A stretch of DNA of 64,000 nucleotides. Origin: Bryopsis sp. KO-2023. Taxonomy: Eukaryota > Chlorophyta > Ulvophyceae > Bryopsidales > Bryopsidaceae. Below are positions 1-64,000 of the stretch, one piece after another (positions within the stretch are counted from its first letter, which is position 1; every line of letters begins with the position of its first letter). The stretch covers positions 2,604,001-2,668,000 of the forward strand of contig BSYQ01000012.1 of the NCBI GenBank assembly GCA_030272585.1, given 5' to 3'. The position numbers and the translations under genes are program-made. The notes under the pieces are model-generated. The model was not told the origin of the DNA and searched no databases. It was given only the letters and a program-made list of their open reading frames with translations.

Positions 1-326
1 GGAAAAGAAAGGGAACCTGCCCAAAAAAAAACTGCAATGAAGGAAAAAGAAAAAATTAAAATATTAAGATTGATGGAGGGGAGGGGTCAGCAATGACAAA
101 GATGTATGGTTACTTGGATTTGTTTCTCATATATATATATATATATAAGTTAAATACAGTTACAGTTTTATTTTCCACTTTTTTTATTTTTGATTCTTTG
201 TTTTTTTTAATTCTTGTTTTTTGAGAGGTGTCATTGCTTTCTGTACTCCTTTGGAGATTTCCTTTCATCTGGTTTCGTTTTTATTTTTTGGTCATTTTTC
301 TTCCGGTGGTGTTTCAAATCGGGCAG
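1..326. other. Intron of the CstF-77 gene
   Basis: AT-rich sequence with an (AT)n tract near 128-147 and T runs. No exon that splices in phase could be seen. It precedes the acceptor GGGCAG at 321-326. Confidence 0.6.
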
Positions 327-3300
327 GCGATGCTGGGCAAATCCAACACGAGCAGATCCTGTTGTGGCAGCAATATTTGGAGTTCGAAAAATCCAACCCT
401 CAAAGACTGGATCCTCAGACTTTGGTGTCCAGAGTCAGTCTGGCCTACGACCAAGCATTGATGTGTTTGGTGCACCATCCAGAGGTAACGCTCACATAAT
501 AATTTAGCGAGGGGTTAAATTGATATGAATTGATGCTGGAAACTGGATAGTTAGTAGTAGTTCTCTTTTGGAAATAATATTTTGAGACTGGTGATAGGTA
601 TCCTTGCGACTTGATTGATATATTGTGGAAAAATGAGTGCGGGAGAGAGAAAGTGTGAGAAAAAGTGTGAGAGATGGAAAAAGAGTGAGAGAGAGTGAGA
701 GATTTTCATAAAACTAATTCTTTTATCAAGAAAATTCCTTGTTTTTTCACCAAGCGCTGTGAAATTTTGGACATTTTTGCCTGTGGGTTCTCGTTTGTAA
801 TAGCTGGCAGGGTGAAAAAAAAATGATTGTTTTTGGCATGCCTGCTTGTTTTCACACACAGATATGGAACGATTATTCACGATTCCACCTGAGCACATCT
901 GGTGGGGGTTCCGTGTCTGCCGTGAAAGTCTTGGACAGAGCTCGTGTGGTAAGATATTATTCTTCTTCTCCCAGTTTTTTTTTTCCTCTGAGGAAAAAAA
1001 AAATAGTACTTGTGAGGTCTTAAAATAGAAACCTCTGCACACAGCAATCTAGTTTGCAAAAATTTCATCACCTTTCTGTTTAACAAATAACTACAGAAAT
1101 AATTTTTTTAATTTAGAACTTTTAATTCCTTTTTTAGATCGATTGATTGCCATCTTGCATCCATGTGCTCATGCTCTGTGTGCTTTTTTTAGATATTTGA
1201 ATTCTTTTTTTCATTGTCGTCCTTTTTTATTCTTTCATGATGTATAATTTTCCTTTCCCTCAAATCTTACATTCGATTTTGTTTTTTTGTTCCGTTTTCT
1301 GCCTTTTTTTTCCAGTGTCTTCCCACTTGCCTGATGCTGCACTTCGCCATGGCAGACATAGAGGAACAGGAGGGTCACATCGAAAAGGCAAAAGACGTCT
1401 ACGAGGAATTGGTCAAGTGCGTAGAAGCAAAAGAGCAAAAACCTCCCCAAGGGGAAGGTGAACCCCAAAACAATAATGCAAACAACAACGGTAATACCAC
1501 CAACAGCAGCAGCAGCAAGGGAAAAGAGAAATTCGCCGGTGTGGATCTATCGGATCAAGCGGCCCTCGTTTGGATCACTTACATGCGATTTCTCAGGCGG
1601 GTGGAAAATGTCAAAACTTCGAGGGAGGTGAGTGCGATATTGGCTGTACCGACCATCAATCGTTGTTTTTCTTTCCCCCTATTCCCCCCCAAAAAGAAAA
1701 AAAAAGAAAAATTGGAGTCAGGAATATGTTGGAACTTTTGTGAATTTGGATTTTTTTTTAAGTTACGATTGCTCATTCAGGCGTTATTTCGTTGGCAGGA
1801 TTTCCCAGGGTGAATTCTGTTCATTGTTTTTTTTTCCTTATTCATATTCAACATCCCACTTAAGAGAAGCAAGAAAAAGTTGCAAAATGTAATTTTTTGT
1901 TTTATTTTTTTTTTCAGTTGTTTATTCGCGCGACCAAAACGGGGAATAATCCCTGGCCGGTTTATGTTTCGGCTGCCCTCTTGGAATGGAGGTCGTCCAA
2001 AGAGCAGCAAGTGGCGGTTCGAATTTTCGAAAAGGGAATGACCAAGTTTTTGGATGTACCTCAATTCGTTCTGCAATACATCGATTTCCTTCTGGGTGAG
2101 TTCTTTTTCAAAAGGGGGAGGGAGTTTGTGTTTTTTCACAGAAACATTTTCATAGGAACATCTAACTATTTCTAGTCAAAAATTTCCGTGAATCCATGAG
2201 AATATAGCAAAGGGGGTGGGGTGGGGTGTTGGGCAAAAATCATCGAAAGAGCTTTTACTTGAGTAGGGTGAGCTCATGCCGAACGGACCACTAGCTGTTG
2301 CAGAAGCCCTGTTTGTTTGAATGGAGTTGACTAATAGGTTCAAATGTTGGCATTCAGGAATCGGAGACATGGTAAATGCCCGAGCCGTTTTCGAAAGGGC
2401 ACTGGCCAGGGAACCTTGCGAGAAAAGTCAAGCGATGTGGGAAAAATACATCCAGGTACGTTGGCGAAAAACAAAAAGCTTTTTTTTTTTCTCTTTTTTC
2501 TTTCGGTCAACATGATATCCTCTCCGCCACCCCCGTGTTGCTATCCCCATGACGAAAATGAGCCTTTTTTTTCCCCATTTTTCCCAGGTTCTGTACGAAA
2601 TCGGGGATTTGAAGCAATCAAAGGAGGTGGAGGAGCGATACAGGGCTGCAATGGGCGACACGACCCCCAACGGACTGCACACCATGATGGCTAGGTACAA
2701 ATTCTTGGGAGTTTGGCCCACCAGTCCAGGGAACCAAACGGTGCACATGAAGAGGGTCTTGGGGATGCTTCCCCCTCCACCTACCCACTTGCCTGTGCCA
2801 CAGCCGATGGCGCCCAGAGGCCAACCAGCAGGTATTGCATTTTGCTGTCAAATTTTGAAAGTCAGACATCGGTGCATGCAGCCCTTTCTCATGGAAAGAA
2901 GTTTTTGGCAACCCCAGAAATTTGACCGACCTGGGGTCCGCGTGGGTTGATGTTTAGTCTGTGTGTGTGTTCGTGTGTATGTCAGACATGCGAGGGCAAT
3001 CGAGCGGGGTGAGGGAGGAGCCTTTGAAACTGCCGCCTGCTCTGGGGAATTTCATCAACAAGCTGCCGCCCATACAAGGCGGGGAGGGCCCCGTTCCGGA
3101 CGTGGATCGAGTGTTGAACGTGTTGATGAGGACCGATCTTTCGCCGGCATCTGTTTCTCAGAAATGTGTGGACCCCTCCCGAGAATCATCCCGGAAAAAA
3201 TCGCACACATCGTGGGCTGGTGGGTACCAGTGTGTTTTGGCACCCCCCTCCTCCTCCCCCATCCTCAATGGGTTTTTTTGTTCAAATTTATTATTATTTT

Positions 3301-4080
3301 GGAGGGGGGAGGGAGGGAGGGGTTTCTTTGCAATTATTTGTTCGAAATGCGCTTGGTTTCGTCTCAGGAAGCTTCATCGATTTGCTGAAATTTGAAGCCA
3401 AAAGAAAAAAAAAATGGGGATTTTTTTTTAAATTATGATTACTTTTTTTTTTTTTTTTTTGGGGGGGGGGGTAGAGGGTTTTCCTTTTTTTTATTTCCCA
3501 GTCCTAGCTGTGGTTGAGGATTTATGGATTGAGAAAGATGTGGTGTGGTTTTTTTGTGTTTGTTTTTTGGACCGTACAGGTGATGATATGGGCGGAAGGA
3601 AAAGAAAGGCCGAACAAGAATCAGAAATGTATCCAAGGCAGTGGGAGCCTTCCATGGATGAATACAGGTCGAAAAGCTAATTTTTCAAAATATTTTTTCA
3701 TTTCTTTCTTTCTTTCATTTTTTATTTTTTATTTTTTTAAGGAAAATCAATCATGTGGAATAAAAAGAAAGAAACCTGTTCAAAGAATTGTGAAATGGTT
3801 CAAAAAAAAGAGTTATTCGAAAATAAGGAGAATAAAAAACAGGTTTTTTTCTGGGGGTTTGAAGAAAGCATGGGAGGGTCGAAAATTAGGTTTTTTGATT
3901 GTGTCTTCTTTTTTTTAGTTTTTATTTTTAATAAAGTTTAAGAATTTTTATTTATTTTCTGGCTACAGGATGCGAATGAGGAGAAAAAGAAATATAGAGC
4001 AGCAACAGGCGGCGGCGGCGAAAGCAGCCACTAAGAGTTCTAGGAATGGATTAGGAGGTCCACCCATTGAAGTGCCTTGA
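327..4080 (+). CDS. CSTF3: CstF-77 / Rna14 / Suppressor-of-forked (3' part; 5' end outside window)
   Basis: HAT-repeat scaffold of the cleavage stimulation factor, acting in the nucleus in mRNA 3' end cleavage and polyadenylation. Exons read in phase: 327-484, 862-948, 1316-1627, 1918-2095, 2358-2455, 2588-2831, 2986-3219, 3580-3667, 3969-4080, ending in TGA. About 500 residues are visible. Family signatures are the segments YLEFEKSNPQRLD, AYDQALMCLVHHPE, WITYMRFLRRVENVK, QYIDFLLGIGDMVNARAVFE and YRAAMGDTTPNGLHTMMARY, matching HAT repeats in order. The C-terminus (MDEYRMRMRRKR) resembles the basic end of CstF-77. An Asn/Ser-rich insert sits between HAT units at about 1470-1530. Upstream exons, including the start codon, lie before position 1. 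The junction 3219/3580 is the least certain because it uses the donor GTGGGT and the exon upstream of it has a weakly conserved tail. Confidence 0.9.
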
Positions 4081-7066
4081 TTTTTTTTTTCCTTTTCTTT
4101 GGGGGGGGGGAATATCAAATGATCCTAACCACAAAAGAGAGGCTTGATTTCGAAAAAAGGGGTGAGAAAAAAAAATTAAATTTATGTATCGGCGAAAAGG
4201 AACAGAGAAAGAAAAAAGAAAAAGGTAGCCGAGCAATTAATTTTTGGGGGGTGGGGTGGAATATGGTGTGGATCCTAGGAATTAAAAGGTTTTTTTTTTT
4301 GGTTTTTTTTTTGGGGGGGGGAGTTGGGAATTACAACAAAAGAGAAAAAAGACTGTTTAAAAAAAAAAAAAGGAAAAAAAAAAGACAAGTAGTGTTTTTT
4401 GGGGGGGGAGGAAACGACGGTGGTGGTGGTTGTGATTGGATTGCAGAATTTCTATGACCTTTTTTTTTTTTTTCAAATGGTTATTGTGTGGTTCGAAGAG
4501 AAATCATAGAAAGAAAAAAAAGAAAAAGTGGGTGGAAAAAAGAAACGAAACGAAGGCTAGCCTATTTCTTGTGTTTCGGTGGTTGAATTTTTTTTCTTTC
4601 ACCGAGGTGGATTCCAGGAGGAAGTTTAGTTTTTTTTACTGAGTTTGGCCTTTTGTTTTTGTTTTCTTAAACAAAAAAAGAAGAGGAAAAAAAGAGGTGG
4701 ATTTCAAATTCATACATGCACGTATGCATACACATATGTTTTTATTGGGGGGTGGAAAAAGATCGAAAAAACAAAAAAAAAGAGGAAAAAACAAATAAGA
4801 AAAAGAAAGTTTTAAGGGAAAAAAAACAACGAAAGATTTCATAGGAGGAGAACTCTCTAAATGTAAATTCATAAAGGCAAATGTATTCATGTAATTGTCG
4901 CAACCACGGTCTAGATTTTACCCCAACAAAGTTTGAATTGAGCAAGAAAGGGAAAAAAAAATGAGTCGAAAGAATGGAAAGAAACAAGTTGGTTTTTGCA
5001 TGGTGTTAGAAAAAAAAAGGAGAAGAAAAAGAAAAAGAAAAAAGATTTCCATTGATTTTGCGATCGAAAAAGTTCTGGGAAGAATTTTTAAAAAAGATAT
5101 GTTGCATCTCGTTCATACTCTGTGATTTTTTTTTTAAATGGCTGCTTTTTGGAGATCTTTTTCTCTCCCTTTTTTTTTTACTGTATCCCTGTCTGCTATG
5201 CATATGGCTGAAAAATTGGCAATTGAGGATCTGCGTCTTTTTTTTTTAATCTGTTTTCACCTCTTCAGGCGATTTGTGGAGACATTTTGCTTTTTCAAGA
5301 AAAAATACCGCGAAGGAGAAAAAAGGATGCATGCATGTATGCATGCATGCATGAATGCATTTTTACATTAAAAAAAAAGAGATGCATGTTTTTCAGGGCG
5401 GCATTGTTTCTGTGTATATCTTTGGGGCTCTTATCAACAGTTTCTTTCGCTTTCTATTTTTGCCTTTCTTCAGTTTTTCATCCGGGGGGTGACTATTGCA
5501 TGTCTGTCATGCACCCATAATGGAGCTTCAGCCTTGAGAAGAAGAGATTCTTTTCGAACAATGCTTTGAGAGGGGGGATGGCCCTGCTGTTGCTTTTTTG
5601 CTTTCTTTTTATCTTTTGTTGAATCCTCGATCTCTTTGTTGCACCCTGAAGAAGAAAATTCCTGAGAAAGAGTCATGTGTGTGCGTGAGTGCGTGGGGTT
5701 TTCCTGTTGTTTTTGGAACAAAAGGGGAAGGGAGGGGGGGGCTTTTGTATAATCTGATGAAGGCTGCAATGAATATAAGGCCTGTTTGTTTTTTCATGAA
5801 ACCTGAATTGATGTGTGTGCATGAGTGTGTTTTTTTTTGGCTTGATTGAAGGTTCGCTTCCTTGTTTTATCTGTGTTTTCTGGGCTGGGTGCTGCTTTTT
5901 TGTTTGTGTGTGTGTGTGTGTGTTCAATTGCATTATGGTAGGAGGGAGCCTGTTATCACAACAATGGCTTTCCTCAATTGTGAAAATATTTGGACATTTC
6001 GACTGTGCGCGGTGTGTGTGTGTGTTTCGTTTTTTTGTGGTTAGATAAAAGGGATTAGGTGGGGAGCGTCTTGATTGTCGTTCGTTTCTTGGGGAAAGGT
6101 TGTTTTTGTTGATTGGTTGTACTTGGCCTTTTGGGGGGCTTTAGATGTGTGTGTGTGGTGTGGGTAGGGGCTGATCAGAAGGTGTATTGTCGATTTGGAG
6201 GACTCTAGTTGTTTCCACAAATGAAATCAATGTTCAGTACTTGACAGTGATTGTTGAAGGGGAGGTCCCCCATTGCCTTTCTAGGTTTTCCTTTTTTGTC
6301 TGGTGGTGGGGGGGGGAAGGCAGTATATATACTCGTTTGTGTGGCTTGGGTTTCGTTTTTTGTTGAAGGGGACAATTTCATGAAAGGGTGAGGTTTTTTT
6401 TAGGGTATTCTGAACAGTTGGGCACTTTGTAAACTTTTCAAGAAATGTATCCCCAAAACACCAAAGCCACACTGCTTGGTGCACCCATGTGGCGACGCCG
6501 CTGCTCTGGTGTCAGGCACGAGGATCTCGATCAAAAGAAAAAGAAGAAAAAAAAACTGCATTCCAATTCAGAAATTGCTTATACCAACCAAAATTTAAAC
6601 TTTGTGCATCGAACAAACGCCAAATATCGAATATCCGCAATCTACCCTCCAGTTTGGTGGCTTTGATGAGGTGGTTGGTATGAGGTTGCGACAGGAGCTT
6701 AAAACATTGAACGCAGCCTAAGAGAGCTCCGTCCCCAACGCGTTAACGCCTGGTTAGGCAAAGCAGAAAGATATGCCCCAGAATAAGGGAGAGATATGAG
6801 CAGAGTGGCTCCTCAGGCAACATGCAATCATTGATTGATTGGTGTCCTTGGGAAACAACCCCCTCTCTTCATTTTGCAATCAGTTCCCTTTACCTTTTTC
6901 TCAAAGTTTAGGCATTCAGTTCCTACAGCACCAACAAGAAAACAACGTTGCAGGGCAGCATCGACGTAGGATCTTTGGTACTTGACTGAACCTTCGATTT
7001 CAGCCGCAAAGGACCACCAATATTGACATATCATACCCTCGTTCCACGTGCGTGCGTTTCGGCAGG
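4081..7066. other. Intergenic / 3' flank rich in T and G homopolymers
   Basis: No supportable gene. After the CstF-77 stop the + strand is dominated by long T and G runs, GT dinucleotide tracts (about 5909-5922, 6016-6028, 6148-6158) and a GCATGCAT-type tract near 5326-5359. ORFs here are open only because of the skewed composition. A piece at about 6667-6850 belongs to a repeat seen again near 38.28 kb. Confidence 0.6.
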
Positions 7067-7419
7067 ATGCATAACGGAGTGAAGGTGGGACTGTGCATGA
7101 TGCTTTTGCTTTGTTTCGCTCCAGGGGTGAAATCGTATCTTGACGCCGCTGCGCTTGATGTTTGAAGAAACGTCCATAGTGCGATGGAGGCTTACTTTAC
7201 CCTTGGGCCCTGCGATCGTTCCTTCGCCTCTTGTATCCTTTTATCTGTTTTGTCTTACGGCGGCAGTGCGGTACCACTGTAAGAACATTGTCGTGGCGTC
7301 TTCGCAAGTACTGCAGCTACCCTCGGCGCGAACAGAGTTGCGTTCAAGCAACGAAACAACAGTGCCGGGATTCTCGACAGGTTGAATTCTTGGAGCCGTG
7401 GATGTGTCTGCAAGTTTGA
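7067..7419 (+). CDS. Possible small secreted Cys-rich protein (incomplete model)
   Basis: An ATG at 7067 opens a typical signal peptide: positively charged start, hydrophobic run CMMLLLCF, then APGVKS. The frame stops after 33 codons. Downstream, after an acceptor-like CCATAG ending near 7180, two frames remain open and contain many cysteines (for example CDRSFASC, and SCVQATKQQC near 7337-7366). I could not join the signal peptide to these exons with certain splice phases, so this is a candidate only. It lies 300 bp upstream of the first ZZ-family gene and could be unrelated to it. Confidence 0.25.
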
Positions 7420-7724
7420 GGTTCCGTCCGTTTCTTCTTATGTTACAAAGGCTTCTTCAGACCTACAGGGTTTGGCTCGAAAACAGATGCGGTCTGGGGA
7501 TTGGAGGGGGGTTTCATTCTGCTCTGCTGGAAAGTGTGTGTAAACTTCGTCTCATATGTTCGTAAACAAGGGAAGATTTGCTTGAAAGGGCGTGCTGGAC
7601 ACGGGTCAATACGAGCTGGAAGATGATGATACAGCAAAGAAGAACGCTCCAGACACGGTTTGGTTGTCAGACTAGCGATGCGGAGTAGTAAGCGTATGAC
7701 GGAATGCGCACTTGGTGAATCCTA

Positions 7725-10353
7725 ATGGTTCCGAGCGACAGCAAGTTCAAGGTTGCATGGGGGTTTCCAGAAGGCAGGTATTCGATACATAAAGGGTGTT
7801 CTACAGATGTAATGATACGGTCGCCTCCCCAATGCCGCTTTGCAAGGCTTGATTGTTGTGTTTTTTTTCGTAAAAAAAAAACACTGTTTTCAGCGCAGCG
7901 ACAGAATAAGCATGCTTCACACACATCAAAGCATGAGGGAGTTGAAACCTCCAACCACCGGAGAGCTCCACCGCCACGTTTGCGAGCTGGCGGAGGACGA
8001 GCACGCACAAGTGCTGGCGTTCAGCAGAAACCTTGATATTGTTATGGCTTCCCCAGTCGAATGCGCTCAGTTCAAAGGTAGAGTTCCAGTAAGTTGCATC
8101 TGGACGTGCGTTACACTGCTTTTCCGAGATCTTCGACGATTTCTATTTGGGGGGTGATTCAGATTTTCTGCAGTGCGAGTTTAGTATATCCGAGGGACCT
8201 GCGATTCGCTCGCAAAAGTACACGAATCTAGAGACGGTCGAAAAAATTTCTTTGGCGCTGCGTTTCAGGCCGTTGACAGCGTTCTCTTTTCCCCCTAGAT
8301 TCCCGTCAGACTGAGCAACAAAGATATGACGCAGCTTCGGTCCCGCCGGTCTAACCGGTCGCGCCGGTCTAACTCGACCCCCCCTCCCATCCCCCCGTGC
8401 TTGATTCAGACGCATGACCGACATAGAATTCTGAAAATCTAGCCCCAACGGCATATATATATATATGTACCCCTCCAGGAGGATGCACGAATTTCCATCA
8501 GTAATGCCAAGTGAACTGGACGATTCTTTAGAAAAAACATCTAGTTCAGTTGTGCGGTACACTGACAGTTTGCTGTGGTTTATGGAAAATGCAGGGAGTG
8601 TGTGGGGACCATGCGTCAGCGACATGACCCTTGTGGTGAAAGATGAAAACGATCAACCGGTTCAAATGTCCATCATCCGGCATCCGTATTACTTCGACGC
8701 GACATGGAGTGTCCCCATGGAGAAAATTCCCCTGGTGGTGGGAAACCAAAAACAATCCTTGCACAAAACGCCATTGCAGTCGGTTGATCTTGGCACATTC
8801 CTGGACAACATCTCGGTATACACGGATCTCAACGTAAGTACACCCCCCCCTCCAAAAAATGTATTCAACATGCACCAGATGTGTGTTTTTTCGTTGGGCC
8901 ATTTCTTCAAGGAGGGTTACTCTTGGTTAAGGTGCTGACTTTTTTTTTCTCCTTTCTCCTTTTTGCATACTGAAAGGAACACTTTTTTTGTGTATGTATC
9001 TGTTTTTTTTTGTCAAATTGCAGTGTTCTTCTTTGAAAGCACCTGGAGATTCAGATGCTGTCGTCAGTGCCCAGACTTGTGTTCTGCCGGTACAAGAAGG
9101 AAGGAAAGTCAATTTCCATGTGGAACTGTACAATTATCATCAGGATCCACCGGTGTTAGTCATTGTTACAACATCCAAGGGCACCAGTGTTCAGGTAGGT
9201 CTGGCGCTAATGCATCAGGAAAATTAAAAGACAAATTACGTATATTTGATTGATCATGCTGATGGGGTGGGGAATAGGCGCAATCAGTTGCTGTTTAAAT
9301 CTACGTCCATGGGGTTACATAACTTTCGAAGAATTCGTAAGTGTTCATGGATTCCAAAAAATTCCAAAAATGTAAGAAAATGTATGGTTAAACTGTATTT
9401 ACTCAAAGAAAAAGTGAAAAAGAAAAAAAAAGGAACCTCAGGTTTGATTGGATGAAAAAGAGAGGGGACATATGTTTTTCTCGGAACTTTTCAATCTTCT
9501 CGCTTTGCATTCTTTGTTAAATTCAGATTTGAACAAGAAAAAGTGAATGAAAAACCAAGGGAGCAATGGAACTGAAAGTACCACTGATATGCCTGTATGC
9601 TTTTGTCAGGTCTTGGACAAGCAAAACACTGCTGGAGGATTTCATGTGGGTGCCCACGGGCAGAAACTTCGGTTCAACAATGCTGGACAAAGATGTACGT
9701 TCGCATCAATGGGAGTGAAGGATGACCGTGCCGAAACAGGGGTGCCATTGACAGGGACCATGGAAGCTTCTGAGAAAGGAAGCGATGTGATTGTGGTTGT
9801 CCAGGTGCCTTTAATACGAAAACAACGAGCTGGGAGCTTGTTCTTCCCTGGCGGTGCTGCCTCCTTCCTGGGGGCTCTTAATAACATACCTAACCTAGGT
9901 TTTGGTGGAGGTGGTTTCGGTGGAGGTGGTTTTGGTGGCAGGAGAGTGTTTGGATCATCCCCACCAACACCTGTGGAGGGGCTGGGTCAGACCCAGTGTC
10001 CGTTCCCGGCCCTGAAAGACTACCTCATTGCACGGGATGACATGTACCCTGTAAGAGTTACAATCCAGTGGTGCAAGGGCACAGTCAATGGGGAGGTGGA
10101 TGCAGAGGTCATAGATTCAATTGCCAATCAAATGGAGGAGGCGGAATCGAGATCTGATTGGTGGGAGTCCCTCATGGCTGGAAAATTTCAGAGCCAACAC
10201 CAAACGGCATTGCGATATCCCGTGGAGAGTTTTTACAGCAACCCTGATGGGCACTGTGATAAATGTGGGATCAGGTACAGGAGGTTGGCGTGCCCTGATT
10301 TCAATTTTTGTGAGGTTTGCGAAGTTGTGAATCTCCGTGGCCATCACTGTTAA
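7725..10353 (+). CDS. ZZ-finger protein of unrecognised family, copy 1
   Basis: Exons 7725-7777, 7899-8077, 8595-8833, 9024-9194 and 9610-10353 keep phase and give about 461 residues. I do not recognise the family. The N-terminal 70 residues are unlike anything I know. Next come about 230 residues that look like a beta-rich globular domain (VWGPCVSDMTLVV; VNFHVELYNYHQDPPVLVI). A Gly-rich linker follows (FGGGGFGGGGFGG), then a segment with YPVRVTIQWCKG and a C-terminal ZZ-like zinc finger (HCDKCG...CPDFNFCEVC...GHHC). Compared with copy 2 the finger lacks four residues (RLIF) just after the first Cys pair. The start is chosen because its first 17 codons encode the same peptide in copy 2. Exon structure is identical to copy 2, so the pair arose by duplication. 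Confidence 0.75.
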
Positions 10354-11798
10354 GAAAGCGCTGTTTCTCCTCATCTGACGAACGATCATCCCAACCATCG
10401 GCTTCTTATAGTTAAGCGGGGTGGGGTCAATCCTTACGGAGAAAACCCTGTGCTATGCAATGCCAGCCCCCACGTGTTTCTGCAACGAATGGAAAGTCAA
10501 GAGTGGGGGCCTGTTTCAGGTGTTTGTCTAGATTTTGATGTTTGTATTTTTGGAACATCCTCTGCTAAAAATGCATGCATGATACTCCCAGGTGTCTGGT
10601 TCGCAATGAACGATTTCGATTTTTGATGAGTAGGAAAGTTTTTTTTGGGGGGGGTTAAGTGTAGTTTATTTCGCCATGATCACTCAGTTAGGGGAGCGTC
10701 GATTGGGTTGATTCGACGGTTTGTACTTTGCATAGGCGTTGTGTATCTTGTATGGAACGGATGTTTTTTGTATTTATAAATTGAGAAGAAGCTAAGTCGA
10801 CCGAGAAATCGTTTGAGGAGTGTTTGTTATCTTGATTCGGGATTTTGCGGAGGGAGAAGGATATTGCTATATATTACGACCGACTCGGTTCGGGAGTGTG
10901 TTTTGGCTGGTTCTTTTTGAGAAACTCGTTGTAAACGACACATTTCAGCCTTTTGGATTTACGAAACGCACCCTCTCACCCTTTCCGAAACCATGATGAA
11001 ACGACCTCTTCCCTAAACAAAAACTTCCTGACGAGTCAAGAACTTCTGTAGTTTTCGCAGGAAACCAATCTAGTTAATTGATATCAGAAGATAAGCACAC
11101 ACACCCAGGATTTCTCCGAATTCGACACGATTGTCGACGAGCTCTTCGAAGTGATCTTGCTTGGTTAGATTTCTTGGGCTGTTGGGCTGGTGAGGGAACC
11201 AACACCCTCTATCATAGAGGTATGATACCCGTGCCATACCTCACTCCATAGCCACACCAAACCACAGCCACAGCGGCATACTCAAGTGTACAACTGATTC
11301 CCATAGCCACACCAAACCTCCACTAATGTTTCGGAGATTGTGTTGACCCTCTCGCTTTGAGATCTGCGTGTGTCAAGAAAGAACAGATGTGTAGGGTGAA
11401 GGACAGTTTCTTTTGTTCTCTCACCAGCAGATGTGAACGCAACCCATTTATCAGTCAATCAATTGATATTTACAACCCACAGCGAAAGATAGCCATCACC
11501 CTACATTATGCTGGGACAAGGACAAAAAAGATAAAAACAAAAGAAAAACAAAATACGAGTATGAAACTTCAATTTCACACGTTTCTCGACGATCTGTGTG
11601 ATACCGTTTTCGCTGACCAAGGAGGGGATATCAACGCTTGTAGACCCCGCCACACTGTGGGGGTTTGGTTGATCAAAGACAAACCCGTAGAACGCACATC
11701 ATTATGCAGCATCTGAACCACGTGGTTACACTTGTGGTGTTGTTCCTTGTTGATCAATATGGAAGCTACGATATCACCAAATTCTAACAATACATTGA
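10354..11798. other. Intergenic
   Basis: No gene seen. The first 300 bp remain recognisably similar to the 3' flank of copy 2 (18332-18680), marking the downstream limit of the duplication. A short repeated phrase CATAGCCACACCAAAC occurs near 11249 and 11302. One arm of a distant inverted repeat lies at about 11466-11507. Confidence 0.5.
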
Positions 11799-11872
11799 GC
11801 CTGCTTAGCTCAGTTGGCTAGAGCGCGCCCTTCGTAAGGGTGAGGTCGAGAGTTCGACTCTCTCAGTGGGCA
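11799..11872 (+). tRNA. tRNA-Thr (anticodon CGT)
   Basis: A 74-nt cloverleaf. Acceptor GCCTGCT pairs with AGTGGGC with G-U pairs at 4:69 and 5:68. D arm GCTC/GAGC; anticodon stem CGCCC/GGGTG enclosing loop TTCGTAA, so anticodon CGT at 11833-11835. T arm GAGAG/CTCTC with loop TTCGACT; discriminator A. A-box and B-box promoter sequences are intact and there is no intron. Confidence 0.95.
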
Positions 11873-13745
11873 TCCTTTGGCTCTGCTTGTTGACATTCTT
11901 TTTACTTTGAAGTCAAATTTGATGTGTTTTGTGATATGAAACCCCCTTGTTCCATATCAGTGACTCCCCCAATAAATTGGCGAAAAATGAGATGCTGATC
12001 CTCCGGAAAGCAGCCAATCGGTTCTCCTAGGGGAATGTTGACTTCCAACAGAACATGTGCGTGGGTGCTTGTGTCGAATTACAGCTGTGTTTCTTCCATT
12101 ACAAATTTTTTGTGGGACTTTTGGGCCCATTCTTGCATTCGAGAATGAAAAATTTTGCTCTTGGTCACAATAAACGTTTTGCATAATGTTACTCAAGAAA
12201 AATTAGGTACGCCTCCTTTTGTGTCCCCTCCAAAAAAAAAAGAAATGGTGGCAAACAAACATCTCTTTCTTTGGAAAGCAAATCTGTAATTATAGTGCTA
12301 GATAAGGGCAGGGTCTTGTTTTTTTGCGGTTGACTTTTTTTTCCGAGAGGAAGTCGTAATTTTTGACTCAAAAAATAGTCAATATACACTTCAAAACAGG
12401 AATCTCCCCTTGTTTTTTTAAAGCATTTCTACTCTTTGGCAAATTGAGATTTGATTTCAATCTATTACTATGTAATTTTTGCACAAGTTTCTCTCCTGAT
12501 AGGAGAGGAAAAAAATTGTCTCATGCAGACTAGAGAACGAGGAGCGAAATTCTTGATCTGTCCTTGGGGATAGAGTACAGTGGTGGGGAATTACCGTTGG
12601 TTGTTATGACTCACAGGATGCAGTTTCCAATTCATTAAAAAACCCAGCTGAGATTTCAGCTCCTTCATCTATCTTCAGCAGAGACATTCTAACATTGACT
12701 CTACTAACTCATCCACAGGACCCCAGTCCTTTCTTTCCTTACTTCTTTCCTGCAACCGTTTTCTACCCACTTCTGCTCCTAACAACTCCCTCTGATTTCT
12801 TGGCACTCCACTGCAAACAAAAAGACCTCTGCTCTTCCATTTTTATTCAACTCACGTGTTTCTCTCCGGGCGGGTTGGGATGGGAAAGAAAGAACAAGAA
12901 TTGGATTCCTCAGTTTCTTGTTGCTTAAAACAGGTTACATCCTTATTCAACCCCTAGTCAGTTTGACTCACATTCACATTCTGGATTCCTGACATCTGAT
13001 CCTCTAGCCACGAACCCCTGGAACCTGCTTTAACACCTTAAGGCATTAAAGCTTACATTTTTTGAACTGTCCTTGGGGATGCTGTGGGGTGCTGTAGTGG
13101 AACCTTGTGGAAAAAGAGAGAAAAAGGAAAAAGAGACAGAAAACGATAAGATAGAAATTATTACCTCTCTTTCTGACAGTTCTGTTTCTTGGGAAAAAGT
13201 TGAGCTTCTGGTGTGTTTCCTTCCACTTCCTGCACGAAAGTTGTAAATATTGCTAATCGAGAAACGATTTACAAGTTTGGTAAGGGATCTCCGCCCTCGT
13301 TTCTTTCATTGGTGATTTTGATTCATAGCTAGGCCCATTTATTTTGGCCAGTTACGGTTATTCACGGTTCTTTGATCGAAAAGTATCATAGAGGGTGATG
13401 GCTCTCTTTTGCTGTGGGTTGTAATTATGATTATGATTATGATTATGATCGAAAAGTATTGGCTTTTGTAATTTTTTGTTTGGTTTGGTTATTTTCACAG
13501 TGTAATTACCTCAATTTGATCTAGGTTCACACGTCTATTTTTCTGTTTGCTTTAATTCCATCCTCTCCAGGAATATCCTGCCACACCACAGAGACAAGCG
13601 CAGAAAAGAGGCTCCGTCAGAACGTTATTCGGGTTTGACCATTCATCGAGGAGCAAAAAAAAAAAAATCGATGTCCAAGTTCATCTGCCACCCTTGCCTC
13701 CGAAGGCATGGGCCTTTCCAACAAGGAGCACTGGGGACTGAAAAA
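11873..13745. other. Intergenic
   Basis: No gene could be supported. The stretch holds a short repeated phrase around CTGTCCTTGGGGAT (about 12558 and 13068), an ATTATG-type repeat near 13424-13450, and the second arm (about 13386-13430) of an inverted repeat whose partner is at 11466-11507. Confidence 0.5.
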
Positions 13746-14742
13746 ATGTCGTCGGAAGAGGTAGCTCTCCGAACGTCAAACCTGCTGAGGTCCAGGAGAA
13801 TAGTTTTTGCGCGTATGTATTTGGGAGGAAAAGAGAGGAGTTCGCTCGGTTCCCAAGCTGCGAGAGGATGTTTTCAAACTAATCGATCGGGCGGATCCTA
13901 TGACCAAGGGGGCGTTCGTTGCCATGTGCCATATTCCAATCGATGCTGAAGGCGAGGTGGCCTGCATCAAACGATATATGGCCCAGGATTATAAGCGCCT
14001 CTGCTCGCTCTTAACGCCGGAGGAAATCGAATCAAATAACCTCTACTATGAGAAATGTCTGAGAGTCACTGCTCGATTGTGTGTGCTAAAAAGCGATTGG
14101 TATGACTGGGCTTACTTCAAATTGCCACTGTATTGGACTCCCTCTGAGGTGGCAGAAATTAATGGTTATGAATCAGAGGAAACTGGGGAGGATATGGAGG
14201 ATTACTATGAAGAGGACAGCTCTGCTGAAAGTGCTTCTCAAAAAGCATGTCAGAGTAACCCCTCCCAGCAAATCCGATATGGAGAGGAGGCTCTTGGGGG
14301 ACAGGCAAGGAGCTCTACACACAGTTGTGAAGCAAATCACTCCAAGGCAGATATTCTTGTGGATCCTGCCCTCAAGGATACGAGTCCCACTGCGACAAGC
14401 TTATCCTGTGGAAACACTGTGGAAACAGAAACAGGCTCTGTTTCTGGATCAAGTACAAATCCCGTTGGGAGTCAGACCCAAGCTTCCAGCCCCCACCAGA
14501 ACTCCACACGTGCTCTCTCTGTTGTTGAGGTCACTGAGTCAGAACATGACCCTTCTTCAAGGGATTTCAAATTGCGGACATTCATGGATTTGGGACGATC
14601 GCTTATGCTTGGTTCTGATTTGGATGGACTTATGATAGTTGGCCGATCATTGATGGAGCTGCATTCAACATTCTTGGACAGCCTGACTCACCTACAATCG
14701 CTCCAGGGACAAGAAATCCAAGACGGGCAGCCGTCTAGCTAG
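13746..14742 (+). CDS. Hypothetical protein with acidic, Ser-rich C-terminal half
   Basis: Proposed exons 13746-13760 and 13858-14742, intron 97 nt, phase 0, about 299 residues. The second exon is a long open frame with good codon composition. The frame is closed by a stop at 13801-13803, so an upstream exon or the internal ATG near 13900 must supply the start; the tiny first exon MSSEE is an inference. The first 110 residues look globular (FKLIDRADPMTKGAFVAMCH; SDWYDWAYFKLPLYW). The rest is low-complexity, acidic and Ser/Thr/Gln-rich, with a helical C-terminus (SLMLGSDLDGLMIVGRSLME). I do not recognise the family. It sits between the two ZZ paralogues on the same strand. Confidence 0.6.
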
Positions 14743-15839
14743 ACGGATTTCCTATAGAAAATCCGACCCATTTTCTGGCTTGGACACTTTTGTCTGAGCA
14801 TTAGTTGGGAATTTTTCTGCAAAAAGTTTTGGTCCATGGCCGGAGAGTGTGATTTTTGGAAGAGAACTGAGTTTCAGTAATGTTTCAACACAATAGCGTT
14901 ATCTTCCTTAATTTTTAAATGCTGGACCATTTCTTGAGAGGAAACATCGTCCTGTAAGATGATTGGAGGAGCAGCCAAAAAAAATATTTCACTGAATCCC
15001 TTCCCTCCAGAGCCTGAAAGCTTGCGGTACAGACGACCATATCATCATGCGCCGTTCATTGCCCACGGTCGACCTTCTATCCATATATAGGGCTTAAAAA
15101 TATCTGATTGTTGTTTACGATTAGTGTATACCCGGTTCCGTGTGCGGTTTCATGATTTACGCTGTTACGGGGGAAACGATCTTTGTTTTTCACGTGGAGA
15201 CCGCTCTCGTTGCCTTTGTTCATTGGGATCTGTTGAGGACGAATTCCATCATATCTTTATCTCACTTCTCTTTTTACAGGGGCAGACCAATTTCGGGTAG
15301 CTCGTTTTCTTTTTGAATTGGAGCGACATCGTCGGTACCTTCTTTCTATTTGAGTTCATTTGTTGTTTTTTTTATGGTATCCTTGGTTAATTCTTGTTGG
15401 AATGTTTTTTTGTATCTGCTTGCAATAGAGGCTTTATTACACGAGTCCGTATCTACAAACGATGAATGTCATTCAAAAGAAAAAGAAAAAACGATATCGA
15501 TATCACCCCCTCTCATAAGATATCGAATCACTAAAAAGCAACGACTGTTCAAGAAACGCACAAGCTAGCGAACGGTGCAAAGAAAGAGAAAGCTTTTGCC
15601 AAGCCCTTTCCACAACAAATAATAGGGTCAATAGGGGCAATAGGGCCTGGACTTCTGCGCACGTATTCTTTGGTTTGGTTTGGTTTTGTCGATGATTTCC
15701 CAAAAAGCGTGCTGGACACGGATTGATACGAGCTGGAAGGTTATGACAAATGAAAATGCCCAAGACACGGTTTGGTTGTCAGACTAGCGATGGTCGGTGC
15801 CGCAGAGCAGTAATCAGACTGCACACTGGGTGAATCCTA
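14743..15839. other. Intergenic and upstream region of ZZ copy 2
   Basis: No gene seen. From about 15704 to 15839 the sequence matches 7587-7724 upstream of copy 1 (for example CGTGCTGGACACGG and GACACGGTTTGGTTGTCAGA), so the promoter was included in the duplication. Confidence 0.5.
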
Positions 15840-18331
15840 ATGGTTCCAAGCGACAGCAAGTTCAAGGTTGCATGGGGGTTTCCGGAAGGCAGGTATTCGA
15901 TACATAAAGGGTGTTCTACAGATGTAATGATATTCCAGTGTGTGTGCGCGCGCTATGTGTTTTTAAGGTTGTTCCACAAGGCTCGGTCGTTGTGTTTTCG
16001 AAACAATAACAAAGTTTGAGAGAGTCCGTGGCGAGCCAAGGCAGCGACATACGGAACATGTTTCACACGTATAAAAGCAGAAGCACGAGGGAGTTGAGAT
16101 CTCCAACCACTGAAGAGTTCCACCGCCACGTTTGCGAGCTGAAGAGCCAGCACACGATGATGCTGGCGTTAAGCAGAAACCTTGATATTTCCATGGCTTC
16201 CCCGGTCCAGTTGTGCAACTTTAAAGGTTCGTGTTGGTGCGTTCAGTCGTTTTTGCACCTGGACGTGCGCTACACTGCTTGTCCGAGATCTTCGACAATT
16301 GTTTTTGGGGCATACTTTTATTTCTTTTGTAGTGCGGGTATTGTATTTCCTCCTGACGGAGCTGTGTTTTGCTTCCGAAAGCACGTAAATCTGACGACGG
16401 CGGAAAAAAACAAACAATCTTGCCCATGCGTTTCAGGCCAGCAGCAGTGTACTCTGTTCCAATGAATTTCAGTCAGACTGAATCACGGAAATCTTAGGCA
16501 GCTTCCGTCGCGCCAGTCTGACGCACTCCTTCCCCCCATCCCCCTCGACCGACTTCATTATGCAAATCAAAATAATCATATGATTCTTTTGTTCATAATG
16601 CATTTGGGTTTTTGAGAGTAAACCATGCAGCCGACCAAACGCATCGGAAATGCCAAATCAACTATATGCTCTTTTTGGAAAACATTAAAATCAGTTGGGC
16701 TGATACACTGAGAGTGTGCGGTGGTTTATGGAAATATAGGGTGCGAGTGGGGACCATGCACCAGCGACATGACCCTGGTGGTGGAGGATGAAAACAATCA
16801 ACCCCATCAAATGCCCATCATCCGGCATGAACATTTCTTTGAATTTGCATGGAGGGTCCCCATGGAGAAAATTCCCCTGGTGGTGGGCAACGAAAAACCA
16901 TCCTTGCACAAAACGCAATTGCAGTCGGTTGATCTTGGCACATTCCTGGACAACATCTCGGTCTACACGGATCTCAGGGTAAGTACATCCCCCCCTCCAA
17001 AAAAACTCATTCGAAATGACGCATGTTGCATCATACATCTGTACAGATGCATTTTATTGCTGGGTCATAAACAACAGCCCAACATGTTTTGCAAGAAGGC
17101 TTTGTTAAGATGCGTTTCTTGTCTTTTTCATTTTTAAGTTTTGTACACTCACTTGGGGTGTGTGTGTGTATTGTGTATTTTTTTTTCCTATTTCAAATCG
17201 CAGTGTTCCTCTTTGAAAGAAGCCATGTTTTCGGATGCTGTTGTCACTTCCCAGACTTGTGTTCTGCCAATACAACGAGGTGGAAAAGTCAATTTCCATG
17301 TGGAACTCTTCAATTATCATCAGGATCCACCGGTGTTAGTCATTCTGGGAACTTCCAAAGGCACCAGTGTTCAGGTAGTCAATGCATAGGAAAATTAGGG
17401 AATTCAAAATGTTTAAATCGGGCTCACGAGCGGTTTGTTGTTTAAATGTTTTTCTGACTCAAGTGTTCAATATATAGGTTTTCATTTTTTGTGAACTTCA
17501 TTTTTTTCAAAATTCAAATTTTTCAATAAACATGTGCAAAAAAGCAATGGAACTGAAAGTGCTCGCGTGCCCTTTTGTCAGGTCTTGGATAGGCAAAACG
17601 CTGTTGATGGTTTCCGCATAGATGCCAATCGCCACCGCCATGGACAGAAACTTTGGTTCAACAACGCTGGGCAGAAATGTACCTTCACGGGGACCATGGA
17701 AGCTTCTGAGAAAGAAAGCGATGTGATTGTGGTTGTCCAGGTGCCTTTAATACGAAAACAACGAGCCGGGGACAGCCCTATCGATATGATTGCACATGTG
17801 CAGACTCTTGTTGAAAAACGTGTGGATGAATGGAAGCGAGGTTCTGGTAGACATGGGGTTGGTGGTGGGAGTGGGGTTGGGGTTGGGTCAGCCCCACCAA
17901 CACCTGTGGAGGGGCTGGGTCAGACCCAGGGTTCGTTCCCGGCCCTGAAAGACTACAACATTGCACGGGATGACCTCTACCCTGTAAGAGTTACAATCCA
18001 GTGGTGCAAGAGCGCAGCCAATGGGGAGGTGGATGCAGAAGTCATAGATTCAATTGCCCAGAAAATGAAGGAGGCGAAGTCAAGAGCTGATTGGTGGCGG
18101 TCCCTCGTGGTTGGAAACTTTCAGAAGCAACGCCCGACACCATGGAGACACTCCTTGTGTATTGACTTAAAGCCTGATGGATACTGCGATAAATGTGGAA
18201 GACTTATATTTGGGATCAAGCACAGAAGATTGGAGTGCCCCAACATCGATTTATGTCAGCCCTGCGGACCGATGATGCTCCATGGCCATATGGCGCCATA
18301 TGGCCACCATACGATGCATCATATGTTATAA
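15840..18331 (+). CDS. ZZ-finger protein of unrecognised family, copy 2
   Basis: Exons 15840-15892, 16045-16226, 16740-16978, 17204-17374 and 17582-18331 keep phase and give about 464 residues, collinear with copy 1. The first 17 residues are identical to copy 1. The beta-rich middle (SDMTLVV, NFHVELFNYHQDPPVLVI) is highly similar. The linker differs: copy 1 has FGGGG units while this copy has a helical stretch (VQTLVEKRVDEWKRG) followed by GVGGGSGVGVGS. The ZZ finger is complete (YCDKCGRLIFGIKHRRLECP, then IDLCQPC). It ends in a His/Met-rich tail (HGHMAPYGHHTMHHML) absent from copy 1. The function is unknown; ZZ fingers usually bind peptides or protein termini. An 18-nt perfect palindrome lies within the tail codons (18286-18303). 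Confidence 0.75.
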
Positions 18332-19459
18332 AAACGACATCCCCCCCCCCTGGCTTAAAGTGAGGTGGGGTCAGCTTGATGGTTACGGAGAGGACCCTAT
18401 GCTTTCCAATGCCGAAACCCAGGTACTGCTGCAAATGCAAGAGTCAAGAGTGGGGGCCTCTTTCGGATATGTGTATTTTTGAACATCCTCTGCTGAAAAT
18501 GCATGCATGGATACTTCCAGCTGTTTGGTGCACAGTGGACAATTTTGGTGGGTAGGAAAGTTTTTGGGGGGGGGGTGCGTGTGGATTTCTTTGCTTTGTT
18601 TTATTTAGCCATGATTACTTAGTTTTTTATTAGTTAGTTGAGCGTCGATTGAGTCGATTTGATGGTATGTTCCTGGTGCGAAGAATTGTGTGGAATGGAT
18701 TTTTTGTAAATTCATAACTAGTCTATTGACTAGCTTTTCTTGTTGCAACAAGAAAAGCTCAACGAGAAGTCAGCCAGTCATAACTACCGGGCGGAACCCC
18801 AGTAATGTGGGGGGCAGGGGGGGGGCCTGGCCCCAGTGTACCCCAAGATTTCCAGGTTGCTGTCAGTCTGGTTCCAGCCACGATCGCAAAGAATGCGGTT
18901 CGCCCAATATAGTTTGGAGCTGAATGAGTTGTTTCTCAAGATGCTCGAATATCGTATGGATCCATGAAAGATAATAGGAAGGGGATGCGTTGTGTCTCTA
19001 ACCCAGGGACTGTCGAAGAACTCTGTCGCTGCCAAAGATTCTTCTCTCACGGCTTTTTTCATTTTCCCGTCGTGGGGTTGTTGGAAACATTCATAGTGTC
19101 GTGGGAGTTCTTGATTGCCCTGTTTTTATGGATAGAAGCTCAATTCAAACCATGATTAATTAAGCATTTGCTGTTTATAAACAGCAAACCAGCAATGCTC
19201 TTTCAGTATGGTTCGCTCAACGGTACCATGATGTGGTAGTGGCTATGCCCATATCTTGTTTGTGCCAAAGTTATCCTCTATTGAAAAATTAATACAACAC
19301 CTTAGACACAACACTGGTGTTCCCCAAACCAAGAAGAAGTCTATGTCAAGATAAAACGACCTCAATAAGCCACCGTACGATTTACTCCTTGCAACCCAAA
19401 TATCCTATATTTTCTTTTATTCCACGATTGCCCCCGTTGTTTGAACCTTTGTTTCCCCC
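18332..19459. other. Intergenic
   Basis: No gene. Contains the remainder of the duplicated 3' flank and a 28-nt perfect palindrome at 18732-18759. It separates ZZ copy 2 (+) from the 3' end of KATNIP (-), so the two genes converge here. Confidence 0.5.
18732..18759. repeat. 28-nt perfect palindrome
   Basis: Two 14-nt arms with no spacer, AGCTTTTCTTGTTG followed immediately by its reverse complement. It lies about 400 bp past the stop of ZZ copy 2, between convergent genes. Confidence 0.85.
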
Positions 19460-22400
19460 CTATTCCTGAATCAATGCTGTCGCTGGTCTTTCCTCCGAAA
19501 ACTGTTGCCGGTTTGTTTTCACCGCCGAGCCTGGATCCACATTCACCATTTGCACAGCATCGCGTTCCCCTCCATCATATATCGAATGGCGTTCCGATTC
19601 GACAGTCGCCTCGTCATTCGTAAATATAACGGCTTGAGCAAAGTCACTAGTTGGATTTGTGCTCGCCTTCTTGACCCCACCTAGGAAGCGCAACAAAACA
19701 CACACACTCTCTGCAACTGAACAAATTGATGTTTTTTGTGTCTGCAGTGACGCAAGGAAAATCGATAGATGCCGTGCGTTGAGCACTGACCAACGCTCAC
19801 CTGCGTAAACCAGCGCGTCGTCTAAGAATATGTCCACCCGCGAGGCGCCCCTCTCTGGCGTTCGAACGTAGTTCCATATTTTGATCAAGCTCAGCATTAT
19901 GGGGGTATCAAAAAGTATGGTTATAACGTTGGGCTGGTCGTCAAATGACTTCGGCGCCAGCCAGCTATGTGCTGGGTTGCCTGAATTGTCCCCGTCCACA
20001 AGTTTGTCTGGCGTGCGAACATCAGCCTACGTGCAATCCATACACATAAAACAACACTCGGAAGGCCATTTTGTTCATCGAAAAGCGCACAACACGTCCT
20101 TGCCTTAGATCCATGCACCCACACGCACAATAAAACATGTCTGCTTGAAGCTCTACCTGCATTTTGGGCAATTCGCACACGCTGTGAGGTCTAGCAAAGA
20201 GGTGGCTGGGGTCGATTCGCAGCTTGCCTTTCAGGGCGTCGTGCACTTCCAGGCCGCACAGCCCGACGTACTCCGCATCCCCCCACGAGCAGACGATCAG
20301 GATCTTGAGCACAAACCCCATCGGCAGCAAAGGCGTAATATACATCTGCCTCGACACAGCCCTTTAAACCCAACGCGTTGAACAACAACGACAAATCATG
20401 CACAAGAGATTGCCCCTCCCACCAATGCGGACCTGTCTAACCAAGCTCAAGTGAGCTGCGTCCCGTTCCATCTTCCGTCTGATTTGCTGCGCTAGGGCTG
20501 GGTTGGACGTGTTGTTCACCCAGGCGAGCGCTACCTCGTCCTCGCTTTCGGCCAAGGGCTTGCTCTGGATCGATAAATCGACAATCTGTCCAAAATCGAA
20601 CGTCCCCGTTCCCGGAGCTTTGCGAAGAATCAGACCTCCATCAGGCGTCGCCCTTCTTCCATCCATGTACAAGTGAACCCTCTTTGCACCACGATATGTA
20701 TCTTCGAGGTTTTTGTTGTAGTTCCAGAATGCCAGGCGGACGAATGAAAACGCACCATCTCCTGTCGACAAAGCAATCAGTAGCGATTTAGGCATTTGCT
20801 TGTTTTTCTGGAACTCAATCGCTGAGGTTTCAAGAGTAGTTGGGATGACTGTTGGGGTGTCGAGACCATCGTACTGGAGGTTATGGTGATCTCGTTTGGT
20901 GGGGCGTTATCGTTTTGCTCCAGCACACGTCTGATAGGGGCAATCCACATATGAGAATCGTCACTCGTGGCGTTCACTCCATCCAGAAGCTTGTCCAAGG
21001 TTCGATCATCCCCCGTGTTCCCGGGGATGTCGTTCAGATCGCTGGGTGTTCCACATATGTCGGCGCCGCCGAAGCTCCGCGAAGCTCCCTCCGAGTCGAC
21101 CATCGCAATGCCAGTTAGTCCGACGTAGTGCGGATCTCCCCAGGTGTCAAGAATCTCGATTTTGATTTCTTTGGCTTGGATGGGTCTGGATGATGTGTTG
21201 GGGGTGTGCTTGGACGACACAGATGCTTGTGCGTGGGTTAACCGACGCACTTCAGCTTCGAGATCAGGGTTGGGTGGTTCTTGCAGTGCTGTTGTGAACG
21301 GTCGTGAGCTCGAGTCTGCAAACGAACCAGTTTTCTTCTGGATACTGTGACTTACAATTGAACTTAGGAAGGTCCATTCATATGAATATGCATATTGTCG
21401 GATGTGAGTGCGAGGAAGGTACTGGTGTATGTGTGTTTTTTCGAGAGATGCTGGTCAAGGGGGCGAGGGCTACCCGGAATCGCTTTCGCTTTTCCCAGAG
21501 GATCATCTTTGTCGTTTCCAGTCACAAGCTCGACGGGGTGTCGAGTTCTGGGGATCTCCCCGGGCTCGTCTTGTGCCGAGCTCTTCACGCCAGCGACTGC
21601 TCTGTTGTATCTGCATCCCGAAACCACAACGAACACCACCCCCTCATCTGAAATCAGATACATCCACACACAAGACAGAGAAAACAAAGCTCCATCAACT
21701 CGACCACCTTTTTGATCGAAAACCCAAGATTTTGGCCGCCTCACCGTTCGTCAAATTCATCAATTGCTTGGAGAGCCTTCTCGTCGTCGGTAAACAAAAG
21801 GTTCTCCGCGCAAGGCGGAGCATCGGCTACATTGCCTGGTGCTCTGTTGATCTCACCCGCGAATATGGGGCGACCATCCACCAACAAGCACACATCCCGA
21901 GCGCCTCGAGACGTATGGATTCGAGACTTGTTGTAGTTCCAGAGCCGAATCAGTCCCAGAGCGGTTTGTCGACCGAGATCGACCGTAATCACGTTGGGGG
22001 TTTCCGGGGTGAAAGGGGCCAACCAAACGTGAATATCATCGCAAGTCATGCTTACCCCTGTTGCAAGAAAAATCCAAGAGTGAAACAACGCCAGAATTTG
22101 ATGAAATGTTCGATGGACAGGGGAAATGTCAGTATTATTAAAAAAACATGAACAGGGGATGCCACAGTGATAGGGTTGGTTCTCCTTCAAACCTTCGAAT
22201 CGAACAGTTCTGCTTCCAACAAACTCGATAACCCTTGAAAATCTTTCCACTGTTGGTCGCACTTACAGAAAGAAGGAAAATATGACTAAGACAAGAAACT
22301 GGGCAAGGGCCTGTTACACCTCCATGCATGGTCATCCCTTTTCTTTCTTGGGGGGAAGCATAAAAAAAAACGTTGACAGGAAGCCTCACCATCGACCAAA

Positions 22401-25400
22401 TTTTCAGGTGTGCGTGGGTCATCGTCGTACTCTTCCAACACATTGATGCTTTCTGGAACAGCCTTCACTTGATTGACAGCATCTTCGATCACCACCATTT
22501 TACCAGCAGAATCAAACACCTCCACTCCAGACAGCCCCACGTAATGGGGGTCCCCCCAGGTGGAAAAAATGTGAATTTCCAGAATCCGCCCAGTCGGCGT
22601 TGCAGGAATCACAAACTCCGAAGGGATGTCGGTGCCATAGAACGCCATAGGCTTCGATGCTGGCGGCTGTGTTTCTTGGTCCGACTGGAGGGCCGCCACC
22701 ACATTGGCAGCCAAGCCTGAACAATGCTGAACGAAACTCCATTATCATTCCTGTTTTCCGACCCACATTCCCCGAATTCAAAACTGCTCGTTCCCCAATC
22801 TGTCGATGTTAGGATTCCTACCTCCTCAGCTTTGCTTTCGGCGCCCTGTACATCTTGTGTGGAAACTCCATCCACTCCCTGGTCACAAGGGTCGACCTCG
22901 ACTTGAGGTTCGATTTTCCCCAGCCCTTCGCATTCGTTGTCTGGAGGTGGCGGGGGTGCCTCGCCAAATCTGAGGCCCAGTTTCTTTATGGCGTTTTGCA
23001 TCACCTCTCTGGCATCTTTGAAAGTATCGTCCAACTCTAAGCTGGAAGGGCGAACTGCAATGGGGGCAGTGGATTCTGGAACAACGGGTTGTGCTGCCCT
23101 GATCGGCTTGTTCAGACGCCCAGCCTTTGAACAACCGATTCTTAAGCGACGGTGCTTTTCAAGACAAGCAACATAAATCGAAGGTGGTAGGATACCCCCC
23201 CCCAAAAAAAAACAAAAAAACCGCCTTGCATTTGGCCATCAGATCCCCACTCACATTGCACCACCAGACATGTCGAGTAATGGAGGCGAACCCACCTGAT
23301 TTCTTTGGAAAAAAGCAATTGAATCCAAGCTCTCCTCCAGAGTACGGTCTTTTCTGCCCCTCCTGTCACTGGGTGCCTTGCTGGTGGCAGTGTCTTCCAG
23401 AGGTTTCCCCCTTCTTTCCGGAATCTGCTGTGGGAGCCGATGTGATGGACCGTCTCTAGACGCCCTTCTTCCACTCATGGGCCTCGCTTTTCTGGGTTGA
23501 GGTTGGGGGGCATTCTCTGTCTTGAGGCCACCCAGCCAAATCGGTCCGGAGCTATCATTGCTCCCACCTGTATTTTCCAACACTGAATAAAATCAGAAGA
23601 AAAAAACGCTCGCACAGTAACAAAACTACGGGTTTCTGGAGTGCGTCCTTTTTTTCCCAAAAAGTTTGAAGAAAAAAACGATTAAAAAGGCGTCCTTTTT
23701 TTCTTTGCTTTTTCATGTTGTGGTGCAATGACTGACACCTGGTTGATTTGGCTGCTCCGCTCTGGTGGCAGGTGACAGACTGGCATCCGGTTTTGACTGC
23801 GAAGCCCCTTTACCAAAACACGGCGATGGACTCCCCAGCCTCCTGGCTGAAGAAGTCGTTCTTCTTGACACCATGCGTGGATGATCATTACAGATGCCCC
23901 CCACTTTGCCAGCCTCCGGTTTCCTGGAGGCTGGAACGCCGACTTCTGTTTCGATTACCCCAGGGCCGGCAGTTTCCAATTCCTTCAATGGGGAATTTGA
24001 CAGAGAGCTGGGCTTCACGCTGGAATCGGGATCTGTAGACAGAACACCACAAAAAACAAGCAAAGCTGCTAGTTAATTTCAACATGATGTTTGACTCTTA
24101 AAAAATTTGAGAGAAATTCCTTCCATCCAGTGCTTTCTGGAATTCTGTATTTGGTGATTCCATGTGAGGTTTTTCAAGACGACAGGAAAGTGCTGGGAGG
24201 GTATTTGGGGCAGGGTTAGTCATGCCCCAGCCATCAAATTTGCATCTCACCGATTTTCCGCCTTCGCAGCTCCGCCAGCAAATCTTGATCGGAAAGGGCA
24301 CCCACTTCTGAGGCGGGCTCGCTTCCGGAACAAGCTTCTGATAGAAAAGATTCAGAATTCCTGAAAAAACAGGAAGAAACAAACATTGAACTTAGATTCT
24401 GCCTGAGGTGGGGGGTGGTTAATTAAAAGCGGTATGTTGTGCTGACATCTTTTACTTATTTCCAATATCAGTCCCCTCATTTATGAAGCTACCTGGTTGC
24501 GCGTTCGGAGGGGGAAAGGGAAGCTTCCTTGGACCCCAGTGATCCCTGCATCTGACGGCTGGTGCCTATGTCAGACTTATGCGTACAAGCATCCGTAACT
24601 CCATCGAAGTTTGAGCTTGTTTTGCTCTTCCCAACTAAAATTTTGGTGGAATAATCGAACGTCGTGTTTCCACACCCCTTCTTGATTTCCCCGCTCCACA
24701 GTTTCAAACCATCCACAAACACCTGCGAAGCAAAAACCAAGGCTTTCCATTTCCTGCAAAAACTCCAGTTGGATGAGTGCTTTCCAAATATCACTTTCAG
24801 TGAAAATTTCTTTCTCCTCATGGTCGAAAAGTGGGTGCTAGTTTTTTTAGCAACCAAATACCACACGCACAATCGAACAAAAAACAATGAACCCGAAAGC
24901 TAGGGTAAAAAATCCCCCAACCAGCTCTCACCTGACAATTTTTGGCCCCCTTCCCCAGACCTTTCAGACTGACATTGTAATTCCAAATTTGAACACACTC
25001 CAACATTTTGCTCCCCACCCGGGTTCGAATCCTGATTCCGACATGCCCACCCCCTTCCCTAGAAAAGGCTCCTTTCCACATATCTCGATCATTCACCGTT
25101 CGAGTTTTTTTGTTGATCAAAACTGATGGGTCAGACGTGGAGGCAATGGCTGGGTCGATGGTTATGCCGTCTTGCAGAATGGGGATGTCGGAGTTATGTT
25201 CGTCCAAGAGTTGGACTTCGGTTAAACCCACGTCTGACCCACCATTGTGTGCGGACATGAGAAGAATGACCACCTCCTTCAAAAATAAAAGACACACACA
25301 CAGGCGGGTATGCATCAGGTCAACTGTGGTATGTTAAATCTTTTTCGTTTATTTATTACAATGGTCCTAAATGGATGCCCGTGCCGTCGAAAAATTAAGT

Positions 25401-27872
25401 GAACAAAAAAAACCTTGAAATTGAAAAAAGGAAAAATAAGTAAAACAAAAGATGGGCTATGCAGATGTTCGTTTTCAAACCAAAAGTTTTATTTCATCTA
25501 TTCATTTATATTTACCATTCAATTCAATTATTTTCTTTCATTTTCATTTTCTTCCTCTTTTTTCTTTTTCTTTTTTTCGTGTTTTTGATTTTTTTTTGGG
25601 GGGGGGGGGCACGGACTTGCTGGCAAGGTCGATGGTCCATAGATCCGGAGGGCAGCTTCTGTTCGTCGGTTTTCGTCATGTCTGACACTCCAGGCATGTC
25701 AGACAGCAATTCGGACAACTCTTGCCCTGAATCGATGGCCGTCTTGAGCTTGCGGAGGACCTGAAAAAAAAAAAAACACTACACAGTGTTCATCTTGCTT
25801 ATTGAAATATCCAAATCTCAAAAAATGAACTTTTGGTTGGTCACACTTGGTACAGTGCTCCCCACAGTCATCTTGTGCAGAAAAGAGTGAGAAGGACACC
25901 GAAAGCCTTCATTGGGTTTGCATTCGTACATCAATAAGCATGGAGTGACTGATGGATATGAGTAAACCGCAGCCGGGGGAACTTGCGTCATCAACCATCC
26001 AAAACCACCACCACCACTCCAACCTCGAAACTGCCCCAACCTGGACTTAAACTGTGGACCATTGGGACTCCCCTACCTCCCCGCAGTCCAGGCAGGTTAA
26101 ACATCTTTCCGGAGTACCACAATCTATTCAGCTCCTCCCATCCATGATTCAGCCCGATCGGTTACCTTGGAAAGTGCCTTTTTCTGCTCTGAATCCAGCT
26201 GCTTTGCTTTGTTGGCAATGATGCTCAGCATTTCGAGATTTCCTTGAGTTTGTTCAAGAGGATCCCCACGATTGGAAAAATCATTTTGGCCCTTGCCCCC
26301 CTCGACCTCACTGGATGGGACCAGTTTGGAGCAATCGGTTGCCCCTGAAACACCCCCGGGTTGGGCGGGCAAATTTGTCCGATGAATATGTGCCGAATCC
26401 ACCGACTCTTGACCCTTTTGCAAGAAAAAAAAAGTATATATGTAAAAAAAAACAAAATAATAAATTATTAGATCAGTTATTTAAGTAAAAAGTTACACAT
26501 AAAATTCACGAGGACTAAATCAGGTCGTTTTTATGGATTTCCCCTGTCGGTTTAAATATGGTGGTGGTTTTCGAAATTTATGGCACAGAGGTGGAAGCAA
26601 AAGGCTCATGTAAGCTACCATTACTAATATTTTTTTCCAGAGTGCGTAACACCTCTGTGAAGCAGTGCTGAAAATTTACTTTGAAAAAACAAATTACATA
26701 TAAATATTCTTGCATCTTGGAATAATTGTGCCTTCTTAGCTCAGTTGGTTAGAGCGTTCGCTTTGTAAGCGAAAGGTCCTGAGTTCGATTCTCAGAGTAG
26801 GCAACAATAGGTGACTTTGATTATATCCTCTGGATACCTATTTACACTTGTTATCAGATGCAGGGTAAGGAAAGGAAATGCGACAAGACGTCGAAATTTT
26901 AATTTCCTGACTGTTTTGGGGATTTTGTTTTTCGAACCTCGCAGCTTGTGACTAGCATTGGGGCCCATCCCATGATGTTGAGAGTTGCCATGCTGTGCCG
27001 AAGAACCTCCAGTTCCTCCAAACTCAACCAGTTTTGGCCGCTGGATTCGTTGGAGTACCGATCGTCCCCACTGTACTCTTCGAAATCGTCCTACCGAACA
27101 AATTCCGCTCACGATCCATCAAAACCCCCAATGAATCCTAGCAACCAGACTCTCAATTTTTTTGTTGGGAGAACATCCGAGTAGGGCCGAATTTCTTGAG
27201 CAGGTCCAACGGATTTTTTTTGGAATCTCTCTTTTTGCTTATATCTGTTTTTTAGGAAATCTAAAAATAGCTCACCATGTAGTCTTCCTCAAGGTTGGCT
27301 TCAGCATATCGTGTCGATCCTCTCTTTGGAGCGGAAGCTGGTGCAAAATCACATGCATGCGTTTTTCAAACAAACTGATTTTTTTTTTCTATTTCCTGCA
27401 TTTTATTCCAGGGGCGATCAGTTATTCTCAATTTCGCGGAAAAAAAAAAAAAAATTCCTATGGAACCAGGTTCACATCATTCGAATCCACAACTTTTTTT
27501 TAGAGAAGGTTTCTAAATATAGAGAAAAAATATTCCCCAATTTTGGGAGCAGATTCATCATTCTTTTTTGTTTTCCCTCCATTTGTTTTTCTTAAAAACT
27601 ATTATAACGTCCATTCCATTTTTTTCTTCGCTGATGCTCACATTCTTTCGAAAACATATTTCCTAATTTCAAGTGAAATAAAGATAAAAATTGAAGGAGT
27701 GCATTCTTTCACTCATTGAATTTGCATGCTGGACGCTCCAAAAAAGAAAAAAAAAAGACAAGAAAAAACAAGCAAGGGCCTCCTACCTGGGTGGCAACTC
27801 CTGTCAGTATCCGGCGAAAACGAAGTGTCGGATCTTTCCCAGAATGGCTGTGGAGCTTTGTCATCGACCACC
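19460..27872 (-). CDS. KATNIP: KATNIP (katanin-interacting protein, KIAA0556-like); 5' end unresolved
   Basis: Ciliary-base, microtubule-associated protein (known role of the animal family). Nineteen phase-consistent exons, 5' to 3': 27872-27787, 27337-27276, 27090-26938, 26414-26166, 25760-25617, 25276-24932, 24722-24493, 24360-24251, 24032-23739, 23567-23296, 23154-22822, 22726-22390, 22057-21745, 21610-21474, 21315-20875, 20761-20433, 20345-20157, 20026-19801, 19680-19460. About 1,490 residues are visible. The diagnostic repeated module occurs several times: (S/T)WGDPHYVGL(S/T)G near 22.55 and 21.13 kb and SWGDAEYVGLCGLEV near 20.27 kb, each followed by D(D/S)xHxW(I/L)AP and IWNYNKS/NYNKN...RGA motifs (for example LIRLWNYNKSRIHTSRGARD). 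The end (VIFTNDEATVE) corresponds to the family C-terminus. The middle is a Ser/Pro-rich linker. Exons upstream of 27872, possibly near 28.1-28.3 kb, were not resolved, and the 22822/22726 and 21745/21610 junctions have alternatives. Confidence 0.9.
26730..26803 (+). tRNA. tRNA-Thr (anticodon TGT)
   Basis: A 74-nt cloverleaf. Acceptor GCCTTCT/AGTAGGC has one U-U mismatch at 5:68. D arm GCTC/GAGC; anticodon stem TTCGC/GCGAA with loop TTTGTAA, so anticodon TGT at 26764-26766. T arm CTG-AG/CT-CAG type with loop TTCGATT; discriminator A. The gene lies on the + strand within the intron between KATNIP exons 27090-26938 and 26414-26166. Confidence 0.93.
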
Positions 27873-29932
27873 CTCCAATAAGAATAAAAAACAAACCAAA
27901 AAGATGAGCTCTCCGAAACGGAAGGGGGACGAAACAACAATCAAGTGGAAAAAAAAACAAATTCTTGCTGAAAGGCGTTCGTTTTATTTCCTGCTGTCTA
28001 ACCGTGATGACTCGCTCCGTTTCTTTTTTCTTATTTCTGACGCATTACGTACACGCCACGCATGGAAATGGATCGAGCTGTGTGCAAGCTCACCTGGTTC
28101 CCACGCGACGGGGCGTCGAGCCAGATGAAAGAACGTTGCGAGGGCGCCACCCCGACGCACTTGACGCCTAATCTCGGAATTTCGTGAGAAAAACACGCAC
28201 CGCCACTCAGTTCAGCTGCTCCTCCCAAAAAAAAAAACATGCATTCGTGCAGCTGGGGTGAATATGTTGGCGTCACTGTTTCGACCTACGCTTTGCTCCG
28301 CTAACTCTCTCAAGCTCAAGTCCGAATCCGTTTTCGACCACTGACGTTTCAGAAGTCGTTCTTCTTCCATCGCGCGCTCCGACTGGCGGGAAAAATGACG
28401 TCTCGACGTTCGCTTTTAAGGTTCCAAGCGTCACCCACGTGTCCCCCCAGTTTCTGGCATTTTTGAACGATTTGTTTTTTTAAAATATATTTTCATAAAT
28501 ACATCGATCCAACCGTCGCCCACAGAACACGATTTGGGCAGGTCCTTCAGTGCATTTTTTTTTTTGCCCCCAAAAAAACTAGAATGGCAAATTTTGGCAC
28601 CACAAAAGGGCCATAACGTTTTTTTACAAGATAATTTTGGCACCACAGAAGGGCCATATTCACCCGAAGTTTGTAAGACCTGGGGCCACATTCAAGAAAT
28701 CACTGAATAAATACCATATATAAACACCAAGCCTTGTAATTTTTTTTTTTAAAGTTGGGGCCACATTCTAAATTTTTTTAAAGAAATGAATTGGCCAGAC
28801 TTAGGGCTGCTTCAGAGCCAGTGAAATTGAAAAAATATACACTGGTCCTTCACCAAAGGTTGTTCGGATCCTATTTTATTTTATGTCAATATTTTTCTGT
28901 CGATGTTATGGCTTCGATGGTGCTTTTGCAATGCAGCCACCCCCCAGGTGATTGTCATTGAAACTTTGCTCCATATACCTGGGGGATGTAATTTTTGATA
29001 ATTCAATTGTTCTGTAAACTGGAAAAATCACTGCTGAAACTTGAACACAATAACAATAATAAGAAAATTCACAGCAGTCGACAAAAGACCAGGTTTGGAG
29101 GGTGAACAGCCGTCAGAAATTTGTTTACATGAACAAAAGTTCAAAAACAAGGATATATATATATATATGTATATATCCTATATATATAATATTATGAATC
29201 GATGAGACTCAAATCCAGGGTGAGTTGGTATATAAATAAATGACATGGGATCTCAACTCAAGAAAAACGTTGAAATACGAAACGTTTGTTTTCTTTTCCA
29301 TTTCAAAACTGCCCCTTCAAACTTTTCCCCCATTAATAACCGATCAAAAACGCACAAAATAGAAACCTGAAACGATTCGATGAGAATCCTTTCCCCAACC
29401 CGAAAAAAAAAACAAAAATTGTCAAGCAATCCTCCAACAGAGAGTAGATTATTTTTTACTAAACATATACATGTCCAATTGCGGATGAGCTTGGGAAAAA
29501 AAACCCGACAGTCATGCGTGCGCATCCTAATAAACCATACATCCATCTCCAAACCAAAAACGTATTCAGCAAACACTAATATACACCAAAAACTGTCATG
29601 AAAACAGTGAACGATTTCCTTTTTCACCCCCCAAGATGCACCGTAGTGCTGATGTGCCTTCAGAAAAACCTTATAAACAGGTTTGTAAGTATTTGTATCG
29701 ACGATTGAGCCAAAAGAAGTCCCTTGTGGCTTCAGAAAACCTTTTAACCAGGTTTTAAGCATATATTAACTATCCAAGTTGAGAAGTTTTTTATGGCTTC
29801 AGAAAACTTTTTTGACCAGGTTTGTTGTAAGCATGTACTCGTTGGCCCCCTCCCCTCCCTTCGTTCGGGGTCATCCACCCCCTGGCATTTTCCAGATTAA
29901 GTATCAGAGTTGAGAAGTCGTTTGTGGCTTCT
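27873..29932. other. Intergenic / possible KATNIP 5' exons and 3' flank of the next gene
   Basis: Around 28103-28200 the minus strand has an open stretch ending at a good donor (CAG/GTGAGC near 28094), possibly an upstream KATNIP exon, but no start or phase could be fixed. A phrase TTTTGGCACCACA(A/G)AAGGGCCATA occurs twice (about 28592 and 28636). Near 29650-29945 a roughly 90-bp unit recurs imperfectly (core GGCTTCAGAAAAC...ACCAGGTTT), which keeps a 169-codon minus-strand ORF open by chance. Confidence 0.4.

Positions 29933-29945
<13 letters not shown>
29650..29945. repeat. Imperfect tandem repeat, about 90-bp unit
   Basis: Four partial copies share the core GCTTCAGAAAAC followed by CAGGTTT at about 29657, 29731, 29795 and 29925. 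They lie just downstream of the unrecognised minus-strand gene that ends at 29933; the last copy overlaps its terminal exon slightly. Confidence 0.6.
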
Positions 29946-31824
<1,879 letters not shown>

Positions 31825-34047
31825 CTGTGGAGCAGCAGCAACACCAACAGCACAAACTACCCGTGGAGTTTCTGAGTTGTCCGCACATACTTTTATTTTG
31901 TAAATAATGATCAAAATCTTGATGATGACTGCGACGACTCTGTGGAGGATGGCAAAACAAACAAACAAAACAAGAAATGAGGGCTCACATCAAACTTTTT
32001 CTTTGAGCGAGTGTCTTTCTTGTTTTTTGGTGTGAAAAAATAAATAAAAAAAATCTACCCGTAGAATCAATTTTCTTGAGTACAGGGCAACGCTGTTACA
32101 AATTTTATTTATTTATTTTTTCTGCTGTGGACTGATCGACAACCCCCCGCTTCCATAAACGTCAGCTTGTAGTGCCACGGATTGCAGTACTGAAAACGGG
32201 GTCAACCTCATTATCCCTTTTACGATGGAAATGTGAAGTGCCAGATCCTATTAATGACAGCGACGTTCACAGCCGCCGTTCATGAACGGCTGTGAACGTC
32301 GCCGTTCTTTGGCTTGGGGTGGATAGATCGGCTGCCGCTTGTTGAAGGTGCCCATTGCGATTCCCGTGAGCAGCAGAATTTGCGGCCAACACAGAGCGAC
32401 GGAATGAGCTAATTTCCATTTATGCGCCTATTTCGTCGATCTTCCGACACTGGAACAAAACTGTCGCAGGGAAGTTTCGAAAAGATTAACAAAAACGAAA
32501 CCGGTGCGTCTGCTCGATGAACACAAAACGAAACAGCTTGCTCACATGAGTGCGGCCACACCGCCGACGTTGTTCCCTTCCGCTTTTACGCCGCTGACCA
32601 AGATGGAAAATACCACGGAAACCCCCGAGACGAAGCGCACAGTTCGAGGGGCCAAGTCTGCGAAGCAAGGAGCATCAATGCGTTAAGGCGCCTGCAACCA
32701 GACCAAACGAAGTCCCGAAAAAAAACTGTACACCCAGAGGAGCCATCCATCACGCGCTGCCACCAACCCATCTCCCCACCTGTTCCGAACATACTAGCGA
32801 AACGCGAGAAAAGTCTGGAGACGTATTGATCGCGAGTTGTGCTGCGAGAGAAGAATATTTATGTTGCGTGTGTGTGCACCTATGAACGGACAGGTTGGCG
32901 TTGAGCGGTATCGTGTCCTATCCTGTCTCGTTCGGTTTCTTTTGCGCTTCCCTTACGCTTCCGTATGACACGTACGTGCTCCGCACTGTCCCCCACAGCA
33001 TACGCTGCAGCTTCAACGCATACATCACAAAGCAACATCAGTACATCAACATGGAGCACAGCAACGCCAATTTCTGATAACGTAATATTTGCCAAGAAAG
33101 GAAGCGGTTTCAATTTTTCCCAGACCGTAGATTCTACAGTGTAGAAAGATCCAACAAATTTTCAAGCTTCGTTTTGCCCCCTGTTGATGTTGGTGGACAA
33201 GTGGGGTCACATTCTTACACGGTATTAACAATAGCAATATGTGATTATTGTCGTTGTTGTTGTTGTTATGAACAATAGCTCCGCCTTTGTAGGCAACAAC
33301 ACATGAAAACTACCTCGAACTCCTGATGATCAAATCACAAACTAGCCAAGAATCGCTACCACACTTGAATTCACATTTTCACAGTAAAAAGTACGACCCC
33401 TATTCCAACCAAAGTCCCTTCAAATACCACAACCCGGAGTCCTAACTGTACAAGCTGCACAGCAACTAATCAACTGAATTGCCCCCTTCCACACCCTGAC
33501 TTACAATGGATGCGATTTTCCTCTCGACTTTAGTGCTCCCTTCTCATTCTCAAACACCCACCAAGCTAACCATAACAGCACTACAAGTGATCTATGAACT
33601 AGGAATTATTTTATCATCCTTTTGCAACATAAAAATAATGTTAGCAGGAGTTACAAATATATTATGCATTAATAGCACGTAGTATTGTACATGCAGCATG
33701 TAGCATGTAGTATTGTGCATGTAAAACCACAATTGTAAAACATCATCCTCGTTCAACCAGAATCACTCTTACAAGATTTGGACTGTGACAAACAGGGACC
33801 ATCAGGAATCTGCATTCTGCACAATATTTCTGCCAGCTATCACAGACACTCCAAGTAAGACATGCAAACAGTAGCCAAATGCATGAACAAAAGAAAAAAA
33901 ACCCACTGCCTTTCCTCCTCATGAGGAAAACCAAAAGAATCCTGCTATAAAAACTATAAATCAACAACTCAGAAATAAATACCAACGATGTATCAAGTTA
34001 AAAAAAATAAAAAAAATCAGAGAGAGGTGCATCTCAATTGTGGATGA
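31825..34047. other. Intergenic, including likely 5' region of the preceding gene
   Basis: No firm gene. Minus-strand exons upstream of 31824 must exist but no candidate fits in phase. A weak + strand ORF of 46 codons from the ATG at 32546 to 32686 is Thr/Pro/Lys-rich and cannot be confirmed. A 16-bp-arm inverted repeat is at 32260-32302. Otherwise AT-rich with short ATGTAGCATGTAG repeats near 33690. Confidence 0.4.
32260..32302. repeat. Perfect inverted repeat (16-bp arms, 11-nt loop)
   Basis: Arms 32260-32275 and 32287-32302 (GCGACGTTCACAGCCG and its complement), loop CCGTTCATGAA. GC-rich arms in an otherwise AT-rich stretch; could form a hairpin or be a dyad binding site. Confidence 0.85.
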
Positions 34048-36131
34048 TTAAACAGATATGTTGCTCCAATACCAATATCCCAAATTTGGGTTGGGAGTGG
34101 CATGGTGGAATTCCAAATCTTGCAAGGGGCGATTCGGACAGTGCAGGTTCAGGGTTTTAAGAGGCACTTTTAAGTGCTTAAGTCTCCGACATCCTGATGA
34201 CCCTTCCGTTGTGAGGCTGAATAGGGCGATGGTTGCCAGACTGACGAGGAGGGTCGCACTCACCAGCTGAAACATCAATGTATACATAACAAGTCGATGC
34301 ATCGATGATAATGTAAATATACATGTGTATGCCAAAGCATGAATGTGCATGCTGAAATATGCCATTCTGGAAAAAATAATAATAAAAAAAAAATATGTAT
34401 AAATATTAAATATTCATTTATATATCCATTCATCATTTAATGTGTGGTGCTACAAAAAAGATGAGCTAACCCAATTCAACGAGTCCACACCTTTGGTTAC
34501 GTTGGCACAATCAGGTCCAACAGCAAAAGCTGCTGTCTGCTGGTGGGCATTCACCTGCACAGAGAAAGAATTTAATCAACAACGAAAGTTCAATGCTGAA
34601 AGAAGAAAACATGCGATACTATCTGAACTGACCTGGGCGGTCGACACGAGGACAGGGTCAGAGTACATCACCCAGAGGACTCCCTCGGTGCAGGGAGGAG
34701 TGGTCAAGCTTCCCTTCCAGGTGAAGTGATCCCTGTTCTTGGGCAGGAGATCGTTCAAATCGAAAGTCCCATTGATCATAACGCCATTCTGGTGTCAACA
34801 AAATGTACAGGTCAGTCAGGCGGTCATAAGGACCATTCATGCTAAGAACTGCACGCAATGACGAGGCCCTACCTCCTTTCCAACCTCGGTTGGGAGCTCC
34901 TCCCAGAGAGGGGCAAGAACCTCGTTGTCCTCCTCTGGGTCATCGTACTCATAGTGGACTCCAAGTACAACCAGACAAGTCTCCTCATCGCAAATATCGG
35001 ATTGGCCTTCAGAGATCTTGCACACAATGTGCACGCACAGAGGAGCCAAGCGGCCTGGACAGAAAAACAAATCCACACACTGTCAGCAACACAGCACCAG
35101 AAGCATTTCACGCTGGCAAAGAACTGGTGAATACCTAGGTAACGGACACCCACCGTTGAAAGCGTTTTCGCTGGGGGAGTGGAAATGGAACTGGATTGGC
35201 TCAGCAGTCAACCTTTCGACATCTCCTGCCTCCAAAGCTTTGGTTCCGTTCTTGGAGAAGACGGTGTAGATATCGCCGTCTGAACACAGCAGCCATAGGT
35301 CAAAATTAGCAATCTCTGCGGTCTTTCTAAAACGGGCAGCAACCCAGAAGGGGTATTCCCACCCTGGGCGGCAACGGTGATGTTTGGCATTCTGGCGAAG
35401 TCCGTCCAAATAACCTCCAAAGCGGCACCAGTGCTGAAGATGCTCAGTCCCTCAACCTCTCCAACATCCTCCACACTAACCTTCAGCTCAGGTTCGTCCA
35501 ACTCAACCTCCTCTGTTTCCAAGCAAGAAAATCAAATGCAACTCTCAATCCACACTGTTCATATCGTATAACGCACAAGCGTTACAACGCCTTCACTGCT
35601 ACATAGACTGGCTGCGCCGCCGGGGTGCGGGACACCAGCACGTGATCGATATTTACCTGAAGTGTCGATATTGATTGGAGATTGTTCCTCGCCGGTTTGG
35701 CAGAGACCTTCCCAGTCGTCTCCATTCCTGTCGTAGTTGAACCCAGACGCATCCTGTCCCGCGAACAAAATAAGCCGAACAAAATCTTAACGACCAAGAA
35801 AAAACACCGCTTAAATCCCAGCACGTCAACTGTGGGCCGCCAAAAATTGCAAGCGAAACGAAACGCATGGTCGAAGCTGTGATTCTCTAGAAGTAAGCGT
35901 CGATAATTTTCGAGGCCGTATCGACGACGGGAGGCAAGAGCATCGGGAAATGTTTAGAGGAAGGACATCACCACCAAGTGTTGCGTTTGTAAAAAAAAAC
36001 CGGATACCTGCCCTTTTGCTGATAAAGATGTAGTGAACTGGGGGGTAATTCACCTCAACGAACTCGGCTGCGAACGCAGCAGCGAGAAGGGTGGCTACGA
36101 GAACGAGACGGAGAATAGAGGTGGACGACAT
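34048..36131 (-). CDS. Alpha-class carbonic anhydrase, secreted/membrane-anchored, with altered active site
   Basis: CO2 hydration enzyme of the alpha family. Eight phase-consistent exons: 36131-36054, 35753-35657, 35512-35363, 35279-35154, 35054-34873, 34788-34633, 34554-34471, 34266-34048; about 363 residues. Residues 1-22 form a signal peptide (LVLVATLLAAAFAA core). The family pattern follows: EEQSPINIDTS, QFHFHSPSE, GSLTTPPCTEG. By alignment to human CA II the three zinc ligands are His140, His142 and His159 (His94/96/119), and Glu146 (Glu106) and the two Thr of SLTTPP (199/200) are kept. The proton-shuttle His64 position is Ala88 and the second-shell Glu117 position is Cys157. After the catalytic domain comes a hydrophobic segment (LVSATLLVSLATIALFSL, exon 8) that may be a membrane anchor, then about 50 residues. 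The last exon is inferred from phase; an alternative stop follows exon 7. Confidence 0.9.
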
Positions 36132-38159
36132 TGTACTCAGCTGCTCTACAACGGAAGGTCTAACCTGCACTTGCGTTCTGCTGGACGCTGGTGATTGGGT
36201 TTTGTAGCATGGCAAGTGTGGAACGGGATGCGACTGGACCTTGGAGCGACCTCAGAACTTTACTTTTGATTGGTTGGTCGTCTGAAAGCTCCTGTGCGGC
36301 GTACGTGAGAAAAAGAAAGAGTTGAAGATCTCTTAATGGGACGTTACATTAAGTAGAGGAGATTAAATAACGAGTGAGTCTCGGTTCCAGGGTGGACCGG
36401 ACCGGTGTAATAAATGTTCCAGGGTGGGAAAAGACTAGTTCCAAGATGTGATAGGCTGGCAGCTTTCTTTTTGAGCAGCAGTTAGTATTTATTCACAGTT
36501 GGGAGCTGTAGTTTCATCTCGTTTTCTCCCACCCACCCAGATTTGGATCCCTTTAGTTTGTTTCTGTTGTAGGTATTAAGTATTATTAGAGTATTATTGG
36601 GACAGATCTTGTGATATGTTTGAACGAACGATCAAAGCAAGTGTAAGGCATTCAAATTATTATTGGGTTTCGGGAAAGGAAAGAAGCAAACTAAGGATTT
36701 AATTAGGCATTTATTGCACTACATGTGTGCAGGTGTAAGAAAACACACCCAAAAAACAACATGAGGTCTTCAATTGCTCTTAAATTGAAGATATGAGGCT
36801 TGTTGCCCATTTTCTAGATTTTGCTTGTGGTCACTGTTCATTAACAATTCTGGATTCCGAAGTTGGAGTTGATTTCGTCTCTTCACAGAGGGTCTTGTGG
36901 TTTTGTCAAAGGTGATTCATCATGTCGGATCATTGGGTGTTTAACAAGGGTGTTCTTTCTTTTTAATTTTTCATAACGTGAGAAATTTGTGTGTTATGCT
37001 TTTCTTGCACTTTTTGTTTGTGTTTTTTTTGGAGTGATAGCCCCCTTTTGGTGTTTTGTAAGAAGCAAATTGTAATGATTGGTATTTTTTTGGAAATGGT
37101 GCGATAAAAAGTCACAACTCTGAGCCTGAGCAAATCCTTTCCGACAGACCGCCATCACCACTTGCAGTCCACTGGGGCAGTGATGAAAAATACTTTTATG
37201 TGTTTGTTGGCTGAAACTCAATCGCATCAAGGCACACTTGTGCTCCTTTACCAAACACCGACAAAATCTCATTTTTGAATATCATGCTTATTATCAACGC
37301 TTCTTTACCAAGTCGAAAAGATATCCAGCCACCAAACAAACAAACAAACAAAAACATGAGGGCATCAGCGTCCAATAAAACAAATCCTAATCCTGGTATG
37401 TTCAGTGACGCCTGATTTCTCTGTTCGTCTGACTCAAATTTCCTGAGAACCAACTGAAGGTATAAGAGATACACTCGCAGCATTTTCTCGTTTACAAGTC
37501 AAGCTGAATTCCCCAGCACAGAATCCCCACCTTTCAAGCCAGGCTCTAGTCATCTCAACTATGAAACGAGTGGCTTCCTGTTTATTAATTGTTAGAAACA
37601 ATGTTAGTTTAATTATGGGAAAAAAATTCAAATCAAATTGTACTTTCAACGGATTTTTTTTTTTTCAAGAAACGCAAAAAATGGTGAGCCTGCTTGTTGA
37701 ATCTTTTTTCATTAATGGAGTCACTGCAACAATCATGTGGAGGGCATATGAGGAATCCAGTGTTACGGCAACTGCAACATCCAGACAAAAGCTCACGCAG
37801 ATAGATCACAATGTGTTTATTTATGAACTCAAAGGCTGGCCAGCCCTCCGTTCTCATCATCGAACCATAGGTTCTTTTTGGGGGAGTTTTGATAAGTGCA
37901 TGCCGTGCTCGCAACAGAAATTTATGCCAAAATGCTGACTGCAGTTTTTTACACATCAGATGCTGTGCTTGTAAGATTCAGTTTGTTCCAGTTTTCTAAG
38001 GGAAGTGGAGTCAGTGAAAGTATGGTGGTAAGATCAGTCGTTCTGAAAGGGCAGCCCGCCAGGGCTGGAAGGATCATGCGATTTCAGGCACACCAGCAGC
38101 AATATCAATTTTGTTTTCCATATTTCACCAGTGTTTGATTAGTGGCGGCCAGGGGATCA

Positions 38160-38225
38160 TTGTACGTCGAAGACTTTGTCTTTGGTTTTGAAATTCATTT
38201 GGCCGCTGATAACCAAATGGATTGA
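38160..38225 (-). pseudogene. Relic of a Dbp5-like helicase exon
   Basis: On the minus strand the codons read ISGQMNFKTKDKVFD and run into GTACAA, matching [15 protein letters not shown] followed by the donor GTACGA in the intact DBP5 gene (51438-51484). Flanking sequence (GAGGATGGAGG) also resembles the exon, but the frame upstream is disrupted. Confidence 0.65.
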
Positions 38226-38677
38226 ATTTTGAGCCTCCATCCTCCCTTTCCTTTTTTCCTTTTGGATCTAGTTTGTTTTTGATGAGGTGATTGTTTGGTA
38301 TTAGGTTGCGGTAGGATGTTGGCTCCTCAGGCAACATGGAATCATTAATCGATGGATTTCCTTCTCTCCTTTTTTTGGTTTTCTTTTGAGTGTTTATGGA
38401 ATATGCATATGCATATTTATTTCCATTACCCAAACCAAGATGACATTTATGTATTTTCCAGTTGCGATCGAAAAAGGATTCCTTTGGCTGGAGGTGTTCC
38501 TGAAAGCGTCTCCATTTGCATTTTCCTGTTGGTTCAAAACATGTTGAATAACCTGATAATGGTTGTGATGGACACAATCATAGCCTCTAGGTGGGTGTGT
38601 TTTCTTAGTTTGAAGTTCAGGAGCGTGTTTTGCACGCAGGGTAGATTCCCAGTCTGCTTTTTGTGATTGCACCAAAG

Positions 38678-38743
38678 TTGGAGCTGGCAGACAACAAGCT
38701 CTCTGGTGAAATCCCTGATGAGCCTGGGATGCTCCCAGACTGA
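38678..38743 (+). pseudogene. Leucine-rich-repeat relic
   Basis: Twenty-one codons reading LELADNKLSGEIPDE...GML then a stop, which fits the plant/algal-type LRR consensus LxLxxNxLSGxIP. No open frame continues on either side. Confidence 0.45.
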
Positions 38744-39090
38744 CCACCACCATGCTGAATGGAAACGAATTCGAGGGAGGAATTTTTGTGCGATGGCTGA
38801 TCATCCCAGATATGTACACGTACAAATATTGTTGTGGGGATTTAAGAAAGTAGCCTACTAATACTAGTTTTTTTAATTTTTTAGTTTTTTTTGGCTGAGT
38901 CAGCCTCATAGAAATGAGTGTTTCGAGAAAAAGTTGAGCTTCGTGACCTCCGCACTCGAAATCACAATATGTTGTTTGTTTGTTTGTTTGAAATCACAAT
39001 CAAATCCCCAACTTTTGGATACAGGATACATGCAAAATAAAGAAACCAAAATTTGCCGTGTGCAAAAGCAGTCTCATTACGACCGTGGCG

Positions 39091-39098
39091 GTCACACC
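39091..39098. repeat. Left target-site duplication of the hAT element
   Basis: GTCACACC directly abuts the left terminus; the right counterpart at 46675-46682 is CTCACACC (7 of 8). Confidence 0.6.
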
Positions 39099-39104
39099 CA
39101 TACC

Positions 39105-39480
39105 TGGGATCCGATCCCGATTAAATCGGTTTCCGATCACCCGGGCGACCGATCATGATCGATGATCGGTCGCCGATCCCGATCCCGACCACCGATCATT
39201 GCCGATCACCGATCATTGCCGATCAACCGATCATGCCGATCATCGAATGACCGTCGATGACCGTCGATGGCCGTCAAAATCGGTCCGATTTAATCGGGAT
39301 CGGTTGATCGGCCGATCAAAAATGATCGACCAGATCGGAGTCGGGTTCCGACCACGATCGGATCGGTGATCGGGATCGGCACGCGCCGATCATGATCGGC
39401 GCGTGCCGATGAAGTCGGTGACGACAATGTGCAGTCGGGTGGTGTCGACGGTGATCGAAAACTCACCGACTGTGATCGGA
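39105..39480. repeat. Left subterminal GATCGG array
   Basis: Dozens of overlapping GATCGG/CCGATC words in both orientations. hAT transposases usually bind short repeated subterminal motifs, so these are likely transposase binding sites (inference). Confidence 0.75.
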
Positions 39481-39587
39481 TGCATCGGCTACATTCACTG
39501 TCAGCACTGATCTGAGCAAGTCGGGCCAGCATTGAAATTCGACTTCGCAGGGTTTTACCTTGTCTTGTGCTATTTCCTTGCGCGACA

Positions 39588-42232
39588 ATGTCTGGAAAGG
39601 GCAAGCAGAAAGCGACGCGAAAAGCGAAGAAAAGGAACAGTTTTGTCTTCGAGGCACCTCTTATTCCCCGTGTACGAGTTCGAGCTTCCGGATCTGGGAG
39701 TGGGACAGGTGGGATGCTGTCGTGGTTGCTGTTCCGAGGGTGTAGTGAGCCGTAATCACCTGGGCTGCAAAGTGACAGTGTTGTTCCGACCGACCTGGTG
39801 CCTCGGTGAGGTCACCTGGGCTGCAAAGTATTGATGTTGTTGTTGTTGTTGCTGTAGTCATTCATTGATTGATTGTTGATGTTGTTGTTGCAGTGCCCTC
39901 TCAAGTCTCAGATCAGGTCCCCACTGAGGAATCAGATCAGTGCACCCAGAAGCAAAGCAACACATGGGTGGACAAACTGTTTGTATCTGATGGTAATGGA
40001 AAAATGATGGAGTTTGTTGATGAAAGGGGCAGGAATGTGGTGTCTTGCAGAGTCTGTTCCATGAATCTGGTGTACCTGAAGGGTGGACGCACCCCACTGC
40101 TGACCCACGCCAAAAAACATGGAATCACATCTGGTAGGAACATGGAGGAGAATATTGTAAAAGAATCGGAGATGCTGACCCAGAGCCAGGACCAGGATGT
40201 AGAACAAAGCCGGAATGAGAACCAGAACAGAGTAGTCTCTTTTGGAGGTCAACGCACATTGCCGTTCGTTGCCAAGTGGGGCCCCACCCACAGGGAATAT
40301 AAGCAGTTCAGGCATCAGGTCATGTGCTATATTGTCAGTTCTGGTGCCCCGTTCAGAGCCGTGGAGGACAAATATTTCAGGAAGATGTGCTCGGGGTTGA
40401 ATGCCTCCGCACCACCCCTTTCCGCAAAGGGAATATCCAACATGGTAGGTGCTGCAGCAGAGCAACTGACGAAGACATTGCAGGATCTTGATCTGAGCAG
40501 ATTCAGACCATGTTTTGTTGCCGATGGATGGTCACAACAGCCAAGGCACTACTTTGCTATGGGGGCTAGCTACATCCACCGTGACCCTGATCAGAACCTG
40601 TTTCGTCTGGAACGGGTCAGTCTCGGAACTTGGGAGCTGGAAGGAACTGCAACCGCCCAGGTGATTTCGGAACAAATGAGTCTGATCAGGAAGGAGTATA
40701 ATCTGGACGGTTACAGAGCCAGCATTGTTACAGATCATGAAGCTCGTATGGGTGCTGCCTGCGAAGGGAACGGGGACTATGACTGGCATGGTTGCTGCAC
40801 CCATAGAATAAATATCGGTGTCCAGAAAACTCTGAAAGCAGCTCCGAAAGAGCTGTTTGATCTGATCAAGAGGGTGCACGACATATGTCGAACTGTAATG
40901 GGATCATCAACATGGTGGGAGCACCTGAAGGCAATCCAGGTGGCCAGAACAGAACAGGAGAATGCTGAAAAGGAACGCAAGGAACGTGCACGGTTGGCGG
41001 CACTCGTGGATGCTGATCTGGGGGGCACTTCGACCGCTGTCTCTGGGGTTCAACGAAGTGTGGTCTGTGAGAATGTGGATCAGGATCTGGTGCAGGATTT
41101 GGAGGGGGGGCTCAGTGACGACCAGGGTCTGTTTGATGAGGAGTTCGAGGAGGACGATTGCGATGACAACGAGGAGGAATTACCGGGCAGCATTGAGAGG
41201 GTCTATTCAAGTGACGAAGACAACTGTGGTGTCGAACCTGAAGTTGTTGAAGAGCTAGAAGACTGTCCAGGACCTGTTCGGAGATCCGACAAGGTTCTCA
41301 GACTGACCTTGCCGGTGGAGACAAGGTGGAACAGCACCTGGTACATGCTGCATCGGTTTCTGATTTTGAAACCTGATCTGATTGAACTAATGAAGAGAAT
41401 GACGAGCATCGTTCCTCTTTCGTCCTCGGAGTGGCAGCGGCTCCTGGAACTGTACTTCGTTCTGCAGCCATACAAGGAGGCAACAAAATTGGTGGAGGCG
41501 GAAAATTCGGTGACCTGTTCTGCAGTTCTGATGGTAATGGCGCGGATCAGTGACAGCATTGACCAGATGCCGATCAGGGATAATGAGGTGAAGACCTTCA
41601 GAGATCAGATCAAGTGGGAAATGGATATACAGTTCGATGACCCTGGGTGGCTCCTGGCCGTCGGATGCATGCAATTTCTGGATCCGACCCGACTCAGTCT
41701 GGATGATGTGGTGATAATTCGGTACCTGTGGGGCAAGGTGGGGCATTTCGAGAATCTGCGTGAGAAGTACTGTCGGGTTGACATGTGGGTGGAAGATGTG
41801 CACAAGGAGTGCAGGTCACTGATGAACTCGATCAGGAACAGAAACCGCGGGGATTTGAGATCTGATGAGGGTGTCCGACCAAAAAAAAAGAGGTCAGTGG
41901 CATCTAAGAGGGACTGGCTGACGGTGGTACCTCCGAGTGCAGCCTCAGGTGTTTCCATTCAGGGTGAATGGAACCGGTATCTAGCGGTTAGGAGGATGAT
42001 ACATGGGAACACCACAGTTCTGGATTGGTGGAAAACAAATCAGAACCAGTATCCGCTGTTATCTGTTCTGGCCGCCGAATATTTATGCGTACCTGCTTCC
42101 AGTGCCTCGGTTGAGAGGATGTTTAGTGTGACTGGTCATCACCTGAACAAACGGCGCAGATCAATGGAGCCAACCAGGGTGCGGGATCTGACCCTGATCC
42201 GAGATAATCTGCATCTGCTGAAACCCACCTGA
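39588..42232 (+). CDS. hAT transposase with N-terminal BED-type zinc finger
   Basis: Catalyses cut-and-paste transposition. Two exons, 39588-39708 and 39894-42232, joined in phase (leftover G plus TG gives Val); about 819 residues. The first exon encodes a basic N-terminus (KGKQKATRKAKKR), a possible nuclear signal. A BED-like finger follows, CRVCSMNL...LLTHAKKH (C-x2-C-x16-H-x3-H). The RNase H-like core shows conserved blocks FVADGWSQ and IVTDHEAR (catalytic Asp candidates), GCCTHRINIGVQ, LPVETRWNSTWYML, and PYKEATKLVE with the likely Glu. An acidic insert lies in the middle of the core, as in other hAT proteins. The C-terminal dimerisation region is intact (LDWWKTNQNQYPLLSVLAAE; PASSASVERMFSVTG). 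No stops or frameshifts, so it may be active or recently active. Confidence 0.93.
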
Positions 42233-42585
42233 TAAGATCAGATCAGATCAGGCTGATTTGGTAGGCTTTGGGCTTCTGTTCTGTTTTCGATGGGATTTTC
42301 TTTCTTCTGGGTGTTTTTTTGTTTGATGGCCCTTTACTGATGGGCTCTTTTTGCTGCTATTGATTGATTGATTGGCTGATACTGATATGAGATGATTTGC
42401 ATGTGCTGAAAGTTTCAGGGTTTCAGCCTGAAACCCACCTGATGAGATCTTTGTTTGGGAACATTACATTGTAAAAACTTCTTTTTTTGGCCCACCATGA
42501 CCATGACAGAGAACACCATATTCCCAATCAAACCAGATTACAAGAAAATACCTCCCAAACAATACCCAACCCTCAGTCCAAAACC

Positions 42586-42955
42586 CAAAACAGATAAACA
42601 GGAGAAAAGGGAACACAGTCTGATCAGTTCCTCATCAACAAATGCAAAACCCAAAACAGATAAACAGGAGAAAAGGGAACACAGTCTGATCAATTCCTCA
42701 TCAACAAATGCAAAACCCAAAACAGATAAACACGAGAAAAGGGAACACAGTCTGATCAATTCCTCATCAACAAATGCAAAACCCAAAACAGATAAACAGG
42801 AAAAAAGGGAACACAGTCTGATCAGTTCCTCATCAACAAATGCAAAACCCAAAACAGATAAACAGGAGAAAAGGGAACACAGTCTGATCAATTCCTCATC
42901 AACAAATGCAAAACCCAAAACAGATAAACAGGAAAAAAGAGAAAACAGTCTGATC
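42586..42955. repeat. 66-bp minisatellite, about 5.5 copies
   Basis: Near-identical 66-bp units starting CAAAACCCAAAACAGATAAA. Being a multiple of three, the array is open in frame on both strands (KPKTDKQEKREHSL on +). It lies between the convergent transposase and second gene; I regard it as 3' non-coding sequence rather than a gene. Confidence 0.9.
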
Positions 42956-43056
42956 AATTGCTCACGAACCACAATCCCATAATCCAACCCATATCTTCCA
43001 CAATAACCTCCATACTCCTGATCTGAGGTCACTCACAGCATGTGAGTCAGATCTGT

Positions 43057-44899
43057 CTACCACTCGGGCTGCAGCTCCTCCTCTTCCTCCTGCAAATGCC
43101 CACTTGCATCGGTTCTGACCCAGTAGATTCTGCTCCGATCTTCTGGCCACTGAGCAAACGGTACCTGAGCTGATCTGGTCAGACGCACTATGTTCCTCTC
43201 ATGGATTCTGATCTGTCTTAAAAACAGGGCTTCCTTCAGTCTATGAAGAAAGTAGGCATTTTCCAGCAGCACATTCTGTGTCAGTTGGATCAAGTGGCCC
43301 ATGGAGAAGATCCTGATCGGGAACCGAACAGTATAATCGGGATAATATGAGTATGAGGTCTGCAGATCTGCAAGTTCCCGATCGAGGGCTTCACTTTCTT
43401 CACGGGTTCTGTACACATGGGTCCTGATCAGCTCACGGTGCCTTCGAACCGGGTAGTTCTGTGCATCGACTGCGCATGCCAAGCCATCAAAGTCCCTGAT
43501 CGGATCATTGTTACTGATCGGTAAATTGTTCCTGATCGGTTCATTGTTCCTCCCACCAAACGCCCACACAGGTGCTCGTCCCCCTGGCATTCCAGGTGGT
43601 GGTCCTCTTCCCCGCCCAAAGCGAACAGGTGGTGGTCCCCCTGGCATTCCAGGTGGTGGTCCTCTTCCCCGCCCAAAGCGAACAGGTGGTGGTCCCCCTG
43701 GCATTCCAGGTGGTGGTCCTCTTCCCCGCCCAAAGTGAACAGGTGCTCGTCCCCCTGGCATTCCAGGTGGTGGTCCTCTTCCCCGCACAGTTCGAACGAA
43801 TACTGCTTCTGCCTCGCTTTCAGGTTCTGATTGTGGATCACTTTCAGGTTCTGGTTGTGAATCACTTTCAGGTCCGAGGCCATACCCATACACATCCTCC
43901 TCCTCCTCCCCCTCTTCCTCCTCTTCCTCTTCCTCCACTTCCTCTTCCTCCACTTCATCCCAGGGATTGTTCTCGATATTCTGATCTGGTCCAGATCCAC
44001 CTGCTACCGGGTTCGGCTGATCAGGGACGTGTCTTCCAAGGAACATCTGGTCATGTTGGAACTTGATCATGCAATTCAGCTCATCTTCCTTTTCCTTCAT
44101 CTCCCTCAGTTCGGTTCTGAGCCTTTCCAGCACTCCCAACAGGTTCCGATCCCTGAGCACCTCTGCATTGAAAAAATAAGTAGTTAAATACCAGGTTTCA
44201 AAAAACAAGTGGAAAAACAAAAAAAAAGGCAACAGCATGTCAACTCACGAGTCTGGACGTAGTATGGCTGCTTCATATCAGGTCCCAGCCAGGTGAAGCC
44301 TCTAGTGTTGTCCAATCCCGGAGGAAACGAGGTCAGGTCTGTCATGATCAGGTTCATATACCGAGCTGGGCTCTGGTGCCTGAGGGCTCTGGCTTCATAC
44401 CGTTTGTCCCGGTGTTAGTATTTTAGCGCTATACGAGGTAGTTTGGGATAGAGCCGAGGGTGGCTGACGCATGTGGGTTCACGAGTAAGACAGATTAGAC
44501 CCAGAGTTTGGGGCATGCGTCAGCGTACTACACTTAAGGGTACTTGTTGTCTAAAGCAACAAACCCCACAAGTATACTTGCGTTAGCCAGCAAGTTATCA
44601 CGAATCCAACCAACACAGCCGACCACTATTGCGTCACCCACAAGCTTCACTATCACCCGGTCCAGGTGCGATGCGGCATCCACGAACAACAGCTGCACCA
44701 ACAAAAAATAAAAATAAACCCTAGAACATAATAAAAAAAAACGCGCAGCGCAGCACAAGGGGGAACTTGCCCTCTCGAGCCCGAACAGATCAGTGAGCGT
44801 GCACAGAATTTTGTACACGTATTCCTGATCAGCTGGAGCCATCTCGCGCCCCTGTAGCCCCAGGTCGGGTCGTTTCCGAATCGCCTCCACGATGTTCAT
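43057..44899 (-). CDS. Second protein of the hAT element, unknown function
   Basis: Four exons in phase: 44899-44771, 44692-44544, 44388-44249, 44162-43057; about 507 residues. The first intron has a GC donor (AGG/GCAAGT) and the second holds a perfect TACTAAC branch site near 44418-44424. The N-terminal 140 residues look globular and helical (EYVYKILCTLTDLFGLER; LLFVDAASHLDRVIVKLVGD). A short coiled coil follows (LERLRTELREMKEKEDEL), then a long Glu run, then Gly/Pro-rich repeats RGRGPPPGMPGG (four copies of a 57-bp unit), then a helical C-terminus (RHRELIRTHVYRTREESEAL; YFLHRLKEALFLRQIRIHER). I do not recognise the family. It lies entirely inside the transposon, convergent to the transposase, so an accessory role in transposition or its control is inferred, not shown. 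Confidence 0.75.
43575..43795. repeat. 57-bp coding repeat in the transposon's second gene
   Basis: Four near-identical units encoding a GRGPPPGMPGG(P/R)(P/A)PV motif, RGG/proline-rich in character. Confidence 0.85.
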
Positions 44900-45074
44900 C
44901 CCGGTTCTGCCTGCCCCTGCGGTGTTCTGCCTGGTTCAGGGTTGTTTCTTAATCGTCGTCAGCGCCAAGGGAGGGTTACAGAATAAACGTTGTGTGTCGA
45001 GAAGGGGAAGCGAGTACCTTAAGCACTCGCTTCCAACGCACGTCACGTACGACACTGATGTGAGTCGTCAGCGT

Positions 45075-45435
45075 GGGCTACATCGCCGATGTAACATCGG
45101 CGTCGAATTCGCCAAAACCGATCTCAATCGGTCTGATCTCACCTGTGCCGATCAACCGATCATGAAAGGTCGGGCCCGACTACTGAACCGATCACGGGGG
45201 ACCACCGATCTTTGATCGGCCCGATTGAGTCGGTCACGATCGGGCGGCTCGATCGGATCGGCATCATGATCGATGACCGATCATCGATCATGGTCGGCTT
45301 GACCGAATTGCCGATCATGATCGATGATCGGTCATCGATCATGATGCCGATCTCGATCAAGTCGGCCGATCCGATTAATCGGACCGATCTTGACCGATTT
45401 TCAAAAAATCGGTCAAAAACCGATCATGGTCAGTT
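45075..45435. repeat. Right subterminal GATCGG array (outer element)
   Basis: Dense GATCGG/CCGATC words, with repeated CGATGATCGGTCATCGATCA-like units, upstream of the nested insertion. Mirrors the left array at 39105-39480. Confidence 0.75.
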
Positions 45436-45506
45436 TCATGCCCTTAAGGTAACTGTCAGGTCAGATCAGGTGTTTGACCTCATCTGCATACTGTTCTGGG
45501 TGGTCG

Positions 45507-45514
45507 ATCATTAC
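45507..45514. repeat. Target-site duplication (left) of the nested element
   Basis: ATCATTAC, repeated exactly at 46646-46653 immediately after the right terminus. Confidence 0.88.
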
Positions 45515-46645
45515 CATACTATGGATCCGATCACGATCAGATCGGTCCCCGATCAACCGGGAGACCGATCATGATCGTGATCGGCCGATCACCGATCTGA
45601 TCGGTCGCCGATCAGGTCTGGCAGGGCCGATCATCGATCACGATCGGCCGATCACCGATCTGATCGGTCGCCCAACCTGATCGGCAGTTTTTGATCGGCC
45701 TGATCGTGATCGGCCGATCAAAAACTGCCGATCAGGTGCCGACAGGGTGCGACGCTTGATCGAGATCGTGATCGGGATCGGAGCTGCCGATCAGATCGGT
45801 ATCATGATCAATTGATTCCGATCATGATCGGTCCCATGATCAATTGATCGGTCAATTGATCGGTCCATCACAAATGCCCACAAGTCACCACCCGAAGGTG
45901 TTTCTGGAGGTGTAAGGATTCGAACCTAGGACCTCACTGGTTGGAATCAAGCAAATCAACGCTTGGACCACCCTGAACCACGATCACTAGGTCCTCCGTG
46001 TTATTATATACCTCAGTTTGTCGGACTGACTGATCAGGTATATAATGACACGGAGCACACTCTCACCGCAGCTCAGAGTGGTCTAAGCGTCGATTTGCTT
46101 GATTCCAGTCAGTGAGGTCCTAGGTTCGAATCCTTACACCTCCAGAAACACCTTCGGGTGGTGACTTGTGGGCATTTTCGTAAGACCGATCAATTGACCG
46201 ATCAATTGATTATGGGACCGATCATGATCGGAATCTTAAATTAAATTCCGATCAATTGATCCATGGCCGATCATGGTCGGAGCTGATCGGATCAACGGCC
46301 GATCAATCGGCGTTTCACCGATCTTGATCGACCGATCACGTGCCGACAGGTCGCGACGCTTGATCGTGATCGTGGTCGTGATCGGAGCTGCCGATCAGAT
46401 CGATAATCGGAAGCCCGATCCCGATCACGATCAGGCTTTGATCGGCCGATCACGATCATCGATCAGGTTTTAATCGACCGATCACGATCACGATCATCGA
46501 TCATGATCGGTAAAAAAAAAAAAAAAAAAAACCGATCATTTTTAGAATCATGTGGAACGAGATCGTGTCAAGTCAGATCAGTGAAACGACCTGTCCTGAC
46601 ATCGAAAATGGACGGCCGATCATTTCCGATCACGTCCATAGTATG
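45515..46645. mobile_element. Nested non-autonomous hAT-like foldback element
   Basis: Perfect 11-bp terminal inverted repeats (CATACTATGGA at 45515-45525 and TCCATAGTATG at 46635-46645) flanked by a perfect 8-bp target duplication ATCATTAC (45507-45514 and 46646-46653). The first 60 bp align closely with the left end of the outer hAT element, so it is probably mobilised by the same transposase. It has no coding capacity. The interior is GATCGG-rich and built around a long inverted repeat. Confidence 0.88.
45819..46232. repeat. Long inverted repeat with tRNA-like sequence in each arm
   Basis: Arms of about 195 bp (roughly 45819-46012 and 46036-46232) with a short loop near 46013-46035. Each arm holds GGTTCGAATCCTTACACC, close to a tRNA T-arm/B box, and a TGGTCTAAGCG-like A box about 50 bp away (+ orientation at 46078-46135). 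The tRNA fold is degenerate, so this looks tRNA-derived rather than a functional tRNA. Confidence 0.75.
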
Positions 46646-46674
46646 ATCATTACCTATCACCATCCCTGGTATGA

Positions 46675-49600
46675 CTCACACCTCTGCGAGCCTGTTATTT
46701 TATTTTAAATAAAAACGAACGAGGTCCGTTCCAAGGAACTTTTCGTTAATACAAATGTGTGACTGGCGAAAAAAAACGAGCGTGCTGGACCAATCGCACG
46801 CTTGGCACGGAAAGAATCAAACTGCATTCGATCACCAAGTCCATTTACCTTGAATGATGATGAATTTTGTGATCCGTCCGTTGGAAATCAAACCAAATGT
46901 CTCGATTCGAGAGGATCATGTTTTTCATTTGCTATTTTTTATTTTACTTTTCTTTCCTTTATTTTATTTTATTTAATTAATTTTTAAAATTTAAACCTAT
47001 TATTTTTTAATTCATCTTCCTTATTATATTTTTTTACCTTTATATATATATATTCATAAAAAGAGATAAGTGAAAAAAAAGAGAAGGCAATTAGAGGAGT
47101 TGAACCTCTAAATTTGTTCCGAAAACAAATTGCCTTTTTTTACGAGAGAACCCGAAGGAAAAAACTCTCGGAACTCTAAGTACAACCGTCCTAGCCGGTC
47201 GACACCAAGGCCTCCCCCGGAGATGGTCATCCAACCCCTCGACGGCAACGCGCCGAAGGTTCCCCTCGCCCAAGAGAGCTCGAGTGGATGCCAAATCTAG
47301 GATTGGCCCGACTAGGGGTCCCTAAGCCGTGTGATCCGACACCTCCCCCTAACATAGGTGGGCGCTAATCCGGTGCACTAGGCTCCCGGACGTCGGACAC
47401 ACGACTTGGGATGAACCCTTGTCGTTTAGAGATGATTTTTAGAATTTCTTAAGATCCTTTCTTGAATAAAATGTTTTGCGTCCTTAATGTTTTGTGCAAC
47501 CGCGGGGACTTTCTTCCTATTCAATGTCACATCAACATGTTCCGCATGCTCGACGTTTGTGCAACCGTGGAATTCTTTTTCATCGTTTGCGCATAAGAGC
47601 GTCCACCTCGGAAACGCCCGTCTCCTGACTCAGTCGTCCACCCCGTTTTTCTTCGCTTGTCGAGAGCCAAGCGTTTCCTGGATCCCAGACCATTCTCTCA
47701 ACGATCTCTTCGGGACCTAGACTCGTCGTGAAACGAGTCGATCGGGTGGTTTCGCGCAAGAAACAAACAACAGCGCAACCGTCCAGAAGCATCTGCAGCA
47801 CCCGCCTGAATGTTTTGGACCGGCGACGGCCGAAGAGTTTTGTCGACACACCACGACAGAATGCCTCAGCTCACCGCCCCTCTGAAAACGTTCCGTTCCT
47901 TGCGCACCTACGCGACAAAACAGGAACAACAAATTGCGATTTCGCCCGTCCCGTTGACTCCAGCACTCGCACCAAAGTCACGAACCAGCGACCCAGCCAG
48001 CGCAAAACAACTGCCAGAAACCAAACTCACGATTAATGTACAGACCTATTTGCACCTGTACAAATTGTTCAGTCAAGAGGGGATGAGGCGGATGTGCTGA
48101 GTTCACCTGTTTTTTTCTTCTCCTGTGATGCCAGCTTAGAACTGAGAGTGGTATTGCGGAAACTAAATACAAGGGGAACGAGCCCCTATCTTTCATGCGT
48201 GTGTGCCAAGATCGATGCACGTGGTTCGACAACACGCAGGTCGAAGCGATCGAAAAAGAGGCGGAAGTGATACCTCGGCAGCTGGGGCACAGTCTTAACT
48301 TGGATAAACCTGGACGAGCCTGATCCTGTCTGGGATCCCACTGGACTATGAACAAACAACCAGTGTATTTTGCAACCAAATACAGAAGCCAGACTGAAGA
48401 AAAGGAAACAGGCCTGTTTCCCCTAGGGGTGAGTGGTTGGCTTATTCCTGCCTCCTCGATGGAGCTTTCTTTTGCAGGCCTTCCACTTCCTTCCTTCTGT
48501 CGGCAACTTGGGCCGTGGAGGACAGCTTGGCTGTGGAGAAATCGCTGACGACTGGTTGCTGGATCAAGAAGCGGTGGAAGATGATCAAATTTCGTCCCGT
48601 CAAGGGGGACGAAGTTCTGAAGGTCGAAGTTTTTTCTCCTTGCAGGATATCCCCCTAGGTTGATATCCTGCAAGATTTCTTTCTCTCAGGAAAAACAGAA
48701 AAAGTCAGGGTGATCAGGATGCTCACCTTATGTTCAAATAGCCGATTAATCCCTAGTGGCCTTACTCCATTATTATCTGGACCGCTCCTTTCCTTTCTTA
48801 GGGCTTTCTCTTTTTTCTGTGGTGTGCCTCGGATGTTTGAACAATTGCTTCTCACAAGAAGATGCTTCTTCCAGGAGCTTTCTTAGGTTTTCAGAAAAAG
48901 GCCATCCAAAGAAAGCTGCTGAAATGATTGCATCACAAAAAGATTCGACATTTCCAATAGGGATAGGATATTGGTTTCGCGAAAACTAGGGTGGAAAATC
49001 AATTCGACAGGGGCATCTCCAGCACACACACAGAGATATCATCCCCAACCAACACCTGTCTGTTTTGGTTTTTCCTCTAAAAAGGTAAGAGAAGGGCCCC
49101 AGAGAAACTGATGAGTCAGTCAGGAAATGGCATGATGGCCTTTTCATGAAGCCACTCATCATGATTTACAGTTTTCTTGATTCCACCCCAGCACAACCCC
49201 AGATGCACAGAAAAAGAAGCCCCCCAAAAAATCCTGCCACCCACTATTTCTTTTCTTCTTTGTTCATCCATTCCGACCATTTTTTAAACACCCTTATTTC
49301 TTTGACACAAACACCAATCAGCCTTCCACCACTCAAGGATAAGACATTTCTATGACTAATTTTTCACCATTGATCGATTCAAAACTCCAATATATGCACA
49401 AAATGCAACCCCCCCCCCCCCTCCCAAACAAACCAAAAAACAACACAGGCCATCACCCTAAAAAAGATATTGAAAAAAGAGAGGAAATTTCATGGTAAAA
49501 CTTTCTCCTTACGAACAAAACACCTTTCTTCCTCTGTTTCTCCATTCTCAACCTCAACGATGAAAATCTGTAAGATCCTAACATGCTATTTGTTTTTTTT

Positions 49601-50325
49601 CCTCCTCTCTCCCTTTTAAAAGGAATAAAAAAAAGGGGAAAAAGAAAATAAACATTCGAATATCTGCAACTGAATGTAGTGATGGAAAAAAAGAGATAGT
49701 TCGCGTTTTTTTCTTCTTCTTTTTTTTCCTTCCCCCTCTTGTCCAAACCCAATAGAAGGCATAGATCAACACTCAGAAAATCCAGGATATTATCTTTTTT
49801 TTTCAACCCCCCCCCCCCCTTTTTTTCCCCCTCTCGAAAGAAGAAACAAGACTCCCAAAACACCCTTCACATAATATCTTTTGCATGAAAACTCTACCAA
49901 AAAATATACACCCATATCCTCTTTGTTTTTCTTTTCTTTCCTGCCCTCTTTTTCATTTTTTTTCCCCCTTCAATTCTCCTCCCATCCAATCCATCCATTC
50001 ATCACAGCACAAAGTCGAAAAAAAAGGGAGGAAAAAACAAAAACATAACCCAACCCTGCACAGATGTAGTAGCTTCAACACCAAAAACACGTTCAAATGA
50101 TTCTCTCTCTCTTTTTTTTGTACGACTCTCACTCTTTTTTTTTATCTACAAAAGTGAAAGTTAAAACCCTCCAGCAGTCGAAAAATCCAACCACCACATT
50201 TTTCCACCCCAGCCAAAATTTCTCAGAGGCAAAAATCTATTTCACGAAAACAGGGAGACATCTTGTTCGTTTTTTCAGGCCCCTTGACATCATCAAAGAG
50301 AGGGTACAAATAAATACATGTACAT
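46675..50325. other. Intergenic, no convincing gene
   Basis: 46,700-47,080 is AT-rich. 47,085-47,133 (minus) resembles a tRNA lacking its D arm. 47,140-47,410 is an unexplained GC-rich block. 47,860-48,100 (+) has a 79-codon ORF with a transit-peptide-like start (MPQLTAPLKTFRSLRTYA) and no other support. 47,978-48,673 (-) is a 231-codon ORF without recognisable features, probably chance. 49,380-50,300 is homopolymer-rich 3' flank of DBP5. Confidence 0.4.
47085..47133 (-). other. tRNA-like fragment lacking a D arm
   Basis: On the minus strand, GGCAATT and AATTGCC could pair as an acceptor stem. A TTTGTT/AACAAA hairpin and a T-arm-like AGAGG-TTCAACT-CCTCT lie between them. The T arm is convincing, but the molecule is only about 49 nt, so it is a relic or an unusual (organelle-derived) tRNA. 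Confidence 0.35.
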
Positions 50326-53300
50326 TTACCCATCTGTCAAACCAGCTTTCTTTAGTACGTCGATAAACATATCTTCGTCGTCGTATTGGACCTCTGGAAT
50401 TTCGTGCTTGAAATAAGTAGAGATTTCATCCACCAATGCACCCTCCTGCATCCATTTGTAATTCCAAATATAGCCAAAAAAAAAAATGGAGTCGATGACA
50501 AAAATGAAAATACACACAGATTCTATCAACAATTTCGGAGTATGAATAAGGAGATGATTTTAATGTTTCAAAACTTTGCTAAAAAAAAAAGCAGCATCAA
50601 TATCGGCCAACATCCCCCTGAGTTTCTTGATAAACCTCCAACAAAGAACAAATATAAATCACGCACAGGAGCTAAAAATGATCAGTCGATCGATGAACAG
50701 TCACCTCCCCCCCCCCCTTTAAAAAAAAAATTGAAATGAAAAAAAAAGAATAAAAAGTCAAACTGGGTGGTGATTTTGACATACCCTATAGTTGCAGACG
50801 AGATTGAAGGCAGCTCCTTTTCGACCGAAACGGCCAGATCGACCGATTCGATGCAAGTAAGTTTCGTAGTCAGGGGAGCGATCGCCCTGCTTGATGGGAA
50901 TGTCGTAGTTCACCACCAAAGTTACATCCGAAACGTCAAACCCCCTGGAAAGCACATCGGTCGCCACCAATATCCTTGTCGTGTTTTTCCGGAATTCCTG
51001 TGATATGCAACAGCATAGGAAAGCATGTTTTTTTAGGTATCTTCCAAGGGAAAAAAAAACAAAAAAAGATGAAATTTGAATGCAGTTTATGTTACTCTTG
51101 ATTTTTGAATCATACACTTTTAGGCAAGTAGTGGATCGACCAGTGAGGAAGACTTTTTGTTGTATGGGGGATTCTGTTTTTGTTTTTTTTTTCATTCCTA
51201 TTTTTCGAGCCAAAGTGGGAGGAGGGCAAATGTTTGGTTCATTTTTCTTTTCTGTTTTCTCAAATGCCAGTTTGGGAAAGAAAAGCAAAAAAAGGCAGAA
51301 AAGAAACGAGAAAAGCTAATGATCATTAAAATTGAGATGGGGGGGGGGGAGGGGTTCATCCTTGATGCAGAATTTTTTTTTTGTTACTTTCCGGAAAAGA
51401 AAAGCGAAATCATCGGTATGTGGAGATTTTTTCGTACGTCAATGACTTTGTCTCTGGTTTCGAAATCCATTTGGCCGCTGATGGCTGTGCATGTATTGCC
51501 ATCCTCCATCAATCTCCTGTGCAAATTTCTTGCCCCATCTCGGGACCTCACAAAGATGATCGTCTGTCCAAGCTTCTCGCAATTTGGGAAAATCATATCC
51601 TGTGCAAAATAAAAAAAAGATGAAAAAATGACACAAAAATGAAATTCAAAAGGAAGGTGGCTGATCGATCGATCGAAGGGTGTGCAGTAGCATCATGCAT
51701 ATCACACCACTCTATTATGTAATAATCAGATGAGTCATACGCCGTCATGTAACGTTTTTCTTCTTCTGGAACTCCCCCCCCCCCCAAAGTTTCCAATTTG
51801 AAAAAAAAAGTTTTAGAAAGGTAGATATGCTTCCGAGACAGGTAGTTCAGATCCAAAAAATTATCTTAATTTCCCAAAAAAAACACAAATAAATGAATAT
51901 GAATATGAATAAATATTTGTGTGGGTGGGTGGGTCATGTAAGAGAATTTGGATTAAGAAAAAGGATAAAAGAAAAGCTGCTGCACCTTTAAGACTTTGTA
52001 CTTGGCATCCAAGTCTGGAGCCACGACTCGATATTGCTTAATCACATCCAGAGACAATTCTTCTTTCGGAACAAACACCTGGAAACGAAAAAAACCCATT
52101 CCAGAAATTGAGGAGTTCTCTAAAGCTGGACAAAAACCACATGGAGGTATCTCGATTCAAAACAATAGGTTTTATAATTGTTATTATTTATTTGAGGAGC
52201 ACAGGGCAAGAATTTTTTTTTGCATGATGATGGCGATTGTTTTCATTGCTGCAATATACATATATACATTTTTGTTTTTTTCGCCATTTTTTTTCCCCGT
52301 TGAATTTTTTTCATTGGAAAGAAAAAACAAACAAACAGCTGAAATGACAGATTCACAGGTATTTATTCATTTATTTATCCATGGATAAATACCTCATTTG
52401 GGACGTCCTCTTTGAAAATCACTCTGGCAAAGTCCTTGACTTCTTCGTTGAAAGTTGCAGAAAACAGAAGCACCTGTAGTTCCTTGGATTTCCTCTGGAT
52501 ATCCCTTGCCAAAAAAGGAACATAAAAATTCATGGCCTATTCCCTAATAACATAATTTATTCTAAGAATGGGGCAATGAAAATGAAAAACAAGAAATCGA
52601 GATCCTCAGCAAAACACTTATTTCACTTCTTTTTTTTATTTGTTTTGAATCTTCTTTTCTATTTTCTTGCAGTATGTTGTGGCTTCTTCTCTGCTTTCCA
52701 ATTATGTTTTTTTTTCTTTTCTTTTGCCCAACCCTGTCATATTTTTTGCTTTCTGTGGCGAATTCAGAAAGGAAAAAAAAATCAGAAATTAAATAAAAAA
52801 TACATAAATTAACAAAAAAAATTCACAATCCATACCTAATCATTCTCACTGAATCCCCCGCAAAGCCATCCCTGTCCAGCATATTATCGGCTTCATCCAA
52901 CACTAGCACCTACCCCCACACACATAAAAAAAAAAAAAGAAAGCAGTCAACAACCTATATTTAAAAAAAATAATAAACTAAAAAAAAAAAAACAATTTAA
53001 AAGAAAAGAAAAACTCTTAAAAAAAACAAGTTCATGTCAAAAAAACACTACCATTTGTATTGTGGATTTCAGTCTCAAAACAAAAACACAATATAATTTA
53101 AAAAAATTCACAGAATGATGTTTTCAATCATATAATGCAACCCTTTTTTTTTGGGGGGGGGGGGGATGTGACTACATGGATTCATAAGTGCGGAAAGAGG
53201 TATTCAAACTTACCACAATGTCTTGAAGTGCTAAAATTCGCCTTGTCAACCACCATTTGATTTTCCCATGAGTTCCAACAACCACCTGTGTAAAAATGAC

Positions 53301-56066
53301 AATCACAAAACAAACATTTAAAAATGAACCCCCCCGCACAGGAAAAAAAAAAGAAAATAATAATAAGAAATAGAAATAAGAAAATAGCCTGTCACCCAAA
53401 CCCACAAAAAGAGCAAGATATTTTTCTGCTTAGTAAAAGATCCTTGTTTTTTTAAATAGGTCACATTTTGAAAAAATTGCTTCAGAATCGTTCGTTCTAT
53501 TTTTTTTTCCCTGATACCATGCAACCATCAAATCGCAATCTCACCTACTCAATTTCAATTTCTTGAATGATTACAATAATTCCTTCAATAACCAAAATCT
53601 TTTTAAAAAGTCCCTGGATTTCCCAAAATGTTTAGGGCTGATTCTACGATAAAACCCGTTTGTTCTTACAGATCAGTTTTTGATGACAAAAAGGGGAAGC
53701 TGCCAGTATTGCTGGTTTTAGTCATAATTATATCCTTGTATGAAGAGAGGTGTCAACCCAACGAGTTACCGCCTTCAATCTTAAAATAAAATAAATCTTA
53801 AAAGAAAAAAGCATTTACCTGTTGCGAGATTCTCGACCGCTCTCCAATTCCATCCTCATCTATGGTTGCTGTGCTACAAGATTCTATTTTCGTAAACTGG
53901 CCCATTTTTCGCAACACTGCCAAATTTTGCTTGACCAGTTCCCTGTTTGAACAAAAAAAAAAAATAAAGTAAAATTCAAAACTTAAATCAACCCACTCAA
54001 ATCAGTTTTCCAACCGAAACTTGAAAATCTCTACAACATTTTTCGGGAATGTTCTGTTAGGAAAGTTCCAACCCCGAACACACAATTCCATTTCCCCGCC
54101 CCCCCCAAAAAAAAATAATACAAAAAAATATAAAATCGATGATCTATTTTTTCATGTCGAATTCAAAGTGTTGATTTTTCAAATGAAATGCAGACTCTTG
54201 TATTAGAATGATTTTAAAACTGATTTTTTTTCTTTTTTTTTGTCCCCCTACTAGGGACAATAAGCAACCACCACCCAGCAATATTTTATATATATATATA
54301 TATATTTCATACCTTGTCGGACACACACACAGAGCTTGCGGGGCTTTCAGATCAGGGTTCACCCTGGTCAACATCGCCAAGACAAAACAGGTCGTTTTTC
54401 CGCTGCCGTTGTGGGCCTGGGCGATTAAACTTCTGAAAGGTGGAGTCAAAATCATGGGCAGCGTTCTTGCTTGAATGGCGGAAGGCTTTTCGAAATTCAT
54501 CCCCGAGTACAACCCGTTCAGCAGATCTTGCCGAAGCCCTAGATCCTCGAAAGTCTGAGCTGATCTGTTTTTATGACAGACATGCATTTTTTAAGAAGTC
54601 ACACTTTTATGGAGCTATGGCAAGAAAGTTGACCATAAAAAGGAGTGAGAATGATTTTTTATAAAGGATGTTTTAAACCCTGTATTTTTTATTTTTTTTA
54701 ATATTTCAAAACCTGAATTTATTTTTCAAAAAATGTTTTAAAACCTGAATTATTTTTCCCTCTCTATCTCTCAGATATTCAGCGAGGTTGCAATTGTCAA
54801 ATTAAAATCGCTTGCCTTGATTGAAACAGCGGAACAGACAAGTTGGGGGAAAAAACCCAAAAATATTATCGAGAATAGTGAGAAAAAAAAACTAATTGAA
54901 AAACACAAATGAAAATGTTGAAAAAAATAATAATTAAAAAACACAAATGAAAACAAAAAAATAAAAAACATTAACGAGAATATATTGATCGCTCAAAATA
55001 CCTGTACATCGTGTTGTCCACGGTTTTAGTTTCGATTTCATGGCTGGGATCTCGAAGTTTTTTCGACTTCAATGAAATGTCTGGCGAGTCCACTACATCT
55101 TCATTAACCTGTCATTTTTTTTTCAAGACAATTTGAAACTTACAGTTAAAACCGCTGGAACTATATTATATGAAAAAAAAACAAAAACTGCCACAAACTT
55201 GTTCAACTCAACCAGATAATTGTGCAAATCAGAAGAGCTGAACCATTAATCTCCTCACAAAAACAAATAAAATCAAAATGCAACCTGCAGGGGGGCTCAG
55301 TTTTTTTTTTTTTTTCCCAGCAGAAACCCAGGGACTCACCAAAAACTTTAGCACAAGCTAAATATAGGGAACTTTTACAGGTGTTTGTACACAAACAATT
55401 TCAAGGAACATTTTATTTCGCACCTTCAGCTCTTTGACGTCATCAGCTAAATCCTCTCCTTCGTCCTTTTTCGTTTTGGCCAAAGACCCAGTGCCGGGTG
55501 GTAACAACCCAGGCGGAAGAGCAGCTCCCGTGGATGATGGTGCGGGTTTCTTTTCTGGCGGGCTCAATCCCGGAGGAACATCTACAGCGCCCGTGCCGTT
55601 GGAACCGTTCACTCCATTCGTTGGAGTTCCCATCGGTGGTAGAGCCGAAGCTCTCAATTCTGCGTCACCTGGAATTCAAAAAATATGTGTGTGGAGGAAA
55701 ATAAAAATAGAGCTGGCAAAAGAACGTTTCAACGGAACTAAAATTGCCCCTTGCGTTGTAGAGAAAAACCAAGGCGGAACAGTGCCGAGTCCTAGCTGCG
55801 ACTGCACTTTTGATGAGAAGAGTGGGAATTAAAAGTGGATGGCCATCCTCCCCATCAAGAATCGAAAAGCAAAAGTGTCTTTGCAACCCCAAGAATATAC
55901 ACGAAACAACACAATCCAGTCTTCGATGAAAAGCAATTGGAATCCTTCAGAGACCAGCCGAAAGATCTCAAACTTTTCTGTGGCGAAGCAGAACGACCCA
56001 AAACGTTTCGAATGATTCGACGACGCGGGCAGATTCGCGGTGCGTACCGTCGGCAATATCACCCAT
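50326..56066 (-). CDS. DBP5: DEAD-box RNA helicase DBP5/DDX19 (mRNA export)
   Basis: ATP-dependent RNA helicase that remodels mRNPs at the cytoplasmic face of the nuclear pore. Twelve phase-consistent exons: 56066-56048, 55668-55424, 55108-55002, 54564-54313, 53942-53819, 53285-53214, 52909-52836, 52504-52393, 52078-51986, 51599-51438, 50997-50785, 50445-50326; about 530 residues. Motifs in order: Q-motif region [20 protein letters not shown]...PSAIQ, Walker [25 protein letters not shown] box [12 protein letters not shown] ([11 protein letters not shown]), [35 protein letters not shown]. The variants NGSGKT and VGTHGK and the end [11 protein letters not shown] are typical of Dbp5. The N-terminus is Pro/Gly-rich. 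The start ATG lies in a 19-nt first exon ending at donor GTACGC. Divergent from the TPR gene. Confidence 0.96.
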
Positions 56067-56299
56067 GCCTCTTCCGTTCCCTTTCAACGTTGACTTTTTG
56101 CGTGTGAAGAGCGGCGGATCCTGCGACCAAAAGAAGCACCTCTTCCCTTGTTCCAACCCTGATTGAGAAGCGGAGAGAAAGCTGCTGCAAATGACGCGAT
56201 TCACACTTCACGCACACAAGACCAGTGCGACATGCGGCTCCCGTCTGTCGCTGACTCGGAAGGTCAGAATTTCTTTTAATCCAGGAAATTGAACAACAA
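56067..56299. promoter_or_regulatory. Shared divergent promoter region of DBP5 (-) and TPR gene (+)
   Basis: Only 233 bp separate the two start codons, so both promoters must overlap here. No TATA box stands out. Confidence 0.5.
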
Positions 56300-58273
56300 A
56301 TGGAACGAAATTTTCAGAAACACCACAACACCACAACACTGGACCACCAATTCGAATTCGTCGCAACCACCATGCACAGAGCCGACTCCGCGAGCCTCCT
56401 TCAAATCAAGGCCAGGCATTACAAGAAACGGGGGGACGATGCCGTGAAGAAGGGAAACTTTCGTCAGGCCCGGGAATTGTAAGAGTGTGGGGTGAACGCT
56501 ATGCCGTGCGCAACACACCTGTTCGCGCGTTCAATCAATTGCGACGTTTCCTCACTTTGAGCGGAGTGGAGCCATCACGCCGACATTCTTGTCTCTGCCT
56601 CACAGATACACTCACGCCATTAGTTTGTCCAAGGATGCTGAAACTCGCAAGAAGATTTTGATCGACCGTTCACGCGCTTGCGTCAGTGCGATGCGATACG
56701 AAGACGCTCTGAAGGATGCAGAGGAAGCTATAGCCATAGCTCCTAACTGGCACACAGCTCACTTTCAAAAAGGCGCTGTGTTGCTCGAACAGAAGGCGGC
56801 GCGAAAGGCGTCCCAAAGTCTAGCGCAAGCATGCAACTTGTCGAATGGTATGTCTCGCTTGATTGTGCAAGATGTGCTGGATTCACTCGCCCCGTTTCGT
56901 TTTCGAGAACACAAAGTATGAAGCCTCTGGCGAACAATCCATAGAAAGAACACAAACAAGGTACCAGTCATTTAGGCCTGATAAGTAGGCGTTCTGGGTT
57001 TCAGAGAAGGGAGAATACAGCGCAATGCTGAGGCGCTGCGTGGATGCTCTGACGCAAGAAGAGGTTGGGGAGGAGCTCATAGAAGCTGTCATCACTGCCG
57101 AGAAATTGGGCGATATTCCTATTATTGAACACGAAGGGGCATCCTTGGAAGAGTTGCGTGAAGCGGCATACAAGTACGAAACGCGCGTGTTCAAAGCTGC
57201 GCCTTTTCTCAAGTCACAAGTCGACTCATCGCAGGTATTTTTTCTTGAATCGAGAAACTGGGAATTACCTCTGTGCCTGCATCATTACTAGGGCTGTGAA
57301 CCAGGCAGAGACATCTAAGCCTCCATATCCAGACTACCGCACAATGCTTGTCCAGTGGAAACAAAAAAATACAGCTCGACACACCCTCTTGAGCGAACGG
57401 AGCGGATTCCTCAATTCGACGGGATGCCATTTGGCGGCAAGGGTAGATGCACGGCTGGCGACGCACGAGCTGGAAACTGTTCGAGATAAGGTAGACGGAT
57501 CGACACTCTAAACAGGCTAATACCTGTACTGTCGCAATATACCTCGCTTCTCATATCCAAGAGTCAATTTGCTCTCCTGGCAGGACCTGCCCATCCAAAG
57601 AGCTCTGTGCTTAGCCTGGGCCCGACTTGGAGATACCTATGCGCTGGAAGCCAGTCACCCAGATAGCGATATCAAAGAAGCCATCAAGTGGTGCACACTC
57701 TGTGTAGATCGCAGCCCAGAAAAAATGGACGAGTTCGATCGTCGGCTCACGGAAGCAGGTCGGATGATATCTGGGCCTCAGCTCGACAAAGTCCTCATAG
57801 ACGTTTACAACATCGACGGTGATAAGGTGGGCGGAATCCGCATCTGAGCCACAAAGAAACAGTGCGAAACGCTTTTCTAAGAACGTTTCTTCACAGGGAC
57901 TGTTTCGGGGCAACCTGTCCATAGTCTTCCCTAAAGCAGCCGTTCGCGATTTTGATTGCAATTCGCGGAGGCAATTCAGGGAAGCCCTTGCAGAGAAGGC
58001 GAATGTCCCTCTGTCTAAGATTTCCATCGAGAGTGCAAGACCTGTCCAGCCTGTGGGGAAGAAACCTGGCTTGGAAGTACACCTCGAGGTAAAGCAAAGT
58101 CGTCGCAGTATTTGGATTGATAGAATGCATGTTATTTTAATCAAGACTTTGTATCTATAGCTTGATGATTGTGTTGGCAGATCGACTTCGGAAAGGACGA
58201 GAGTTCAGCAAGAAGGTTTCTGAAAGTGTTCCAGGTGTGCCCAGCCATGAATGTAAAAATCATCGAAATATGA
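56300..58273 (+). CDS. TPR-repeat protein
   Basis: Exons 56300-56478, 56606-56847, 57005-57234, 57305-57490, 57584-57826, 57897-58088, 58181-58273 (TGA), in phase, about 454 residues. The start at 56300 may be replaced by the internal ATG at 56372. Two to three TPR units are clear in the N-terminal half: ARHYKKRGDDAVKKGNFRQA, YTHAISLSKD, and RYEDALKDAEEAIAIAPNWH...FQKGAVLLEQKAARKASQSL. A later unit (LCLAWARLGDTYALEA...IKEAIKWCTLCVDRSPEK) looks like another helical pair. TPRs mediate protein-protein contact, commonly with chaperones. The last exon could instead end at the donor after KVFQ (58234) and join the CS-domain gene that starts 9 nt after this stop; I found no phase-compatible junction. 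Confidence 0.75.
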
Positions 58274-58282
58274 CCTCGAAAT

Positions 58283-59080
58283 ATGAGATCAGTGCAAGAC
58301 GTGCATCCCTCCCCACCTACTTATGCTGAACTAGCAAGACTAAGAAAAACCCTTGCATACCAACCACTGGAAGAAGGTATCGCTAGTTTCAACAGTCGTT
58401 GCTTTCAAAAGGATATACTAAACAATGAACTGCCGTGGCCAGGATGAGCCAGGCTCCTTGTGGGTACAAGAACGCGACGCCTTCTCTTCTATTGAAATTG
58501 GACCAGCGGGAGTGGCTTTAGTTGATTCGTCGAAGGAAGAAAAAAAGCCGTCCAGCTCCACGAAAGAGGAAAGGAACGATAAGAGTATTGTGGTAAGGCC
58601 GGGGAAGATCTCTATGGAGCAACTACCTTGAATGCAGACTGGCACCTCTCAAACGAACACGGCTGAAACAGTGAGATCGACATTTTCCTCAGGTTCGGCC
58701 ATCAAGGAAAGAGCTTGCGCTCCCATACAAGTACTATTGCTTGGTTTATGGAGATGGCCGCCGGGTCGAAAGAAAAAAGAAGCACCCGTTCTGTATGTCT
58801 AGAGTGTTTTACAATGCGCATGACGTCGGGGAGGAAGTCTGGGTACAGATGTCTGATGGCGGCTGTCGCTGGCGGCAATCATCGTCGGAAGTAAAGGTCA
58901 TAGCGCTGCAGGTGAACACCGAAGTGGCGCATTAAAATGTGGGGGTTTTAAAGGAATGTCCAAAAAGGTTTCTTCAGCAAGCAGTGAATATCCGCCAAAA
59001 CTTCCGACAGGTTCCCAGCCAGATGAAATCGAACGAGCTCGATGTGATATTTGACCCATATTATATCAAAGGTAACATGA

Positions 59081-59143
<63 letters not shown>

Positions 59144-60132
59144 GAGATACCCCTCCTCTTAAAAGAAGTGTGTCCTGTTCATAACAAAAGTCAAATCAAT
59201 GGAATGCAGAAGCAGATATACTTGGAACTTTCTCCTGAGAATGACTGATGTTTGTCAGTGAAAACACAAACTGCACCATTGTTTGGCCAAATAATTTTAA
59301 TTCGAATATTGAGGGGTGAACTCACTTACTCAGCTACAATTTCCAACTTCGAATGCAGTTCAGCACTGCGTCACTGGAGAAACGTTTCTGGCTGGAGACC
59401 TGGATCGTGGAATCATTCCTGAAGACTGTACGTGGACTTATGGCCAAGGTAGCGGGGAGGACGGCTGCGTCCTGTATCTCCAGAAAATGAATCTCGAACT
59501 CATTGTCAAGTAAGTGGAGCAATAGGGGTTGAAAAAAAGACTCCCCACTTCGAAACCAGTGTCTCTTCCTGAGCGTAACGCCAGGCTCCCCTGTGAAAAC
59601 AGTGCAAATACACATCGATCATAGGGTAGCGCCCCAACGTCACTTTGTTGTGGAGCTGGAAGCATATGCTTTTTAGACAAGTACTCAATTTAGATTTGCA
59701 CACACAGCCCCAACATGCATTCCGAAATGTGGTGGCCTCGGTTAATGGCGGACCACCCGATGATATCGTGGGACGACTACGAAAAAGACTATAGCGACCT
59801 GCCAGACGACATTCTTAGCGAGCACCGGGCGAGGGAGGAGACGGAAGATGAAGTCAAGGGCTTAGAACAAACGGAGAAAAATACCAGGCACATCCTCCAG
59901 GTAAACTGTTTTGGGGATGTTTTTTCAAAGCTAAATGTGTAAAGCTTTGACGCGCGCGCATCATTCTGTTCACCAGGAAAGAGACGACAAAAGAAAACGA
60001 AGGAGACAAGAAATGCTCCACAAGCTCCGGACGGGAAATCATGTTGATTGGGTCAAGCTCAACAGATCCACAGGGCCTGTTCAAAGAGCATCCAGCTCTA
60101 TGAAATCAGACAGATTTGGTCACAGAATTTGA
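58283..60132 (+). CDS. CS-domain (NudC/p23-like) protein
   Basis: Exons 58283-58376, 58453-58592, 58693-58911, 58954-59071, 59314-59509, 59708-59900, 59977-60132, all in phase, about 371 residues. The first intron holds an ATACTAAAC branch-like site. The C-terminal third carries a CS-type beta-sandwich ending: CTWTYGQGSGEDGCVLYLQK, then NPNMHSEMWWPRLMADHP (compare LEKxNxxxWW in NudC proteins) and DDYEKDYSDLPDDILSEHR, followed by a basic helical tail (DDKRKRRRQEMLHKLR). The middle (KYYCLVYGDGRRVERKKKHP; WVQMSDGGCRWRQSSSE) is not recognised. CS domains act as co-chaperones with Hsp90 or dynein-pathway clients, which would suit a TPR partner. A (GTT)n microsatellite lies in the intron before exon 5. 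Confidence 0.75.
59084..59145. repeat. (GTT)n microsatellite
   Basis: About 20 perfect GTT/TTG units within an intron of the CS-domain gene, beginning just after the donor at 59072. Confidence 0.95.
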
Positions 60133-60996
60133 TCACAGCCCTGAAAAGTTCTGGCATGCATGGAACTTTTTTTTTTTTTTTTGGAATAATGTTAGATCAT
60201 TATTTAGGGAGCAATAGATTAGCTACTTGGGAGAAAACTGTCATTTCGCAGTAGTTGCTTAGGTCAAGTTTGTACAAGAGTGTGCTTGAAGTCAGACAGG
60301 TGCCGGCTCGGCCAGTAAAGTACGTATCCCCCAGCTGGGATATGAAGCTGGAATTTTTCTTAAAGAGATTTTCTTTAAAAGAGCCGAAGTGAGAGAAGTG
60401 ACAAGTTGGGATTGATCTCTTTTGTCCCCATTGTTTTCATCCCAAATTTTGACTGTAAAGTATCAACGATGGTTGCCATAACAAGAACAAGATGCATACG
60501 ATCCACTATGTCTCTTTGACCCTTCTTTTTTTCTTTCCCCTTTTCACAGCTGGTAATAACGATCCCAATCTAGACAAGATGCATTTCATTTCATACGATG
60601 GTGGCAAGACTACACGTCAGAATTCTTGGGGTGATGTTCTGTGTGAGAAGTGGCACGAGTGCGACGGTTTCAGTTTCGTTTTGCGGGGGAGCCTTGCCTT
60701 GTTCGATTCATCTCGCGCAATAAGAAAGGTAAATCACCCGCGAGCTGAGAAATCTACCTACGCTTGCGCTCCGACAACACCGGCCTTTCCCCCCGCTGTA
60801 CAGGAGCAAGCCAGTCTCACAGTCAGACTGGGAGGTGACACTGGAGCGAGTTGGGGCCGCTGGAGGCGACGAATTTGGGCGATCTTTGAAAAGCAAAAAC
60901 GTTGTCCCGAAAAAGTGGTGCTGGGTATCTCGATTCGAACCCCCCATCGTCGGCTCAATGCTTGTGACGTTCTGAAGACGTCATCATAACGTGAAG
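60133..60996 (+). other. Intergenic with an uncertain coding segment (60550-60989)
   Basis: After an acceptor-like TTTTCACAG ending at 60549 the + strand is open (NNDPNLDKMHFISYDGGKTT; WHECDGFSFVLRGSLALFD) up to a donor AAG/GTAAAT near 60728, and open again after CCGCTGTACAG. The two parts cannot be joined with certainty and no start codon fits, so this is an incomplete or decayed gene. The rest shows no features. Confidence 0.35.
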
Positions 60997-62040
60997 ATGA
61001 GCAATTATGTGAATGCCATATGGGACTTGCCTGGAGATATCGTGGGGCAGATCCTTAATCAATTGCGCCCAAAATCAATCGTTACCTGCATGTTGGTGTC
61101 GAAAACATGGAGGGATGTGGTGAAAAGACAACCAGGGCTGCAGGGAAAAATCAAGCTGGAGGCGGCATGGAGATGTCGTAATCTAGACCCAATTGTTCAT
61201 TACCCCGCTGAAAGTTTTTACACCTGGAGCTGTGCGAGAAGCAACAACAGAGTTGCGTTGGCAGGTCCGGATGGCGTTCTAGTGCTGGATTTGAGAAATG
61301 GGGATATTCTGTTCGATTTGAGAGGTTGGGCAGGGGCGACTAGGTCCCTTTGCTTTCTGGATGAACTTCTTGCATCAGGGGGGTGCAGCGGCGAGCTGAG
61401 GGGTTGGGAGGTTTCCAGTGGAGATCAGGTTTTTTGTGTTGGTGCATTCTCTTGCTATGTTTCCTCCATTGCTGACCTTGGAGATTATGTCGCTTTGGGC
61501 GGTTGGGACGGTCGGCTTGAGACTTGGAAGAAGGAGAGTTGGAGTCGATTTGGAAATCTGAAAGGTCACACCGACTACATAGACTGCCTATCCTCTGCAA
61601 AAGAAGGGGCTTTGTTGGTGAGTGGGTCGGGGGATAGCACCATTCGAGTTTGGGATGTTTTGGAAAGCGCATGTGTGAATGTCCTCAGCGGCAATTCCCA
61701 TGGAGCCAGTTGCTTGGAGGTTTTCGACGGGTTTATCGTGTGTGGATTATGGGATGGGTTGATTTTCTTGTGGCGATTGGAAAGTGGAGCTCTTTGGGGT
61801 GTTTTCGAGGGTCATGTTAACGGAATTGCAGCGATTAGCTTCGATGGAGTTCGGATTGTGAGTGGTTCGCATGATGGGGTTATTAAGGTATGGGATCTGA
61901 TGGAACAGGGGTGTATTCGAACTTTTGTGACGGGGGATTGTTGTGAAAGGAATGGTATTTGGGTTGATGGGGATGAACTGGTGGTGGTGGCCCAAAGTGG
62001 AAGAATGCTGGTGTGGAATTTCTTACGAGACCTCGAGTGA
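60997..62040 (+). CDS. F-box / WD40-repeat protein
   Basis: Single-exon gene, 347 residues from the ATG at 60997; the upstream GTG at 60991 is in frame but not needed. The F-box is at residues 8-45 (WDLPGDIVGQILNQLRPKSI; LVSKTWRDVV), the Skp1-binding module of SCF ubiquitin ligases. It is followed by about six WD40 blades, clearest in GHTDYIDCLSS...VSGSGDSTIRVWDV and GHVNGIAAISFDGVRIVSGS...VIKVWDL. Probably a substrate adaptor for ubiquitination. Lack of introns contrasts with its neighbours. Confidence 0.92.
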   Translation: MSNYVNAIWDLPGDIVGQILNQLRPKSIVTCMLVSKTWRDVVKRQPGLQGKIKLEAAWRCRNLDPIVHYPAESFYTWSCARSNNRVALAGPDGVLVLDLRNGDILFDLRGWAGATRSLCFLDELLASGGCSGELRGWEVSSGDQVFCVGAFSCYVSSIADLGDYVALGGWDGRLETWKKESWSRFGNLKGHTDYIDCLSSAKEGALLVSGSGDSTIRVWDVLESACVNVLSGNSHGASCLEVFDGFIVCGLWDGLIFLWRLESGALWGVFEGHVNGIAAISFDGVRIVSGSHDGVIKVWDLMEQGCIRTFVTGDCCERNGIWVDGDELVVVAQSGRMLVWNFLRDLE

Positions 62041-62636
62041 GGCTGGCTTGGAGCGTGGGTGGAATTCTCACCTTGCTTTATGCCAAGCTGGTTTTACTCC
62101 ACAAACAAGGATTCATAGGAAATAAACAGGGAATGTTCGCAATCAATATCAAAGGCCGGACGAACCTGAGTAGACCCCCCAGGAGCTCTGAGTGGGTGGG
62201 TGGGAGGGTGGCTACTGTTTTTTCATTCCTTGTTTTATGTGGTGCTGATATTTATAGGCAATGTCGTACTGCCCTTGCCTGTTTTTTTGTACTCACTCTC
62301 AATCACACGAGCTTTACTTGTCTGTCTTTCAAATCTCCACCTCTATTCCTTTTCCAGTTTCGTTTGTGCAGGGGCAAAACTGATTTTCTGTACTCGAATT
62401 CATGTTCAAAAGTTTGACTGAGCTCAATCCTTGTGCATTCTATTAATAATTCTGTTTTGAAAAAAAAGGACTGCTATACATCATTGAGCTGGCTTGGTTA
62501 ATGGTGCACCTAAACCTGCCTCCCTAGTCTATACAGTACTACCCCAGTTGCAAAAAATAATGACCAGATGATAAAAAAAATCACTGAAAATCCACCACCG
62601 CTTCACTGGGTCGAGAAATTCAAGCCTGTAAGGAAA
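62041..62636. other. Intergenic between convergent genes
   Basis: Nothing supportable. T/G-rich 3' flank of the F-box gene followed by the 3' flank of the ankyrin gene. Confidence 0.6.
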
Positions 62637-63904
62637 CTAGCAAAAAAGGTTGCGAATTTCATCGGGATTGCTTTTGCACAGGTCAATATTGCACAGATGT
62701 TCATTGAACATCAAGCTGAAGCACCCACACGCCGCATCTTTGGGACGTAGACCATCCGCATCGGCAAGCGTTTCGTTTGCTCCTCTGCTGAGCAGTGCTT
62801 CGATGTTCTTCTCATTGCCGAAAAAGGACGCAAACCATAGAGGCGTGGCTGGGTCTTCTGCATCGACATCAGCGCCAGCATCAATCAGCGTCAAAAGAAC
62901 CGCAGCATTCTCTTTCGCAAGCGCACTGATCTGAAGCACTGTGAGGCCACGATTATTTGTTGCTCCGATGTCCGCCCCTCTCGCGATCAATTCCTTCACA
63001 ACAGCCAAATGTGCATTCTCTGACGCAATAATAAGCGGAGTCACAGCTGGGGAGAAGCGAGAATTGAGGCGAGTCTCGATGTCTGCTCCTTCGTCGAGCA
63101 AGAACTTCACAGCATTCAAGTGGCCTTCCTGTGCTGCCAAGTACAGAGCAGCCGCCCCACTCCTGCTCTTCTCCTCAATGTCCGCTCCTTGATCCAGCAA
63201 CCCTCGCAAAGCATCAACGTTTCCATAATATGATGCTTCGTGGATTTCGTTGAAACCGGGATTGTTGCCGAGGAGGGGACTTAGGATAGCGAGAAACTTA
63301 GCGTCTCTGCGTTTGCGGTTACTTGATTCAATCTCTACGCCACTTCCGACTTCGGGACTGTTCCTCGCGTTTCGGGTTTCTTCCATTTCTATAGTCAGAC
63401 ACGTGACTTTTCTTGGTACCGCGACCTCGCCCTCAGTGGGATCGTTCTCCTGTCCAACACAGTCACAATTGTTTTATTCAAAAATCAAGGATCGTTTCGC
63501 GTCTGGAAGAGATGTTGGGATGTGGACGGAGTGGAAAATAGCACTCACCGCGACAAGCTTATCTCTATCTTGCAGCAGTCTCCTGACAGCGCGGTGCGAG
63601 CCAAACGAGCGGCCGCTCGTGTGGCTACTCGTCATACCCTGCAAGGAAATGCTGGATGTTAGGCGGTGCACTCAAAACCTTAGCGACTTGTTGGCTGGAC
63701 TCTCGAATCGTATCGATCCAACCTCCGATACCTTAGACTCCAACGCAGCCTCCGGAGCCCCTGAAACAAGAGTAAGTATCAGCTTAGCGAGCGCTAGCAG
63801 TCGGAGCTTTTGCGAGATGTATTATAATTTGTATTCTTACATCCTGTCGCCAAGAATGCGGGATTCGACGCCGCAAAACAAAGAAGCAAAAACAGGACGA
63901 CCAT
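62637..63904 (-). CDS. Ankyrin-repeat protein with N-terminal signal peptide
   Basis: Exons 63904-63841, 63760-63732, 63638-63549, 63449-62637, in phase, about 331 residues. The first exon encodes a short hydrophobic leader (MVVLFLLLCFAASNPAFLAT), suggesting entry to the secretory pathway. The last exon holds five or more ankyrin repeats, for example EIHEASYYGNVDALRGLLDQ, ALYLAAQEGHLNAVKFLLDE, PLIIASENAHLAVVKELIAR, LWFASFFGNEKNIEALLSRG. The repeats are complete (GADI linkers). If the leader exon is not used, translation could begin at the internal ATG 63386, giving a cytosolic 249-residue ankyrin protein. Ankyrin repeats bind partner proteins; no specific role can be read. Confidence 0.82.
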
Positions 63905-64000
63905 CCTTGGGACGTTTCTGTCGACAGGCAAGTTTGCGCCTTTCAAAGAACGTCTTCCGGAAGGAATATTAGCAAGAATTTCCATCAAAACAGGAAAGAG

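Follow-up and report, generated by a model that had tools for sequence, protein, structure and literature searches.

The hAT element at positions 39099-46673 of the window, the 64,000-nucleotide stretch of Bryopsis sp. KO-2023 DNA analysed here, belongs to an old clade of cut-and-paste hAT elements; autonomous members of this clade carry the transposase gene and a second gene, here called gene 2, tail to tail between their ends. This two-gene architecture is specific to the clade within the host genome, and in families B and E the two genes have moved as a unit. We propose, with a probability of roughly 0.55, that gene 2 is a co-inherited transposition accessory factor acting with the hAT transposase.

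Structure of the window copy

The features of the element are the following (a dot marks features without strand):
39099..46673, strand. : whole hAT element, family A, with ends CATACCTGGGAT / ATCCCTGGTATG
39099..39598, strand. : left subterminal array of CCGATC/GATCGG motifs, from the motif count
39588..42232, plus strand: hAT transposase gene; exon 1 39588-39708, intron 39709-39893, exon 2 39894-42232; 819 residues once spliced
42579..42964, strand. : 66-bp tandem repeat, 5.8 copies, separating the 3' ends of the transposase gene and gene 2
43057..44899, minus strand: gene 2, in convergent orientation with the transposase gene; exon 1 44771-44899, exon 2 44249-44692 (interrupted), exon 3 43057-44162
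44693..44770 (GC-AG) and 44163..44248, minus strand: intron 1 and last intron of gene 2, from splice-site inspection
43060..43530, minus strand: C-terminal core of gene 2, conserved, 157 residues long and matching no known family
43568..43786, minus strand: 57-bp repeats in the variable middle part of gene 2, which encode GRGRGPPPGMPGG-type repeats; from repeat and translation analysis
44413..44655, strand. : solo-LTR-like insertion in exon 2 of gene 2, TG...CA, with CCCGG flanking on each side
45515..46645, strand. : nested non-autonomous hAT derivative, family B, with the duplication ATCATTAC on each side

The left end, CATACCTGGGAT, starts at 39099 and its inverted copy, ATCCCTGGTATG, forms the right end, whose last base is 46673. 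A 941-bp element elsewhere in the genome (L004) has identical ends and a perfect 8-bp duplication, CAAGTGAG, indicating that these termini are the true family A ends. The duplication of the window copy itself is imperfect, being GTCACACC on the left and A+CTCACACC on the right. As expected for hAT elements, the terminal inverted repeats are short, at least 8 bp (CATACCWGGGAT in family A, CATACTATGG in B and CATACTAGGGAT in E), and perfect 8-bp target-site duplications surround two family-B copies, one family-E copy, one family-A derivative and the nested derivative. The first 500 bp of the element contain 23 CCGATC/GATCGG motifs, where the flanks have 0.12 over the same length; this array is a possible transposase-binding region.

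The borders of the transposase gene were placed by splice-site inspection, with a GT-AG intron. Its product matches the C-terminal dimerisation domain Dimer_Tnp_hAT (PF05699; E 6.3e-19), and a profile built from nine relatives matches the Hermes transposase in PDB (1.2e-16). Residues D211, D281 and E741 are invariant across 9 aligned transposases; from hAT motifs, they are candidates for the catalytic D, D, E positions. The predicted structure is too poor (mean pLDDT 47) for checking catalytic residues, and no relatives outside the host genome were found in the viral contig collection. Hermes and Ac-type hAT elements, which share with the window clade the Hermes transposase homology, the dimerisation domain and the 8-bp duplications, are known to encode the transposase alone.

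Gene 2 begins with an ATG at 44899 and its stop codon ends at 43057. Exon 1 terminates alike at intron 1 in families A, B and E; the donor is GC in the window copy (44770) versus GT in family E. Exon 2 carries a 243-bp solo-LTR-like insertion, which begins with TG, finishes with CA and is bordered by a 5-bp duplication, CCCGG; sequence 95-99% identical to it occurs also in the L056 flank and within L038. Every gene model running from 44899 to 43057 must thus splice the insertion out or read through it, and gene 2, interrupted in this way, is probably not intact in the window copy.

The original prediction is therefore to be revised in part. It correctly recognised hAT ends, although the right boundary is 46673 and not 46674, and a transposase, whose gene shows no visible lesion. 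A minus-strand second gene wholly inside the termini, with a Glu run and Gly/Pro-rich repeats, is likewise borne out, the repeats being of GRG-PPP type; the description of this gene as spliced, open throughout and about 507 residues long is not confirmed, as the insertion at 44413-44655 leaves it not open throughout.

The nested derivative near the right end, absent from that prediction, is 1,131 bp long and is mostly 94% identical to the family-B ends on its left side and 88-92% on its right; a suspected tRNA inside it was not found with ARAGORN (bacterial code).

Pairing and divergence of the two genes, and constraint on gene 2

The survey covered the 91-Mb genome and comprised 94 clade hAT matches, 56 other hAT matches and 107 gene-2 places. 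The protein content points to a green-lineage phototroph as host, with 107 matches to chlorophyll a/b-binding proteins, many of them single exons, and 10 to the RuBisCO small subunit; a rust fungus, considered at first, was rejected, as chitin synthase yielded one weak match and Zn_clus and KDZ none, although such a negative does not demonstrate absence. A convergent gene 2 lies within 12 kb of 92 of the 94 clade matches, and within 2.5 kb of 86. Among clade matches with a frame of at least 700 residues the proportion is 58 of 60 within 2.5 kb, the gap between the two genes in these pairs being 599-1383 bp (median 799), while random placement (200 trials) gave a mean of 0.2 and a maximum of 2. 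A single one of the 56 non-clade matches has a convergent gene 2 within 2.5 kb, and it adjoins a clade element. The two clade exceptions are C2:8796956, which is separated by 32 kb from the closest gene-2 place, and C9:4136274, with a 784-residue frame and the nearest gene-2 place at 40 kb, not convergent. Seen from gene 2, 16 of the 107 places initially lacked an assigned hAT-domain match within 12 kb, but 3 of them do have a transposase there; the other 13, known by match length alone, comprise 11 matches shorter than 450 bp and two of 1,146 bp.

Perfect 8-bp duplications border complete copies carrying both genes in family B (GTCACAGC and GTGCAAGG) and in family E (ACAGCTAG). In family E the transposases and gene-2 exons are 100% identical between copies, and in family B the open copies align and have identical gene-2 cores; these near-identical open copies suggest recent activity. 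Conversely, 31 hAT matches with 350-residue frames have spread in the same genome, 30 of them more than 12 kb from any gene 2, so that this gene is not a general requirement for hAT transposition.

At the sequence level, transposase and gene 2 diverge in matching order among the families. Identity between B and C is 0.65 for the transposase and 0.58-0.63 for the gene-2 core, between A and B 0.57 and 0.44-0.46, and family E shows the lowest values for both. Gene 2 diverges faster: A compared with the other families gives 0.33-0.46 for the core and 0.54-0.57 for the transposase. Substitution patterns show that the C-terminal core is constrained in family B, where five pairs, all including L010, have dN/dS of 0.07-0.35 (Fisher p 0.00014 to 0.01). 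Two family-C pairs do not show this: one has dN/dS 0.80, with 2 synonymous against 6 non-synonymous changes, and the other has 0 against 4. In comparisons between families, synonymous sites had reached saturation in 6 of 6 pairs tried.

Selection on gene 2 within the element, considered plausible in the original prediction, is thus supported by the five family-B pairs and not by the two of family C. The expectation that all copies carry the second gene holds for 92 of the 94 clade matches, with two lacking a convergent one within 12 kb; as to gene 2 occurring outside the element as a host gene, the 13 of 107 places that lack a transposase match within 12 kb may include one.

Possible roles of gene 2 and comparison with other elements

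Neither the scanned exons of gene 2 nor its C-terminal core matched Pfam or PDB families; in particular, the Pfam scan found no TET/JBP or other enzyme domain, no kelch or PHD domain and no Myb/SANT or YqaJ domain. The predicted fold of the core (mean pLDDT 45, pTM 0.24) is too poor for fold comparison. Relatives of the core were absent from viral and prokaryotic contig collections, which says little about other algae. We infer that gene 2 may have a DNA- or RNA-binding role. If it is an accessory factor, its protein would be made, enter the nucleus and work together with the transposase; the conserved terminal parts would assemble with the transposase or with themselves, and the low-complexity GRG-PPP middle might touch nucleic acid or chromatin. 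Gene 2 could then help to bring the GATCGG-rich ends together or promote insertion, as mudrB reportedly does in Mu elements. Under this model, the interruption in the window copy implies that gene 2 would be needed in trans from other copies.

Other roles have to be considered. As a negative regulator of the transposase, gene 2 would keep copy number down; convergent genes with short spacing would permit antisense control, and element-coded regulators exist in other transposon superfamilies, yet a self-limiting gene should readily disappear from proliferating copies, while gene 2 is retained within 2.5 kb in 58 of the 60 clade copies with long frames. This role is very improbable. Capture of a host gene as a passive passenger, of Pack-MULE type, is disfavoured and has little probability, given that the gene, its side and its orientation are constant across families whose transposases share only 54-65% identity, that exon 1 ends alike in A, B and E and that the core is constrained in family B. 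DNA transposons are described as taking up host genes (PMC6446971, PMC2528002), and for 13 of the 107 places with gene 2 no transposase match lies within 12 kb, but 11 of the 13, judged by match length alone, are matches below 450 bp.

Gene 2 might instead counter host methylation or small-RNA silencing and leave the transposition reaction untouched, in the manner of VANC of Arabidopsis MULEs or perhaps of the TET/JBP genes of Puccinia hAT7; we consider this rather unlikely. A MULE second gene of this kind is published (PMC6446971), TET/JBP genes are located on hAT7 (PMC12730594), and an arms race would fit the observation that gene 2 diverges more rapidly than the transposase (identity 0.33-0.46 versus 0.54-0.57). 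Gene 2, however, has no TET/JBP or other enzyme domain in the Pfam scan, and its divergence does not discriminate, because it would also fit an accessory role: RAG2L is described as less conserved than RAG1L (PMC7204232).

The accessory role we favour recalls other two-gene transposons. The maize MuDR element also has two genes between inverted ends, for a transposase and a novel protein, and these genes, mudrA and mudrB, are convergent. mudrB is reported as required for integration (PMC8224964, PMC6446971); a further source gives its function as unknown and confines it to Zea (PMC3276141), whereas gene 2 occurs in several diverged families of one genome. MuDR differs by its Mutator (MULE) transposase with 9-10 bp duplications (PMC6446971) and by 200-bp ends bearing promoters (PMC8224964), while the window clade has a hAT transposase, 8-bp duplications and short ends. 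In the RAG-like (RAGL) pairs described, transposase and accessory gene are invariably tail to tail, and the accessory gene is the less conserved one (PMC7204232); the likeness is in layout only, as these elements have a RAG1L transposase, 5-bp duplications and a RAG2L with kelch and mostly PHD domains (PMC7204232), and gene 2 has no Pfam family. Most autonomous candidates of PIF/Harbinger and other PHIS elements carry a second ORF of unknown function (PMC4482050), but their transposase is different and this ORF usually has Myb/SANT or YqaJ, neither of which is matched by gene 2.

A second gene on a hAT element is already published: hAT7 of Puccinia has a hAT transposase and a TET/JBP gene within the element (PMC12730594). 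Its duplications are 7 bp and not 8 bp, the dioxygenase is described as passed between transposon kinds, and in the three families with stated order it is upstream in the same orientation (PMC12730594), whereas gene 2 diverges in the transposase's order, is convergent and has no Pfam match in the scanned exons. Beyond that paper, titles and abstract beginnings in the open-licence literature, among the matches listed, name no hAT with such a second gene.

Meaning for hAT elements

Gene-2 copies, present at 107 places, risk being miscounted as host genes in annotation. The near-identical family B and E copies, together with small derivatives having the same ends, make the requirement for gene 2 directly testable. 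More tentatively, and at somewhat less than even odds, a hAT lineage may have acquired a protein partner of its own, belonging to no described family, on which its transposition or its persistence in the host depends, and may have independently reached the tail-to-tail design of RAG-like elements and MuDR. Textbook accounts generally present hAT transposition as needing one protein; should gene 2 prove to be a working partner, the clade would represent a natural two-protein form of it and add to RAG1/RAG2 and MURA/MURB a separate example of transposases gaining accessory subunits.

Association of gene 2 with one hAT clade

Element A, the hAT element of the window, carries a transposase and a second gene convergent to it, named gene 2:

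39099-46673 (contig C12): element A, with ends CATACCTGGGAT and ATCCCTGGTATG
39588-39708 and 39894-42232: hAT transposase, exons 1 and 2
44899 to 43057, minus strand: gene 2

The Pfam hAT dimerisation domain was found in the transposase (6.3e-19), and a profile built from nine relatives retrieved the Hermes transposase at 1.2e-16. No close second copy was seen among the best 58 of 305 candidates in the genome (91 Mb, 28 contigs), since the other 57 are only 56-59% identical to it. Gene 2, searched with its C-terminal exon, is present at 105 or more places; it lies within 8 kb of 54 of these 58 transposase matches, and all such pairs are convergent.

An outside test of the pairing used the best 150 of 185 candidates matching the hAT dimerisation domain, with clade membership set by the extent of the profile match (94 in the clade, 56 not). 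Among the clade matches a convergent gene 2 occurs within 1.6 kb in 86 of 94 and within 12 kb in 92, so that the two-gene arrangement first described from the window copy recurs in nearly all of them. For the 56 non-clade matches gene 2 is found in none within 1.6 kb and in two within 2.5 kb, of which one is convergent and adjoins a clade transposase match. Random placement gave 0.2 on average and 2 at maximum. After merging, there are at least 107 gene-2 places, of which 91 were assigned to a hAT-domain match no more than 12 kb away; of the other 16, three do lie within that distance of a transposase. All place counts are lower bounds, because the genome search scores best candidates only.

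The other 13 places, gene-2-like stretches with no transposase match closer than 12 kb (e.g. C2:2564292-2564489 and C2:2999560-2999757), are possibly remnants of further families; two of them, at C2:4332254 and C9:4176833, measure 1,146 bp. A distinct group of hATs, whose open frame has 350 residues, has also spread in this genome: it gives 31 PF05699 matches with equal or nearly equal scores, 30 of them more than 12 kb from any gene-2 place.

The clade comprises diverged families, named A to E; complete copies were read for B and E, C was read as pieces and D is represented by search matches. The two genes transpose as a unit in families B and E: two family-B copies, one of 6,127 bp, have identical ends and differing perfect 8-bp duplications (GTCACAGC and GTGCAAGG), a family-E copy 5,900 bp long carries the duplication ACAGCTAG, and in all three both genes lie inside the ends.

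Ends, derivatives and surroundings of element A

A 941-bp derivative on contig C2 has the same two ends as element A and is bounded by a perfect CAAGTGAG duplication. The genome contains 23 occurrences of the end pattern CATACCWGGGAT, versus 9 of the reversed control pattern, and three facing pairs are perhaps non-autonomous relatives of element A:

C12:1054117-1057800: facing ends, about 3.7 kb apart (pattern search)
C12:1719632-1721577: facing ends, about 1.9 kb apart (pattern search)
C2:6539380-6540320: facing ends, about 0.94 kb apart (pattern search and sequence read)

The right end of element A contains a nested deletion derivative of family B:

45515-46645: nested family-B derivative, ATCATTAC flanking both sides

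It includes a 200-nt inverted repeat (arms 45814-46013 and 46036-46235, 89% complementary), whose arms hold a tRNA-like GGTTCGAATCC box; ARAGORN with the bacterial code reported no tRNA in 45515-46645. Tandem repeats occur near or between the 3' ends of the two genes, at 42579-42964 in element A (66-bp units) and at 2253-2659 of the family-B locus L027 (50- and 99-bp units).

Elsewhere in the window, two similar-looking ORFs (9547-10350 and 17495-18328) have C-terminal ZZ-type zinc fingers, the first below the Pfam cut-off, and an F-box/WD40 ORF (60976-62037) and an ankyrin-repeat ORF (62640-63473) lie near the right edge. In the genome, the chlorophyll a/b-binding family gives 107 matches, many being single exons, and the RuBisCO small subunit, whose nuclear gene is typical of the green lineage, gives 10; these matches mark the host as a phototroph, probably a member of that lineage.

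Sequence, divergence and constraint of gene 2

Searches of gene 2 against Pfam, NCBIfam and PDB sequences gave no useful match. Its last 157 residues make up a conserved core, in which 35 columns are invariant across 11 sequences. In A and E the final residues of exon 1, directly before the intron, are FGLER, and FGLE stands at the like place in B; intron 1 of the window copy begins with a GC donor at 44770 instead of the GT present there in family E. The middle part contains a Glu run in family A, and GRG-PPP or GRG-PQP motifs (1 to 9 copies) in all five loci examined.

Gene 2 of the window copy was first described as open throughout, which was not borne out:

44413-44655: inserted repeat in exon 2 of gene 2, starting TG and ending CA, CCCGG on both sides

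Sequences 95-99% identical to the repeat were found in the flank of locus L056 and in locus L038, where its two parts are about 180 bp further apart. By its termini, its flanks and this recurrence, it would be a solo LTR. Since the repeat sits in exon 2 and a family-B copy is open and uninterrupted at the corresponding place, gene 2 of the window copy is most likely disrupted.

Pairwise identity between families (transposase; gene 2 core)
B-C: 0.65; 0.58-0.63
A-B: 0.57; 0.44-0.46
A-C: 0.56; 0.44
E versus others: 0.54-0.55; 0.33-0.38

The order of divergence in these pairwise identities is the same for both genes and suggests joint descent rather than repeated capture, though the A-to-E steps of the transposase are small. 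The dN/dS ratio was computed for 13 core pairs; the family-B loci outside these pairs mostly have identical core proteins. The core is constrained in family B, where five pairs gave 0.35, 0.18, 0.07, 0.18 and 0.10, in line with the selection within the element that was suggested from the window copy; the two family-C pairs do not show it, one standing at 0.80 and the other giving no estimate (0 synonymous and 4 non-synonymous changes), and the six between-family pairs are saturated.

Possible role of gene 2

The data show the architecture, its clade specificity in this genome, movement of both genes as a unit, a like order of divergence and, for one family, constraint; we infer that gene 2 works with the transposase. 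CCGATC/GATCGG motifs crowd the ends: A and E each have 23 within their first 500 bp, and E has 17 within its final 400 bp, compared with 0.12 per 500 bp in the window flanks. These dense arrays likely serve as a binding platform. With its conserved terminal parts and low-complexity, GRG-rich middle, the gene 2 protein could aid the assembly or targeting of a complex on the ends. A counter-silencing role of gene 2 fits nearly as well as this cooperation with the transposase.

That a transposon carries a second gene is well known from MULEs (PMC6446971), from PHIS elements (PMC4482050), from RAG-like elements, whose described pairs always lie tail to tail (PMC7204232), and from the hAT7 elements of Puccinia, where the second gene is a TET/JBP gene (PMC12730594). 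Gulliver of Chlamydomonas and hAT-1 of Volvox are described as autonomous in a survey covering the hATs of plants and algae, whose accessible text makes no mention of a second gene (PMC6027215). Set against these known cases, the present one is rated as a hAT clade in which a co-inherited accessory gene encodes a protein of an undescribed family.
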